Positions 1 through 64,000 of a stretch of 64,000 bases of DNA are shown piece by piece. A program made the position numbers and the translations under genes. Every line of letters begins with the position of its first letter. The first letter of the stretch is position 1. The notes below the pieces were generated by a model that was not told the DNA's origin, searched no databases, and saw only the letters and a program-made list of their open reading frames with translations. The DNA is from Lactobacillus sp. (GTDB lineage Bacteria > Bacillota > Bacilli > Lactobacillales > Lactobacillaceae), in contig JAKVKU010000003.1 in the NCBI GenBank assembly GCA_022484695.1, positions 62,001 to 126,000 of the forward strand, written 5' to 3'.

Positions 1-824
1 ATGGCATGGGCCATATTCCGAATTCTAGCTAAGTAGCCAGCCCGTTCTGTGACGGAGACTGCCCCTCTAGCATCCAATAAATTAAACGTATGACTGCACT
101 TCAAAACGTAATCATAGGCCGGATGAACTAGACCAAGTTTGATCAGGCGTTTGGCTTCTTTTTCATAGGCATCAAAAAACTGTAATAACATGTCTTGATT
201 ACTTTCTTCAAAGGAATACTTAGAATGTTCATATTCAGGTTCTTTGAAGATATCCCCGTATAAGACACCATCGCCCCACTCTAAATCAAAAACGGAGTTC
301 ACGTTTTGAATATAAGACGCCAGACGCTCTAAACCATAAGTTATTTCAGACGTCACTGGCTTGACACTTAAACCACCCACAACTTGGAAATAGGTAAATT
401 GAGACACTTCCATGCCATCTAACCAAACTTCCCAGCCCACACCAGCACAGCCCATTGAAGGGTTCTCCCAGTTGTCTTCTACGAAACGAATATCATGTTC
501 CAGTGGATCGATCCCTAATTCCTTTAAACTGTCCAAATAATATTCTTGGATGTTTTCAGGAGAGGGTTTCATCACAACTTGAAACTGATGATGTTGGTAT
601 AAACGATTGGGGTTTTCACCATAACGACCATCTGCCGGCCGTCTTGAAGGTTCAACGTAAGCGGCGTTCCAAGGTTCTGGCCCAATTGCCCGCAAAAAAG
701 TATATGGACTCATGGTACCAGCCCCTTTTTCGGTATCGTAGGCTTGCATTAACATGCAGCCCTTACTGCCCCAAAATTGCTGTAACTTCAGAACAATCTC
801 TTGAACTGTCAATTTGTCAGTCAT
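1..824 (-). CDS. glyQ: Glycyl-tRNA synthetase alpha subunit (partial, 3' end outside window)
   Basis: Catalytic alpha subunit of the alpha2beta2 bacterial glycyl-tRNA synthetase, which charges tRNA-Gly in the cytoplasm. The reading frame stays open from the ATG at 824 to the window edge and encodes about 274 residues, nearly the whole family length of roughly 300. It begins [19 protein letters not shown] and contains the family signatures [32 protein letters not shown] and [16 protein letters not shown]. The last visible residues are RNMAHA, in frame. The AGGAGAAATTTGA sequence just upstream supplies the ribosome binding site. A T-box leader lies directly upstream, so expression should follow the level of uncharged tRNA-Gly. 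glyS is expected next, outside the window. Confidence 0.97.
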
Positions 825-863
825 TCAAATTTCTCCTTTTATATCGAGTTAAGCTATAGACAC

Positions 864-1064
864 AAAAAAACCCTATACTGGTCCACCAGTATAGGGACGA
901 ATTATCGCGGTTCCACCCTAATTCAGACAAAAATGTCTACACTTCATTAAATTGACTCCAAAATGCCAATAATCATTCAAAAGATACGGCTTACACTATT
1001 CCGTAATCGCTAAACTTTTGTGCTGATGATTACCCTTTTCTTCGCTGTCAATATTTACTTAGTA
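864..1064 (-). promoter_or_regulatory. T-box riboswitch leader of glyQ
   Basis: On the minus strand the invariant T-box core AGGGTGGAACCGCG occupies 919-906. It can pair with the 5' side of the terminator stem to form the antiterminator. The terminator itself (896-871) is CCCTATACTGG / CCAGTATAGGG followed by TTTTTTT. Uncharged tRNA is known to stabilise the antiterminator in this class. A GGC (Gly) triplet lies at 967-965 in the part where a specifier could sit, but I have not folded stem I, so the specifier assignment is tentative. The gene downstream is glyQ, which fits a glycine T-box. Confidence 0.93.
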
Positions 1065-1093
1065 ATGTTACAAAGATTCTTACTAAATGTCAA
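1065..1093 (-). promoter_or_regulatory. Sigma-A-type promoter of the glyQ T-box transcript
   Basis: A consensus -35 TTGACA (1093-1088) is followed after a 17-base spacer by TAACAT (1070-1065). It sits 9 bases after the recO stop codon, so glyQ transcription starts immediately behind the recO gene, and the glyQ T-box terminator may also end recO read-through. Confidence 0.75.
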
Positions 1094-1101
1094 ACCAAAC
1101 T

Positions 1102-1899
1102 TTAGATTTTAGATGAATCCTCAGGGGGTGTTTTCAAAATATTGGTGGGCCAATTGGCCATATCATCTAAAAATTTCTTACTTTTAAGATAGATACCCAC
1201 GGTGTCGTCATAAATCGTATCGATCATGCGTTTTAATTCATTTTTAGTTGCTGTTTTAATTTTAATTGAATTAATCTTATATAAATCAATGGCCGAGAAT
1301 AGCCGCAAAAAATAGATTGCCCGTTGACTGGCGTGAAATCGATTGGGATCTAAATGCCAATGAATATCACATAACAAGCCACCATAAGCTTCTGAATAAT
1401 CAAAGGGCCGACCCGTTCTTTGACAGACTACACAACTTTCCAGGCCAGGTTGAACGCCAAACACGCGCAATAATTGTACTTGGATAATTTGGGTAATGAT
1501 TTGGGCATCAAAACCTTCATCAATTAACTGCAGGGCTTTGGTCACCTTAGGATACCATTCGCCTAATAACTCACCATCATTAAAGGCCTTGTCTACTAAG
1601 CCCAGAATATAACTGGCATAAGCATTTAGCACAATGTCTTGGCTGATATTCCAAAAATGTTGCGTATCTTTTGCGGTGCGAATAAACGATAAGCCATCCC
1701 GAATATCCCCAATATAAGTCCCATAAGTGAAGGGTAAAATTGCGGGCGTCAAACGATTCTTGGGCTTTTTACCACCCCGGATCAAAAACATCTTTTTGCC
1801 AAAACGATCGGTAATAATTTTGACTAATAAATCTTTTTCCCGGTAATCCCGACGAAATAAAATGAGCCCATTAAACTCTTCGATAGATTGTGTTGCCAT
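1102..1899 (-). CDS. recO: DNA repair protein RecO
   Basis: RecO is a recombination mediator that helps load RecA on SSB-coated single-stranded DNA in the RecFOR pathway. The 265-residue protein has the N-terminal OB fold (FNGLILFRRDYREKDLLVKI) and a later cysteine cluster with CVVC and GGLLCDIHW, the zinc-binding region found in many RecO proteins. It starts 4 bases after the era stop and is the last gene of the phoH-ybeY-dgkA-cdd-era-recO cluster, a common order in Firmicutes. No terminator separates it from the glyQ promoter. Confidence 0.95.
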   Translation of the reverse strand: MATQSIEEFNGLILFRRDYREKDLLVKIITDRFGKKMFLIRGGKKPKNRLTPAILPFTYGTYIGDIRDGLSFIRTAKDTQHFWNISQDIVLNAYASYILGLVDKAFNDGELLGEWYPKVTKALQLIDEGFDAQIITQIIQVQLLRVFGVQPGLESCVVCQRTGRPFDYSEAYGGLLCDIHWHLDPNRFHASQRAIYFLRLFSAIDLYKINSIKIKTATKNELKRMIDTIYDDTVGIYLKSKKFLDDMANWPTNILKTPPEDSSKI

Positions 1900-1903
1900 A
1901 ACA

Positions 1904-2818
1904 TCACTTGAATTCTTTTAGATTATAGCCTGATCGTTGTAAGAACAAGGGATCATCCCGCCAATTTTTTTGAACTTTGACCCAAAGCTTTAAATTGATC
2001 TTTTCTCCAACTAAATTTTCAACTTCTCGGCGGGCGTTGATACCAATTTTTTTCAGCATTGAGCCACCCTTGCCGATAACAATTCCCTTTTGACTGTCAC
2101 GTTCCACAAAAATCGTTGCTTCAACTTGTAATTTACCATTAACCCGTTGGTTCATGGATTCTAAAACAACAGCCACGGCGTGGGGAATCTCATCTCTAGT
2201 CAAATGGAGCACTTGTTCGCGGATCAATTCGGAAACAACGAAATATTCCGGATGATCAGTTAATTGATCCTCAGGATAATATTTAGGGCCTACGGGTAAC
2301 AAGGCTTCAACTTCTTGTAATAATTCCGGTACATTATTACCCATGGTGGCCGAAACCGGAAAAACCGCTTTGAAGTTCAAAACATCGGTATAGCCTTGGA
2401 TGATCTCAGGTAATTTGTCCGGATGGATCAAGTCGATTTTATTAATCAATAGAAAAACCGGGGTTTTAACATCCTGCAATAAATTCATAATAAAACGATC
2501 CCCGGGTCCAATTTTATCGTCAGCGGCCACCATGAAAAGAATCCCATCAACTTCTTTTAACGTAGAAACAGCTGCATCATCCATGTATTCATCTAAATCA
2601 TTTTTTGGTTTGTGAATACCTGGGGTGTCCACAAAGACGATTTGGGCATTTTTATCTGTATAAATGCCATTAATTTTATTCCGGGTGGTTTGCGCTTTGT
2701 CCGACATAATGGCAACTTTTTCACCAATCATGCGATTCATCAATGTGGATTTACCCACATTAGGTCGGCCTAAGATAGCTACAAAACCAGAGTGAAATTC
2801 CGTTGTTTGTTCAGTCAA
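1904..2818 (-). CDS. era: GTPase Era
   Basis: Essential GTPase that binds the 3' end of 16S rRNA and acts in 30S subunit maturation. The GTPase motifs are G1 GRPNVGKST, the G3 DTPGIHKPK and the G4 NKID. The C-terminal KH domain includes [13 protein letters not shown]. The length, 304 residues, is normal for the family. The start is a TTG inside the cdd 3' end, chosen because AAGGAG lies about 10 bases upstream; era and cdd overlap by 8 bases, suggesting translational coupling. Confidence 0.97.
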
Positions 2819-3212
2819 AATTTAAGTTCTCCTTGTTAAATGAGTTTGGTAATATTTCTGCTAAGGTATACGTCTTGATCAAATCAGCCCCATAAACACA
2901 GTGAATCTTAGCACTGGGTCGCATGAATTCAGCCATCACTTGCCGACAAGCACCGCAAGGCATTAATAGCTGACTTGTGGGACCAATTAAAAGTAGGCCC
3001 GCTAGCTGTTGCTGCCCCGAAGCCACAGCTTGAAAAATGGCGTTACGTTCAGCACACATAGTTAAGCCATAGGATGCATTCTCCACATTACACCCAGCAA
3101 AAATCTGACCTGTATCCGTCCAAACTACCGCCCCCACCGCAAAGTGGGAATAAGGGACATACGCCCTTGTTTGCACGGCTTTAGCTTGGGCAATTAAAGT
3201 TGCTATTTCCAA
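2811..3212 (-). CDS. cdd: Cytidine deaminase
   Basis: Zinc enzyme that deaminates cytidine and deoxycytidine to uridine and deoxyuridine in pyrimidine salvage. The motif CAERNAIF gives the zinc-binding cysteine and the catalytic glutamate, and [12 protein letters not shown] supplies the other two zinc cysteines. The 133 residues match the homotetrameric short form. The start is TTG, 3 bases after the dgkA stop, with GGTGG upstream. The gene sits between dgkA and era, the usual place in lactobacilli. Confidence 0.96.
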
Positions 3213-3215
3213 AAA

Positions 3216-3626
3216 TTACCACCCCAATTGTGTCTGCAGCACCTGGCGCACCGCTGGCAAAAAAATAATCAGGCCAACGACCACCGAAAAAAGTGCCGTT
3301 AACAAAACGATCCCCGCTGATAAATCTTTGATAACCTTGGCCAAGGGATTGAACTTGCGCTTGGTTGATAAATCAACCAAATATTCGGCCACACTGTTCC
3401 AAAGCTCAGCCTGAAAAACTAAAAATATGACTAGCCCTAGCCATAAAAAAGACGTGCTCGGCAATTTCAATAAATAGGCCGCCAGAAAAACCACTGCGGC
3501 CACAATTAAGTCTCGTCGTAAATTTCGTTCGTGTCGAATCGCAAATAAAACACCCGAACCAGCGTGTTTCAAAGACTGAAAAAAATGATGATTCTTCTTA
3601 GTTTGGGGTTTATCTTTTAAGGCCAT
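3216..3626 (-). CDS. dgkA: Undecaprenol/diacylglycerol kinase family protein
   Basis: Small integral membrane kinase of the DgkA family. In Gram-positive bacteria the family member next to ybeY and era usually phosphorylates undecaprenol, recycling the lipid carrier for wall synthesis. The 136 residues have a cytoplasmic basic start, the motif RHERNLRRD, three hydrophobic helices and the active-site-like stretch AELWNSVAEYLVD. It overlaps the ybeY 3' end by 17 bases. The substrate (undecaprenol rather than diacylglycerol) is inferred from the family and was not read from the sequence. Confidence 0.92.
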   Translation of the reverse strand: MALKDKPQTKKNHHFFQSLKHAGSGVLFAIRHERNLRRDLIVAAVVFLAAYLLKLPSTSFLWLGLVIFLVFQAELWNSVAEYLVDLSTKRKFNPLAKVIKDLSAGIVLLTALFSVVVGLIIFLPAVRQVLQTQLGW

Positions 3627-4077
3627 AGCTTTCTAGAATCTCCTCTTGCAGGGCGATCATCTTCTTTTCATCTTCAGGCTTGATATGATCATAACCATTA
3701 AGGTGTAAAAAACCATGAACAACAGTATAGCCTAATTCCCGATGATAAGAGTGCCCATAATTAGTGGCATGCTCTTTGGCAACCGCGGGGGCAATAATTA
3801 AATCGCCAATATTTCTAGGGATACCTAATTGCGCTTCTAAACTTTCAATCCCATCATCTTCATCTTCGATGGCAAAACTGATCACATCAGTGGGGCGGTC
3901 AACTTGGCGGTAGTCTTGATTGACCTTTTGAATTTCTTCAGGGGAAACAAAGGTAATGGACATTTCGGTATCGGCTGGTAAATCAATTTTTGTGGCGGCA
4001 AAATCCACCAGTTCAACGACCATCTTCATTTCAGCTGCTGTTAGTAACTGGTCTTCATCATAGGTTGTTAAGTTCAT
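3610..4077 (-). CDS. ybeY: Endoribonuclease YbeY (16S rRNA maturation)
   Basis: Zinc-dependent endoribonuclease used in 16S rRNA 3' end processing and ribosome quality control. The zinc motif HGFLHLNGYDH (H-x3-H-x5-H) is intact near the C terminus, preceded by DVISFA. The length of 155 residues is normal. The ribosome binding site GGAGG lies just before the ATG. It follows phoH by 13 bases in the same cluster. Confidence 0.96.
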   Translation of the reverse strand: MNLTTYDEDQLLTAAEMKMVVELVDFAATKIDLPADTEMSITFVSPEEIQKVNQDYRQVDRPTDVISFAIEDEDDGIESLEAQLGIPRNIGDLIIAPAVAKEHATNYGHSYHRELGYTVVHGFLHLNGYDHIKPEDEKKMIALQEEILESYGLKR

Positions 4078-4090
4078 TTTTTCCTCCGGT

Positions 4091-5068
4091 TCAATGTTGA
4101 CGTTTTAAATCCTGCTCGGCATAAGCGGCAATAATACTGGCCACAACGGGGTGACGCACCACATCATTGGCGGTAAATTCCACAAACCCAATATGACTGA
4201 CGCCAGTTAAGATTTGTTTAGCTTCAACTAAGCCACTCTTTTGGTTGTGGGGTAAGTCAATTTGCGTCACATCCCCATTGATAACCATTTTAGAGTCAAA
4301 GCCCAGCCGGGTTAAGAACATCTTCATTTGTGCTGGTGTGGTATTTTGCGCCTCATCCAAAATCACAAAGGCTTCTTCTAAAGTCCGACCCCGCATATAA
4401 GCCAGGGGTGCGATTTCAATTGTGCCCCGATCTACTAAGCGATTGGTTTGATCTTGCCCCATGATTGCGTACAGGGCGTCATAGACTGGCCGCAGATAAG
4501 GATCTACTTTTTCTTTCAAATCACCGGGTAAAAAGCCTAAATTTTCCCCAGCTTCCACAGCTGGCCGCGTTAAAATCAAGCGTTGAACTTGACCTTTTTT
4601 CAACGCTAAGACAGCTTTGGCCACGGCAATATAAGTTTTACCAGTACCGGCCGGGCCAATCCCAAAGGTGATATCATTATGATCTATTGAGTCGACGTAG
4701 CGGCGTTGTCCTAAGTTTTTAACCCGAATTGCCCGGTGTCGGGCATCGGTGATGATTTCTTGATTGTAAAAATCTTGGAAATATTCCAAGGTACCTTTCG
4801 TGGCCATTTTCAGCGCACTAACCACATCTGCACTGCTAATGCTGATGCCCTTGTCTAAAACTTTATATAAGTTGTCTAAGACCGCATAGCTTTGATCCAC
4901 CTGATCAGATTTCCCAGAAATCTTAATGGCGGGACCAAAGGGATGCAATACTACATTTAAACCTTCTTCAATAAGCGTTAAATATTGATCATTGACGCCT
5001 AAAAGGCTGGCTGTTTTGGTCGCATCGGGCACTTCAAATGTCCGTTCTGCATTCAACGTTTCTGTCAA
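4091..5068 (-). CDS. phoH: PhoH-like ATPase (PhoH/YbeZ family)
   Basis: Cytoplasmic P-loop ATPase of the PhoH family, commonly paired with ybeY and thought to act in RNA metabolism. It carries an N-terminal KH-like region, the Walker A motif GPAGTGKTYIAVA, ARPAVEAGENLGFLPG-type PhoH signature and the Walker B motif VILDEAQNT. An in-frame TTG exists at 5086, but AAGGAG lies just after it, 9 bases ahead of a second TTG at 5068, so I place the start there (about 325 residues). It heads the minus-strand era cluster. Confidence 0.93.
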   Translation of the reverse strand: MTETLNAERTFEVPDATKTASLLGVNDQYLTLIEEGLNVVLHPFGPAIKISGKSDQVDQSYAVLDNLYKVLDKGISISSADVVSALKMATKGTLEYFQDFYNQEIITDARHRAIRVKNLGQRRYVDSIDHNDITFGIGPAGTGKTYIAVAKAVLALKKGQVQRLILTRPAVEAGENLGFLPGDLKEKVDPYLRPVYDALYAIMGQDQTNRLVDRGTIEIAPLAYMRGRTLEEAFVILDEAQNTTPAQMKMFLTRLGFDSKMVINGDVTQIDLPHNQKSGLVEAKQILTGVSHIGFVEFTANDVVRHPVVASIIAAYAEQDLKRQH

Positions 5069-5156
5069 TACATCAAGCTCCTTCAATAGTTTATACGAGT
5101 ATCATACCATAAGATATACTAGATTGTATGTTAGAAATTTACCAGTTAATTGGTTC

Positions 5157-5198
5157 AAAAAAAGAGACTAACATAAAATCTCTTTTACGTTAGTCTCT
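5157..5198 (-). terminator. Rho-independent terminator after yqeY
   Basis: On the minus strand AGAGACTAAC pairs with GTTAGTCTCT around a short loop and is followed by TTTTTTT. It ends the rpsU-yqeY transcript 20 bases past the yqeY stop. Confidence 0.9.
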
Positions 5199-5220
5199 AT
5201 CAAATCGATTCACGAATCAA

Positions 5221-5670
5221 TTATAGGTTTGTCAATGCTTCTTTAACAAAAGCATTCACTTTGCCACCATCAGCCTTGCCCTTAACTTGCAGCATTAGTG
5301 CACCCATTACTTTACCGAAGTCCTTTGGCGATTTAGCAGCGACTTTAACAATCGTTGCTTGCACCAAATCTTTGACTTCTTGATCAGTTAATTGCTTTGG
5401 CATATAAGCAGCCACGATGGCAATTTCTTGCGTCACATGGTCGATTAAATCCTGGCGATCAGCCTTTTGAAAGTCTTCTAAAGATTCCTTACGTTGCTTT
5501 AACTCACGGGATAAAACAACAAGCTCTTCTTCAGAAGTTAAATCATGCCCTAATTTGATTTGATCATTGGTTACAGCTGCCTTCAACATGCGAATGACAG
5601 CTAACCGATCCTTATCTCTGGCCTTCATGGCGGTTTTCATATCTTCATTTAACGTAGCTAATAAACTCAC
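5221..5670 (-). CDS. yqeY: GatB/YqeY domain protein
   Basis: Small cytoplasmic protein of the YqeY family, whose helical domain resembles the tRNA-binding tail of GatB. Its exact role is not established. The 149 residues are the usual length, with RLAVIRMLKAA near the start and GKVMGALM near the C terminus. The start is GTG with GAGGAAATGATCCT upstream. It follows rpsU by 19 bases, the standard arrangement in Firmicutes, and both share the rpsU promoter. Confidence 0.93.
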   Translation of the reverse strand: MSLLATLNEDMKTAMKARDKDRLAVIRMLKAAVTNDQIKLGHDLTSEEELVVLSRELKQRKESLEDFQKADRQDLIDHVTQEIAIVAAYMPKQLTDQEVKDLVQATIVKVAAKSPKDFGKVMGALMLQVKGKADGGKVNAFVKEALTNL

Positions 5671-5689
5671 AGGATCATTTCCTCAATCC

Positions 5690-5866
5690 TTAAAATTTTT
5701 TCCGCTTACGAGCCGCTTCTGACTTGAGCTTACGTTTTACACTTGGCTTTTCGTAAAACTCCCTTTTGCGGTATTCTTGGAGTGTGCCGCTTTTGGACAC
5801 AGAACGCTTAAAGCGACGAAGAGCATCATCTAAAGATTCGTTTTTATGAACCACTGTCTTTGACAT
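5690..5866 (-). CDS. rpsU: 30S ribosomal protein bS21
   Basis: Small basic protein of the 30S subunit that helps initiation on natural mRNAs. The 58-residue product reads [19 protein letters not shown] and ends in AARKRKKF, which is full family length. A purine-rich GGAGGGAGGGA sequence precedes the ATG. It is the first gene of the rpsU-yqeY transcript, with a strong promoter about 70 bases upstream. Confidence 0.97.
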
Positions 5867-5934
5867 TTGAAAATCCCTCCCTCCAATTGAATGTAACGCT
5901 ATGCAAAAGAGTGTCCTGCAAACCGTTCTTGTAT

Positions 5935-5963
5935 ATTATATCGAAAGAGGCTTTATCGGTCAA
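5935..5963 (-). promoter_or_regulatory. rpsU-yqeY promoter
   Basis: TTGACC (5963-5958), a 17-base spacer and a perfect TATAAT (5940-5935) form a near-consensus vegetative promoter reading toward rpsU. Confidence 0.82.
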
Positions 5964-6122
5964 TGAGATTTGTAAGATAATTGCCGGAAAGTTTTTGGCT
6001 TCCATGAAAGCATTGGTATAACAACGCATGTTCTACAAAAAAATTGAAAAATAACTGCAGGTGAACGCTTTCTTTTAAACTATGGTAAAATTTCATTAAG
6101 AATAACTATTGGAGGCTAAAAA

Positions 6123-6962
6123 ATGTCTGATGCCAAAACTGACCCTAAAAAAATTATGCTCTATATTATCTCCGATTCCGTGGGTGAGACTGGGTTTAAT
6201 TTAGCCCAAGCTGCCCTGGCACAATTCCCACAAATTAAACCAATTTATTGCCGCTTCCCTTTTGTAAATACGGATGAGAAGTTAGACAAAATCTTAGACC
6301 AAGCTAAAGCCGATCACGCCATTATCGTCCACACGCTGGCTACCAAGGGCTTAGCAGCTAAAATCACTAATTTTTCTGAACAAAACGGCCTGGTGTCTTT
6401 TGATTACATTACCCCCTTATTAACAGAGGTCTCTAAACGGACCGGTTTAACACAAACCTATGAAGCCGGCGCTGTCCATCACCTTAATGCCCGTTATTTT
6501 GACCGTATTTCGGCCATGGAATTTGCCGTCCTTTATGATGACGGTAAGGATCCTAAGGGCTTTTTGGAAGCAGATGTGGTTTTATTGGGGGTTTCTAGAA
6601 CTTCAAAAACACCCCTGTCCTTATTCTTGGCCAATAAAAATATCAAAGTCGCTAACTTGCCTTTGGTCCCCCAGGCCCATATTCCCGATGAGCTTTGGAA
6701 AGTCGACCCAAAAAAGATCATTGGTTTAACCAATGATCCGTCTGTATTAAATAACATTCGCCGGGAGCGCATGATTGCTTACGGTTTAAATCCCGATACC
6801 ACTTATTCAGATATGGACCGCATTAAAGAGGAACTAAAATATGCCAACGAGCTTTACAAAAAATTAGGTTGCCTGGTCATTAACGTGGCCCACCGATCCA
6901 TCGAAGAAACAGCTACCATCATCATGGAGTCTTTAAACTTAGACACCTACGAAAATAATTAA
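6123..6962 (+). CDS. ppsR: Pyruvate,phosphate dikinase / PEP synthase regulatory protein (DUF299 kinase-pyrophosphorylase)
   Basis: Member of the bifunctional family that phosphorylates a threonine of pyruvate,phosphate dikinase or PEP synthase with ADP and removes it again with phosphate. The 279 residues start with [20 protein letters not shown], typical of the family, and contain the P-loop-like [17 protein letters not shown] in the middle. GGAGG lies 7 bases before the ATG. The target dikinase is not in the window, so which enzyme it controls cannot be said. It is convergent with nfo, and the two stop regions overlap by 4 bases. Confidence 0.94.
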
Positions 6963-7846
6963 CCTTGCGCGGCAATCTTTGTCAATAAGTCGGGGTCAAA
7001 TTCACCGGCCCGCAACATGGCGATTTCAAAACCATAGGGTGCAAATTCACGCTTTTCCCCCACATAAGGGGTCTCTAAAATAATCGGCGTGTCTTTTAAA
7101 GCTTCATGATGGGCTACTTGATTCAAAGCATCAAAACCAATCGTGCCAAAACCAATATTGGCGTGGCGATCCTTATGGGCGCCTTGCGGGTTTTTAGAAT
7201 CATTTAAATGGACTAATTGCAGTTTGTCTAAGCCGATCACCCGATCAAATTCAGCCAGGACACCATCAAAATCATTTTTGATGTCATAACCGGCATCACT
7301 GGTGTGACAAGTATCAAAGGTGACACTCACTTTATCTTGTAAAGTGACCCCTGCGATGATTTGGGCGATTTCTTCAAAGGTTCGGCCCACTTCCGTGCCC
7401 TTGCCCGCCATCGTCTCAATGGCAATGTGGACATTTTGCTCAGGGGTAATAATGTCATTTAAACCTTTAGAGATTTGGGCAATTGCTGCGGCGGCGCCAG
7501 CCCCAACGTGAGCCCCGGGATGAAAAGCCATTTGTTTGGCCCCAATAGCATCGGCCCGTTTAATTTCAGCTTTCATAAATTCAACCGCAAAATCATAGTT
7601 TTGCGGTTTTTTTGTGTTGCCCAGGTTAATAATATAGGGCGCATGGACCACGACGGATTGAATATGATGGCTGGCCATATAGGCTTGCCCAGCCGGAATA
7701 TTCATTTCATCGATGGCTTTACGCCGGGTATTTTGCGGGGCACCCGTGTAGACCATCATTGTATCTGCCCGGTAGCTGGCGGCTTCTTGGGCCGACCCCA
7801 GTAACATGGCTTTACCTTTCATTGAAACGTGTGAGCCAATAATCAT
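6959..7846 (-). CDS. nfo: Endonuclease IV (AP endonuclease)
   Basis: Zinc-dependent AP endonuclease of base excision repair, cutting 5' to abasic sites. The TIM-barrel metal ligands are visible in [69 protein letters not shown] and ILETPY. The 295 residues are the normal size. AAAGGATAAAAATAA precedes the ATG. It lies 25 bases downstream of the YitT gene and could be co-transcribed with it. Confidence 0.97.
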
Positions 7847-7871
7847 TTATTTTTATCCTTTCTTCATCCCA

Positions 7872-8744
7872 TTATTGCTTGGGCTCGATAAAGCGGCCAA
7901 TTATTTTGACGGCGCTGGTGATGCTGACAAAAGCATTCGCATCGGCCAATTTCATGGCATTTTCCAAATCATAAATTTCAAACTGTGAAATGACGGTGAA
8001 TAAAATCGTTTTTTCTTGACGTTTATAAGCACCTTCAGCATCGTGGACGATGGTGATGCCCCGGGGCATTTCATTTTGAATTTGGGTGATCACTGCCTTA
8101 GGTTTCCCTGTGACGATCATGACTTGTAGCCGGCGATCCTTTGTATAGATCATATCAATGACCCGGCCATTAATAAAAATACCCAAAGCACTATAAAGGG
8201 CATGGGGCCAACTGTAGATAAAACCCGCTGCGATTAAAATCAACACATTGAACGCAATATTAATGGTGCCGACACTTTTCCCAGTTTTTTTGCGCAGGAT
8301 AATTCCCAGGATATCCAAACCGCCGGTGGAAATACCATTGCGTAAGGCCAAACCAGTCCCGATACCGTTAAAAATTGCCCCAAAAATGGCACAAATGATC
8401 GGATCAGGTGTCAATTTGTTAACGGCAATCATTTTTAAAAATAAACTAGATAAAACAACTGATAAGATTGTAAATAAGGTAAAATGATGGCCAATTTTTC
8501 GCCAGGCTAAAACAAATAACGGGGCATTTAAAACGGTGATCATCAGTGGGGTTGATAAATGAATGGGACTATGACTGGTTACTGTGGAAACTAACTGGGC
8601 CGCCCCAGTGATCCCGGAGGCATAAATGCCGCCAGGCTCCCAAAAGAAATTTAAGGCAAAGGCGACCGATAATGCATAAAAGAAAGCACTAGTGGCTTTT
8701 GAGAGATTTTGATGCCTGCGAATAATTCTATCTAGCTCTTCCAT
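7872..8744 (-). CDS. YitT family membrane protein (DUF2179 C-terminal domain)
   Basis: Integral membrane protein of the YitT family with no established function. About five hydrophobic segments fill residues 20-200 (for example FYALSVAFALNFFWEPGG and INIAFNVLILIAAGFIYSW), with the family signature NGISTGGLDILGIIL between them. A soluble DUF2179 domain follows (RLQVMIVTGKPKAVITQI to the end), ending in a basic-acidic tail. The 290 residues are the normal length. Confidence 0.9.
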   Translation of the reverse strand: MEELDRIIRRHQNLSKATSAFFYALSVAFALNFFWEPGGIYASGITGAAQLVSTVTSHSPIHLSTPLMITVLNAPLFVLAWRKIGHHFTLFTILSVVLSSLFLKMIAVNKLTPDPIICAIFGAIFNGIGTGLALRNGISTGGLDILGIILRKKTGKSVGTINIAFNVLILIAAGFIYSWPHALYSALGIFINGRVIDMIYTKDRRLQVMIVTGKPKAVITQIQNEMPRGITIVHDAEGAYKRQEKTILFTVISQFEIYDLENAMKLADANAFVSITSAVKIIGRFIEPKQ

Positions 8745-8873
8745 AAAATACAGGGCCTCAATTCTATGTTATCAAGATATTGTTTGTGAAAATTTAACTT
8801 GCTTTGATTCTATCACATGAACCAGGTGGAATGCATTTTTTCCGGGGTGGATCAACCCAAACTAGACCCCACA

Positions 8874-8910
8874 CAAAAAACTGAATCATCCAAAAAATCA
8901 GATGATTCAG
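8874..8910 (-). terminator. Rho-independent terminator after msrA
   Basis: On the minus strand CTGAATCATC pairs with GATGATTCAG and is followed by TTTTTT. It lies about 20 bases past the msrA stop. Confidence 0.9.
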
Positions 8911-8931
8911 CACTTAATTCAATATGTTCGT

Positions 8932-9465
8932 TTATTTTGCAGGGTGGTCCGACCAGTGATCCTTAATAAAGGCTTGCCGCCCGCCAGATTCTTCCATGGC
9001 ATAACGCAGGGGATCTTTCTTATAAAAGTCTTGATGATAAGCCTCTGCTGGATAAAATGGTTGGGCAGCTTCAATCGTCGTCACAATTGGCTTTGTAAAA
9101 CGGCCGCTGGCAGCCAGGGCTGCTTTTGAGTCCGTCGCAACTTGCCGTTGCGCTGGGGAATTCACGTAAATCACGGGGCGATAATTATCGCCTCGATCTT
9201 GAAATTGCCCCGACGCATCGGTGGGGTCGGTCACTTGCCAATAAATCGCCACTAGTTCTTGGTAGCTCATAATGGTGTTCTCAAAAGTAATCTTAACCGC
9301 TTCGGTATGACCAGTGGTATGACTGGTCACTTGCTCATAGGTGGGATTGGCCACATGACCACCCGTATAACCGGATACCACTGAAATGACACCTGGATGG
9401 GTATCAAAGGGTTGCACCATACACCAAAAACAACCCCCCGCAAAAATTGCCGTCTCTATAGCCAT
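8932..9465 (-). CDS. msrA: Peptide methionine (S)-S-oxide reductase MsrA
   Basis: Repairs oxidised methionine by reducing the S-sulfoxide form. The catalytic motif GGCFWCMV is at residues 10-17 and the family signatures [16 protein letters not shown] and YYNDP-region equivalent [15 protein letters not shown] follow. The 177 residues match the family. GGGAGCTGACAAT precedes the ATG. It lies 12 bases downstream of msrB, so both sulfoxide epimers are dealt with by one transcript. Confidence 0.97.
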
Positions 9466-9477
9466 ATTGTCAGCTCC

Positions 9478-9906
9478 CTAATCAAAAAGTTGGGCGTAGT
9501 CACCATAACCAGCTGCTTTTAGCTGATCTTTGGGAATAAACTTTAACGCCGCGGAATTAATACAATAACGCAACCCGCCCTGATCAATGGGCCCATCTGA
9601 AAAGACATGGCCTAAATGGGATTGGGCTTTGGGGCTCTTCACCTCAGTCCGCTCCACAAATAAGGAGCGGTCTCTTTTTTCTTGTAATTTAACAATAGGC
9701 TTGCTAAACGCAGGCCAACCACAACCAGCATCAAATTTATCCTTAGATGAAAATAATGGTTCGCCACTGACAACATCAACATAAATACCAGATTCAAAGA
9801 AATTATCATATTCGCCTGTAAAGGGCTGTTCCGTGGCTGCCTGTTGGGTCACCGCGTATTGTTCCGGTGTTAGCTTATTTTTTAGCTCAATATCTTTGTC
9901 GGTCAT
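9478..9906 (-). CDS. msrB: Peptide methionine (R)-S-oxide reductase MsrB
   Basis: Reduces the R-epimer of methionine sulfoxide. The active-site block [11 protein letters not shown] holds the catalytic cysteine and [13 protein letters not shown] holds the probable recycling cysteine. The 142 residues are full length. The two CxxC pairs that bind structural zinc in many MsrB proteins are absent (the corresponding place reads SGEPLFSS), so this is the zinc-free type. GGAGG precedes the ATG by 9 bases; a TATAAT box lies about 30 bases upstream of the start. Confidence 0.96.
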
Positions 9907-9989
9907 ATACCCACCTCCAAGTACGATTATACTTGGTTTGCCATCTAAAAAGAAGTGTTTTGCTCAATTCAGTTGGGTACAACTAAATC

Positions 9990-11765
9990 TTAATTTAAGG
10001 GTTTTTCAACTTCGATTCCCAATTCATCTAATTGAGTTGCGGCAACAGGCATTGGCGCGTTAGTCATTGGTTCAGTCGCCTTCGAATTCTTAGGAAAGGC
10101 AATGACATCACGAATGTTATCCCGACCAGACAATAACATGGCAAAACGATCCAGGCCGATTGCCAAGCCACCATGGGGTGGAAAACCGAAATCTAAGGCA
10201 TCTAACAAGAAACCGAATTGATCTTGGGCTTTTTCTAAGGTGAACCCTAAGGCCTTGAGCATCTTTTCTTGGACTTCGCGGGTATGGATACGAATGGAAC
10301 CGCCGCCTAGTTCATAACCATTTAAAACAATATCATAGCTTTGAGCATGGGCTTTATGAGGATCTTCCCCTTCATTTAAGTAGTGGACATCTGCTTCATT
10401 CGGCATGGTAAAGGGATGGTGGGCTGCTTTCCAGCGATGGATACCTTCATCATATTCAAATAATGGCCAGTCTACGACCCAAAGGAAATTAAACTTGTTG
10501 GCGTCTATTAAGTCTAAATCATGGGCGAAAAAGGTTCTCAAGTAACCTAAACTATCGGCCACAACCTTTTTCGTATCAGCTACAAATAAAATCAAGTCGC
10601 CAGCTTTGGCCCCTAACGTGGCCAACAGTTCATCCTTTTGTGGTTTCAAGAATTTACCCACAGGGCCAGTGATATCGTCAGCCGTAACTTTAATAAAGGC
10701 TAAGCCCTTGGCGCCGAAACGTTTGATGTGTTCTTGTTGGGCTTCAATGGCCTTCCGAGAGTAATTATCAGCCGCACCACTGACCACAATGGCCTTGACT
10801 TGACCACCATTGGCAATAGCTTCATGGAAGACTTTAAAGTCACTATCTTTAAAGAAATCAGACAAGTCTTGTAATTCCATCCCAAAACGGGTATCGGGTT
10901 TGTCAGAGCCAAAGCGTGCCATGGCATCGTTCCAGGTGATCCGTGGGAATGGCAATTGAACATCAATGCCCTTTTCGTCTTTCATGATTTCTTTGATCAA
11001 ACCTTCAGTTAAGTCTTGAATCTCTTCGGCCGTGAGGAAACTAGTTTCCATATCAATTTGCGTAAATTCAGGTTGTCGATCACCGCGTAAATCTTCGTCC
11101 CGGAAACAGCGGGCCAATTGATAGTAACGGTCAAAGCCAGCCCCCATCAACAACTGTTTGAATAATTGTGGTGACTGAGGCAAAGCAAAGAAACTGCCAG
11201 GATAAACCCGTGAAGGTACCAAATAATCCCGGGCCCCTTCTGGTGTGGACTTACCTAAATCGGGTGTTTCGATTTCAATGAAGCCTTCCCGATCAAAGAA
11301 ATGATGCACGGATTGCATGATTTGTGCCCGGGTGCGAATGGCCTTCATCATTTCTGGCCGGCGCAAATCTAAATAACGATACTTTAATTTCAGATCTTCG
11401 GCAGCAGACACGCCATCTTCAATGTAAAAAGGTGGTGTCTTCGCTTTATTTAATAATTCAATACTGCTGATTTCGACTTCCACTTTACCCGTCTTCATTT
11501 TAGGATTGATGGCATCATCAGCCCGGGCGACAACTTTGCCGTGAATACTGATGACGTATTCTGCCCGCAGTGTTTCCGCAACTTTTAGAGCCTCTGGTGA
11601 AAATTCTTGGCTAAAGACTAATTGCAAAATACCTTCTCTGTCCCGTAAATCAATGAAAATTAAATTGCCCAAATCCCGGCGTTTTTGAACCCAGCCAGCT
11701 AAGTTGACCTCTTGGCCCACGTATGTTTCATCAATTAAACCTGCGTAGTTTGTGCGTTTTTCCAA
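9990..11765 (-). CDS. aspS: Aspartyl-tRNA synthetase
   Basis: Class II synthetase charging tRNA-Asp. It has the N-terminal anticodon-binding OB fold ([22 protein letters not shown]), the motif 2 region [19 protein letters not shown], the bacterial GAD insertion and the motif 3 [16 protein letters not shown]. At 591 residues it is the normal bacterial length. The start is TTG, read from GAGGGGAAATAACT upstream. It follows hisS by 2 bases, and both are controlled by the T-box upstream of hisS. Confidence 0.97.
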
Positions 11766-11767
11766 AG

Positions 11768-13066
11768 TTATTTCCCCTCGCTATTTCTAAAGTCTGTATA
11801 TATTTTCTGAAAATCGTGTTGTAAAGTTGCAACTGGCAAAGTTTTTTGGATGCCCGTTGCCATATCTTTGACTTGGGCGGTGTCATCTTTGATTTCATCT
11901 TCACCAATTGTGATCACCACAGCAGCTTGATTACGATCAGCTGACTTAAATTGAGCCTTTGGTTTACGATCCAGGTAATCCCGGTCGGCTGAAAAGCCTT
12001 GTTGCCGAATAGCTTGGACCATCTTCAAAGTTGCCTCTGAAGCACCTGCACCAATACCCACCACATAAACCGCCAATTGATCGACTAATTGTGCCGTGAT
12101 CTGTTCATTAAGCAACAATAATAGCCGTTCAAGTCCACAGCCAAAACCAAAACCAGAAACTTCAGGACCACCTAGTTCATGAACCAAGCCGTCATAACGG
12201 CCCCCAGCAATCACGGTCATTTCCTTATCCCCAAAGGCAGGGGATGTGGTCATGATTTCAAAAATAGTATGATTATAATAATCCAAGCCGCGAACCATGG
12301 TTGGATCGATCACATAATCGATATTCAAAGCACCTAATAGCTGTTTCACTTCATCGAAGTGGGCTTTGGCACTGTCTGTTAAATAGTCCAAAATCGAGGG
12401 GGCATCCTTAACAATAGCTTGATCTTTTTTATCTTTGCTATCCAGGACTCGTAATGGATTTTTTTCTAGTCTAACTTTAGAGTCTTCACTCAATTCATCA
12501 AAATGGGGCTTCAAATAATTAACGAGCGCTTCATGATAAGCTTGGCGACTCTCTGGATCGCCCAACGTATTTAGAGCTAACTTTAAATGGCCGATTTTGA
12601 ATGCTTGTAACAAATTTAAGGCCATGGCAATAACTTCCACATCTAGTGCTGGACTTTCAGAGCCAAATGCTTCAACCCCGATTTGATGAAATTCCCGTTG
12701 CCGGCCAGATTGTGGGCGCTCATAACGAAACATTGGGCCCATGTAATAAACCTTATAAGGCTTATTAAATTCAGGACCATATAATTTGTTTTCCACATAG
12801 GCGCGCACGACGCCAGCAGTTCCCTCTGGTCGCAGGGCTAAGTGGCGCCCACCTTTATCTTCGAAATCATACATTTCTTTGGTGACAATATCAGAAGTTT
12901 CCCCAGAACTACGGGAAAACACTTCATAGGATTCAAACATTGGTGTACGAATTTCGGCGAAGCGATAGGCCTCAAAAATTTGACGGGCAGTGGCTTCCAC
13001 ATACTGCCATTTAACGGATTCACCGGGTAAAATATCTGCAGTACCCTTTGGACGTTGATACTTCAA
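11768..13066 (-). CDS. hisS: Histidyl-tRNA synthetase
   Basis: Class II synthetase charging tRNA-His. Signatures are [10 protein letters not shown] at the start, [19 protein letters not shown] (motif 2), and [12 protein letters not shown] and [16 protein letters not shown] (motif 3). The 432 residues are normal. The start is TTG, with AAGGCAG upstream. It is the first gene of the hisS-aspS operon and is separated by about 75 bases from the T-box terminator. Confidence 0.97.
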
Positions 13067-13146
13067 ATGAACTGCCTTCTTTCTAGAATTTAAGGAATTG
13101 ACGTGATATTAACGAACAACTAATTGAGATGTTCCTAAAAATATAT

Positions 13147-13330
13147 AAAAAGCGCCCCTGTTTTTTAACAAGGGCGCTTGCGCACGGTACCACCTAGTTG
13201 ATCACTAACATTGATAACGTTGCCTGGGCAACGGGACAAGCCAAGCTTCAGAAGTGTCAGCAATAACTATGTTACCTTTCAGCAGATGGTAACCTCTCTT
13301 TTTTTAGTTATAATAAGGCTTCGTCAATAG
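13147..13330 (-). promoter_or_regulatory. T-box riboswitch leader of hisS-aspS
   Basis: The conserved AGGTGGTACCGTGCG core occupies 13195-13181 on the minus strand. The terminator is GCGCCC...GGGGCGC followed by TTTTT, at 13178-13147. Upstream in the stem I region the sequence GACAC (13258-13254) contains both GAC (Asp) and CAC (His) in overlapping frames, in the place where a specifier could be. The leader thus fits the downstream pair of synthetases. A TATAAC box (about 13313-13308) would start transcription just before the leader. Specifier choice is my inference; a folded stem I is needed to confirm it. Confidence 0.92.
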
Positions 13331-13471
13331 CTTAAATTAATATTTATATCTCTATGAGATTACAACAGTTTGCGGCTTGAAGTCAATAACTACTGAAAAA
13401 CTTTTAAGATTTTTATGCGTTTCACTAAAAAATCCCCCTTTATCAGTTTTTTTTGCTATTCTAGAATTAAC

Positions 13472-13477
13472 TATAAT
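13472..13477 (+). promoter_or_regulatory. TATAAT box upstream of the amidase gene
   Basis: A perfect TATAAT hexamer lies 14-19 bases before the first candidate ATG of the amidase. I see no good -35 at the expected distance. If used, the transcript would begin only a few bases ahead of the start codon. Confidence 0.4.
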
Positions 13478-13490
13478 TAAAACTTCGGGA

Positions 13491-14813
13491 ATGATGACTG
13501 TGAATGTTAATCGCCACTTTTTAAAAAAATATTTTAATATGTTGTTGATTGCTGTGGCGTTGATTTTTGCAAGTAGCGCCGCAGTTGTTTTGGCGGATCA
13601 AAATAAGATCGAAGTCAAAGCCAGTGTCGTCAACGTCCGAACCGGACCGGGATTAGCCTATGACGTTTTAGATAAAGTTAAATCCGGCACCCAATTAGAT
13701 ATTATGGGTGAAAAAAATGGCTGGTACCAGGTTCGTTTAAACATGGATAAAATCGGCTGGGTCGCCAGCTGGTTGGTGGATAACACCGAGATTGGCCTCA
13801 ATACAAGTCATCAAGTTGCAAAATTAAATACCTCTAACGTCCCTATCTACCAGCAGGCTGATGCCAATTCCACGGTTTTAGAGACTGGCAGCGTGAATGC
13901 CTCGGTGACGGTACTCTATACAACCAACGGCTGGACCCAGATCAAATATAACCAAAACGTGGGCTGGGTGAAGAGCACCCAACTTAATATCAGCAGTGCC
14001 AGTTCAACCCAGGCCCAAAGTGATGCCAGTACCAGTGACAGTGGTCAAACGGTTACCATGTTGACCACCAAGCAAGATAATACCAAATTGCGCAGCACCC
14101 CCAACGCCAATGGCACCATCGTCACTGTACTTTCAAATGACACACCATTAACCTACATTAAAACCTCGGGCCAATGGTATCAGGCCAAAACTTCCACGGG
14201 TCAAACCGGTTATGTGGCCAATTGGGTGGTGACTAAGCGCGACGTAAACACTGCGCCCATCGTCAAGCCCACGAATTTGTCCAAGGCAACAATCGTCTTA
14301 GATCCTGGTCATGGTGGCTCAGATTCCGGGGCTGTTTCCACCAGCGGTAAATTTGAAAAGACCTATACCCTAAAAGTCGTCGAAATGGTGGCAGCTAAAT
14401 TACGGGAAGCTGGGGCTAATGTGGTCTTGACCCGTAGTACAGATACCACGGTTGATTTAGCCAAACGGCCAAAAATTGCCAATAGCATTAATGCCGATGC
14501 CTTCGTAAGTTTCCACTTCGACTCCACCCAAACCAACAACGATGCCTCTGGTATTACCACTTATTACTACAATACGAAAAAAGATAGCGCACTGGCAAAA
14601 ACCATGTCGCAAAACTTAAGCCGACTACCATTGCCCAATAAGGGCACCATGTATGGCAACTTCCAAGTATTGCGTGACAATGATCGCCCGGCAATATTGA
14701 TGGAATTAGGTTATATCAATACTGCTAAAGATTTCAAGGCAATATCTTCAGAGCAATATCAAGAAGCCGTTGCTGAGGCAGTTTATAAGGGCTTAAATCA
14801 ATATTTTCAATAA
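13491..14813 (+). CDS. Secreted N-acetylmuramoyl-L-alanine amidase with three SH3 domains
   Basis: Cell-wall hydrolase that cuts the bond between muramic acid and L-alanine. After a basic start and one hydrophobic segment (MLLIAVALIFASSAAVVLA, a signal peptide or anchor) come three SH3b domains at about residues 40-97, 108-165 and 180-240, each with the R/W-rich pattern (VNVRTGPGLAYD, GWVASWLVDN). The Amidase_3 domain fills the rest: DPGHGG (zinc His), GKFEKTYTL (zinc Glu), FHFDS (zinc His) and LMELGYIN (catalytic Glu). The frame is open further upstream, but no ribosome binding site supports earlier starts. Candidates are ATG at 13491 or 13494 or GTG at 13500, the last preceded by GGGA. It is divergent from hisS and ends in a strong terminator. 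Confidence 0.9.
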   Translation: MMTVNVNRHFLKKYFNMLLIAVALIFASSAAVVLADQNKIEVKASVVNVRTGPGLAYDVLDKVKSGTQLDIMGEKNGWYQVRLNMDKIGWVASWLVDNTEIGLNTSHQVAKLNTSNVPIYQQADANSTVLETGSVNASVTVLYTTNGWTQIKYNQNVGWVKSTQLNISSASSTQAQSDASTSDSGQTVTMLTTKQDNTKLRSTPNANGTIVTVLSNDTPLTYIKTSGQWYQAKTSTGQTGYVANWVVTKRDVNTAPIVKPTNLSKATIVLDPGHGGSDSGAVSTSGKFEKTYTLKVVEMVAAKLREAGANVVLTRSTDTTVDLAKRPKIANSINADAFVSFHFDSTQTNNDASGITTYYYNTKKDSALAKTMSQNLSRLPLPNKGTMYGNFQVLRDNDRPAILMELGYINTAKDFKAISSEQYQEAVAEAVYKGLNQYFQ

Positions 14814-14814
14814 A

Positions 14815-14866
14815 TAAACCTAAAAATCAGTTCAGACATGATTGTCTGAACTGATTTTTAGGTTAA
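14815..14866. terminator. Bidirectional terminator between the amidase and the HAD phosphatase
   Basis: A long perfect stem, AACCTAAAAATCAGTTCAGACA and its complement, with a TGAT loop. The AAAAA/TTTTT tracts lie within the stem ends, so it can stop transcription from both convergent genes. It overlaps the HAD stop codon. Confidence 0.85.
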
Positions 14867-15489
14867 ACAAAAACATTTTGAATCTGACTTAAATTACTCA
14901 CAACCATATCCGCACCCGCATCATCATGAAATTGGTCCACATCAAAATAAATGGTATGGATATTGGCATTTTTACCAGCATTGACATCCAAAGCCCGATC
15001 TCCAATCATGACGGTTTTGTCCGGATCTAATTGGTAGGACTGGATGATATGCTTTAGGGCACTGGGATCTGGCTTACGGGGAAAATCATCACTAGCCGTC
15101 ACGGCACCGGTAAAAACATCCTTTAACCCGTGTTGGGCTAAATAATCAAAAACATGCTTGTCCCGATGGGTATACAAAAAGTTTTGTTTGCCCAAGGTCT
15201 GAACCTGTTTTAACACAGCAACAGTCCCGGGATATGGCAATGGGTCTTGTTGATTCACCCGCTCAATTTCATGATAGCGGTCTAAAATCGCCTGGCCAGA
15301 TAACCCATAAACTTTACCCACATATTCGGTGGCAAAACCCACAGATTGTTTTTTAATCAAGCGATAAAGTTCATCTTTTTTAAAAGTTAAGTTATATTCT
15401 GAAAATGTTTGCAACAGAGATTTTAAAATATTGTGATACGTATCAAATAACGTACCATCAAAATCCCAAATAAAATTATCTAATTCCAT
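14863..15489 (-). CDS. HAD-superfamily hydrolase (phosphoglycolate phosphatase-like)
   Basis: Haloacid dehalogenase-type phosphatase of subfamily IA. Motif I is FIWDFDGTLFDT at the N terminus with the nucleophile Asp, motif II is FLYTHRD, and motif III/IV comprises KPDPSALKHI and VMIGDRALDVNAGKNA. The ATG at 15489 is preferred because AGGAGCGTTT precedes it; an in-frame TTG 15 bases upstream lies inside that site. About 208 residues. The substrate is unknown; sugar phosphates or nucleotides are likely for the family. Confidence 0.9.
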   Translation of the reverse strand: MELDNFIWDFDGTLFDTYHNILKSLLQTFSEYNLTFKKDELYRLIKKQSVGFATEYVGKVYGLSGQAILDRYHEIERVNQQDPLPYPGTVAVLKQVQTLGKQNFLYTHRDKHVFDYLAQHGLKDVFTGAVTASDDFPRKPDPSALKHIIQSYQLDPDKTVMIGDRALDVNAGKNANIHTIYFDVDQFHDDAGADMVVSNLSQIQNVFV

Positions 15490-15513
15490 AAACGCTCCTA
15501 ACAAAAAACTGAC

Positions 15514-15960
15514 TTATTTGTGGTCGGTATCAAATACAATTGTCACCGGGCCATCGTTTACTAATGACACTTGCATATCAGCCCCAAAAACACCTTCAGC
15601 AACTTCTAAACCGGCATGACGCAATGCTGTGTTGAAAGCATGATAAATCGGCTCAGAAATTTCTGGTTTGGCCGCCTGGGTATAACTAGGCCGATTCCCC
15701 TTTTTAGTATCCGCATAAAGGGTAAACTGGGAAATAGACAATACTTGGCCATTTACCTGACTGATGGGCAAATTCATTTTGCCCTCATCATCGGTAAATA
15801 CCCGTAAATTGGCGATTTTATGAACCAAATAATCAATTTCTGTCTGGGTATCATTAGCTTGAATACCCACCAATAGCACAAATCCTTGGGAAATTGCGCC
15901 AACCACTTGCTTGTCAATTTCAACTTGTGCTTGTGCGACGCGTTGTAGTACGATGCGCAT
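15514..15960 (-). CDS. dtd: D-aminoacyl-tRNA deacylase
   Basis: Removes D-amino acids (and mischarged glycine) from tRNA. The 148 residues begin [16 protein letters not shown], carry the conserved [20 protein letters not shown] block and the C-terminal NDGPVTI motif that guards the chiral pocket. GGAGG precedes the ATG. It lies 14 bases after relA, the usual pairing in Firmicutes. Confidence 0.97.
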
Positions 15961-15974
15961 GAAATCCTCCTAAA

Positions 15975-18239
15975 TTAACCTTGTGCCCGTTTGACCTCAT
16001 AAATATCGGGAATATTCTTCACACTATCAATTAACCGCTCCAAATGGGCCGCATTGTTAACGCCTACGGTCACGTGAATGTCAGCCATTTTATTGTGATC
16101 GACCCGGCCATTGATATTATTTAAGTTCTTGGTTTGGGCATTTAAAGTTTGTAATACCTCGTTTAATAAACCATTACGATTGTAACCATAAATTTCTAAA
16201 TTCGTATCATAAGCTTGGGCCGGGCTTTCATTACTCCAGGTCACATCGATCAAACGCCCGGGAATTGATTTGGCGTTTTGAATATTTGGACAATCACTGC
16301 GATGAATGGTCACACCCCGGCCTTTGGTGACATAACCGACGATTTTATCCCCTGGCACAGGATTACAACATTTGGCCAAATGAACCAACAAATTGTCAAC
16401 GCCTTGGATAATAATATCATCATCGTTATTGTTGGCATTTTTATTGGTATTTTTGTTGCTACCAGTATTTGGTTGTTTCTCAGTGGTACTTGTTTTAGCT
16501 GGCGCTGTACCATGTTGGGCCTGTTCAAAAATTTCTTTTTCCCGGTCTTTTTGGGCCTGTTCTTCTTTTTCTTTACGGGTTTTTTCCGTTAACCGGTTGG
16601 CCACGATCAATGGCGAAATTTCACCATAGCCAATGGCTGACAGTAATTCATTTTCACTGCCAAAATTAAAGCGCTCCAAAACTTGGCTCATGGCTTCGCG
16701 GGACATGTAATTCTTCGGCACAAATCCTTTGTCATTAAGGGACTTCTCAAGCATTTCCCGACCCTTTTCAGCATTGACTTCTTTATCGGCCAATTTAAAG
16801 TAACGCCGGATCTTATTACGGGCCCGACTAGTATGCACTAAAGAAATCCAATCCCGACTTGGCGATGCATTTGATGCCGTCAGCATCTCCACAATGTCCC
16901 CATTCTTCAGTTGGTAATTCAAAGGCACAATTTTACTGTTCACCTTGGCCCCAACGGTATGATTCCCAACTTCTGTATGAACCATATAAGCGAAATCTAA
17001 GGGAATAGAACCCTTAGGTAATTCATAAACATCCCCATCTGGGGTAAACACGTAGACCCGATCTGAGAAAATGTCCCCTTTAACGCTTTCCATAAAGTCA
17101 GCAGCATCATTGGAGTCATTTTGAATCTCCAGAATTTCTCTAAAAATATCTAGCTTTTGACCGGAGGCATCTAGATTAACTTCATCCTTGATGCCCTCTT
17201 TATAAGCCCAATGGGCAGCAACCCCATATTCAGCCACATGATGCATCTGTTCCGTGCGAATTTGCACTTCTAAGGGTTTGCCCTGGGGACCAATCACAGT
17301 GGTGTGCAAAGACTGATAGCCATTTGCTTTAGGCATGGCAATATAGTCTTTAAACCGACCGGGCATTGGTTTCCATTTCGTATGAATGGCACCCAAAACC
17401 GCATAACAATCTTTAATAGAATCCACGATTACCCGAATGGCCAATAAATCGTACAATTCATCAAACTGCTTGTGCTGATCGCGCATTTTTTTATAGATTG
17501 AATAAATGTGTTTAGGACGACCATAGATCTCGTATTTCATGTTCAAATCAGCAATGGCTTTTTTGATATCCCCAATGGCCAATTGAATATATTGCTCCCG
17601 CTCTGTTCGCTTCGAAGCCATCAGATGAACGATGCGATAATATTGTTGGGGATTCAAATACCGTAAGGAAATATCTTCTAGTTCCCATTTAATGCGGCTG
17701 ATCCCTAAGCGATCAGCCAAGGGCGCGTAAATCTCCAACGTTTCATTGGCAATACGCCGCTGTTTATCAGGCCGCAAATGTTGTAACGTGCGCATATTGT
17801 GCAAACGATCCGCCAGCTTAACCATAATAACGCGCAAATCCTTAGCCATGGCTAACAGCATTTTACGGTGATTTTCAGCTAATTGCTCCTGATGTGACTT
17901 ATATTTGATTTTACCCAGTTTCGTCACACCATCAACAATAACAGCCACATCATGGCCAAACAGTTCTTCAACATCGCCTAAGGTAATATTGGTATCTTCA
18001 ACAACATCATGTAAATAACCTGAAGCAACTGTTTCTGGATCCATTTTTAAATCTGCTAAGATCCCAGCCACTTGAATGGGGTGGATGATATAGGGCTCAC
18101 CAGATTGTCGTTTTTGATCTTGGTGCACATAAGCGGCAAAGTCATAAGCCTTCTTAACAAATTGCAAATGCGTTTCATTCATATATTGACTACATAATGC
18201 CATGACATCTTCTTGGGTAAGTTCTTTGTCTTCGGCCAT
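15975..18239 (-). CDS. relA: Bifunctional (p)ppGpp synthetase/hydrolase RelA/SpoT homolog
   Basis: Long RSH enzyme that makes and degrades the stringent-response nucleotide (p)ppGpp. The N-terminal HD hydrolase domain is intact (residues ~40-170, including GYLHDVVEDTNIT). It is followed by the synthetase domain with YSIYKKMRDQ, RVIV and PKANGYQSLHTT, the TGS domain (VFTPDGDVYELPKGSIPLDF) and a C-terminal ACT domain. At about residues 580-615 there is an unusual low-complexity linker rich in Asn, Thr and Lys before the conserved cysteine-containing HLAKCCNPVPGD region. The 754 residues are otherwise normal. It precedes dtd in the same transcript. Confidence 0.97.
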   Translation of the reverse strand: MAEDKELTQEDVMALCSQYMNETHLQFVKKAYDFAAYVHQDQKRQSGEPYIIHPIQVAGILADLKMDPETVASGYLHDVVEDTNITLGDVEELFGHDVAVIVDGVTKLGKIKYKSHQEQLAENHRKMLLAMAKDLRVIMVKLADRLHNMRTLQHLRPDKQRRIANETLEIYAPLADRLGISRIKWELEDISLRYLNPQQYYRIVHLMASKRTEREQYIQLAIGDIKKAIADLNMKYEIYGRPKHIYSIYKKMRDQHKQFDELYDLLAIRVIVDSIKDCYAVLGAIHTKWKPMPGRFKDYIAMPKANGYQSLHTTVIGPQGKPLEVQIRTEQMHHVAEYGVAAHWAYKEGIKDEVNLDASGQKLDIFREILEIQNDSNDAADFMESVKGDIFSDRVYVFTPDGDVYELPKGSIPLDFAYMVHTEVGNHTVGAKVNSKIVPLNYQLKNGDIVEMLTASNASPSRDWISLVHTSRARNKIRRYFKLADKEVNAEKGREMLEKSLNDKGFVPKNYMSREAMSQVLERFNFGSENELLSAIGYGEISPLIVANRLTEKTRKEKEEQAQKDREKEIFEQAQHGTAPAKTSTTEKQPNTGSNKNTNKNANNNDDDIIIQGVDNLLVHLAKCCNPVPGDKIVGYVTKGRGVTIHRSDCPNIQNAKSIPGRLIDVTWSNESPAQAYDTNLEIYGYNRNGLLNEVLQTLNAQTKNLNNINGRVDHNKMADIHVTVGVNNAAHLERLIDSVKNIPDIYEVKRAQG

Positions 18240-18409
18240 AGCGCTTCACTCCCTAAAAATACCTGCAAATCTGTCTGTTAAACCCTTCGCAGACACCCGA
18301 TTGATTGAATCTATTATTACTTAAATATAACAAAAAATCAATTTCCAGACATACCCCATACGGATAGCCCTCACACTTAAATACTGGTTCATTATAAAAA
18401 TCAGTTCGC

Positions 18410-18760
18410 TCACTTGGTCATTTTAGCCTGTTTGACCCAAAGCAAGCTGCAAGTTAAATAGCTTAAACACAAATATAAACCAGCTAAGTAATAAACATAA
18501 GGGTTATACCGAATTAGGGCAAATCCTAAGAAAATAACTGGAAAAATAAATAACGACCACCGTGAAAAATGATGCTTGGCAATATGATAACCATTCCAAA
18601 TAGCATAAATTGAATCGATTACTAAGAAAAGCCATAAAACTCGATTTGCAGCTGATATATGCAGTCCCGCACTAATTAAAGGCAAAATAACCGCCAGGAG
18701 AATTGCCATGAGTGTATAAAAGATCCAATGATTTTGAACTAATTTTCTTAATTTACGCAT
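18410..18760 (-). CDS. Small four-helix membrane protein, unknown function
   Basis: I do not recognise this 116-residue protein. It starts with a basic stretch (MRKLRKLVQNHW) and then has about four hydrophobic segments: FYTLMAILLAVILPLISAG, VLWLFLVIDSIYAIW, LFIFPVIFLGFAL and YYLAGLYLCLSYLTCSLLW, ending in a short basic tail. The ribosome binding site is weak. It stands alone between relA and rsmE with no clear terminator on either side, so its transcription unit is unclear. It is probably real, given its length and consistent membrane pattern. Confidence 0.6.
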   Translation of the reverse strand: MRKLRKLVQNHWIFYTLMAILLAVILPLISAGLHISAANRVLWLFLVIDSIYAIWNGYHIAKHHFSRWSLFIFPVIFLGFALIRYNPYVYYLAGLYLCLSYLTCSLLWVKQAKMTK

Positions 18761-18831
18761 TATTTAATCCATTCATTCCTAATATTTTTGATTAATAAAA
18801 TCCATATCATGCTTGATAAGGCTATGTCTCA

Positions 18832-19578
18832 TTATAATTCTAAAGCATAAGAAATTGCACTCAAAAAGTATAGTGGCGCTGTTTCCGTCCGTAGAATCCG
18901 TGGTCCTAAACCGGCGGCCTGATAGCCATTTTCAGTCAATAAATCAACTTCTGAGCGATCAATGCCGCCCTCAGGACCAAATAAACAAGCAAGGCTTGTA
19001 TTTGGCTGGCTAGTTTCAATGGCCCTTTTGAGCTGGGTGTGCTCCCCGGTTCTAGCTACTTCTTCATAGGCAAACAATTTGGTGTCAAATGGCAAAGTAA
19101 CCACCTTTTTTAAATCAGGTACAAACTGGATCCGAGGATAAATGTTGCGGTGGCTCTGTTCGCCAGCTTCTAGGGCAATTTGCTGCAGGCGTTGCAGTTT
19201 TTTATCAGCTTTCTTATAATCCCAACGGGTTACAGAACGCTTGGCAGCAAAAAAGATAATCTCACGGACGCCTAATTCAGTCGCTTTTTGAACGATCCAT
19301 TCCGCTTTCTCCCGTTTAGGCAGGCCACAAATAATGACTGGGCGCAGCGGTAATTCAGTTTGGCGCTTTAAGGCCTGCAAAATAGTGACCTCGATTGTTG
19401 TCGATTTCGGCGCAACCTGACTAAGTTCGCCAAGAAAAGCTTGGCCATCTGTAACGAGTTCAAATTTTGCCCCAGGTAACATGCGCATGACTTTAGTCAC
19501 ATGATGAACAATGCGTTGGGCTTGGATCGACACGGTTGTACCCACTGTTAAAGGCATATTTGTAAAATATTGTTGCAT
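18832..19578 (-). CDS. rsmE: 16S rRNA (uracil-1498-N3)-methyltransferase RsmE
   Basis: SPOUT-class methyltransferase that modifies U1498 of 16S rRNA. The 248 residues contain the N-terminal PUA-like part (HHVTKVMRMLPGAKFEL) and the knotted C-terminal domain with CLFGPEGGIDRSEV and LGPRILRTETAPLYFLS, which form the SAM-binding knot. Its ATG overlaps the prmA stop (TAATG), indicating coupled translation with prmA, a common Gram-positive pairing. Confidence 0.96.
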   Translation of the reverse strand: MQQYFTNMPLTVGTTVSIQAQRIVHHVTKVMRMLPGAKFELVTDGQAFLGELSQVAPKSTTIEVTILQALKRQTELPLRPVIICGLPKREKAEWIVQKATELGVREIIFFAAKRSVTRWDYKKADKKLQRLQQIALEAGEQSHRNIYPRIQFVPDLKKVVTLPFDTKLFAYEEVARTGEHTQLKRAIETSQPNTSLACLFGPEGGIDRSEVDLLTENGYQAAGLGPRILRTETAPLYFLSAISYALEL

Positions 19579-20534
19579 TAATCCGCATCCTTACGGGTCA
19601 CAATAAGTGCCACCCATTCTTGTTGTTGTAACTTGGTCTTCACTTTAAATCCGGCATGATCTAAAGCATGAATAACTTGCTGGGCTTTATCTTCAATAAT
19701 ACCAGATAAAATAACCTGCCCTTTGGGATTTAAATGGGCAGCCAAATCAGGGATCAACAATAAAATAATTTCGGCTAAAATATTGGCTAAGATCAAGTCG
19801 GCCTTACCACTAACTTGTTGCAACAAGTTACTTTTAAAAACTTGAATATTATGAATACTAGGATTCAAATCAATGTTGTCTTGGGCAGCTTTGACGGCAA
19901 TATCGTCTAAGTCACAGGCTTCAACGACCTTAGCTCCCAATTTACTGGCAGCAATACTTAAAATGCCTGAGCCTGTTCCAATGTCAAAAACTGCCATATT
20001 CCCTCGACTAACTTGCTCCAGGGCCGTTAATGCCAAAATCGTCGTCGGATGTGTGCCCGTTCCAAAAGACATCCCAGGATCAAGAGTGATTTGAATTTCG
20101 TCAGGATCTTCAGGCTGGTAATCAACCCAGTTCGGCACGACTGTTAAAAAGCGGGTCACACGATAAGGCTGATAATACTTTTTCCAATTATTAGCCCAGT
20201 CAGCTTCATCCAAGTTAGAAACAAAAATCTGGCCTTGACCCTCGTCTAACCCATAAGATGGCAGTAAATCTAATTTATTTTGAATTTGTTTAAGCAATGT
20301 CGGTATGTTTTTAGTATCTGGAAAATAAGCCGAAATAATTGCGCCCTTTTTCAAATGGGGAATTTGCGCCGGATCTTCAATTTCACCAAAGGGGCCAATT
20401 TGTTGCTTGGAAACATGGGCGAAATCGGCGGAATCTTCAATTTCCACACCGTTAGCACCAAGCGAATTCAAGATTTCCGCAACGGCTTCGACACTTTCAG
20501 TGGTGGTGGTTACTGCGACTTTGTGCCATTTCAT
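19578..20534 (-). CDS. prmA: Ribosomal protein L11 methyltransferase PrmA
   Basis: SAM-dependent enzyme that trimethylates ribosomal protein L11. The N-terminal substrate-binding part is followed by DPGMSFGTGTHPTT, the SAM motif FDIGTGSGILSIAASKLGA and LILANILAEII, the NIL motif equivalent. The 318 residues are normal. It lies in the mpg-DUF3013-prmA-rsmE run, with 15 bases to the DUF3013 gene. Confidence 0.97.
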   Translation of the reverse strand: MKWHKVAVTTTTESVEAVAEILNSLGANGVEIEDSADFAHVSKQQIGPFGEIEDPAQIPHLKKGAIISAYFPDTKNIPTLLKQIQNKLDLLPSYGLDEGQGQIFVSNLDEADWANNWKKYYQPYRVTRFLTVVPNWVDYQPEDPDEIQITLDPGMSFGTGTHPTTILALTALEQVSRGNMAVFDIGTGSGILSIAASKLGAKVVEACDLDDIAVKAAQDNIDLNPSIHNIQVFKSNLLQQVSGKADLILANILAEIILLLIPDLAAHLNPKGQVILSGIIEDKAQQVIHALDHAGFKVKTKLQQQEWVALIVTRKDAD

Positions 20535-20548
20535 TTGTTAAAATCTCC

Positions 20549-21052
20549 TTAATATTTGGGATAAGGCAACAAGCTGTTATTGGGTTCAGGTTGTGCCGCA
20601 AGATAACGTTCAAAACGGGGCTGATCCCACTTCAAAACAAAAACCGCTTCCGTATTATCCTTGTCTAAAAAGTCCATTAAATCACTTTCACCATCGTTTA
20701 AGACATCTTGTAAATTAGCTAAAAAAGCGTTCAAAATCGCCTTAGAGATTCCTTTTTTGCCATCAAAGGGCAAAATGGTCAAATAATCATCGGCATAGTC
20801 TTGGCCATTAATGCGCGTTTGATCATAAAATAAAACACCATCGTCATAATTCACCACGTCTGAATCATTTAACGGCTCAGTGCTATCCCCTGTTTCCCAT
20901 TCAAGGGCAGTATGTTGGGAATTCTCCACTTGAATCGTAAAGTTTAGTTCAAAGACATGTGCTTCTTTATCCCAATTAAGTTCAATATTGCCATCAAAAT
21001 CCAGTTTTTGAATGCCTTGGAATAAATAATCGTCAAAAGTTTGTGCTTTCAT
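20549..21052 (-). CDS. DUF3013 family protein
   Basis: A conserved hypothetical of Lactobacillales, 167 residues, acidic and soluble. The N-terminal stretch FDDYLFQGIQKLDFDGNIELNWDKEAHVFELN matches the family pattern (YLxxxLxxLDFxGxxxLNWD) as I know it. No catalytic motif is visible. Its start lies inside the 3' end of mpg with a 20-base overlap and it precedes prmA by 15 bases, so it belongs to that operon. The gene order is typical of lactobacilli; its role is unknown. Confidence 0.8.
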   Translation of the reverse strand: MKAQTFDDYLFQGIQKLDFDGNIELNWDKEAHVFELNFTIQVENSQHTALEWETGDSTEPLNDSDVVNYDDGVLFYDQTRINGQDYADDYLTILPFDGKKGISKAILNAFLANLQDVLNDGESDLMDFLDKDNTEAVFVLKWDQPRFERYLAAQPEPNNSLLPYPKY

Positions 21053-21677
21053 CTGTTTGCCAACCTTTCGTTTTAAAATTCATCATTTTTTTAGGTAACT
21101 TAGAGACATAGGGATTGTGGGCGACGTAAAAGCGTAAAGCTTTTTCAGTCCATTCTCCCTTATTGGGAACACCAACTCTTGGTGCAGCTACGACTACCCC
21201 GGGGACAACCCGATGTCTTACGTCAATATCCAAAGGAACTTCACCGAACCTTTTACCATTATAACTTAATGTGTGTAAGGCCATGGCTTGACATAACTTA
21301 CCCGGTCCATTGGACACATTAATACCGCCTTGGCCATGGCGATTTTTAATCATTTGAGTGACATTTATCACCGGTTCAATCCCACGAATCAAAACACCTT
21401 CAGGAATCTCTTTAGCTTCTGTAATCACATTTAACAAGTAGAGTCCCCGCATTTGATAAATGTAAATAGCGCCACTGGGTGCAAATAATGCTTCATTGCG
21501 CACCGTCCGTTTGCCCTTAAAAGCATGTGAAGCAGCGTCAATTTCGCCAAGATAAGCTTCTGTTTCAACAATATAACCGGCATATTTTTGTCCTAAGTGG
21601 TCATAAGTCAAGCGGGTTCCCAAAAGTGTCTTGGCAAGTGCAATTGTGTCCTTGCCCTTAAAAAAATCCATGTCCAT
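21033..21677 (-). CDS. mpg: DNA-3-methyladenine glycosylase (AAG/MPG family)
   Basis: Monofunctional base-excision glycosylase that removes alkylated purines. Conserved parts are ARTLLGTRL-equivalent AKTLLGTRLTYDHLG, the active-site VETEAYLGEIDAASHAF with the catalytic Glu, GAIYIYQMRGLYLLNVIT and EGVLIRGIEPV. The 214 residues are the usual length. A GGAGATATAATA sequence precedes the ATG. It is the first gene of the mpg-DUF3013-prmA-rsmE operon. Confidence 0.95.
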   Translation of the reverse strand: MDMDFFKGKDTIALAKTLLGTRLTYDHLGQKYAGYIVETEAYLGEIDAASHAFKGKRTVRNEALFAPSGAIYIYQMRGLYLLNVITEAKEIPEGVLIRGIEPVINVTQMIKNRHGQGGINVSNGPGKLCQAMALHTLSYNGKRFGEVPLDIDVRHRVVPGVVVAAPRVGVPNKGEWTEKALRFYVAHNPYVSKLPKKMMNFKTKGWQTDESTNF

Positions 21678-21858
21678 TATTATATCTCCAGTATCATTGT
21701 GTGCCAGCTATGCCTTTACATTTTAAATAAGTATCCAGGCGATGTCTAGCACCCAGTGAAAAGTGTCATGAAAACAACATCAAAAAACCATTAAATCATC
21801 TAATAACACGTCAGATCTAATTGGCACGACTCATTTTAGGTTGACAGTAAAAGTTGCG

Positions 21859-21895
21859 CTAAAAAACTGACTGCCCCAAAATCAGCAGTCAGTTT
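21859..21895 (-). terminator. Rho-independent terminator of the 21.9-22.8 kb unknown genes
   Basis: On the minus strand AAACTGACTGC pairs with GCAGTCAGTTT around a GATTTTGGG-type loop, followed by TTTTTT. It lies about 20 bases after the stop of the gene ending at 21914. The rest of the gap up to mpg shows no gene or other clear feature. Confidence 0.85.
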
Positions 21896-21913
21896 AGTCG
21901 GTATCGTCAAAAT

Positions 21914-22327
21914 TCATTGGTGTTCTTCCTCATGGCTTGTCGTTTTCGGCTTCTCAAAATTAGGGTCTGAAGCAACGCCCCAAAATGTGAGATTCATTTC
22001 CGATTTGTTTAAAACCAGGTATTCAATTCCTAATGTTTTAAAGTCCTCCCGCAGGACTTTAGCTAAAATCGGTAAATCCACTTTAGGTCCCACCAATAAT
22101 TGCGTATATAAATACTTAATAAAAGTTGTGATGATCGTATCATTTAGCTTATTATCCGAGTCAAACCACAAAGTTGCAGCAACCATTTGTGAACTGTCAG
22201 CATCAATGTTCATTTTTTTGAAGTGGATGCCATTTTGATCGCGATGGTGATAAATATTTGCAAAAAAATCGTTGATCGTATTTTCATTGAAGTTTTTTTT
22301 GTAGATCATTAAGTGCCAAATTCGCAT
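21914..22327 (-). CDS. Hypothetical protein, 137 residues
   Basis: I do not recognise this family. The product is soluble and starts MRIWHLMIYKKNFNENTINDFF, then has an alternating hydrophobic-polar pattern including MVAATLWFDSDNK and LTFWGVASDPNF, and ends in a charged, His/Glu-rich tail. AGGTGAGATT precedes the ATG, so translation looks well supported. It lies 48 bases downstream of the other unknown gene ending at 22376 and shares its terminator, so the two probably form one transcript. It has no signal peptide or membrane segment. Confidence 0.65.
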   Translation of the reverse strand: MRIWHLMIYKKNFNENTINDFFANIYHHRDQNGIHFKKMNIDADSSQMVAATLWFDSDNKLNDTIITTFIKYLYTQLLVGPKVDLPILAKVLREDFKTLGIEYLVLNKSEMNLTFWGVASDPNFEKPKTTSHEEEHQ

Positions 22328-22375
22328 AATCTCACCTAGCTTTTTTATTGATTGGCACTTTCATTTTACCATAGA

Positions 22376-22828
22376 TTAGACACAGGCACGTAGTTCATGG
22401 ACCCCCCAAACCGCAGAAGCCAACAATGTCTTAGCGCGCAGCCGACGCACGGCTTGTTTTTCAACAACCGTGGTACAAACTGAATTGGTCGTGGCGTCAA
22501 TGGCATTTGTACAGGCTTGCAGGGTTTGTTGATACTTTTCTAATGCTTGCAAAATATTATCATGTAGGTTGGTGAAACGATTAGGGACTGGTACGTCCAC
22601 TAACTGTTGGCAGATTTTTTTGTAACGTTGCTGATTTTTAGCAAAATAAGCTTTTAAATCTTTCAAATTTTCGGTGGCTAAACAATTACGATCGTTGATA
22701 TTTAGAATCGTTTCAGAGTATTCATTAAAAACATCATCCAATGTAATTAGTTTTGACATTTGCCGTTTTAAGAATTCTAAGTACATACTAGTATATTGAA
22801 AATCGCTCGTATTCATGACAACACACAT
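22376..22828 (-). CDS. Hypothetical helical protein, 150 residues
   Basis: I do not recognise this protein. It is predicted by eye to be mostly helical, with long amphipathic runs such as YSETILNINDRNCLATENLK and ILQALEKYQQTLQACTNAID, several cysteines, and a basic C-terminal half with KQAVRRLRAKTLL. AAGGAG lies 10 bases before the ATG at 22828. A good promoter lies just upstream. It looks like a small regulatory or adaptor protein, but that is a guess from its composition. It leads the two-gene unit with the 137-residue protein. Confidence 0.65.
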   Translation of the reverse strand: MCVVMNTSDFQYTSMYLEFLKRQMSKLITLDDVFNEYSETILNINDRNCLATENLKDLKAYFAKNQQRYKKICQQLVDVPVPNRFTNLHDNILQALEKYQQTLQACTNAIDATTNSVCTTVVEKQAVRRLRAKTLLASAVWGVHELRACV

Positions 22829-22886
22829 AATTGTTCATCTCCTTATTTCCCAGTTACATCAACGTTTACAACATGTTTATGAATAA

Positions 22887-22914
22887 AGCATATCATAGAA
22901 AAACTTATAGTCAA
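22887..22914 (-). promoter_or_regulatory. Promoter of the two unknown genes at 21.9-22.8 kb
   Basis: TTGACT (22914-22909) with a 16-base spacer and TATGCT (22892-22887) reads toward the 150-residue gene. Directly upstream of the -35 lies a perfect inverted repeat, CATAATT-TTTT-AATTATG (22915-22932), which could be an operator. Confidence 0.6.
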
Positions 22915-22978
22915 CATAATTTTTTAATTATGATAAATCACACCTGTTATTTTTCAGTACCAAATGTAATCAAAAGGA

Positions 22979-23007
22979 TTGACGCCAATTTAATCCTATG
23001 CTATTAT
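22979..23007 (+). promoter_or_regulatory. Near-consensus promoter of a tiny transcription unit
   Basis: TTGACG (22979-22984), exactly 17 bases, then TATTAT (23002-23007). Transcription would start near 23014, immediately before a very strong Shine-Dalgarno sequence. Confidence 0.78.
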
Positions 23008-23033
23008 GCACTTAGAAAAGGAGGTGATGTCTT

Positions 23034-23087
23034 TTGACAAGTGCGATATTGTCGAAGGCATTAGCTCCCGATGGTGCTGAAAAGTAA
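23034..23087 (+). CDS. Candidate 17-residue peptide (TTG start) in a structured small RNA
   Basis: The transcript has AAAAGGAGGTGAT (23016-23028), almost the full complement of the 16S rRNA 3' end, 5 bases before a TTG. The frame then reads MTSAILSKALAPDGAEK and stops with TAA. The peptide is not strongly hydrophobic and matches no family I know. The 3' half of the frame can also fold: GCATTAG (23058-23064) pairs with CTGATGC (23098-23104), and GGTG (23073-23076) pairs with CACC (23089-23092). Promoter, ribosome binding site and terminator are all present within 170 bases, so the unit is likely transcribed. Whether the product is the peptide, the RNA, or both cannot be decided here. Confidence 0.45.
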   Translation: MTSAILSKALAPDGAEK

Positions 23088-23115
23088 CCACCGGTGACTG
23101 ATGCCAAAACAAACA

Positions 23116-23145
23116 AGCTACCTAAATATTTTAGGTAGCTTTTTA
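23116..23145 (+). terminator. Terminator of the tiny transcription unit
   Basis: AGCTACCTAAA pairs with TTTAGGTAGCT followed by TTTT(A)TTTTG. It closes the unit that starts near 23014. Confidence 0.88.
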
Positions 23146-23204
23146 TTTTGTTTATTTTGTGTTATTAAATGACGCCTGCGCCTTCTAAAATTGAAAGCAT
23201 CCGA

Positions 23205-23384
23205 CTAATGGTGCTTGGCTGGCTGCGTGTAATCTTTTTTCAATCGATCAAAAGCCGCTTGGACACTTTTTAAATGATTGCTATCATGTCGAACTGAATT
23301 CATCAGACTAGAAAAGTCATGATCTTTGGTGCCGTTTAGTAAATCATTTTCGTTTTTCGTTTTTCGTTTTTTTGAAAAAAGCAT
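23205..23384 (-). CDS. Hypothetical small charged protein
   Basis: A 59-residue protein I do not recognise, beginning MLFSKKRKTKNENDLLNGT and then rich in Lys, Asp, His and Ser with no hydrophobic segment. The ATG at 23384 is preferred over an in-frame GTG 9 bases upstream because AGAGGTG sits at the right distance from the ATG. It lies between the tiny transcription unit and the divergent ybaK gene. Codon use and the ribosome binding site suggest it is real, but there is no supporting family match. Confidence 0.5.
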   Translation of the reverse strand: MLFSKKRKTKNENDLLNGTKDHDFSSLMNSVRHDSNHLKSVQAAFDRLKKDYTQPAKHH

Positions 23385-23469
23385 TGAACACACCTCTTTA
23401 TGGCATTTATTATACCTTTATTTTTTTATAATTCCAAAATTTGTTATATTATAGTCATGGAGGTTGAAC

Positions 23470-23967
23470 ATGAGTAAGAAAAAATCACATTTGAATAAAA
23501 CATTAGTCGAAAAAATTCTGGATAAAGCCAAGGTTGCTTACAAGTCCTACGCTTTTTCTACACACCAAGAAGGTGATGTTCAACAGTTAAACAGCGACCA
23601 TGCTGGCATAGCTGAACATAAGATTTACAAAACCTTGGTGTTTACCGGACATACCACAGGACCTGTGGTCGCAGTTATTCCCCTAGATACACAAGTCGAT
23701 TGGAAAAAGCTCAGCAAAGTTTCTGGCAATAAAAAAGTGGGCTTAGTCCCCTTAAAAGACTTGATGAAGACATCTGGGTATGAACATGGTGCCAACACGC
23801 CGATTGGTATTCATGAAACGCATAACTATCCAATTTTTATCTCTGATATGGCTGAAGCGCAACCAGAGATCATCGTTTCAGCAGGGAAAATCGGCCGATC
23901 TGTTGGGGTAAACCCCAAGGATTTGGTGAATTTTCTTAGTTCAAAGTTTGTGGATATCACGGAATAA
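23470..23967 (+). CDS. ybaK: YbaK/EbsC family aminoacyl-tRNA deacylase
   Basis: Trans-editing deacylase of the YbaK type, which hydrolyses Cys-tRNA(Pro) and related mischarged tRNAs. About 165 residues with a typical core: KIYKTLVFTGHTTGPVVAVIP, LSKVSGNKKVGLVPLKDL, THNYPIFISDMAE and VSAGKIGRSVGVNPKDL. The ATG at 23470 follows TGGAGG by 7 bases. It probably continues into the DUF960 gene 40 bases downstream. Confidence 0.93.
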   Translation: MSKKKSHLNKTLVEKILDKAKVAYKSYAFSTHQEGDVQQLNSDHAGIAEHKIYKTLVFTGHTTGPVVAVIPLDTQVDWKKLSKVSGNKKVGLVPLKDLMKTSGYEHGANTPIGIHETHNYPIFISDMAEAQPEIIVSAGKIGRSVGVNPKDLVNFLSSKFVDITE

Positions 23968-24007
23968 AAATATTGTTCAAACCAAAAATACGATGGGAGT
24001 GTTGAAT

Positions 24008-24319
24008 ATGTTTCAAGCTGGTTATGGCCGCTACGCCACTTATGGCGTTATTGCTGTACTGCCTGGTGAAATCATTGATAGCATCTGGCATATTATTGAC
24101 CGCAACTTACAAGGTGTCGTGCCCCTGCAGAATATGCTTAATTTCAATTTAGGTGAAAAAGAGGGCAAACTAACGATTACTTTCACTGAAGCTGATGATG
24201 CTGCCATGAAAATCACCTTTGATCTGCCATATTCTTGGAATGAAGAATTTCCAAAGGAAGTCTTGGCCTATGATGATGGTCGTAGTCAAACGATCCTCTT
24301 ACCGTCAGAAGCAAGTTAA
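24008..24319 (+). CDS. DUF960 family protein
   Basis: Conserved small protein of Lactobacillales with unknown function, 103 residues. The opening MFQAGYGRYATYGVIAVLPGEIIDSIW and the closing AYDDGRSQTILLPSE match the DUF960 pattern as I know it. The start at 24008 is chosen because GGGAG lies 8 bases upstream; an in-frame ATG at 23993 overlaps that site. It ends just before a terminator and the tRNA-Ser gene. Confidence 0.85.
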   Translation: MFQAGYGRYATYGVIAVLPGEIIDSIWHIIDRNLQGVVPLQNMLNFNLGEKEGKLTITFTEADDAAMKITFDLPYSWNEEFPKEVLAYDDGRSQTILLPSEAS

Positions 24320-24325
24320 CCACTT

Positions 24326-24371
24326 AAAAAAAGCGGGTCTGAAAAACAACTTTTCAGCGTCCGCTTTTTTT
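24326..24371 (+). terminator. Terminator after the DUF960 gene
   Basis: AAAAGCGG...CTGAAAA pairs with TTTTCAG...CCGCTTTT and runs into TTTTTTT. It separates ybaK-DUF960 from tRNA-Ser. Confidence 0.85.
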
Positions 24372-24391
24372 GCTATACTATAAAGCGTTGT

Positions 24392-24479
24392 GGAGAGTTG
24401 GCAGAGTGGTAATGCACCGGACTCGAAATCCGGCGAACCGGCTAATACCGGCGCGCAGGTTCAAATCCTGTACTCTCCT
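24392..24479 (+). tRNA. tRNA-Ser (anticodon CGA)
   Basis: Acceptor GGAGAGT (24392-24398) pairs with ACTCTCC (24472-24478). The anticodon stem-loop CCGGA-CTCGAAA-TCCGG carries CGA, and a long variable arm (ACCGGCTAATACCGG) and the T loop GGTTCAAATCC follow. The long variable arm identifies a serine tRNA reading UCG. CCA is not encoded. A TATACT box lies just upstream. Confidence 0.96.
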
Positions 24480-24506
24480 TTTTTAGAACCTGTCAGAATA
24501 AGTTAA

Positions 24507-24551
24507 AAGCCTGATAAACGTTGATTTTAAAGCGTTTATCAGGCTTTTTTT
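24507..24551 (+). terminator. Terminator after tRNA-Ser
   Basis: AAGCCTGATAAACG pairs with CGTTTATCAGGCTT, followed by TTTTTT. Stem of about 14 pairs. Confidence 0.92.
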
Positions 24552-24589
24552 ATTTTTCAAAACACCTCAAAAACCGAGTTTTTTTTACA

Positions 24590-24612
24590 GATTGCGAACC
24601 GATTGCGATTGC
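24590..24612. repeat. Short direct repeat downstream of tRNA-Ser
   Basis: GATTGCGA occurs twice in tandem, as GATTGCGAACC-GATTGCGATTGC, about 110 bases past the tRNA gene. Short GCGAACC-type repeats resemble the integrase arm sites seen beside tRNA-borne attachment sites. No integrase is present, so this is at most a scar; the rest of the gap up to 24663 shows no gene. Confidence 0.3.
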
Positions 24613-24662
24613 TATAAAACTGCGTCAAATTTCGGTATGTCTTTTCAGGCCGAGTCCGGGGA

Positions 24663-24694
24663 TAAAAAAAGCAATCAGCTGAAGCGCTGATTGC
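24663..24694 (-). terminator. Terminator after the cytochrome-b5-like gene
   Basis: AGCAATCAGC pairs with GCTGATTGCT on the minus strand and is followed by TTTTTTT. Confidence 0.88.
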
Positions 24695-24727
24695 TAATCG
24701 ATACCAGTTATTTACATTTGCAACACA

Positions 24728-24958
24728 TTACGCCAATTTACCAACAATTGTTAATTTACTTAAGACATTCTTTTTGTGTGGTGATTTCATGATTTGCTCA
24801 GACAGATCTTGACCAGGATGATTGCCATGATGGTTGTTACTAGCCCAGGCTTTGAATCCAGTCAGATCGTAAACAATACCATCAATTGCCACATACTGCT
24901 TGCGCCCATCTTGACCATCATATTGTGCCAATTCAGTTTTTGTAAAAGTCTTATCCAT
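24728..24958 (-). CDS. Cytochrome b5-like heme/steroid-binding domain protein
   Basis: A 76-residue single-domain protein. It has the b5-fold hallmarks YVAIDGIVYDLTGFKAW, the histidine-rich NHHGNHPGQDLSEQI and SPHKKNVLSKLTIVGKL, as in the short Firmicutes versions of this family. Whether it binds heme is not shown by the sequence. It may relate to the menaquinone genes about 8 kb away, but that is speculation. GAGGGGG precedes the ATG. Two copies of GTATCATAAA lie just upstream. Confidence 0.85.
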   Translation of the reverse strand: MDKTFTKTELAQYDGQDGRKQYVAIDGIVYDLTGFKAWASNNHHGNHPGQDLSEQIMKSPHKKNVLSKLTIVGKLA

Positions 24959-24978
24959 TATAAAAACCCCCTCTACAA

Positions 24979-25002
24979 TTTATGATACACCTTTTATGAT
25001 AC
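24979..25002 (-). repeat. Direct repeat GTATCATAAA upstream of the cytochrome-b5-like gene
   Basis: Two identical 10-base copies, 14 bases apart start to start (24988-24979 and 25002-24993 on the minus strand), sit 21-44 bases before the start codon. They may be part of the promoter or an operator. Confidence 0.4.
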
Positions 25003-25063
25003 GCTTTTTTTAGATAAAATAAAGCGGTTACAAAACTAACTAATCAAACATCATGGTCAGCTG

Positions 25064-25765
25064 TTAACGAAACACCTTGTGATAACCGGCATTAATCGCT
25101 TCTTGTTCACTGGCAAAATAAATAATGTTTTTAGGATGAATATAAAAATATTTCTGGTCTGGGGTACGATAAATTCGAGCGGCCTTGTTCCCAACGATCC
25201 TACCAGTGATATTGGGTTGCTCAGGCTGGGAAGTGGCGTTATTTGACAGCGCAATCGCATCCCCATTGCCATAGACAATGTAAGTCGCCAACACGATGCC
25301 AGCATTGTTATTGGTCACTTCCATGTAGCGATCTCCCCAATAGCCATTGATCCAACCATTACTGGTAATGCGCCAATAATTAGCTGGATTAGCCACATCC
25401 CCATAAGTCGCCACGGTATTCAGAATAGCTTCAGTCCCTGAATTCACGGGAATCTTAGCTTGGTTACCTTGGATCCATAAGTCACCACCGGCATAATAAT
25501 AATAGCCATCGCTACGATGCGTATAGCCAAATATCTGCCATTGCGAATCTTTTGGCAACACCTTTTGAAAAATCTTGTTTTGATCGTTGCCCGAAAATAA
25601 ATTGGCACCCCAAGTGCCACTGATGGTTGCTGTTCCGGCATAGCTTTGAAAGGTATCCACTGGCCTAAATGCTGCAGCGTGAACTGGTTGATTTCCAACA
25701 AATAAGCCGGTTAAACCAAAGAGTACAGTCCCAAATACAGTAAATAGAACTTTTTTCAATTTCAT
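25064..25765 (-). CDS. Secreted protein with a C-terminal sunset-like domain
   Basis: The 233 residues begin with a clear signal peptide (MKLKKVLFTVFGTVLFGLTG ... PVHA, cut before AAF). The mature part has an aromatic, Gly-rich region (YAGTATISGTWGANLF, RSDGYYYYAGGDLWIQGN, RITSNGWINGYWGDRYM) that I do not assign. The end, IVGNKAARIYRTPDQKYFYI ... FASEQEAINAGYHKVFR, resembles the small sunset/Ada-like domain found at the C terminus of many lactobacillus secreted proteins. There is no LPxTG signal, so it is probably released or loosely wall-bound. It stands alone with its own promoter. Confidence 0.75.
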   Translation of the reverse strand: MKLKKVLFTVFGTVLFGLTGLFVGNQPVHAAAFRPVDTFQSYAGTATISGTWGANLFSGNDQNKIFQKVLPKDSQWQIFGYTHRSDGYYYYAGGDLWIQGNQAKIPVNSGTEAILNTVATYGDVANPANYWRITSNGWINGYWGDRYMEVTNNNAGIVLATYIVYGNGDAIALSNNATSQPEQPNITGRIVGNKAARIYRTPDQKYFYIHPKNIIYFASEQEAINAGYHKVFR

Positions 25766-25794
25766 CTTCTTTCCTCCAATCTTTAATAATTCTT

Positions 25795-25823
25795 ATTATC
25801 TCAGAAAAATGATACTTCAGCAA
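25795..25823 (-). promoter_or_regulatory. Promoter of the secreted protein gene
   Basis: TTGCTG (25823-25818), a 17-base spacer and GATAAT (25800-25795), 30 bases before the start codon. The remaining gap up to 26058 is AT-rich and shows no gene; a TATAAT at 25955-25960 may serve the plus-strand genes that follow. Confidence 0.6.
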
Positions 25824-26057
25824 TCATTGAATTCACCATCTACGGTCTGTTGACCTTAAACCCGGTTTTAGTGGTTGTTTCTTTATCAAATGCGTTAATA
25901 TAAGAAAATTCAAGAAATTTCCAATCTAGCGTATGATTTCCCCGCATTACTTGATATAATAATGGCTGTAAAATATTTGTAATATTGGTCGACCCTCTGT
26001 TAATCTAAAGATGGCCTGTAAAAATTAATCTGTTAAAACAATGATTGGAGTATTGTC

Positions 26058-26447
26058 ATGCATCTATCCATCCGTAAATTTCCCGCCCTATTTGATATTT
26101 TATTTTTGATCATCACCTTATTTGAGATCATCGCCATCATCGTCATGTGTTTGTCTTCGCAAACCCTGGACATTAGTAACTTTTTCTTTATATATAGCAA
26201 CATTGCGGACAAAATTTTTTGGATTTTCATTTTGGGGATTGGGTTGCATGTTTTTTCCTATCTCAAGTCCTTGGATAATAACTGGTTACTTTTTGGCAAC
26301 CTTTTTGGGATCTTTGGTTTCTTAATTTTCTGGATCCTGCCCCAATACTTTTTCGTTGCCGTCATTTTACATTGGGTAGCGATTCATAATATCATTGCCC
26401 ATGCCAAACTCAAAACGCAACCACAGATGCAGTCTAAAACTTCTTAA
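26058..26447 (+). CDS. Hypothetical multi-pass membrane protein, 129 residues
   Basis: I do not recognise this protein. Four hydrophobic stretches are visible: ALFDILFLIITLFEIIAIIV, FFFIYSNIADKIFWIFILGIG, LLFGNLFGIFGFLIFWILP and FFVAVILHWVAIHNIIAH, then a short polar tail with Lys and Gln. GGAG lies 8 bases before the ATG. It is followed after 12 bases by a second small membrane protein, and the two share the terminator at 26.7 kb, so they are probably one operon. Confidence 0.65.
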   Translation: MHLSIRKFPALFDILFLIITLFEIIAIIVMCLSSQTLDISNFFFIYSNIADKIFWIFILGIGLHVFSYLKSLDNNWLLFGNLFGIFGFLIFWILPQYFFVAVILHWVAIHNIIAHAKLKTQPQMQSKTS

Positions 26448-26459
26448 AGGAGAATTCAG

Positions 26460-26687
26460 ATGTCCATTGCTGATATCATCGCCCGTTTCAATAGCTTTAA
26501 CAGCGGCCAGCAAGCGGTCTTTTACCTGATCATTGGAGCGATTATTCTAATGATTTTAGAACCGTTTATGGCATATTTCATTGTTACTTTAAAAAAACGT
26601 GAACTGGACAAACAATTAGCAGCCAAAAAAGCGAACTTGAAGGCTAAAAATCAAGTTCAAACAACTGCAACCAAACCAAATAAATAG
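26460..26687 (+). CDS. Hypothetical single-span membrane protein, 75 residues
   Basis: A short N-terminal amphipathic stretch (MSIADIIARFNSFNSGQ), one hydrophobic helix (AVFYLIIGAIILMILEPFMAYFIV) and a basic cytoplasmic tail rich in Lys and Ala (KKRELDKQLAAKKANLKAK). AAAGGAGAATTCAG precedes the ATG. It is likely a partner of the upstream membrane protein. The function is unknown. Confidence 0.65.
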   Translation: MSIADIIARFNSFNSGQQAVFYLIIGAIILMILEPFMAYFIVTLKKRELDKQLAAKKANLKAKNQVQTTATKPNK

Positions 26688-26729
26688 CCAAGGCTCCCAA
26701 AATGTTAAGTTGGGCCTTGGCTATTTATT
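26682..26729. terminator. Bidirectional terminator at 26.7 kb
   Basis: AAATAGCCAAGGC and its complement form a long stem around CCAAAATGTTAAGTTGG. It overlaps the stop codons of both the 75-residue gene and the convergent DUF915 hydrolase. Confidence 0.85.
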
Positions 26730-27603
26730 TCGTCAAAATTTGCTGGTCTGATTTATGCCATAAAAAATTCATAATAGCCTGACTGACCTGGGGATTATGG
26801 TGGTGTAGGGCACTGTGTTGTGCTTTAGGGCCGGTGATCAAAACTTCTTGATAACTCAAGGCATAGGGCTTGAGCAAATAGCTCAAAGACCGGGCCGAAA
26901 CAACACTGACGACCCCATCAGAATTGGTGCCATCGTTTAAATCGCCATAAATATTTAAAACCGGTACTCGAGATGGAAAACGCGGGCCATTGACTTTCAG
27001 CTGGCGAAATAATCGGGTTTGATACCGGGGTTTTTCTTGGGCATTTAAAAAGTAATTGCGCTTTACTTCATCCCCAAACCCCAAAATTCCATCAAAGGGC
27101 CCAGCGATGGTCACTAGTTTGACCATGATCGGTACGGCACCGACAGCTTGGACCTGCTGGGCATATAAAACCCAAGCCACCGCGCCCATGGAATGGCCCA
27201 CGGCATTATATTGGACCACATGATAATCTTTTTTTAATGCCCGCATCACCTTAGCTAACCACAAAGCATCAGCCATTTCCCCGGCGGTATTATCTTGGAA
27301 GACCACGCCAATTAAAGGATTATGGTCCTTAGTATCCAAATGGCCTTGAAATGACAACTTGCCTTTGGAACTCACGGTGACAGTAAGCTGATGTTGCCCT
27401 AATCCCCTATTCTCGATGTCAGCCATCATATTTTGTTCTGATTTGAAAGAACCATGGTAGCCATGAACAAAAACGGTGGGTGTTGCTGTGAAATGATAAG
27501 TTTGGGTCAAACGCTGTTTTTGATCGACCTTTTGGGCCAAAAAGCCTAAAAGCAGGCCAATCACCAGTAGCATTGGCCCCAACAGCCAATAGATTCGCTT
27601 CAT
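26725..27603 (-). CDS. Alpha/beta hydrolase, DUF915 cell-surface type
   Basis: Membrane-anchored or exported hydrolase. One N-terminal hydrophobic helix (YWLLGPMLLVIGLLLGFLA) is followed by the oxyanion-region TVFVHGYHGS, the nucleophile elbow GHSMGA, an acid in the GDLNDGTNSDG region and a late histidine in AQHSALHHH. The DUF915 family is common in lactobacilli and the substrate is unknown. The ATG at 27603 fits GGGAGG nine bases upstream. It lies 39 bases after the acyltransferase gene and may be co-transcribed. Confidence 0.88.
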   Translation of the reverse strand: MKRIYWLLGPMLLVIGLLLGFLAQKVDQKQRLTQTYHFTATPTVFVHGYHGSFKSEQNMMADIENRGLGQHQLTVTVSSKGKLSFQGHLDTKDHNPLIGVVFQDNTAGEMADALWLAKVMRALKKDYHVVQYNAVGHSMGAVAWVLYAQQVQAVGAVPIMVKLVTIAGPFDGILGFGDEVKRNYFLNAQEKPRYQTRLFRQLKVNGPRFPSRVPVLNIYGDLNDGTNSDGVVSVVSARSLSYLLKPYALSYQEVLITGPKAQHSALHHHNPQVSQAIMNFLWHKSDQQILTK

Positions 27604-27642
27604 GCCTACCACCCTCCCAATTTCTGATGGATTGTCCGCTTC

Positions 27643-28662
27643 CTACCAGTACAAGCGCTGGGCAACCCCCTGGTAGTAGCTTTTAACCAAATGAGCCACT
27701 TGCATCGCCATTAGCGGGACAATGATGCCGCCCACACTTAACACCAGCCAGGTGGGATCGTCTGATTTATCCAATATTGAAAACAAAGCCTTATGTCCTA
27801 ACATAATCGGCAAGGTATGTTGACCAATCGTAGTTAGCACACCACGCAACGGTGTAAATTGCAACCAGTAAGCTAAACCTAAAATCGCCGTAGCAAAGAT
27901 AAAGGGCACAATCATGGCAAACCAGCTGTTGGTGATGTGGTGGGATTTCATATACAGCAGCTGATTGATAATGTTATATTTTTGTAAAAGCACTAATGTA
28001 CTGGCTCCAATTAAGGCCCCCACCAATAAGCCCTTAGAGGCAACCCACCTTTTTATAAATTGAAACCCAAATTGGCCCATCCACATATAAAAACAGGCCA
28101 TCAAGGCCACGTCGGCATTCCAAGGCATAGGAAACCCCAATGTTGCTTCAGCATTGGAATAGGAAGTGCCTAACAGAAACAAACTGAAAACTAAGCTAAA
28201 CTGGCCCAGGCGACTGGGTAGATACAAAATTAATTGGAGCAGTAGCAACGCTATTAAGTAAACTGTTAAAAACCAAAAGACACTGGTATACCCATTTAAT
28301 TCGGTGCCACCGTACAGCAGCCGGCCAAAATAGTCTAAAGTGTAAACAACATTTGGCTTTTCTATCAAAAAATTAAGGCCAATGATCAATAATCCGGAAC
28401 CAAAGTAAATCTTCAGCAATGGCCAAATCCGGTGTTTACCAAACTGTTTTAAATCCGGCCAATCATGGCCCAGGGGCTTCACAAAAAAGCCCCCAACGAT
28501 AAAGAACAGGGGCATATGCCACCAATAAATCGTCTGATAAAAAGTATCTTTCACTGGATAAGAATGGCCAATAACCACCGCCATAATGCCTAGCGCCTTG
28601 GCAATGTCGATCCATTGAATGCGCTGTGTTGTCTGAGTTGTCTTTTGATTGCTGTGCATCAT
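27643..28662 (-). CDS. Acyltransferase 3 family membrane protein (fucose 4-O-acetylase-like)
   Basis: Ten-span integral membrane acyltransferase of the kind that O-acetylates surface sugars. The N-terminal catalytic signature WIDIAKALGIMAVVIGHSYP carries the conserved His, followed by IYWWHMPLFFIVGGFFV. The 339 residues lack the extra C-terminal SGNH domain of OatA. It precedes the DUF915 hydrolase and lies upstream of the palindrome described below. The acceptor is unknown; an exopolysaccharide or wall glycan is likely given the glycosyltransferases about 10 kb away. Confidence 0.88.
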   Translation of the reverse strand: MMHSNQKTTQTTQRIQWIDIAKALGIMAVVIGHSYPVKDTFYQTIYWWHMPLFFIVGGFFVKPLGHDWPDLKQFGKHRIWPLLKIYFGSGLLIIGLNFLIEKPNVVYTLDYFGRLLYGGTELNGYTSVFWFLTVYLIALLLLQLILYLPSRLGQFSLVFSLFLLGTSYSNAEATLGFPMPWNADVALMACFYMWMGQFGFQFIKRWVASKGLLVGALIGASTLVLLQKYNIINQLLYMKSHHITNSWFAMIVPFIFATAILGLAYWLQFTPLRGVLTTIGQHTLPIMLGHKALFSILDKSDDPTWLVLSVGGIIVPLMAMQVAHLVKSYYQGVAQRLYW

Positions 28663-28706
28663 AAAGTACCCCGCTTATTAATTGTCTAATGACTATCTAT
28701 CAAAAT

Positions 28707-28755
28707 AGTATAACCAGAATCTTTGAAGAAAATATTATGATTTATAATATTTTCT
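28707..28755 (-). promoter_or_regulatory. Palindrome overlapping the acyltransferase promoter
   Basis: A perfect 12-base inverted repeat, AGAAAATATTAT-5-ATAATATTTTCT (28727-28755), overlaps the -35 position of a promoter whose -10 is TATACT (28712-28707). It looks like a repressor site for the acyltransferase. It is not a terminator because it is AT-rich with no adjacent T-run. Confidence 0.45.
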
Positions 28756-28838
28756 ATGAATGCTGATTTAACACCTTTTTGAACAGTAGCAAAAGTCAAT
28801 CATTAAATAACGGGGTTTATTATAAACTATCTAGCGGT

Positions 28839-29357
28839 TTAATATTGCATCAAAGTGAACATATCATAATCTTTGATCTTATCGCGACCGTGTAAATCCT
28901 TAAGTTCAATTAAAAAGGCTGTCCCTACCACGATACCGCCTAGTTTTTCAACTAATTTAATCGTAGCTGCGATAGTGCCGCCAGTGGCCATCAAGTCATC
29001 CACCACCAACACCCGCTGCCCTGGTTTCACAGCATCCTTGTGCATATATAAAGCTGCTTGACCGTATTCAAGATCATAACTCACCGAAATCGTTTCCCGG
29101 GGGAGTTTGCCCTTTTTACGGGCAGGTGCAAAACCCACCCCTAGTTTGTAGGCCACCGGGCAGCCAACGATAAAGCCCCGGGCTTCAGGGCCACAAATCA
29201 TTTCCACACCCTTATTGGCTGCATAGGTGGCAATATCGTTGGTTGCCGCACTGTAGGCCGCACCGTTTTCCATCAATGGCGAAATATCTCTAAAAATTAC
29301 CCCTTTTTCGGGAAAATCCGGTACATCAGCGATAAAATCTCGATAATTAATTGTCAT
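28839..29357 (-). CDS. apt: Adenine phosphoribosyltransferase
   Basis: Purine salvage enzyme that joins adenine and PRPP to AMP. The 172 residues contain [16 protein letters not shown] and the PRPP-binding loop [17 protein letters not shown]. Normal length. It lies 14 bases after recJ, as in many Firmicutes. Confidence 0.97.
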
Positions 29358-29371
29358 ATTAGCTTCTTCCT

Positions 29372-31717
29372 TTATTTACCAGCTTGCTTTAATTGTTCTA
29401 AAATAAGCTGCTGTAATTTCTCATTGGTATTTTCAGCGATCCTCTGGGCCACGTCCAGCTGCTGAACCATTGCTCGATAAGTTGGTGCGGTATCCAAAGC
29501 TTTCTTGGTATGAATATCTAAGGGATTGATTAAACCATCATTCATTTTAACAAATCCCAATTGGGAAAACACTTTTAAAATAAAGCGCAATTGCACCGGA
29601 TCCATCTGTAAATAAGCGGCAATTTGGGCAGTGCCGGCAACCTGTAGATCTTGGTGGGCTTCAATATACTTTAAGGTTGTGGCAAACATGCGCCGATCCG
29701 GTAGTTTAAATAAGCGTTTTTGCGGTGCAAAAAACGTAAAGGTCAACTCTTGGGCCTGTTGTTGTTCTAAAAAGAAATTTAGTTGCTCAAAATTGCTGGG
29801 TTGATCCACCACTAAAATCTTAGGGGCAGACACTACCACGTCTTCTGAAAATAAACTCAGCGTCGCTGGTTTGTCGGCAACTAAGGGCGCAATTTTTTCT
29901 AAATATTGCTGTTTAAAAAAGACGTACAAGCCCGGGTTGTCAAACAACTGGACCGTCAATCGCTGTTTTTTCATGACTCGAATATTTGGCCCCTCGGTCT
30001 TTGCTTGCGCTTGTGGGGATTGGGCCAAGGTGAAGTCGGTCAACATCAATTGTAGGGTCGTTTGATGATTAAATTCATTCAAGTCCAGCGTCCCAATCAC
30101 GGCTAATTCGCCGGTATAATGCTGCAATGCTGCAAAAGAAGCGCCAAACCCAAATGCCAAGGTCGTGATATGATTGGCACCTGTTTTTAAATCTAATTTC
30201 AAATGTTGCTGATCCTTGCCAATTTGGCGCAGACTGGCGATTGTTAACCCTTTGATTTCAAATAAAGGTTGCGGATTATCCGTCCCAAAGGGTGCTAATT
30301 GTTGCAATTCATCGTAAAAGTCGCGATTACATTGGACCAAATCTAAGGTCAGATCAACGTTTTTGGTGGGCTTGGCGACAATTTTAAAATCAGTTTTAAC
30401 GGCATAAGCTTCCATGCCCTGATGGACCGCCTCAATGTTGGCCGCTGGCAGCGTTAGTCCCACGGCCATATGGTGACCGCCAAAATTGGTCATTTGCGCT
30501 CGTTGTGCCGTTAAACTATTAAACAAATGAAAATCAGGTACACTACGCCCCGAGCCCTTGGCAAGTTTTGTGGCAGGATCAATATTTAAAATTATGGTGG
30601 GCTTGCCGGTCTTTTCGACAACATGGCTGGCCACAATCCCCAAGACCCCCTCATGCCAGTTTTGCCCCGCAATAATCAACGTTTTGGCAGTTTGATTTTG
30701 GGGATCTGCGGCTTGTACTAGTGCCTGTTGGCTGATCTCTTGCACCAATTTTTGCCGCTGAGTATTCGTGGTTTGAATTTTTGTGGCCATTTCATTGGCA
30801 AAATCAGCATCTAACGTGGTCAATAAAGCCACACCTGGATTGGCATCGCCCATGCGTCCTAAGGCATTTAACCGGGGGCCAATGCCAAAGCCAATTGTCG
30901 TTTCCGTGATAGTTGCAGGATTAATTTTGGCAACTTGATAAAGTGCCTTTAGGCCAGGACGGGTGGTCTGCTGGAGTGCTTTTAGCCCATAAGTGACAAT
31001 GATCCGATTTTCAGCCGTTAAAGATACCAAATCGGCGACGGTTCCTAAAGCCGCCAAATCTAACAAATCAGTCGGTACCTCTTCTAACAAAGCGCTGGCC
31101 ACTTTAAAAGCGACCCCTGCACCGGACAAATCTTTGCAAGGGTAATTGCTACCTGGGTAACGGGGATGGACAACGGCTACAGCATCCGGCAGTGTTTCCG
31201 GTAGTTCATGGTGATCGGTGACCACTACATCAACCCCGTGGCTTTGAGCATAGTCGATGGCCGCCTTGCCAGCGATCCCGTTATCTACGGTGATGATCAA
31301 ATTAACCCCGCTGGCAATTAGGCGTTTATAAACATTCAAATTAGGCCCATAGCCATCTTCGAACCGATTGGGAATATAATATTGTGCCGAACCCCCTAAC
31401 GCTTCAATAGCGGCCTTCATGATGGCTGTACTGGTCAAGCCATCCACGTCATAATCACCGTAGATCATGATTTTTTCATCAGCCATGATCGCCGCTTGAA
31501 TCCGTTCAATCGCTGCTGCCATGTCATGCAGTGCCAAGGGATCATTTAAATCCGCTAAATCGGGATTTAAAAATTGTTTGATTTCATCACTAGCCGTTAA
31601 TCCCCGCTGTAATAATAATGCAGACGTTTGACTTGTTAAATGAAATTGGGTACTCAGCGTTTGAATTTTTTGTTGTGCCGGCACTTCTTTAAATTGCCAC
31701 GTAAATTTTGAATCCAA
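29372..31717 (-). CDS. recJ: Single-stranded-DNA exonuclease RecJ
   Basis: 5'-3' exonuclease of the RecFOR pathway and mismatch repair. The DHH motifs are [24 protein letters not shown] and the DHHA1 [10 protein letters not shown]. The Gram-positive C-terminal extension ends in an Ala/Gln-rich tail. The start is the TTG at 31717 because GGAGG lies 8 bases upstream; the frame runs on 69 bases further without support. That gives about 781 residues, normal for lactobacilli. It is followed by apt. Confidence 0.95.
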
Positions 31718-31763
31718 GAATGAAACCTCCAGACCGAGTCTTACAAACAAGCTATTATAGCAG

Positions 31764-31790
31764 AAAAATAGCCTCGGGTGAACCAAGGCT
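31764..31790 (-). terminator. Terminator between sortase and recJ
   Basis: AGCCTTGG pairs with CCGAGGCT (one G-T pair) on the minus strand, followed by ATTTTT. It ends sortase transcription about 50 bases past its stop. Confidence 0.7.
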
Positions 31791-31846
31791 TGAAATGATT
31801 ATTCAATTCAATCAAAATTAGTTTCATTTTAAATATGGGTGCTGGG

Positions 31847-32518
31847 TTATTGAAAAACCGCCAAATTACGTTTGGTTGCAGCTTGCGTGGCCACCAACTC
31901 ACCTTGGACACACCACCGATTGGTGCCCCCATCCGCACAAGTAATCAGTGTTAATAACTGAACATTTGGTTTATCCGCGATTAACCAGACTGACGTGGGG
32001 TCAACAATTTGCTTATAAGTCACTTTATAGGTATAAACTTTGGTTAAGTCCGTGATATACAACAATTGGCCAAGTTGGGTTCTGGCTAACGGGGAAAATA
32101 AGGCGCCTTTATCGGTCATATAATGACCAGCCAAGGCATAATTACCCTGCCCCATTTCTTGATTGGGCTTCATCGTCCCACCGCCGGTACTCAAGCTATC
32201 ATCGCTGAGGCCTTTAACAATTGGTAATTTAAGCCCCACCGCAGGAATTGCCAACTTCCCCAAGGGTGCTGCATCATTATGGGTCGCCGCTTGCACAACC
32301 TGGGAAGCATCGATGCTTTTCACTTTGGAGAAATCAAACTCGCCCTTTTGATGGTGACTTTGGGCAATCTGGGTTTTCGTCATGCCAGTAATTTTAGTTT
32401 GACCATTATGGGCCACCAAATAATTCTTGATAGGTTCATTAAAAATCAGGGCCAGGCCGATCAGCACTAATAATACCAAGCTAAACCAGCCCAGAACTTT
32501 CTTTAACCGCTTCACCAT
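31847..32518 (-). CDS. srtA: Class A sortase
   Basis: Membrane-anchored transpeptidase that joins LPxTG proteins to peptidoglycan. One N-terminal helix (VLGWFSLVLLVLIGLALIF) precedes the beta-barrel. The catalytic residues are the His in LAGHYM, the Cys in LLTLITCAD and the Arg in TNRWCVQG. About 223 residues. The ATG at 32518 is preferred because GGAGGG precedes it by 6 bases. No LPxTG substrate is present in the window. Confidence 0.93.
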   Translation of the reverse strand: MVKRLKKVLGWFSLVLLVLIGLALIFNEPIKNYLVAHNGQTKITGMTKTQIAQSHHQKGEFDFSKVKSIDASQVVQAATHNDAAPLGKLAIPAVGLKLPIVKGLSDDSLSTGGGTMKPNQEMGQGNYALAGHYMTDKGALFSPLARTQLGQLLYITDLTKVYTYKVTYKQIVDPTSVWLIADKPNVQLLTLITCADGGTNRWCVQGELVATQAATKRNLAVFQ

Positions 32519-32641
32519 AAATCCCTCCAAGTTAGTTATTACTATGTCTTAATATGACCAGCTTAGATATTAGACTTTTTTTGCGTTTTAAGTCAAAATA
32601 AGAAGAGCAAATCTTGATTATAAATAAAAGGCGTGAATTAA

Positions 32642-33949
32642 ATGTATGCTTACCACCAGCAAGTTTTAAAACAGATCAATATTGAACAAATTCTACAAAT
32701 AGCCCCACATTTCTCAGATTTTTTTGCCTTTGAAACGCCTGACCATCAAATTCGTTTTGGCCTGGGTACAATCAGCCAATTGACCCCTGATAGCCCTCAA
32801 AGCGCCTTTGCCGACGTCAAGCAGTGGCAAATTACCCAAAAAGCCCAAATCCCGAAGGTAATTCAAAATCAAGCCCAAATATTTGGCGCCTATCCCTTTG
32901 AAAACCAGCCCTCCCAGCAACACAATATTTGGGGAAGTTTGGCCCGGGGTTATTTCTTCTTACCTCAATATACACTAATTCAGCAAGCAACCGCTACTTT
33001 TGAACTCCTCGTGCTGACTCAAGGGCCACAACAGCTGTCTCAAGCCGTTAGCGACTTTTTAAATATATTAGCTCTGAATCCCAATGCGCTGCCAGCTACG
33101 CCTAACCTGGACACACAACAGGCCTTAGACCTGGCCCACTGGCAACAACAAGTTGGCAATACGGTGGCTAAATTACAACATCAAGATTCGTTTAAAAAAG
33201 TAGTGTTGGCCCGGGCCTTAACAACAACCAGCACCGGTGCCATTAGCCCGGAAAAAAGTTGGCTGAATGCGCGGGCAATCAATCCCGAGACCTATCATAT
33301 TTTGCTACGCCATCAAGGCCTAGCTTTTCTCAGTGCCACCCCGGAACGTCTGATTCAATTCAATCAAACCCACTTTAAAACCGCAGCCATTGCCGGTACC
33401 ATGGCTCGGGGTAAAACCCCCGCAGAAGATCGCCAGTTGGGTAACCAATTATTGAGCGATCCCAAAAATCGCCAGGAACAAGCCTTCGTTACCAAAACCA
33501 TTCTCGCTATTTTACACCGCCATCACGCTGAAGTGCAGTATCAAAGCCGACCCACTCTCTTAAAAAATAAAAATGTGCAACATCTATGCACCCCAATCAC
33601 CGGCCAAATACCCACCCCGGCGGGTATTTTTGACCTCATTGCCGATCTGCATCCCACCCCAGCCTTGGGTGGGGTACCTAAAGCTCAAGCACTGGCCCAG
33701 ATTCAACGGATCGAACCTTTGAAACGCGGCTTGTTTGGTGCCCCCATTGGCTATCTCACCTTCGATCATGTGGGTGAATTCGCCGTGGGCATCCGCAGCG
33801 CATTGCTTAAAACGCATCAGGCTACCTTATTTGCCGGGGCCGGTATTGTAGCCGACTCCGTACCAGCCAAGGAAGTCAAAGAAACGGCGCTGAAGTTTCA
33901 ACCCATGTTAAATACGCTTTATGAAAGGACCAACGTCTTCAATGTCTAA
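32642..33949 (+). CDS. menF: Isochorismate synthase MenF
   Basis: Converts chorismate to isochorismate, the first step of menaquinone synthesis. The chorismate-binding domain fills the C-terminal half: VVLARALTTTS, FLSATPERLIQF, AIAGTMARGKTPAEDRQLG, HLCTPITGQI, HPTPALGGVPK and FAVGIRSALL. The 435 residues are normal. It is the first gene of the men operon; menD starts within its last codons. AAAAGGCG precedes the ATG. The other possible call, a salicylate synthase, is ruled out by the linked menD and menH. Confidence 0.94.
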   Translation: MYAYHQQVLKQINIEQILQIAPHFSDFFAFETPDHQIRFGLGTISQLTPDSPQSAFADVKQWQITQKAQIPKVIQNQAQIFGAYPFENQPSQQHNIWGSLARGYFFLPQYTLIQQATATFELLVLTQGPQQLSQAVSDFLNILALNPNALPATPNLDTQQALDLAHWQQQVGNTVAKLQHQDSFKKVVLARALTTTSTGAISPEKSWLNARAINPETYHILLRHQGLAFLSATPERLIQFNQTHFKTAAIAGTMARGKTPAEDRQLGNQLLSDPKNRQEQAFVTKTILAILHRHHAEVQYQSRPTLLKNKNVQHLCTPITGQIPTPAGIFDLIADLHPTPALGGVPKAQALAQIQRIEPLKRGLFGAPIGYLTFDHVGEFAVGIRSALLKTHQATLFAGAGIVADSVPAKEVKETALKFQPMLNTLYERTNVFNV

Positions 33950-35675
33950 TCCAACCCAAGTTTTAACTGACTATATCAACTTAATGATTGCCAGTTTTCA
34001 CCAACAAAATATTCGCCAAGTCGTCATTGCCCCGGGTTCGCGCTCAACACCCGTTGCCTTATTATTGGCCCAAGCGGCCAAAAGGGGGCATTTCCAGCTT
34101 TATGTCGATGTGGATGAACGTTCCGCCGCTTTTTTTGCGCTGGGCATGGCCAAGAAAAGTCAACGCCCCACTTTATTACTTTGCACTTCCGGCACAGCAG
34201 CGGCCAACTTCTTCCCAGCTATTTGCGAAGCTAAACTTAGCCACATTCCTTTGATCGTGTTGACCACTGACCGGCCCCCAGAATTAACCAACGTTGGTGC
34301 TCCCCAGGCGATTGATCAAAATAGGTTGTATGGTGATCAGGTCAAGTCCTTCTTGCAATTACCCCTGCCAGATGCCCAGCCAGATGTTCACACTTATGTA
34401 GCCTTTGCAGTGCAACGTATCGTTGCCGCAAGTCTTGCTGCCCCGGCTGGGCCGGTACATCTCAATTTGCCGTTACGTAAACCCTTGATGCCAGATTTAA
34501 CTAGTCGATACGTTCAAACAGCTGTCAAAATTGAGTTCTCTAAAACCCAAACACAACTCACCCCTGCAGCGCTAGCTGCCCTTCAATTAAAGCTAAGTCA
34601 AGGTAAGTTACTGATTGTTGCTGGTCCAACCACCAGTTTAGAACAACACCAGCCACTGTTAACTTTTGCCAAGCGCTATCACGTGCCAATCTTAGCTGAT
34701 CCCCTGAGCCAGTTACGCCAGGGCACCAATGATTTAAGCATCACGTGTAGTGATTTGGTCTTTAAAACAACTAAAGCCCTGCCAGCAGCCTTAAAACCGG
34801 ACCTCATTTTACGGATCGGTACAACCATGGTCTCAGCGGCTTTAGGCCAGTGGTTGGCCACCAGACCCTGTCCTATTTATTATATAGATCCCAATCAGCG
34901 TTTAGACGACTATACCAAAGCCACCACGACCCAATTGCCGGTGAGTGAAAACTGGTTCTTTGAAAATTGTCAGCTGCAAATGCCACCAGCCCAAAGACAG
35001 TTCAGTCTGGCTTGGCAGCAATTACAACAACACTATCAGCACTGGTTGAGCCAGCATTTAACAACGCTGGACGAAGCTTCAGTGCCTTATTTCATGAGTC
35101 AGCACTTATCATCAAGTCAAATCTTCATCAGTAACTCCATGCCGATTCGGGATTTTGATAACTTCTTTGCCCCGAACAAAGGGAATTTCACCTTATTATG
35201 TAATCGCGGGGCTAATGGAATTGATGGCGTTATTTCCACCGCGTTAGGCACGAGCTTACACGAGCAACGGCCCAACTTCCTAGTCACCGGTGACCTGGCT
35301 TTTTTCCATGATATGAATGGTTTGATGCTCACTACCCGCTATCGATTCAATTTAACGATCATCTTAATCAATAACAATGGCGGCGGTATTTTTTCGTTCC
35401 TGCCCCAAGCAAAGGCGACAGCTTATTTTGAAACATTATTTGGCACGCCCCAGAATTTAGATGTGGCCGCTGTCAGTCAACTTTATCACGCTAATTATCA
35501 GCTTATCACCAGTAAATCTGCCTTTGAAACGGCAATCAGTCAGCCCCAATCGGGTTTAACCATTCTAGAAATTAAAACGGACCGGCCCCAAAACACCAAA
35601 CGCCACCAGCAACTGACCCAATCATGGCAACGAGAAATGGAGCAATTTTATGCAACTGCAGCTAGCAAAAAGTAA
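33942..35675 (+). CDS. menD: SEPHCHC synthase MenD
   Basis: Thiamine-diphosphate enzyme that adds the succinyl semialdehyde unit of 2-oxoglutarate to isochorismate. Features are VVIAPGSRSTPVALLLA, the ThDP-site glutamate in DVDERSAAFFALGMA, LLCTSGTAAANFFPA and the C-terminal GDLAFFHDMNGL with ILINNNGGGIFSFLP. The start is the ATG at 33942, with GAAAGGA upstream, so menF and menD overlap by 8 bases. About 577 residues. Confidence 0.95.
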   Translation: MSNPTQVLTDYINLMIASFHQQNIRQVVIAPGSRSTPVALLLAQAAKRGHFQLYVDVDERSAAFFALGMAKKSQRPTLLLCTSGTAAANFFPAICEAKLSHIPLIVLTTDRPPELTNVGAPQAIDQNRLYGDQVKSFLQLPLPDAQPDVHTYVAFAVQRIVAASLAAPAGPVHLNLPLRKPLMPDLTSRYVQTAVKIEFSKTQTQLTPAALAALQLKLSQGKLLIVAGPTTSLEQHQPLLTFAKRYHVPILADPLSQLRQGTNDLSITCSDLVFKTTKALPAALKPDLILRIGTTMVSAALGQWLATRPCPIYYIDPNQRLDDYTKATTTQLPVSENWFFENCQLQMPPAQRQFSLAWQQLQQHYQHWLSQHLTTLDEASVPYFMSQHLSSSQIFISNSMPIRDFDNFFAPNKGNFTLLCNRGANGIDGVISTALGTSLHEQRPNFLVTGDLAFFHDMNGLMLTTRYRFNLTIILINNNGGGIFSFLPQAKATAYFETLFGTPQNLDVAAVSQLYHANYQLITSKSAFETAISQPQSGLTILEIKTDRPQNTKRHQQLTQSWQREMEQFYATAASKK

Positions 35676-36447
35676 TTATCATCTGACGATCGTTGGCGCT
35701 GGTCAACCAACTTGGGTGTTATTACATGGTTTTATGAGTTGTGGTCTTGATTATTTAGACTTGGTGCAATCTTTACCCGGGCGCTTTATTTTACCTGATT
35801 TACTAGGCCATGGCGCCACCAAGGCCAACGAAGACTATCCCTACACCATGGCTCACCAGGTGGACGACTTAAACACCCTCTTAACGCAGATCGTTGGCGA
35901 CAGCCCCATTAACCTCTGGGGATATTCCATGGGCGGCCGGGTGGCCATCGCCTTTGCCGCCACTTATCCTGACAGGATTGCCCAGCTTTATCTGGAAAGC
36001 ACCCGGCCGGGCATCAACAATAAGCCGGAACGGCTTAAACGCCAACACCATGATGCCAACTTGGCGGCCCAGCTATTGTCAGGGTCCTTGGCTGATTTTG
36101 TCGACCGTTGGGAAGCTCTACCCTTATTTGCCAGCCAGGCCCGTTTAAAGCCGGTTTTAAAAACCCAAATTCGCCAGGGCCGTTTAGCCCAAGCTAAACA
36201 CCAACTGGCCGAGAGTCTCATTGAAATGGGCACCGGAGCACAACCCAGCTATTGGGCGAATTTGCGGGACTTTAATTTCCAAACAACGGTCATCACAGGC
36301 CAATTAGATCATAAATTTACGCAAATTGGCCAGGATATGTTGCAGGCCTTACCCCAAGGTTACAGCCGCACCATTCCCAACGTTGGCCATAATGTTCATT
36401 TAGAAGCACCAGAGACTGTTCGAAAAATTTTAAAACTCGAGGGATAA
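35650..36447 (+). CDS. menH: SHCHC synthase MenH (alpha/beta hydrolase)
   Basis: Eliminates pyruvate from the MenD product. The alpha/beta fold shows the oxyanion segment LLHGFMSCGLDY, the nucleophile elbow GYSMGGR, the acid in TGQLDHKF and the His in NVGHNVHLEAP. The 265 residues are the usual length. It overlaps the menD end by 26 bases and is followed 2 bases later by menC, which decides the MenH call over other hydrolases. Confidence 0.92.
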   Translation: MQLQLAKSNYHLTIVGAGQPTWVLLHGFMSCGLDYLDLVQSLPGRFILPDLLGHGATKANEDYPYTMAHQVDDLNTLLTQIVGDSPINLWGYSMGGRVAIAFAATYPDRIAQLYLESTRPGINNKPERLKRQHHDANLAAQLLSGSLADFVDRWEALPLFASQARLKPVLKTQIRQGRLAQAKHQLAESLIEMGTGAQPSYWANLRDFNFQTTVITGQLDHKFTQIGQDMLQALPQGYSRTIPNVGHNVHLEAPETVRKILKLEG

Positions 36448-36449
36448 CC

Positions 36450-37574
36450 ATGCGCATAACCGCCATTCAATTATTGCCCGTCACTTTGACCATGAACGCG
36501 CCGTTTACCACCAGTCACGATTCGATGCAAAACCGGCATTTGACTTTCGTGGCTTTAACCAACGAACTAGGTCACCGGGCCATCGGGGAGCTAGAAGCCC
36601 TAGACACCCCCTTTTATAATCCCGAAACACAATTTGAAGCCCGGGCTTTCATTGCATCTTATTTAAGTCCCAGAATGAAAGATCAAAATTTTAACGGCCC
36701 CCAAGACTTCAATCGCTTGTTTCAAGATATTGCCGGGCATCAGATGGCTAAAGCAGCCTTAGAAATGCCCCTGTGGGCCTTATTTGCCCAAGCCGCACAA
36801 ATCCCCTTGGCAACTTATTTAAGCCAAGCAGCTGGCTGTCAGGCCCAAGTCAATATCCCAGTGGGGATCAGTTTAGGACACACCGACTTTTTTACCCTGT
36901 CCCAGCAAATTCAAGCGGCGCAAGTGGCCGGTTATCGCCGCATCAAATTAAAAATCACAGGGTTAAACGATTTATCAACCGTAAAACGGCTGCGCCAAGC
37001 CTTTCCTAAAACCAATATCATGTTAGATGGCAACGCCGCTTTTAATTTGACCGATACACCTAAGTTACAGCTTTTGGATCACTTAAAGATCAATATGTTG
37101 GAACAACCCTTAAGCAATACTGATTTTGTAGCCCATGGTAGATTGCAAACTCACTTAAAGACGCCACTTTGTTTAGATGAAAATATCCATACTTTAGATG
37201 ATGTGCAAACAGCTATTAAATGTCAGAGTGCCCGCATTATTAACGTGAAACCCGCCCGCGTGGGGGGCTTTCAAGCGGCCTTAGCCATCATGGCCCTGTG
37301 CCAACAACATGGGCTGGGTATTTGGATCGGTGGCATGGTGGAAAGTGATTTAGGCCGGCTATATAGCCAAACACTAGCCCGTTTGAGTTGTTGTACCTAC
37401 CCCGGTGATGTGGGCCCCGCTTCTCAGTTCTTCAAGGAATCTTTCATTTTAAATCCACCCGTCTTAAAAGCTGGTCGCTTGCAATTTGAAAAAGACGCTA
37501 CCCCGGGTCTACCAGTGGATTTAGCGCCGGCTTTACACCAACAGTTAAAGGTTCAACCTAATTTGTTACGTTGA
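36450..37574 (+). CDS. menC: o-Succinylbenzoate synthase MenC
   Basis: Enolase-superfamily enzyme that dehydrates SHCHC to o-succinylbenzoate. The catalytic residues are the Lys pair in RRIKLKITG, the metal ligands in IMLDGNA, MLEQPL and LCLDEN, and the Lys in INVKPARVGG. The 374 residues match the OSBS/N-acylamino acid racemase type found in Gram-positives. It is the last gene of the menFDHC operon. Its 3' end overlaps the convergent glycosyltransferase gene by 22 bases. Confidence 0.92.
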   Translation: MRITAIQLLPVTLTMNAPFTTSHDSMQNRHLTFVALTNELGHRAIGELEALDTPFYNPETQFEARAFIASYLSPRMKDQNFNGPQDFNRLFQDIAGHQMAKAALEMPLWALFAQAAQIPLATYLSQAAGCQAQVNIPVGISLGHTDFFTLSQQIQAAQVAGYRRIKLKITGLNDLSTVKRLRQAFPKTNIMLDGNAAFNLTDTPKLQLLDHLKINMLEQPLSNTDFVAHGRLQTHLKTPLCLDENIHTLDDVQTAIKCQSARIINVKPARVGGFQAALAIMALCQQHGLGIWIGGMVESDLGRLYSQTLARLSCCTYPGDVGPASQFFKESFILNPPVLKAGRLQFEKDATPGLPVDLAPALHQQLKVQPNLLR

Positions 37575-39100
37575 AACAGCTCCTCTTGCCCCCAAGCGAT
37601 TATCAGCAATAAAGGCACGTATAAGATGATATGATAGCGGCCCTGCACTTCAAAAATCAGACTACTTAGCATAAAGCCATCCCATAAAAGTAAGCCATAA
37701 AAAAGCCGATTTAAATCTGGCGTGTGCAAGTACCGCCGGCGGTAGACCAGCCAGGGGCTCAGCAATAAGACCAAGCCGGCCAGCACCAATAATATCACAA
37801 AGAAAATCGTTGAATAGACGGTTAAAAACGGACTCAAATGCTGATAATAATATTTTTGATCACTTTTGTATTTCAAGTTATATAATATCCAGTTGGAGCC
37901 ATAATCCTCACTCATCAAGTTGATGGTTTTGGCCCTTAAAAAGGGCAACCAGCCGCTGCTTTGATTCAAAGTCTGGATATTGTGCTTTGAAATTTTTTGC
38001 ATGTCGATGGTTACCTTGTCAAACCGTTTGGCCAAGGGTAGATCCTTTTGATTTAAATCTTGATCGACCTGACGGCGAATCCCACCAGCATAGGTCCCAC
38101 CCGTCTTAACATTGGTACCAATAGCCAGGGAATATTGATTCAGCACTGACGAGGACGCAAAAGGAAGGCCGTATAAGACCCGGTAAATTGGCGTACTGGC
38201 TAAGTTAAGTAACACAAAAATAAGGGCAAAAGCTAGGGGGTTGAACCAAATTCGCCGGGGAAATTCTTTTTTGGCTGTCTTTAGGCGAAAAATACTAAAA
38301 ACTACAACGACCACGATCCAGACCAAAGCAATTGGTCGGACCATGTTGGCTAAGAACAACAGTAACAATGAGAATCCAAAATAAAAATAGTGTTCAATTG
38401 TTACCTGGGCCCCCTTGGCATACATGGCGCGGTGATAACAGATAAGCGCTCCCAATAAAAAGGTTAAAAATATGGGCTCAGCCCCATTTAACATTGTATA
38501 AAGCCAGTAGGCAGGGATCGCATAGAAAATCAATGCCGCAAAAATTGCGGCCCTTTTACTGACAAAGTGTTGGCATAAACTGAAGAGTAAAATTGCATTG
38601 ACGCCACTTAATAAAACACTAACACCTTGAGCCACCAAATAATTCGGCCTGAAAAATGAATAAAATACACTATAAAACCAAGAAATATTGATGACATGGG
38701 GCCAGATAATATTGGTATTTAAATAGCCTTGGGTCCACATTTTGGACCAAGTCATGCCTAAGACGTTGTAAGACGCAAATACATGATAATTCCAATAATC
38801 CGATGTGGGAGCCATTGGAAAACGGGCCACAAAAATAAATTTTAAAAGCACTAAAACCAAAATTGTCATAAAAATAATTAAGCGACTCTTCTTTGTCAAA
38901 AATTTGGTCAAAAACCAACTGGCTAATATCACTGCGGTACTCAAGAGAACTGCCACTAAGACCCGGGTCGTCCCCATGTGGGCTTTAAACCCAGGTGTTT
39001 GTAGCGTCGCTAATAAATCCCAAACTAAAAGGGCAATTGCGACTAAGCCCGCGATGCTGAGGCCAATTTTTCTAATATTCTGCATAATTGTCATGTTCAT
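37553..39100 (-). CDS. Multi-pass membrane glycosyltransferase-like protein (GT-C type)
   Basis: Probable GT-C glycosyltransferase using a polyprenyl-phosphate sugar donor. The 515 residues hold about eleven hydrophobic segments and, after the second or third, an extracellular loop with FPMAPTSDYWNYHVFASYN, where an Asp after the first helices is typical of this fold. The C-terminal half has a soluble loop around residues 290-370. AAAAGGA precedes the ATG. It is placed beside two GT2 genes that could feed it with sugar-lipid. The family assignment is from topology; the sugar and acceptor are unknown. Confidence 0.75.
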   Translation of the reverse strand: MNMTIMQNIRKIGLSIAGLVAIALLVWDLLATLQTPGFKAHMGTTRVLVAVLLSTAVILASWFLTKFLTKKSRLIIFMTILVLVLLKFIFVARFPMAPTSDYWNYHVFASYNVLGMTWSKMWTQGYLNTNIIWPHVINISWFYSVFYSFFRPNYLVAQGVSVLLSGVNAILLFSLCQHFVSKRAAIFAALIFYAIPAYWLYTMLNGAEPIFLTFLLGALICYHRAMYAKGAQVTIEHYFYFGFSLLLLFLANMVRPIALVWIVVVVVFSIFRLKTAKKEFPRRIWFNPLAFALIFVLLNLASTPIYRVLYGLPFASSSVLNQYSLAIGTNVKTGGTYAGGIRRQVDQDLNQKDLPLAKRFDKVTIDMQKISKHNIQTLNQSSGWLPFLRAKTINLMSEDYGSNWILYNLKYKSDQKYYYQHLSPFLTVYSTIFFVILLVLAGLVLLLSPWLVYRRRYLHTPDLNRLFYGLLLWDGFMLSSLIFEVQGRYHIILYVPLLLIIAWGQEELFQRNKLG

Positions 39101-39231
39101 CTATATTCCTTTTATTTAAAAATAATGCTGCATTTTATTTTGTAACGGTTTGCCTTATAATTATATAACAAATTCTAAATTTTAGACCACCCTTTTATCA
39201 GTTAAACGATTTCTTACGGTAGGTGAATATA

Positions 39232-40509
39232 TTGTCGTTTCTTTTCATAGTTGCACTCGTGGTTTCATTTTTGTTTTATCTAATTTATTTATTTAATTTT
39301 ACCCTCTCTGCCAGCGTCAAATTACCCCCAATCCTGACGCCACCCGCACACCCCCAACAATTCAAGCTTTATCTCGTGATTCCCATGCTTAACGAGGAGC
39401 ATGTCATTGTGCCCACCATTGAAGCTTTGCTGGCCCAGATTCAGCGGCTTCCTTCAAGAATTGACGCCACTGTTGTTGTCGTTAACGATGACTCCAGTGA
39501 TAACAGTTTAATTTTAGTCTCTGAGTTAATGGCCCATTTATCCTTCAATCAGCTCATTGTTCTAGATCGGCCCAGTGAACAGGCGCATCAGGGCAAGGGG
39601 GCCGTGTTAAATTTTGCAACCCAAAAAATTTCAGAATTTAAGCAAACAACTTCACCGCGCCATACCATTATCGGTGTGATCGATGCCGATTCCCGAATCG
39701 ATGCGGCCAATTTGACCAAAGCCGTAGATTTCTTTGCGGACCATCCCCAAATCGACATGTTCCAGAGTGGTGTCGCCATTTATAATACCGATAACTGGCT
39801 CACCCGGATGCAGGACTTTGAATTTTTGGGAATGAACAGTGCCCAGCAACAGGTCCGGGAGCGCTACAGCCAAGGTATTGCTTCAGGGAATGGGCAGTTT
39901 GTCACATTGACCCTAGCGCTAGCTAATCCCTGGGGACATAGCCTGCTAGAAGACCTAGAATTTACCTTACGGGCTTGGTTAAAGGGATATCATACCGCCT
40001 TTAACAATGATGTGGTGATCCACCAAAGTGGGATTGAACATTTGGCGCCCTTGATTAAACAACGCACCCGCTGGTGTCAAGGCAGTTTACAATGTTGGCG
40101 CTATTTACCCAGACTATGGCGAGACCCCCAAATTCAATTATTTCAAAAACTGGATACCACGACTTGGTTATTTTTACCGGTTGCGGCCGTCTTTTTACCC
40201 CTCACCAATTTGATTGCCCTATTGATCCAACTCGTATCTGCTTTGACGGCGCCGGCAAATTGGATCAGCCCGGCGTTATTTACAATCGTGGTATTGAATT
40301 TAATCATTTGCTTGTTCATGGCCCTACAGTTCAATCGCAATGCCGCGGCGTCAAATCCCCGTAAATTTATCCACGCTTTTTGGCTGAGCATCTTATTTCA
40401 ATTTTATTTAATTCCACTGGTCGTCGTCCCTTATAAAGCAACCCTGCGTCAAATCTTGCGCTTGACAAATTGGGAGAAAACGGCCCATGCCGCTCATCCT
40501 GATTCCTAA
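39232..40509 (+). CDS. Family 2 membrane glycosyltransferase, copy 1
   Basis: Processive-type GT2 enzyme with one N-terminal helix (SFLFIVALVVSFLFYLIYLF), a cytoplasmic catalytic domain and three or four C-terminal helices. Catalytic signatures are YLVIPMLNEE, VVVNDDSSDNS, IGVIDADSR (DxD), LLEDLEFTLRAW and QRTRWCQGSLQCW (QxxRW). About 425 residues. The TTG start at 39232 is chosen by analogy with its paralogue and by AGGTGA upstream. It is about 60% identical by eye to the next gene. The donor sugar and product are unknown. Confidence 0.85.
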   Translation: MSFLFIVALVVSFLFYLIYLFNFTLSASVKLPPILTPPAHPQQFKLYLVIPMLNEEHVIVPTIEALLAQIQRLPSRIDATVVVVNDDSSDNSLILVSELMAHLSFNQLIVLDRPSEQAHQGKGAVLNFATQKISEFKQTTSPRHTIIGVIDADSRIDAANLTKAVDFFADHPQIDMFQSGVAIYNTDNWLTRMQDFEFLGMNSAQQQVRERYSQGIASGNGQFVTLTLALANPWGHSLLEDLEFTLRAWLKGYHTAFNNDVVIHQSGIEHLAPLIKQRTRWCQGSLQCWRYLPRLWRDPQIQLFQKLDTTTWLFLPVAAVFLPLTNLIALLIQLVSALTAPANWISPALFTIVVLNLIICLFMALQFNRNAAASNPRKFIHAFWLSILFQFYLIPLVVVPYKATLRQILRLTNWEKTAHAAHPDS

Positions 40510-40520
40510 GCACACCTATT

Positions 40521-40597
40521 AAAAAGCGACATCAGCAGCAGCCGGTCATGATCATCAACTATGACTTGCACGCTTACTGGTGCCGTTTCTTTTTTTG
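40521..40597 (+). terminator. Possible imperfect terminator between the two GT2 genes
   Basis: AAAAAGCG...GGTCATGA can pair imperfectly with TATGACTT...CGTTTCTTTTTTT, giving a long bulged stem ending in a T-run. The stem is imperfect, so confidence is modest. The rest of the gap up to the second GT2 gene is AT-rich and has no other clear feature. Confidence 0.5.
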
Positions 40598-40746
40598 CCA
40601 CCAAATAGTGCCTTTTATCACAATCATTTTACTTTATTTTAAATTAATTAGATGGTATTATCTTTCCCACGGGTAAGTGCTTTGTATTATACTATAAATT
40701 TCTAAATAATTACTATTATTTTGACTTTTCAAAGTGGGGGATAACT

Positions 40747-42069
40747 TTGTCGTTTATATTACTTTTTGTGTTATTAATTTCGTTTATATTTTATTTGGCC
40801 TGCTTGATCAACTTGGCACTTTCTGCCGGTATCACATTGCCGCCCATCCAAAAAGCGGCCTTAGATTCAGAAAAGTATAAACTTTATTTGATTATTCCAG
40901 TATTGAATGAAGAACAAGTCATCATTTCAACAATCAAATCACTAATTTCAGAAATTGATAAATTGCCAACCCATATCCAAGGAACCATCGTGGCCGTGAA
41001 TGATCACTCAACTGACGATAGTCTATTCTTACTTTCCCAGTTAAAAAAACAATTACCCACCAGTCAATTAATTATCTTAGATCATCCAACTGACTTGGCT
41101 CAAAAAGGCAAGGGCGCTGTTTTAAACTTTGCGGTTTCAACGATTGCGAAATATCCCCATGAAGTTGATCCCCGTCATATCATTTTGGGTGTCATTGATG
41201 CTGATTCTTGGATCGATGCCCCTAACCTCACCAAGGCAGTGGACTTCTTTATAAATTCACCAGCGCATGATATGTTCCAAAGTGGGGTTGCCATTTATAA
41301 TACAGATAACTGGTTAACTAAAATGCAAAACTTTGAGTTTTTAGGTATTAATAGCGCCCAGCAACAGGTCCGGGAAAAATACGGGCAAGGCATCGCCTCT
41401 GGAAATGGTCAATTTATCACTTTAACGCTAGGCTTGGACATTCCATGGGGCAATAGTCTGCTGGAGGACTTAGAATTCACGCTACGGGCCTGGATCAAGG
41501 GTTATCGCACGGCTTTTAACAATGACGTGGTTATTCATCAAAGTGGCATTGCGACCCTTAGGCCGCTCATTAGACAACGGATCCGCTGGTGTCAGGGCAG
41601 TTTACAGTGCTGGTCTTATTTGCCCGCCCTTTGGTACAGCCCTAACTTACATTTTTTTCAAAAATTAGATACGACCCTATGGCTGTTACTACCAGCGGCG
41701 GCAACCATCGTCCCCTTGGCCAATACCATTGCGCTAGGGATGCAAATTTATGGTGTCTTCACCGCACCACCCCATTGGACCAGTTCGGCGTTATTTGTGA
41801 TCATCGCCTTAAACTTGTTGACTTGTTTATTCATGGCCTTACAGTATCACCAAAACACCATGGCTGATAATTCAAAATTTGGACGGGCCTTAGGGTTAAG
41901 TTTAATATTTCAAGTCTATTTATTACCTTTGATCATCGTACCTTATATGGCTGTTTTCCGACAAATACGCCAGCTTAACCAATGGGAAAAAACCACCCAT
42001 GACGTTAATCCCCAGGGCACTCCTTCGGCCATCAAATCCGTTGATAATCACCGCCAAAAAATAAAATAG
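40747..42069 (+). CDS. Family 2 membrane glycosyltransferase, copy 2
   Basis: Paralogue of the preceding gene with the same layout: N-terminal helix (SFILLFVLLISFIFYLACL), YLIIPVLNEEQVI, VAVNDHSTDDS, LGVIDADSWID, LLEDLEFTLRAW, QRIRWCQGSLQCW and the C-terminal helices. The TTG start follows GTGGGGGATAACT. At 440 residues it has a longer polar tail than copy 1. It has its own upstream spacer, so it may be separately transcribed. The duplication looks old because identity is only about 60% by eye, concentrated in the catalytic core. Confidence 0.87.
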   Translation: MSFILLFVLLISFIFYLACLINLALSAGITLPPIQKAALDSEKYKLYLIIPVLNEEQVIISTIKSLISEIDKLPTHIQGTIVAVNDHSTDDSLFLLSQLKKQLPTSQLIILDHPTDLAQKGKGAVLNFAVSTIAKYPHEVDPRHIILGVIDADSWIDAPNLTKAVDFFINSPAHDMFQSGVAIYNTDNWLTKMQNFEFLGINSAQQQVREKYGQGIASGNGQFITLTLGLDIPWGNSLLEDLEFTLRAWIKGYRTAFNNDVVIHQSGIATLRPLIRQRIRWCQGSLQCWSYLPALWYSPNLHFFQKLDTTLWLLLPAAATIVPLANTIALGMQIYGVFTAPPHWTSSALFVIIALNLLTCLFMALQYHQNTMADNSKFGRALGLSLIFQVYLLPLIIVPYMAVFRQIRQLNQWEKTTHDVNPQGTPSAIKSVDNHRQKIK

Positions 42070-42114
42070 CTGACTACCATTGAATTTTCAAACGTTCAAT
42101 GGTAATCAGCTATT
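42065..42114. terminator. Bidirectional terminator after GT2 copy 2 and galE
   Basis: AATAGCTGA.TACCATTGAA pairs with TTCAATGGTA.TCAGCTATT, with an A/T-rich flank on both sides. It separates the convergent GT2 and galE genes. Confidence 0.85.
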
Positions 42115-42128
42115 AATTTTTAGGGACC

Positions 42129-43121
42129 TTATTTATCACCATAACCTGCTGGATGGGTATTTAACCAAGTCCAAGCTGTGGCGATGATCTTTTCAACATC
42201 ATCGTACCGGGGCTGCCAGCCCAAGATCTTGCGGGCTTTAGTGGAATCGGCGATCAACGTACTGGGATCCCCAGCCCGTCTTGGGGCTATTTCGGCAGGA
42301 ATGGCTTGACCAGTGGCCTTGCGGGCGGCTTCTAGAATCTCTTTGTTCGAAAAGCCCGTGGAAGACCCTAAGTTAAAGGCATCAGAAGCACCCCCATCCA
42401 ACAAGCGTTGAATGGCTAAAATATGGGCATCGGCTAGATCCACCACGTGGACGTAATCCCGCACGTTGGTGCCGTCTTTAGTGGGATAATCGTCGCCGAA
42501 GATCTTGAGTTTGTCCCGTTTACCCTGGGCCACTTGTAAAATGATCGGGATCAAGTGCGTTTCAGGATGATGATCTTCGCCGATACTGCCGTCGGCCTTA
42601 GCCCCAGCCACATTAAAGTACCGCAGGGCAATGAACTTGATGCCATAAGCGGCGTCGGCCCACTTCATGATCTTCTCCATGGCTAACTTGCTTTCCCCAT
42701 AAGGATTCGTAGGGATTTGCGGGTCCGTTTCTTTAATGGGGATCTGCTTAGGTTCGCCGTAAGTGGCTGCGGTGGAAGAAAAGACGATCCGGTTAATGTG
42801 GTGGGCGTGCATCGCTTCCAGTAAAGTGATCATGCCCCCGGTATTGTTGTCAAAGTATTTCAAAGGATCACTCATGGATTCAGGGACGATGGAGAAGGCG
42901 GCAAAGTGGATCACCCCGTCAACTTTTTCAGCGTTAAAAACCTGTTCCAAGAAATTACGATCCCGGACATCCCCTTGATAGAACCGGGCTTTGGGATTAA
43001 CAGCCAGCCGATGGCCAGTGATCAAATTGTCGATGACCGCCACATCATAACCCTTTTCAATTAAGCGATCCACAGTATGTGAGCCGATATAACCAGCTCC
43101 ACCAAGTACTAAAATACTCAT
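42129..43121 (-). CDS. galE: UDP-glucose 4-epimerase
   Basis: NAD-dependent epimerase that interconverts UDP-glucose and UDP-galactose (and often the N-acetyl forms) for galactose use and polysaccharide building. The NAD motif [10 protein letters not shown] is at the N terminus, the catalytic pair is in [12 protein letters not shown], and [11 protein letters not shown] and [17 protein letters not shown] follow. About 330 residues. The ATG at 43121 is preferred over an earlier in-frame start because GGAGG precedes it. It follows lepA by 13 bases, away from any gal operon, so a role in surface glycan supply with the nearby glycosyltransferases is plausible. Confidence 0.95.
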
Positions 43122-43134
43122 GAATGAACCTCCA

Positions 43135-44973
43135 CTAATTTTTATGACTTTCTGTTTCATCTGTTCGCAAAATAGACATGAAAGCCTCTTGGGGGATCTC
43201 TACGGACCCGACAGACTTCATGCGTTTCTTACCAGCTTTTTGCTTCTCCAATAATTTACGTTTACGGGAAATATCGCCGCCATAACATTTGGCCAGCACA
43301 TTTTTCCGATAGGCTTTGATATTAGACCGGGCAATCACCTTATTACCAATGGCTGCTTGAATCGGGATTTCAAATTGCTGTCTGGGGATCGTGGTCTTTA
43401 AAGCCGCCACAATTTCCTTGCCCCGTTCAAAGGCGAAATCTTTATGGACGATAGTACTCAGGGCATCAACGGCTTCGCCATTGATCAAAATATCCATCTT
43501 AACCAAATCACTGGCCCGGTAACCTTCAATCTCATAATCCAAAGAAGCATAACCTTTGGTATTTGATTTTAGGTCATCAAAGAAATCATAAATAATTTCT
43601 GACAGGGGCATATCATAGACCACATTGACCCGATATTTATCCAAATAATCCATGGTCACAAATTCACCACGTTTCTTCTGGGATAACTCCATGACCGGAC
43701 CCACATAATCGTTGGGGACCATGATCGAGGCTTTAACATAAGGCTCTTGAATTTCAGAAATACTCGATGCTTCTGGCATCTCCGCGGGATTATCAATCAC
43801 TGATTCAGTGCCATCGGTTAAGATAAGATGATAATCAACCGATGGGGCTGTCATAATCAGATCTAAATTAAACTCACGTTCCAAGCGCTCTTGAACCACA
43901 TCCATGTGTAACAATCCTAGAAAGCCACAACGAAAACCAAAACCTAAGGCTTTAGAGGTCTCGGGTTCAAACTCCAAAGCCGCATCATTTAATTGCAGTT
44001 TCTCCAAAGCCTCACGCAAATCGTTAAACTTGGCATTATCTACTGGATACATCCCAGAATAGACCATCGGCGTGATTTTACGATAACCGGGTAAGGCTTT
44101 TTCTGCCGGCCGATCCGCCAAAGTTAACGTGTCCCCCACCCGGGTTTCTTTCACGCTCTTGATGCTGGCGGTCAAATAACCCACATCCCCAGCAGATAAC
44201 TGTTGGGTGGGAATGGCTTTAGGGGACATCACCCCAACTTCAGTCACTTCAAAACGTTTTTGATTGTTCATCAACTCAATGGTATCGCCGACTTTTACAA
44301 AGCCATCCACGACCCGAATACTTAACACAACACCACGGTAATTATCATAAACTGAGTCAAAAATCAAAGCCTTAAAGGGCGCATCCACATCCCCTTGGGG
44401 GGCCGGTATTTGGGCCACGATCCGTTCCAATAATTCCGGAATCCCAATGCCAACTTTACCACTGGCTAAAATGGCATCACTGGCATCGATCCCAATCATT
44501 TCTTCGATCTCTTCTTTGACCCGATCAGGCTCAGCTGATGGTAAATCAATTTTATTGATCACTGGAATAATTTCCAAATCGTTATCCACTGCTAAATAAG
44601 CATTCGCCAGTGTTTGCGCTTCAACACCCTGGGCAGCGTCGACAACTAAAATTGCCCCTTCACAGGCTGCCAAGCTTCTGGAGACCTCATAAGAAAAGTC
44701 CACATGTCCTGGGGTATCAATGAGATGAAACACATAGGTTTTGCCATCTTTGGCATGGTAGTGCAGCTGAACCGCGTTTAATTTAATGGTAATACCCCGT
44801 TCGCGCTCTAAATCCATGTCATCTAGTATTTGATTTTGCATTTCTCGTTTAGACACCGTATCGGTCAATTCCAAGATACGATCGGCAATTGTTGATTTAC
44901 CATGATCGATATGAGCGACGATTGAAAAATTTCGAATGTCTTTTTGGTGCTCAATCATTTCATTGCGATCCAT
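43135..44973 (-). CDS. lepA: Elongation factor 4 (LepA)
   Basis: Ribosome-associated GTPase that back-translocates stalled ribosomes. The motifs are [38 protein letters not shown] and NKIDLPSA, and the LepA-specific C-terminal domain is present ([17 protein letters not shown]). The 612 residues are normal. It has its own promoter 35-63 bases upstream and follows dnaJ after a terminator. Confidence 0.97.
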
Positions 44974-45007
44974 TTTTTGGTTCCCTACTTTCTCGACTTA
45001 TCCATCA

Positions 45008-45036
45008 ATTATACCAAGCCCAATCATTGAACACAA
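45008..45036 (-). promoter_or_regulatory. lepA promoter
   Basis: TTGTGT (45036-45031), a 17-base spacer and a perfect TATAAT (45013-45008). Confidence 0.7.
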
Positions 45037-45041
45037 TTGCA

Positions 45042-45088
45042 TACAAAAGGAGGTGTCTACAAAACTGCAGTTTTGAGACGCCTCCTTT
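45042..45088 (-). terminator. Terminator after dnaJ
   Basis: AAAGGAGGCGTCTCAAAACTG pairs with CAGTTTTGTAGACACCTCCTTT, an almost perfect 21-pair stem, followed by TTTTG. The ascending arm happens to include AAAGGAGG, which is part of the stem here. Confidence 0.8.
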
Positions 45089-45124
45089 GAATGCCATTAA
45101 AAGTTGGCCTACCGTTACTGAAAG

Positions 45125-46273
45125 CTAACGATCGCCCTTTAATGAATCTTTGATTTTATTAAACAGGCCGCCCTCTTGGGGTTTAACTGTTTCACCGGAA
45201 GCCTTCATAAAGGCTGCCAGTGCTTCTTTTTGACTACTATTTAAACTCTTTGGTGTCACAATATGGACCCGGACGTGTTGATCGCCGGTGTTGCCCCCAT
45301 TTAGATTAGGCGCACCTTTGCCCCGTAATCTAAAGGAAGTATCCGTTTGCGTTCCCGCTGGAATCTTTAACTTCACGGGACCATAAACCGTATCCACATT
45401 AACTTCATCACCTAAAGCAGCTTGGACAAAGGAAATTGGCATATCCGAATAAATTTCCGTGCCTTCCCGATTGAAGTCTTTGCTACTCTTCACCCGAAAG
45501 ACCACATACAAGTCCCCATAAGGGCCACCATTGGTACCGGCTTCCCCTTGGCCTTGCAGGCGCATTTGTTGGCCATCGTCAACCCCAGCCGGGACCGTAA
45601 CTTTGACACTGTGGCGTTGGGCCGTGTGCCCAGTACCATGACAAGTTGGGCATTTTTCTTTAATTTCTTTACCTGTCCCGCCACAAACATCACAGACTTC
45701 ACGGGTCCGCATAACCCCTAGGGGTGTCCGCCGATCAGCTTCAATATAACCCGTCCCGTGACACTTGTGACACGTCACTGGACTAGTGCCTGGCGCAGCG
45801 CCAGAACCATTACAAGTTTCACACGTTGCTTCTCGATTATAGGAAATCGTTGTTGTTTTACCGAAAATGGCTTCTTTAAAGTCTAAGTCCATGCGATATT
45901 GCAAGTCATTGCCTTGGCGAGGTGCATTAGGTTGTTGCCGTTGGGCAGAACCACCACCAAAGAAGGAACTGAAAATATCATCAAAACCACCAAAATCGCC
46001 AAAACCAGCCCCACCAGCACCAGGTCCGGCGCCAGCACCATTAAAGCCGTCCATGCCAGCATGGCCATATTGATCATAAGCCGCCCGTTTTTGGGGATCA
46101 CTTAATGCCTCATAGGCTTCGTTAACTTCTTTGAATTTAGCCTCTGCATCAGGCGCTTTATTTAAATCTGGATGGTATTTCTTGGATAATTTTCGAAATG
46201 CTTTTTTGATTTCATCATCACTAGCATCGCGAGACACACCGAGGACTTCATAGTAGTCTCTTTTTTCTGCCAT
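45125..46273 (-). CDS. dnaJ: Chaperone DnaJ
   Basis: Hsp40 co-chaperone that stimulates DnaK. The J domain has the HPD triad in KKYHPDLNK, a Gly/Phe-rich linker follows, and four CxxCxGxG zinc repeats are present ([32 protein letters not shown]). About 382 residues from the ATG at 46273, preceded by AAGGAGG. It follows dnaK after a terminator and a likely promoter with TATAGT about 40 bases upstream. Confidence 0.97.
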
Positions 46274-46349
46274 GATCTGCCTCCTTAACGAATCATTATA
46301 AACCTGAATTACTATACCATAAACCGTCAAAAATCAAAACCATTTGACT

Positions 46350-46391
46350 ACAAAATATGGTCCAAAAGCAGATTATCTGCTGATGGACCAT
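46350..46391 (-). terminator. Terminator after dnaK
   Basis: TATGGTCCA..AGCAGAT pairs with ATCTGCT..TGGACCATA and is followed by TTTTG. It lies just past the dnaK stop and would let dnaJ be transcribed separately. Confidence 0.8.
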
Positions 46392-46416
46392 AAGCATCAA
46401 GCAAGGTTATTAATGA

Positions 46417-48285
46417 TTATTTGTCATCTTTAACTTCTTCGAAATCACCATCAACAGTCTTACCATCGTCACCCTTTTTACCTTGGTCACCGCTGGCTTG
46501 GCCGTTGGCACCTTGGGCGGCACCATCAGCACCGTTAGCGCCTTGGGCTTCTTGAGCTTGTTGGTATAATTTAACCGTCAAGTTTTGAACAACTTCGTTT
46601 AAGGCATCTCGTTTAGCCTTCATGTCTTCAAGATTGTTAGCTTCTTTGGCTTTTTCAAGTTCAGCTTTCGCATCTTCAGCCTTTTTAATTTCGTCATCAG
46701 AAACTTTGCCCTTGACGTCTTTTAAAGTCTTATCTGTGGCAAAGAGTAATTGATCCACGTCATTCTTCAAATCGACTTCTTCTTTACGCTTAGAGTCAGC
46801 AGCTTCGTTTTCCTTAGCTTCTTTCATCATGCGATCGATTTCGTCATCTGATAAGCCTGAAGAACTCTTGATCGTGATCTTCTGCTCTTTTTTAGTCCCT
46901 AAATCTTTGGCAGAAACATTGACGATCCCGTTTTTATCAATATCAAACTTCACTTCAATTTGAGGTACACCTCTTGGCGCAGCTGGGATATCGGTTAATT
47001 GGAAACGACCTAATGTTTTATCATCAGCAGCCATTGGGCGTTCACCTTGTAACACGTGAATATCAACAGCAGGTTGATTATCAGCAGCCGTTGAGAATAC
47101 CTGTGACTTGCTGGTAGGAATAGTGGTGTTACGATCGATCAATTTTGTGAAGACGCCACCCATTGTTTCAATCCCTAAAGATAGTGGGGTAACATCCAAC
47201 AAAACGACATCCTTCACATCACCGGTGATAACCCCACCTTGAATGGCAGCACCCAAGGCAACGGCTTCATCAGGGTTGATGGAATGATCTGGTTCTTTGC
47301 CAGTCCATTTCTTAACAGCTTCTTGGACGGCAGGTGTCCGAGTAGAACCACCATTTAAGATAACTTTATCAATATCACTATTGGTCAATTTGGCATCTTT
47401 TAAGGCATTGTCAACGGGACCTTTTGTCCGTTCAACTAAATCTGCGGTTAATTGATCAAATTGAGCCCGGGTCAAAGTGGCTTCCAAATGCAAGGGCCCA
47501 TTAGCACCAGCAGAAATAAATGGCAAGCTGATTTGGGTGCTAGTCACACCAGACAAATCTTTCTTAGCTTTTTCAGCGGCATCTTTTAACCGTTGCAAGG
47601 CCATTTTGTCTTTGGAGAGGTCAATGTTGTTTTCCTTCTTAAAGTTATCAACTAACCAGTCGATAATCTTTTGGTCGAAGTCATCCCCACCTAAATGCGT
47701 ATCCCCATTGGTAGAGAGTACTTGGAAGACACCGTCGCCTAATTCAAGAATAGAGACATCAAAGGTCCCACCACCTAAATCATAGACCAATACTTTTTCA
47801 TCAGCATCGCCTTTATCCAAGCCATAAGCTAATGCAGAAGCAGTTGGTTCGTTAATGATCCGTTCAACTTTTAACCCAGCAATCTTACCGGCATCTTTGG
47901 TAGCTTGCCGTTGGGAGTCGTTGAAGTAAGCAGGTACGGTGATAACGGCTTGGGTAACTTCTTCGCCTAAATAATCTTCAGAGAATTTCTTGATATATTG
48001 CAAGATCATGGCTGAGACTTCTTGGGGTGTATATTCTTTGTCGCCAACTTTAACTTTATAGCCAGCTTCACCCATATGGCGCTTGATTGATGAAATTGTA
48101 TCCGGATTCGTGATAGCTTGGCGCTTAGCCACTTCACCGACTTGGATTTCGCCATCTTTAAACGCCACAACAGATGGTGTGGTTCTAGCCCCTTCAGGGT
48201 TTGTGATGATTTTAGGTTCGCCGCCTTCAAGCACTGCGACTGCAGAGTTAGTTGTACCTAAGTCGATACCAATAACTTTTCCCAT
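46417..48285 (-). CDS. dnaK: Chaperone DnaK (Hsp70)
   Basis: ATP-dependent Hsp70 chaperone. The nucleotide-binding domain shows [33 protein letters not shown] and [15 protein letters not shown]; the C-terminal lid is followed by a Gly/Ala/Asn-rich tail ending in [10 protein letters not shown]. The 622 residues match. It is third in the hrcA-grpE-dnaK-dnaJ cluster, controlled by the CIRCE/HrcA system. Confidence 0.98.
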
Positions 48286-48311
48286 AATTTAAATAACCTT
48301 CTTTTCTAAAA

Positions 48312-48992
48312 TTATTGAGCAACTACAACCATTGCTGGTCTTAAAACACGGTCTTTTAACAGGTAACCCCGTTGCAAGACTTGAACAACTGTATCACTTT
48401 CTTGATCGGGCGTTTTAGGTGTTGTTTGCACCGCTTGATGCAAGGTTGGATCAAATTTTTCCCCTAGCGCCTTGATCTCAGTAATATTGTTGTCCTTCAA
48501 GGCATTTTCCATGGCCTTATAAACCATTTCAATCCCCTTTTTAAGTTGTTGGCCGTGGTCATCTTTGACCTCAACAGCCAGCGCCCGTTCCAGATTGTCC
48601 AGAACTGGCAAAATATCTTTGGCCAGCCGTTGGCCATCGTATTTGGCTAATTGTTCTTGTTCCTTCTTATTGCGGTTGGCCATGTTGCGAATTTCAGCCT
48701 GCGCCCGTAAGAACTGATCTTCTAAATGATCATTTTTTTCTTGGAGTTCTGCTAATTCAGCTTGCAACTTGGGCACATTGGCCGCGTCAGTCTGTAACAC
48801 TTCTTCTAAATCCGCTTTAGTTTCAGCTAAAGCTTCCGACTTAGGATCTTCTTTGGCCGTTGCTGCTGGTTGTTTTGGTGTAGCAGGCCCCTTTTGTTGC
48901 GGTTGTTTTGCTTTGGAATCTCCATTGTTGAGGTCTTTTTCAGATGGAAATTCAACCTTGTTATCTTTTGACAAGTGAAAACTCCTTCCCAT
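48312..48992 (-). CDS. grpE: Nucleotide exchange factor GrpE
   Basis: DnaK partner that speeds nucleotide exchange. A long acidic/Gln/Pro-rich N-terminal extension leads to the coiled coil (LQAELAELQEKNDHLEDQFLRAQAEIRNMANR) and the C-terminal beta domain ending in GYLLKDRVLRPAMVVVAQ. At 226 residues it is slightly long because of the extension. It overlaps the hrcA end by one base. Confidence 0.96.
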   Translation of the reverse strand: MGRSFHLSKDNKVEFPSEKDLNNGDSKAKQPQQKGPATPKQPAATAKEDPKSEALAETKADLEEVLQTDAANVPKLQAELAELQEKNDHLEDQFLRAQAEIRNMANRNKKEQEQLAKYDGQRLAKDILPVLDNLERALAVEVKDDHGQQLKKGIEMVYKAMENALKDNNITEIKALGEKFDPTLHQAVQTTPKTPDQESDTVVQVLQRGYLLKDRVLRPAMVVVAQ

Positions 48993-50047
48993 TAATCATC
49001 AAAATTAGAATAATAATCTGTCAGTCGGCGTGCCAGTTCTTCACGAATTAAATCTAATAGCCCGATAATCCTTGAATAAGGCATACTCGTTGGTCCCAGT
49101 AGGGCAATGACCCCACGACCATGATTATGCACATCATAAGTTGCCGTGATCAAAGAATAATTGCGCAGGGTATGCGGTGTTAATTCATCCCCTAATCGGA
49201 CCATGATTTTATCTGAATCCCCTCCGGTTCCAAAATCAGGGAGCCGGAGCAGATTAGCCAAGTCATCATTTTTTTCAAATAATGAATATAATGTCTTTAC
49301 ACTGGAAACATCATTATTGGCAAAATCCAAAAGATTCAAACGACCACCAACATAAAAATGATCTGACCCGGCTTTCTTCAAAACATCACCAAAAATATCC
49401 AAAAAGCCTTTTGGTGAAGAAACATATTTCATCAACATCTGGGGTACGTCTGTTTGGATCCGCTTAGCCACAACAGCTAAAGGTTGGCCCACCAATTGGT
49501 CATTGATGATCCGGACAGCTTTTTCAAGATCTTCACCACTAATTGATTCTGGCACTTGAAAAATTTGATTCTGGACCGTGCCAGCACTGGTCACCAAAAT
49601 TGCCATAACCTGGTGATTGCCCAGTGCTACTAGGCGAAAACCATCCAACTTAATGTCTTGAACATCTGGACCTAAGGTAATCGCCGTATAACTGGTGAGG
49701 GTTGAAAGAATCGTCGCAGACTGTTCAACAATATCATCAATCATCTGGTATTGTTGATTAAAAGTCTGTTGAATGATTGCTAGATCATTTGAGGAAACAT
49801 CACTGGGTTCTAATAGATGATCAAGATAGTAACGATAACCACTAATAGACGGGATTCGGCCAGAGGAGGAATGAGTCTTATCTAATAAACCCATTTCTTC
49901 AAGTTTCGCCATATCGTTACGAATCGTGGCGGAGCTAACTTGAATTGGCAACTCATTCATCAAATGTTTAGAACCAACCGGTTGTTCAGTTTGCGTGTAA
50001 ATTCTAATAATATTCTTTAAAATAAGTGCCTGTCTTTGTGTCAGCAT
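48992..50047 (-). CDS. hrcA: Heat-inducible transcription repressor HrcA
   Basis: Repressor that binds CIRCE and controls the class I heat-shock genes. An N-terminal winged helix ([36 protein letters not shown]) is followed by [17 protein letters not shown]. The 351 residues are normal. It leads the operon and has a CIRCE element and a promoter directly upstream, so it represses itself and grpE-dnaK. Confidence 0.97.
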
Positions 50048-50060
50048 CTTACCACCTCTT

Positions 50061-50087
50061 TTAGCACTTAAAGACTTAGAGTGCTAA
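50061..50087. promoter_or_regulatory. CIRCE operator
   Basis: TTAGCACTC-9-AAGTGCTAA on the minus strand, one mismatch from the consensus inverted repeat. It lies between the promoter and hrcA and is the HrcA binding site. Confidence 0.96.
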
Positions 50088-50097
50088 TACAAGTTAT

Positions 50098-50126
50098 AAT
50101 ATAGCAATACTCCGGGATATTGTCAA
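50098..50126 (-). promoter_or_regulatory. hrcA operon promoter
   Basis: A perfect TTGACA (50126-50121), 17 bases and TATATT (50103-50098), immediately ahead of CIRCE. Confidence 0.88.
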
Positions 50127-50167
50127 GAAAACTCAAGGAAAAAAATTGAATTCGGACCAAAGTCCCA

Positions 50168-51310
50168 TTAGGTCTCATCATCAATTAAAAATTCGGCAAA
50201 TACGTTGTTGCCAAAGAAACGACCGTCGTGGGTCAGCCGCAAATACCCGGCCTCATCTTTTAAGAGGTTTCTGGCAATCAATTTATCAATCGTATCCCCA
50301 TAGATATCCCGAATCGAATAGCCATACTTTGCTTGAAAATGAGCCTTTGAAACCCCTTGATTGGTGCGTAGTCCTAAAAACATCTCTTCTTCCACTTGCT
50401 CTGAAAATGGCACCAAATGATGTTCAAATACCGGTAGTTTATGGGCATGTAAAGGTTCAAGATACTGCTGAATCGGGCCATTATTATGGTAGCGATCCCG
50501 ACCAATATAACCATAAGCCCCGGCCCCAAAACCAAAGTAGTGCTCATTGTGCCAGTACATTAAATTGTGTTGGGATTCAAACCCTGGCTTGGCAAAATTA
50601 CTGATTTCATATTGGGCAAGCCCATGATCAGCAAAGGTATTTAAGGCTAATTCATACATATCTGCTTCGGCATCTTCACTGGGCAAATGCAGGCGACCTT
50701 GGCGCTGCATGTTATAAAAAATGGTTTTCTTTTCCAGAATCAACGAATACGTGGCATAGTGGGGCAAATCCAAGGCAATAGCTTGTTCAAGGGTAGTTTT
50801 AAAATCAGCTTCATTTTGCCCGGGTAAGCGAAAAATGAGGTCGATGCTGATATTCGAAAACCCAGTTTTTCTGGCCATGTCGATTGCATCAAAGGCCTGT
50901 TGCGCCGTGTGCTTGCGGCCAATCTGCTGCAAAACGGCATCATTAAATGATTGGACCCCAATGCTCAAACGATTGACCCCATATTGACGCATCACCGCTA
51001 AACGCTCTGGAGTGACGATATTATTGGGATTACATTCTACCGTAAATTCCCCCCCAGACCAGGGTAATATTTCCCGAATGCCCTTGAGTAAAGTATCTAG
51101 TTGCTTTGGGCTCAAGCTTGAGGGCGTGCCCCCACCGATATAGAGCGTATCGATTTTTTCTTGGGGATTTTCAGCCATCGTCAGGGCCATTTCCCGCAGT
51201 AACATGTGAATATAGTCATCGACGGGTTGGTCCTCAATAAATACCTTGTTAAAGTCGCAATAATAGCAAATGAAATCACAAAATGGAATATGGATATAAG
51301 CTGCCGCCAT
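50168..51310 (-). CDS. hemW: Radical SAM heme chaperone / coproporphyrinogen oxidase-like protein HemW
   Basis: Radical-SAM protein of the HemW/HemN family. The cluster motif CDFICYYC (C-x3-C-x2-C) is at residues 10-17, then GGGTPSSL and VECNPNNI. In known cases HemW delivers heme to other proteins rather than oxidising coproporphyrinogen. It starts 2 bases after ribF. The 380 residues are normal. As this cell may also make menaquinone, the heme link is worth noting. Confidence 0.93.
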   Translation of the reverse strand: MAAAYIHIPFCDFICYYCDFNKVFIEDQPVDDYIHMLLREMALTMAENPQEKIDTLYIGGGTPSSLSPKQLDTLLKGIREILPWSGGEFTVECNPNNIVTPERLAVMRQYGVNRLSIGVQSFNDAVLQQIGRKHTAQQAFDAIDMARKTGFSNISIDLIFRLPGQNEADFKTTLEQAIALDLPHYATYSLILEKKTIFYNMQRQGRLHLPSEDAEADMYELALNTFADHGLAQYEISNFAKPGFESQHNLMYWHNEHYFGFGAGAYGYIGRDRYHNNGPIQQYLEPLHAHKLPVFEHHLVPFSEQVEEEMFLGLRTNQGVSKAHFQAKYGYSIRDIYGDTIDKLIARNLLKDEAGYLRLTHDGRFFGNNVFAEFLIDDET

Positions 51311-51312
51311 GT

Positions 51313-52263
51313 TTATGATCGCCTCAAGTCTTCAAAATACTGACGGGTATTGATCTTATCTTGGCCAAGTTGGGTGATCAGTCCCTGGGCATTTTCAAAC
51401 TTCACTTCGCCCCGCAAATAATGATACCAACAAATACGCACACTTTCCCCATAAATAAAGGTATCAAAATCAAAAATATTGATTTCAACCGTCAATTTGT
51501 GTTGATCCGCAAAGGTAATATTGTAACCCACCGAAGCCATGGCTTCATACCAATGGCCATTGACTTGAATTTGGACCGCATAAATACCCACCCCGGGTAT
51601 TTGCTGGTGGTCATCCGTTAAAATATTGGCGGTGGGATAGCCTAACGTGCGCCCCCGCGCTAAGCCGTGGACCACCAAGCCAGCGGTTTGATAAGTATAA
51701 CCTAACAAGGTGTTGGCCTGGTCCACATTCCCTTGCAGCAATAACTGACGAATGCGACTGGAGCTGATTTTGGCAGCCGCCGCATCCTGTTCAGCCACAC
51801 TGACCGTCTCAAACCGGCCTTGACTCAAGTGGGGCAAAGTCGTCATATTGGCTTCTGCTTTTTGACCATAAGTATAATCAAACCCAGCCACAACGATCTG
51901 GGCGTGGAGGTTGACCATGTATTGATTCACAAAAGCTTTTGGACTGAGGCTGGCAAATTCAGAGGTGAAATCTACCACATATAATAAATCCACTTGATTA
52001 GCCTGCATCAATTCAATTTTACGCTTTAACGGCGACAAGTAATCAATACCATCCGGCCCAATTTGTTTAAAAACAATGGCTGGGTGCTGATTAAAGGTCA
52101 TCACGGCTAACGGTAACCCCTTGGCCGTGGCAATCGCCCTAGCCCGCTTAATAACTGCCTGATGGCCTCGATGAACCCCGTCAAAAAAGCCTAAAGCTAA
52201 TACAATTGGTTCTGGGTCAATTTCTGTTGGATCATAGGGATGATGTAAATGAATAACTTTCAA
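51313..52263 (-). CDS. ribF: Bifunctional riboflavin kinase / FAD synthetase
   Basis: Makes FMN and then FAD from riboflavin and ATP. The N-terminal adenylyltransferase domain has ALGFFDGVHRGHQAVI and the ISSSRIRQLL motif; the C-terminal flavokinase domain has GLARGRTLGYPTANI. The 316 residues match. It lies between truB and hemW in one operon. Confidence 0.97.
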   Translation of the reverse strand: MKVIHLHHPYDPTEIDPEPIVLALGFFDGVHRGHQAVIKRARAIATAKGLPLAVMTFNQHPAIVFKQIGPDGIDYLSPLKRKIELMQANQVDLLYVVDFTSEFASLSPKAFVNQYMVNLHAQIVVAGFDYTYGQKAEANMTTLPHLSQGRFETVSVAEQDAAAAKISSSRIRQLLLQGNVDQANTLLGYTYQTAGLVVHGLARGRTLGYPTANILTDDHQQIPGVGIYAVQIQVNGHWYEAMASVGYNITFADQHKLTVEINIFDFDTFIYGESVRICWYHYLRGEVKFENAQGLITQLGQDKINTRQYFEDLRRS

Positions 52264-52274
52264 GATAATTGCTC

Positions 52275-53183
52275 CTAACTGCCAATACCCTCATTTTGCA
52301 AAAACATTCTCAGCGGTTTGTAAACGTCGCCACGTTTGCGCTGATATAAAGCTTTAATATAATTTTGATAGGTCAATGCCACCACATCTGGTAAACCAGG
52401 TAGCTCTAAAAAAGCCCCGTTTTGAATCTGTTCACGTTGCCGTGGGGATAAGGCATAAACTGGAAAATCACTTAGCACCCGTTCCATTGGAAACAAGTGC
52501 TGAGCCCCTTCTCCTTTATCGACGGCAGCTTTAAAGTCAGCCAGTGAAATTGTATCTGCCAAGTTAAAACCGCCACTGGACAAGCGGGTCAGTTGGGCCA
52601 TTAGGGCTGGGACCCCTAAAATTTTGCCACAGTCCACCGCCAGTGTGCGAATATAAGTCCCCTTGGACACCTCAGCCGAAAACTGAATACGCTGCGTCTT
52701 GGTTGTGGCATCGTAATTGGTGTCTAACAATTGGAAACGATAAATATGGACCGGATGCTCTGGGCGTTGCACCGGATCGCCGCTGCGGGCATAGTCATAC
52801 AAGCGCCGGCCATTAACCTTAACGGCTGAATACATCGGTGGAATCTGGATGATATCCCCGGTCAAATCGGCCATAGCTTGTTTGATTTGAGCTGGATCAA
52901 AGGGCTGTTCAATAGCTGTCTGGGCGATAATTGCCCCTTCTAGATCCTCGGTTTCACTAGCCTGCCCTAAAAGGATCTCGCCGGTATAAACCTTGCCCTT
53001 AGTCAATAAATAATCCACGACTTTCGTGGCTTGCCCAATACAGATGGGCAAAACACCATCTACTTGTGGATCCAAAGTGCCTGAGTGGCCTACGCGCCGC
53101 TCATGAATAATTTTGCGCACAGCCGCCACACAATCGTGACTGGACATACCAGTGGGCTTATATAAAGGTAAAATTCCGTTCAT
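52275..53183 (-). CDS. truB: tRNA pseudouridine-55 synthase TruB
   Basis: Makes the conserved pseudouridine in the T loop. Motifs are GILPLYKPTGMSSHD, RVGHSGTLDPQVDGVLPICIG with the catalytic Asp in TLDP, and SKGTYIRTLA. The 302 residues are normal. It has its own promoter after the rbfA terminator and leads truB-ribF-hemW. Confidence 0.97.
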   Translation of the reverse strand: MNGILPLYKPTGMSSHDCVAAVRKIIHERRVGHSGTLDPQVDGVLPICIGQATKVVDYLLTKGKVYTGEILLGQASETEDLEGAIIAQTAIEQPFDPAQIKQAMADLTGDIIQIPPMYSAVKVNGRRLYDYARSGDPVQRPEHPVHIYRFQLLDTNYDATTKTQRIQFSAEVSKGTYIRTLAVDCGKILGVPALMAQLTRLSSGGFNLADTISLADFKAAVDKGEGAQHLFPMERVLSDFPVYALSPRQREQIQNGAFLELPGLPDVVALTYQNYIKALYQRKRGDVYKPLRMFLQNEGIGS

Positions 53184-53218
53184 ATTTTTTCTCCGTTTCT
53201 ATTTTGCCAAATAAGTAC

Positions 53219-53248
53219 ATTATAACTGGAAAGGCGCGGTAAAAACAA
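53219..53248 (-). promoter_or_regulatory. truB promoter
   Basis: TTGTTT (53248-53243), an 18-base spacer and a perfect TATAAT (53224-53219), just downstream of the rbfA terminator. Confidence 0.65.
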
Positions 53249-53271
53249 GGTAAGCACCATTTGAAAGCAAA

Positions 53272-53311
53272 GAAAAAAACCGTGTTCAAAGTAACATTTG
53301 AACACGGTTTT
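53272..53311 (-). terminator. Terminator after rbfA
   Basis: AAACCGTGTTCAAA pairs with TTTGAACACGGTTT on the minus strand and is followed by TTTTTT. It closes the rimP-nusA-infB-rbfA operon. Confidence 0.9.
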
Positions 53312-53352
53312 AACGTCACTATCAATTTGGGTATTGGCATCAACTTGAAATA

Positions 53353-53706
53353 TTATTGCTTTTCAGATTCATGTAGTCCCCGAATCAATTCATCGATTCT
53401 TTCACCATATTGAACCGACTTATCTTGTAAGAATGTCAATTCTGGAATTTTATAAATCTTGATCCGTTGACCCAGCTCACTGCGAATCAGGCCCTTGGCA
53501 TGATCCAAACCAGCTTGTGCCCGCTGGCTATCGCTAGCTTTATCAGACAAAATTGAATAATAGATCTTGCAATGCTGCAGGTCGCCCGTCAAATCCACGC
53601 CAGTGATCGTGACCCCTTCAATCCGCGGATCACGCACACGTTTGAGTAAGATATCATTTACTTCCCGTAAAATTTCTTGTTCGACCCGACCAATACGATG
53701 TTTCAT
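53353..53706 (-). CDS. rbfA: Ribosome-binding factor A
   Basis: KH-domain factor for late 30S maturation. The 117 residues begin MKHRIGRVEQEILREVNDIL and include GVTITGVDLTGDLQHCKIYYS and the end ELTFLQDKSVQYGERIDELI. Normal length. It is the last gene of the operon. Confidence 0.96.
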   Translation of the reverse strand: MKHRIGRVEQEILREVNDILLKRVRDPRIEGVTITGVDLTGDLQHCKIYYSILSDKASDSQRAQAGLDHAKGLIRSELGQRIKIYKIPELTFLQDKSVQYGERIDELIRGLHESEKQ

Positions 53707-53745
53707 AAAAACAAACCCCCTAAATCAAGCTTGGTTATTGAGAAT

Positions 53746-56448
53746 TTATTTAACTGGTACTTCTTCCATAACATAAGCTTCGATTTCGTCATCAACTTTG
53801 ATATCGTTGTAATTTTCAATTGTTAAGCCGCAATCAAAACCAGAACGAACTTCTTTCACATCGTCTTTAAAGCGCTTCAAGGAAGCTAATTTACCTTCAA
53901 AAATAACAATGCTATTGCGAATCAAGCGGACACCTGAATCCCGGGTAATATAGCCCGTATTCACATAGGCCCCAGCAATCGTCCCAACTTTAGAAACTTT
54001 ATAAGTTTCACGCACCGTTAAGTTACCGGTTACTTTTTCTTGGTAAGTTGGCTCCAACATGCCCTTCATGGCAGATTCAACTTCTTCAATGGCATTATAA
54101 ATGACATTGTAAAGGCGAATATCCACGTCGTCCATGTCAGCTTGGGATCTGGCGTTAGCTGTTGGCCGCACGTTAAACCCTAAGATAATGGCCTGACTGG
54201 CTGCCGCTAAAGTAACATCACTTTCATTGATCGCCCCAACGGCTTGGTGAATAATGTTCACCCGTACGCCGGCAACTTCAATTTTTTGCAAGCTGTTGGC
54301 CAAAGCTTCAACAGAACCCTGCACATCCCCTTTGATGATCACGTCGACTTCTTTGATTTCCCCTTGTTTCATGGATTCAAACAAGTTATCCAACGTGACG
54401 TGGGTTGTATGGCTACGTTCTTCAAGTAAGGCCTTTTTAGCCCGTTCTTCACCAGCTGCCCGAGCAGTTTTTTCGTCTTCATAGACGGCAAACTTATCCG
54501 CTGCATCTGGCACATCATTTAAGCCAGTAATTTCAACTGGTTCAGATGGTAAGGCTTCTTTAACTCGCCGACCCCGGTCATTGGTCATGACCCGAATACG
54601 GCCAAAGGTATTACCCACAACAATTGGATCCCCAACATGTAAGGTCCCTTGTTGTACCAGTAAGGAAGCGACTGGGCCTTTCCCCTTATCTAAGCGAGCT
54701 TCAAGTACAGTACCGACACCACGTTGTTGCGGATTGGCTTTTAATTCCAACATATCAGCTTCAAGTAAGACCATTTCCAATAATTCATCAATGTTCTTAC
54801 CAAACTTAGCGGAGATTTCGACGAAAATCGTATCGCCGCCCCAGCTTTCAGGAATCAAACCATATTCGGTCAATTGTTCCATGACGTGGTTAGGATTGGC
54901 CCCTGGCTTATCGATCTTGTTAACAGCCACGATAATTGGTGCCTTAGCAGCCTTGGCATGATTAATAGCTTCAATTGTTTGTGGCATGACCCCATCATCA
55001 GCCGCAACGACTAAAATGATGATATCAGTGACATCAGCACCCCGAGCCCGCATATTAGTGAAGGCCGCATGTCCCGGTGTATCTAAGAAAGTAATGACCC
55101 GATTATCTAATTTAACTTGGTAGGCCCCAATATGTTGGGTGATCCCCCCAGCTTCACTAGCAGTCACATGGGTATGCCGTAATTTATCCAGCAACGTGGT
55201 TTTACCATGGTCAACGTGCCCCATGATAGTTACGACTGGTGGCCGACTTTCCAAATGCGCATCATTTTGCTCTTCATCATTAAAGATTTTATCCAAATCA
55301 GTGATATCTTCTTCAACTTTTTCTTTAGCATCAATGCCATAATCTGTGGCCAATAACTCAATGGCATCTTTGGTCAAGGATTGATTTTGGTTAGTCATCA
55401 CACCCAGCATAAATAATTTCTTAACAATTTCTGCGGGTTCCCGGTGTAAGATTTTACCTAGATCTTGGGCATTCATACCCTCTGTATAAACTAAGACACT
55501 TGGCAATGGCCGATCTTTACGTTGTGGCATTGGCTTCTTAGGGGTGGTATCCCGACGCCGATTCTTTTTATTGTTACGCCGGCGATTAAAGGCGTTCCCC
55601 CCACGATTATTACTCCAAGAACCACCGCGGTTGTTGCTGTTACGATTGTTGTAACCACCGCCAGTGGTATTACCACCGCTTGTTGTCCGTTGTCCGGTGC
55701 GATTTTGAGTATTCCCGCTCGAACGTGTTTGGTTATTGGTCGACGTTGTGTTTTGTGGCCGACTACTTTGTGGCCGGGCATTATTGCTAGCTGGCCGACT
55801 GTTATTGTTACGATTTTGGGTATTGTTAGTGTTACGATTTTGATTATTATTACTACGGTTCTGGTTGCTATTGGTGTTACGATTTTGGCCTTGATTATTA
55901 TTGGTGCGATTTTGGCCAGCGTTATTGCTAGTATTACGATTTTGACTTTGATTCTGATTTTGTGGTCGGCTACTACGATTGTTTGGCCGGCTATTAGTTT
56001 GTGAAGTACTGTTGTTAGACTTTTGTTGCGAACTTTGCATACGATTATTATCCTGTCTTGGTCGATTATTCTGTTGCGTCGTACCGGTATGGTTCGAATT
56101 ATGATGCGTTGTCTGATGACTATTATTATTGGGCTTGTTACCAGATTGACTGGCTGTAGCTGCATTTTGAGTACCAGCCCGATTTTGGTGAGATGAAGGT
56201 CTAGCTGGGGTATGTTGATGGGCAGGTCTTGGTTGGGCAGATCTTGGTTGCTGGCTGCCAGCTTTATTGGCACCACTGGTAACAGCAGTATCCACGTGCA
56301 GCGCCTGCTTAATCTTTTGCTCTTGACCAACTTCAACTGATGACATGTGATTCTTAATGTCTAAACCAGCTTTTTGGGCGGCCTCAACAACTTCTTTACT
56401 TGGTAAGTTTAATTCCTTTGCAAATTCATAAATTCTCTTTTTCCCCAT
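53746..56448 (-). CDS. infB: Translation initiation factor IF-2
   Basis: GTPase that places fMet-tRNA on the 30S subunit. The conserved N-terminal helix segment ([20 protein letters not shown]) leads to a very long low-complexity region rich in Asn, Gln, Arg, Ser and Thr (about residues 60-310). The G domain follows with [14 protein letters not shown] (about residue 405), DTPGHAAF and NKIDKPGA, then domains II-IV, ending in EEVPVK. At 900 residues it is long, almost entirely because of the linker. Confidence 0.97.
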
Positions 56449-56465
56449 ATCTTCACGCTCCTTAT

Positions 56466-56771
56466 TTACATGAGCTTCACCATGCCTTTGGCAAATCCAG
56501 CATCATTAATGCCTATGATTTTTCTCGGTCGGCCAATTGCCTTTGTGAGTTGCTCCGTACTTAATTGGTCATGTATGGGTACATGATAGTAAGTCGTTTT
56601 ATCATTTAATTTTTTGGTTGTGGCACTGCCAGCATCACTGGCAATAAATACTAACTTTAATTTGCCTGCAATCAGTGCTTTTAAAACTAACTCTTCGCCG
56701 GTAATAATTTTGCCAGCGCGCATCGCTAAGCCAATGAGATTCATTAGTTTTTGAGTTTGATCAATTACCAT
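56466..56771 (-). CDS. ylxQ: L7Ae-family RNA-binding protein YlxQ
   Basis: Small L7Ae-type protein that binds kink-turn RNAs. The 101 residues have the fold pattern [39 protein letters not shown]. It overlaps the ylxR stop codon (TAATG) and sits between ylxR and infB in the standard order. Confidence 0.92.
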
Positions 56772-57067
56772 TAGTCATTACCGAAAAGTTCCTGTCTGGC
56801 CTTTTTATGATCAACATATTCAAAAAGTTCATCATAAAAGTCGTCTGAAATTTTAACTTCAAAAACCGTATCTAAGGTCCGTTTTTCTTTAGCGGTTTTG
56901 ACCGCATCAGGGTTTAAAGAAACATAAGCGCCGCGACCGGGCTTTTTACCCGTTGGATCTAGGCTAACTTCGCCTTCTTTATTTTTAACGACTCGAACCA
57001 TTTCTTTTTTGGGATGCATTTCATCGGTTAATACGTCTTTACGCATCGGAATTTTACGTTTTTTCAT
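56771..57067 (-). CDS. ylxR: RNA-binding protein YlxR (DUF448)
   Basis: Basic nucleic-acid-binding protein encoded between nusA and ylxQ. The 98 residues begin MKKRKIPMRKDVLTDEMHPK and carry GRGAYVSLNPDAVKTA, the family signature. Some relatives start with a Cys-containing RCxxC motif; this one lacks it, reading MRKDVLT instead. The function is thought to be regulatory. Confidence 0.92.
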   Translation of the reverse strand: MKKRKIPMRKDVLTDEMHPKKEMVRVVKNKEGEVSLDPTGKKPGRGAYVSLNPDAVKTAKEKRTLDTVFEVKISDDFYDELFEYVDHKKARQELFGND

Positions 57068-57074
57068 AATTCAC

Positions 57075-58310
57075 CTACTCTGCTTGATCACTAGATGAGC
57101 TAGTTTTAGCATCTACCGGCCCATCGTCGCCAGCTTGGTCCGTATCTGTTGTAGCTGGTGGCGTTTGTGGCTTAGCCGCTGCTGGGTTTGGGGCAGTATC
57201 ATCTTGGGGTGTATCGGCTTGGGCTTGGGCCAGTATGCGGTTACGGGCAACTTCATCAAACTTACTTTGAATATCGCCAGCTTCACTTTCCCGCTCAATA
57301 TCAATCCGAAAACCAGTTAATTTAGCTGCTAAACGGGCATTTTGGCCCCGCTTACCAATGGCTAAAGATAATTGATCGTCAGGGACGATCACCACACAGT
57401 TATGGTCATTATTTTGGTCAAAGACCACATTGACAACTTCTGCTGGATTTAAAGCATTGGCAATATAATCAGCGGGATTTTCTTCCCAAGCAACAATGTC
57501 CATATTTTCGCCGTGGAGTTCATTGACCACAGCTTGGACCCGCTGGCCTTTAGGACCCACACAGGTACCAACTGCATCAATATTACTATCGGTTGAACGG
57601 ACAGCCATTTTCGTGCGATCGCCAGCTTCGCGAACGATGGACATAATTTCAACAGTACCATCATAAATCTCCGGCACTTCTTGTTCAAACAGCCGCTTAA
57701 CTAAATCTGGGTGAGTCCGACTGACAAACACTTGGGGACCCTTGGTCGTATTTTCAACTTTGGTCACATAAACCTTAATGCGATCATGGGGTTGATAATC
57801 CTCATTTGGCATTTGATCTGGCTTACCTAACACAGCTTCAATTCGACCCAAATTAACATAAATAAAGCGGTTATCACGGCGTTCAACCACGCCTTGCATA
57901 ATCTCATTTTCATATTGACTATATTCATCGTAGACAATACTGCGTTCAGCTTCCCGAACCCGTTGCATAATGACCTGTTTAGCCGTTTGCGCGGCAATTC
58001 GGCCAAAGTCTTTAGGTGTGACTTCAAACTTGATTTGATCGCCAAGTTCATAGCCCTTATTCATCTTTAAAGCTTCATCCAAGCCAACTTCTAAGCGGGA
58101 ATCAAAAACTTCATCTGTGACTTCCTTAACCGCATAGACATGAATATCACCCTTTTTATCATCAAAATCCACTTCAACGTTTTGGGCTTGGCCATAATTG
58201 CGCTTATAAGCTGAAACTAAAGCCGCTTCTAAAGCCTCAATCACGATCTCTTTTTTGACGCCCTTTTCCTTTTCCAAAGCATCTAAAGCTTCAATCATTT
58301 CTTTACTCAT
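57075..58310 (-). CDS. nusA: Transcription termination/antitermination protein NusA
   Basis: RNA-polymerase-associated factor with an N-terminal polymerase-binding domain, an S1 domain (IMQGVVERRDNRFIYVNLG) and two KH domains (VGPKGQRVQAVVNELHGENMDIV and AIGKRGQNARLAAKLTG). The 411 residues are normal for Gram-positives; the acidic, Pro/Thr-rich tail is disordered. It follows rimP by 17 bases and may control the operon through the leader hairpin upstream of rimP. Confidence 0.97.
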   Translation of the reverse strand: MSKEMIEALDALEKEKGVKKEIVIEALEAALVSAYKRNYGQAQNVEVDFDDKKGDIHVYAVKEVTDEVFDSRLEVGLDEALKMNKGYELGDQIKFEVTPKDFGRIAAQTAKQVIMQRVREAERSIVYDEYSQYENEIMQGVVERRDNRFIYVNLGRIEAVLGKPDQMPNEDYQPHDRIKVYVTKVENTTKGPQVFVSRTHPDLVKRLFEQEVPEIYDGTVEIMSIVREAGDRTKMAVRSTDSNIDAVGTCVGPKGQRVQAVVNELHGENMDIVAWEENPADYIANALNPAEVVNVVFDQNNDHNCVVIVPDDQLSLAIGKRGQNARLAAKLTGFRIDIERESEAGDIQSKFDEVARNRILAQAQADTPQDDTAPNPAAAKPQTPPATTDTDQAGDDGPVDAKTSSSSDQAE

Positions 58311-58327
58311 GATAAGTCCTTCCGATC

Positions 58328-58801
58328 TTAAAATTCAATTGCCAAACGTGCTTTAGCAATATTCTTTCGTTCAAATGTCTTCAACTGACGCCGTGTTTTA
58401 TTTTTAATTTCTAATGTCAAATTATCGGTGTCGACGGCCTTTAATCTGCCTTCGTAAACCTTATTTTGATCGATAATTTGATAGAGCGAAATATGAATAT
58501 ATTCCCCAACAGCATTTTCAATATCTGCTTCGGTCTTCAGTGGGCGTTCAGCACCCGGGGATGAAACTTCCAAAAAATAGGCTTCATCAAAGGGATCTGG
58601 TTCTAAAACATCCAATTTTTCACTTAATTTTTCACTTACTAAAGCACATTCTTCGATGTCGATACCACCAGGTTTGTCAATGTAAACTCTAAGATACCAG
58701 GCGCGTCCCTCTTTTTCATAGGCCACATCCACGAGTTGGAAATGATAAGAATCAACGATTGGTTGTACAATACTTTCAACAATGGTCACAACGTTACTCA
58801 A
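58328..58801 (-). CDS. rimP: Ribosome maturation factor RimP
   Basis: Assembly factor for the 30S subunit. The 157 residues contain YLRVYIDKPGGIDIEEC and EVSSPGAERPL, which define the family. The start is TTG with GTGGAGGTGATTCT upstream. It heads the rimP-nusA-ylxR-ylxQ-infB-rbfA operon. The leader has a promoter and a terminator-like hairpin. Confidence 0.96.
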   Translation of the reverse strand: MSNVVTIVESIVQPIVDSYHFQLVDVAYEKEGRAWYLRVYIDKPGGIDIEECALVSEKLSEKLDVLEPDPFDEAYFLEVSSPGAERPLKTEADIENAVGEYIHISLYQIIDQNKVYEGRLKAVDTDNLTLEIKNKTRRQLKTFERKNIAKARLAIEF

Positions 58802-58826
58802 AGAATCACCTCCACTTGATTTATTT

Positions 58827-58857
58827 CAATAAAAAGAGTGAGCACTTCTGCTCACTC
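58827..58857 (-). promoter_or_regulatory. Leader hairpin with U-tract upstream of rimP (polC terminator / candidate attenuator)
   Basis: GAGTGAGCA pairs with TGCTCACTC around a 4-base GAAG loop, followed by TTTTTATT (58835-58827). It ends polC transcription and also lies 21 bases downstream of the expected start of the rimP promoter transcript. That makes it a candidate for NusA-dependent attenuation of the operon, as known from Bacillus subtilis. Confidence 0.72.
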
Positions 58858-58884
58858 AAACGAAAAGTATCAAAATACATTCTA

Positions 58885-58913
58885 AATATAACATGTTTCT
58901 TATGATTTAGCAA
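58885..58913 (-). promoter_or_regulatory. rimP operon promoter
   Basis: TTGCTA (58913-58908), a 17-base spacer and TATATT (58890-58885), starting transcription at about 58878, between the polC stop and the hairpin. Confidence 0.7.
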
Positions 58914-58944
58914 ATAGGACCCAGTCCTAGCCGTTTTCATGAAT

Positions 58945-61900
58945 TTAAAACAAGGATAGTTGATTTTCATCCGGCAGATCCTCCAGCACATGATTATCCG
59001 TCATATACTGAATCAAAGTGGCTGATACCTTGCCGCGATTACTCAAATCTTCTTTAGATAAGAAAGGTTTTTCTTCTCTGGCTGCCACGATTTGTTTGGC
59101 CACACTATCCCCTAAACTTGGCACGGCCTTAAATGGTGCCAACAGCGTATGATCATCAATAATTTGAAAATCTTCAGAATCGGACGCATTAATGTCCACC
59201 ATTTGAATATCAATGCCCCGTTCCAAACATTCATTGGCAATTTCTAAAACCGTCAATAAATTTTTCTCTTTTTGAGAAGCATCCAAACCCTTGTCTTTGA
59301 TAGCTTGCATCTCGGCTTTAACCGCGTCTTTGCCAGAAGTCATGGCGACTAAATCATAATCATCTGCCCGCACCGATAAATAGGCACAGTAATAGATGAT
59401 TGGGAAATAAACCTTAAAGTAAGCGATCCGTAACGCCATTAAAATATAGGCGGTGGCATGGGCCTTAGGGAACATGTATTTAATCTTCAAGCATGAATCA
59501 ATATACCAGTCAGGTACATTCTCATTGGCCCGCAAGGCATCTTGCCATTCATCTGGGATCCCCCGGCCTTTACGTACATGTTCCATAATTTGAAAGGCCA
59601 TTTGCGAATCCATCCCCCAATGAATTAAATCCATCATGATATTATCCCGACAACCGATAACATCTTTCAAAGTGACTACCCCTTGGTTGATCAATTCTTC
59701 GGCATTCCCTAACCACACATCGGTCCCATGGGATAGTCCGGAAATCTGGAGTAATTCCGCAAAGGTCGTGGGATGGGTTTCTTCTAACATGCCGCGGACA
59801 AAGCGGGTCCCGAATTCAGGGATACCCAGGGTCCCGGTCTTAGATTGAATTTGGTCTTCAGTAACTCCTAAGACATCCGGGTTAGAGAATAACGACATCA
59901 CCCCAGGATCATCGGTGGGAATTGACTTAGGATCAATACCGGATAAATCTTGGAGCATCCGGATCATCGTTGGATCATCATGACCTAAAATATCCAGCTT
60001 CAAAATATTGTCATGGATCGAATGGAAATCAAAATGGGTTGTTTTCCAGGCTGCATCTTGGGCATCGGCTGGAAATTGAATGGGGGTAAAGTCATAGATA
60101 TCCATGTAGTCTGGCACAACGATAATGCCCGCCGGATGCTGTCCTGTGGTTCGTTTGACCCCGGAAGCGCCCATTTTTAAGCGATCGATTTCAGCATTTC
60201 TAAAATTAGCCCCGGTTTCTTCTTCATAGTGCTTCACATAACCAAAAGCCGTCTGATCGGCAACCGTGCCAATAGTCCCGGCCCGAAAAACATGATCCTC
60301 TCCAAATAAAACCTTGGTATAGTTATGGGCCACTGGTTGGTAGTCCCCGGAAAAGTTCAAGTCAATATCAGGTACTTTATCACCTTTGAAACCTAGGAAA
60401 GTTTCAAAGGGAATATCATGCCCATCTTTGGTCAAGGGTGTGCCACAGTTGGGACAGGTCCGGTCAGGCAAGTCAAAGCCTGAACCCACTTCACCTTTGG
60501 TGTAAAATTCACTGAATTTACACTTTGGACACCGATAATGGGGTGGCAAGGGATTGACCTCAGTGATCCCAGTCATGGTTGCCACCAAACTAGAGCCTAC
60601 TGACCCCCGGGAACCTACCAAGTAACCATCCTTATTAGATTTAAATACCAGTTTCTGGGCAATTAAATAAATGACGGAGAAGCCATTGCCAATGATACTT
60701 TTGAGTTCTCTTTTCAAGCGCTGATCCACGATATCTGGCAGTGGATCGCCATACAATTCATGGGCCTTATCTAAGGTCAAGTTGCGAATCTCATCTTCGG
60801 CACCAGCCATTTTTGGGGTATACAGCTTGTCTTTGACCGGTGTGATATCATCATCGATCATATCAGCCACCGTATGGGTATTGGTTACCACGATTTGTTG
60901 GGCCACATCAGCACCTAAAAAGGCAAATTCGCTTAACATTTCATCGGTGGTGCGAAAATGCACATCCGGTAATGTCTGCCGACGCAAGGGACTACTCTTT
61001 AACGATTTCACGAGAATTTCCCGATAAATGGCGTCATGCTTGTCTAAATAATGCACATCCCCGGTGGCGACCACTGGCTTATCTAAAGCTTGGCCTAACT
61101 TGACCAAATTAGCGATAATATCATCTAAAGCTTTGTAGTCTTTCACCAATTGACTATCGATCAAGGGTTGATAGACTGGTTTTGGCATCACTTCAATGTA
61201 GTCGTAATATTTGGCTTTGGCCATGGCATCAGCATAACCCTTTTGCATCATGGCCGTAAATACTTCCCCGGATGAGCAGGCCGATCCCACCAACAAGCCC
61301 TCACGATACTCGTTTAACAGGCTTCGTGGCACCCTGGGCTCATAATAAAAATATTTGATCATGGATTGGGAAACGATCTTGAACATATTCTTTAACCCAG
61401 CTTGGGTTTGGGCTAATAAAACGGCATGGTGGGGACGCGATTGTTTATAAGCTTCTTTACCCCCAACATTATCGTTCAATTGGGCCACATTGTCGCTGCC
61501 AAAGCGCTTTTCCAACTGGGCTAATAATTTATAGAGTAAATAACCCGTTGTTTCCGCATCTGAATTGGCCCGATGATGGTGTTCCAGAACAATTTCGTAT
61601 TTTTTAGCTAAGTTGTCCAGCTTATGATTCTTATATTCTGGATGCAACAAGCGTGATAATTCCAAGGTATCGATCACCGGCACCGTGACAGTGGGCAAAT
61701 CATGCCGTTGATAACCAGCATTTAAGAAACCAATATCAAAGGTAACGTTATGACCAGCTAAAATGGCATCCCCGGTAAATTCTTGAAATAACTGCAAGAC
61801 CTCAGCCTCTGATTTAGCCCCCTTGACCATATCATCGGTAATACTAGTCAATTCAGTGGTGAGCTTGGATAAGGGGTGGCCGGGATCAATAAATTCATCA

Positions 61901-63267
61901 AAACTGGCCACCACTTCATTATCTTTCATCTTCACCGCAGCTAATTCGATGATTGAATCATAGACCGCCGATAAACCCGTGGTTTCCACATCAAAGACCA
62001 CATATTCTGCATCTTTTAATTTTTCATCCCGTAAATTGTAGGCTAGGGGTTGGCCATCATCCACCAAATTGATTTCCACACCATAGATCATCTTCATATC
62101 ATTTTTTAAAGCCGCACTATGGGCATCGGGAAATGCTTGCAGCCCAAAGTGGTCAGTTACAGCAATTGCTGTGTGCCCCCACTTTTTAGCTTGATTCACA
62201 TAGTCGGTGATACTGTTGGTGGCATCCATCTGACTCATGGTGGTATGCAGGTGCAACTCGATTCTTTTATCCCCTTCAGCCGTATCTTGGCGGGCTTCAT
62301 GGTGAAAGAGATTGATATCTTGGGCATTGATGGTCAAATCCCGCATGAAACTGTCTTCTTGTACAGACCCGCGAACTTTGACCCACATGCCCTTTTTAAA
62401 GTCCGCAAAAACGGATTCGTCATCATTATCCCTAGAAAAACGCTTTACCACAAAAGATGAGGTATAATCGGTCATTTTGATGATCAACAATTGGCGGCCC
62501 GAGCGTAACTTCCGGACTTCACTGTCAAAAACGTAACCTTCAACCACCACACTGCGTTCTTCTTCGGTAATGTCGCCCATTTGCCGCACGGGCAGATCTG
62601 GTTTGATCTTGCGGCCCACCAAGGCATCCCCCTTACGTTGGCTGAGGGCACTGCGGACAGGCTGTTTACTTTTTTCAACGCTGGCTTGTTGCGCGGAAGC
62701 TTGAATCTTATCTTTGGTTTCAGCTTGGCGTTTTTTAAAGGCTTCAATTTTCTCTTGGGATGCACTGGCATCCACCGTTGCCGTGATATTGAAACCTGGA
62801 AAACCAAGGTCAGCAAAGGTCTCCTCAATAGGGCCCAACGCACCTTTGACAATGTAATCTTGGACGATTTCATTTTCCACCGGTAAAATCACGCGGCGAT
62901 CATGAACCTGAGGCAATTGGGCATCACAAATTTGCTTTAGCAAATGGGAGTTTAAATTACTATGGGTCAATACAAACGGCCAATAGTCATGCAGGATTTT
63001 TTCATCGAAATCGGTGGTATTCGTATGGATATGAAAAGAAATGCTGGCAATATCATCGAACCCTCTGATGAGCGCTTGTTGAAATTGCGCAAAGTCTTCA
63101 AAAGGTAATAACGTTGGTATCGAAAAAAAGAACTCCCATTGATTTGATTTATCGTGCACCACAACTTTGTCAATTTCGCCATTGGCAAAAGCATCGGTGG
63201 TTTTCAAATCAGCTGGCAGTTCAATTTGTGCCAACAACTTTTCGAAGAGTTCATTTTTATTTAACAT
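58945..63267 (-). CDS. polC: DNA polymerase III subunit alpha, PolC type
   Basis: Gram-positive replicative polymerase with built-in proofreading. In order: N-terminal and OB-fold region, PHP domain ([11 protein letters not shown], about residue 340), DnaQ-like 3'-5' exonuclease ([19 protein letters not shown], about residue 420), a zinc site (CPKCKF ... CPNCGTPL, about residue 915), the palm ([18 protein letters not shown]) and the helix-hairpin-helix region ([14 protein letters not shown]). The 1440 residues are normal. AGAGGAGATTATT precedes the ATG. It lies 45 bases after proS. Confidence 0.98.
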
Positions 63268-63312
63268 TAATAATCTCCTCTAAAATTATTGCGGAAAAGC
63301 TATTCAAAAAAG

Positions 63313-64000
<688 letters not shown>

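Follow-up and report, generated by a model that had tools for sequence, protein, structure and literature searches.

Leader-peptide attenuators of the ermC, ermB, cat and trp type place a short reading frame behind a strong Shine-Dalgarno (SD) sequence and combine it with mutually exclusive helices that can be reset by the ribosome. The ermB system is a leader-peptide attenuator in which a short frame accompanies such exclusive helices (PMC8274638). In Bacillus subtilis, SR1 inhibits translation of the ahrC mRNA and SR1P has been reported to interact with GapA (PMC8501984). The extended SD initiation sites of Firmicutes, described in Staphylococcus aureus, are a general feature of many mRNAs (PMC13009471), and the consensus SD of L. 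plantarum is AGAAAGGAGGTGATC (PMC3447810).

In the window, the 64,000-nt stretch of Lactobacillus sp. DNA that was analysed here, a promoter, a near-perfect SD, a TTG-started 17-codon frame, pairing of the frame with downstream bases and a terminator had been predicted at positions 22979-23145, and all of these features are present (Table 1). The claimed pairing of the GCATTAG/CTGATGC type and of GGTG with CACC was likewise recovered: GGCATTAG is complementary to CTGATGCC, and GGTG to CACC. The fold derived from this pairing was nevertheless incomplete, in that a competing state, in which a second helix closes the SD, had been overlooked. The region 23013-23150 folds at -49.6 kcal/mol (z -7.5 relative to 200 shuffles, terminator included), and in this fold the SD region is engaged by the central part of the frame; the pairing of the frame with bases past the stop codon is the competing fold. 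The 12-mer AAAGGAGGTGAT within the SD occurs once in the 3.34-Mb draft genome, in this element, and AGGAGGTGAT occurs four times in the same genome; these counts cover the contigs of the draft, and 16S genes did not appear among the matches.

Table 1. Positions of the element's features and of the flanking frames in the window.
Feature	Positions	Strand	Basis or remark
150-aa gene, no Pfam match	22376..22828	-	adjoins the element
Promoter, sigma-A type, TTGACG-17-TATTAT, extended -10	22979..23007	+	sequence
-35 TTGACG, followed by 17-nt spacer	22979..22984	+	
-10 TATTAT with extended TG	23002..23007	+	
SD AAAAGGAGGTGAT, contains 12-mer AAAGGAGGTGAT	23016..23028	+	sequence
GGAG, pairs with CUCC when SD is closed	23020..23023	+	folding
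Segment 1 UGAUGUCUU, overlaps SD, pairs with segment 2	23025..23033	+	folding and covariation
17-codon frame MTSAILSKALAPDGAEK, TTG to TAA	23034..23087	+	sequence; frame kept in 73 distinct copies
Start codon TTG	23034..23036	+	
Segment 2 AAGGCAUUAG, within frame (K-A-L-A codons), pairs with segment 1 or segment 3	23055..23064	+	folding and covariation
SD-closing helix	23025..23033 : 23055..23063	+	folding
GGCATTAG, complementary to CTGATGCC	23057..23064	+	
CUCC, partner of GGAG	23065..23068	+	folding
Stop codon TAA	23085..23087	+	
Segment 3 CUGAUGCC, pairs with segment 2, frees SD	23098..23105	+	sequence, folding, covariation
CTGATGCC	23098..23105	+	
Intrinsic terminator, 12-bp stem and T tail	23115..23145	+	sequence
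Terminator stem, 12 bp, followed by T's	23115..23141	+	
62-aa frame, no Pfam match	23205..23393	-	other side of the element

In order to define the distribution of the element, a covariance model was built on the SD hairpin and used to search 397 Lactobacillaceae genomes at a threshold of E≤1.6e-6. It matched 84 of them, with a single copy in each and 12 coded genera represented. A similarity search at the DNA level detected the element in all four genomes examined from the source genus, for which records of identical sequence are named Agrilactobacillus, and across Lactobacillaceae in 27 of 301 genomes. Both the frame and the stem, the conservation of which in close relatives had been proposed as a check, are kept according to the similarity and covariance searches of this family. 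Named hosts are Agri-, Lenti-, Lactiplanti-, Furfuri-, Secundi-, Schleiferi-, Pauci-, Lapidi- and Loigolactobacillus together with two Lacticaseibacillus species, and industrially central species, L. plantarum included, are among the carriers. About 20 genomes of the group coded g15 scored near 1e-3 or weaker, and most of those inspected hold true divergent copies; weak matches within the family in g18, g22, g2, g32 and g37 turned out on inspection to be ordinary gene starts or unrelated sequences. An order-wide covariance search yielded no convincing homologue outside Lactobacillaceae among the copies inspected. The element was not found in plasmid or phage collections, pattern matches in viral contigs being coincidental and none of them carrying the frame. 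A mobile element was rejected on the grounds of this absence and of the single copy per genome.

The comparative set comprised 73 distinct copies, which share one plan: a UUG start, 16–19 codons, a predicted transcript of about 130 nt (median 130) and usually a strong terminator. The predicted terminator hairpin lies below -8 kcal/mol in 71 of the 73, with stems that vary among genera. The terminator loops of the element and its relatives mostly start with AAAU despite these genus-specific stems. Half of 70 upstream regions in relatives score at least 9 as promoters, compared with 6% of control stretches, and the -10 mostly lies 12–18 nt upstream of the SD. The original failure to place the element in a known family agrees with searches of Rfam and NCBIfam: Rfam covariance models gave nothing relevant at the gathering score or at E≤1, and three peptides padded to at least 20 aa matched nothing in NCBIfam, albeit this is a weak test. 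No description of the element was found in the open-access literature. Units this small escape genome annotation, and this element of about 130 bases is unreported in the families or papers searched and conserved in at least 12 genera of lactic acid bacteria. The element exceeds chance expectation because of the z-score of its fold, the single occurrence of AAAGGAGGTGAT in the genome and its recurrence in 12 genera.

The key feature of the element, missed in the original prediction, is a three-segment SD switch. The family consensus is UGAUGYYUU for segment 1, which overlaps the SD, AARRCAUYAG (in simpler form AAGGCAUYAG) for segment 2, inside the frame, and (A)CUGAUGC for segment 3. Segments 1 and 3 are alike and each is complementary to segment 2, which, as modelled, has two mutually exclusive partners: segment 1, in which case the SD is hidden, and segment 3, located at the stop codon or beyond it, in which case the SD is exposed. 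The three segments covary: position 2 is U/A/U in 32 copies and C/G/C in 15, and position 4 is G/C/G in 46 copies and A/U/A in two. A smaller alignment shows pairing of the SD helix in 100% of cells, compared with 23–54% when slid, and just one pair is altered on both sides; the argument from covariation therefore leans mainly on the three-segment counts.

In every one of the 73 copies, both helices, 1:2 and 2:3, exceed in stability the average of 100 synonymous recodings of the same peptide (mean z -2.6 and -2.8, respectively), and the full-transcript folds lie near balance, 38 copies favouring 2:3 and 35 favouring 1:2. In silico, SD openness without segment 3 is 0.16, compared with 0.36 for synonymous recodings, and segment 3 adds 0.19 to it, compared with 0.02 for a scrambled segment 3. 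Recoding of the frame thus weakens closure of the SD and scrambling of the 3' segment abolishes its opening (Wilcoxon p about 4e-10 and 5e-8, respectively, uncorrected for sequence relatedness). When the stop region was masked, which amounts to setting its bases unpaired and nothing more, the SD closed in 54 of the 73 copies and opened in none; in the window copy, masking of the bases under a terminating ribosome lowered SD openness from 0.58 to 0.11. Segment 3 begins -6 to +15 nt from the stop codon in 56 of the 73 copies. In some copies, from Furfurilactobacillus and Schleiferilactobacillus, it lies about 17–28 nt past the stop, out of reach of a terminating ribosome, and the divergent g15 copies fit the fixed 1:2 register imperfectly, with segment 3 located inconsistently by a duplex search. 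An RNA thermometer was rejected, the SD hardly opening on warming in silico (mean openness 0.34 at 20 C and 0.39 at 45 C).

The 73 copies encode 52 different peptides of 16–19 aa, and a TTG start was seen in all copies inspected; TTG was required by the filter that defined the 73 copies, and it is also found in the covariance-model copies, on which it was not forced. Insertions and deletions ahead of codon 8 are multiples of three, those inside the frame before segment 2 being whole codons, and changes in SD-start spacing are absorbed upstream of the start with the UUG retained. Judging from these sequences, the frame is probably translated. In close pairs, segment 2 codons show 10 synonymous and 3 non-synonymous changes, with 3 synonymous expected; this excess is not clean coding evidence, because pairing constrains the same codons. 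The C-terminal codons show 19 synonymous and 25 non-synonymous changes (10.7 and 33.3 expected), and codons 2–6, with 9 and 42 (11.7 and 39.3 expected), look neutral. We conclude that the identity of the N-terminal residues probably hardly matters, and a sequence-specific function of the peptide appears doubtful because codons 2–6 are without purifying selection. A functional micropeptide might still be the point of the unit, with the RNA folds merely setting its level of expression: there is an L-K-[AV]-S/I-A core and the weak C-terminal constraint just described, and LKASASVNNGENY of g3 aligns residue by residue with LKVIASAENGND of g15 despite differing RNA. However, the neutral evolution of codons 2–6 and the variation of C-termini among genera make this improbable.

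Beyond the 62-aa frame that flanks the element in the window lie a ybaK-like tRNA-editing gene (PF04073) and then a DUF960 gene. The adjoining 150-aa gene is conserved beside the element in Agri- and Schleiferilactobacillus; the 62-aa frame is conserved in Agrilactobacillus, and a similar small frame occurs near the element in Loigolactobacillus. Neighbours vary by genus and include a nucleoside transporter and a hydrolase or LysR gene, ybaK, an MFS transporter and others (named by eye from sequence, Pfam matches excepted). These surroundings bear on the reading of the element as a classical leader-peptide attenuator governing read-through into the next gene, to which its three-segment logic, its terminator and a short frame overlapping mutually exclusive helices would lend themselves, as would the fact that several genera have a co-directional next gene, which in Agri-, Lapidi- and Schleiferilactobacillus is ybaK-like. 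The element does not, however, lie upstream of a particular controlled gene: the next gene changes from genus to genus and several species have it on the opposite strand, L. plajomi has the element in inverted orientation between the two genes that also flank it in its relatives, and no antiterminator using a terminator arm was seen. We regard such an attenuator as highly improbable. A cis-regulatory role as a general function appears unlikely because of the differing neighbours, their frequently opposite strand and the inversion in L. plajomi, and a cis leader was rejected as the general function on these grounds. The original suggestion, which ranged from a regulatory sRNA to a leader or a small peptide, is partly supported, with a leader of the next gene disfavoured by the neighbourhoods.

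On the anatomy, conservation, covariation and near-balanced folds established above in silico, we favour, with moderate confidence, the reading of the element as a free-standing small mRNA of about 130 nt, possibly also an sRNA, the translation of which would be gated by a ribosome-resettable SD switch. In this unit a hyper-strong SD and a UUG start would direct synthesis of the 16–19-aa peptide, and we infer its transcription, its translation, a role of its product and a ribosome-driven cycle of the following kind. While transcription is under way, 1:2 would form first and the SD would be shut unless a ribosome had already loaded; once segment 3 emerged, 2:3 could displace 1:2 and open the SD. 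A ribosome at the stop codon would cover segment 3, having just cleared segment 2, so that 1:2 could re-form behind it and block the next initiation. The cycle would be self-limiting, each ribosome that reached the stop letting the SD hairpin re-form, and the output of peptide or the availability of the RNA would follow the rates of initiation and termination. Since a ribosome at the element's own stop would close the element's own SD, the unit, free-standing yet of leader type, could report initiation or termination capacity in trans; we consider it possible, albeit rather unlikely, that it is such an autonomous sensor of ribosome state, with its own initiation and termination as sole built-in readout and the peptide or RNA as messenger.

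A trans-acting, dual-function sRNA would instead use base pairing to regulate other mRNAs or to bind ribosomes, with the frame being secondary or controlling the availability of the RNA. As expected of dual-function sRNAs, the element is, as far as its sequence indicates, free-standing with its own promoter and terminator, and its length of about 130 nt, its invariant RNA segments and its weakly constrained N-terminal codons are consistent with such a role. Its most conserved exposed stretch is, however, the SD and not a C-rich anti-SD seed, and the frame with its UUG is retained in all copies inspected; we assign this alternative a minor, albeit appreciable, probability.

The small mRNA with a gated SD that we favour shares features with each of the systems introduced above. 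It resembles B. subtilis SR1/SR1P as an RNA of a Gram-positive host that stands free, carries its own terminator and contains a small frame (PMC8501984), but differs in that the SD of its own frame takes part in a bistable switch; no kinship was found, the two being compared by description. With the extended SD sites of S. aureus it shares long SD complementarity near the start codon and UUG starts, whereas its 12-nt match is unique in the 3.34-Mb draft genome and sits in the switch. Like the ermC, ermB, cat and trp attenuators, it has exclusive helices that overlap a short frame preceded by a strong SD. What is hidden in those attenuators is the SD or terminator of a downstream gene, whereas here the SD hidden is that of the short frame itself, and the element terminates at once, without a gene consistently following. 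It would clearly exemplify an attenuator architecture that is uncoupled from any target gene.
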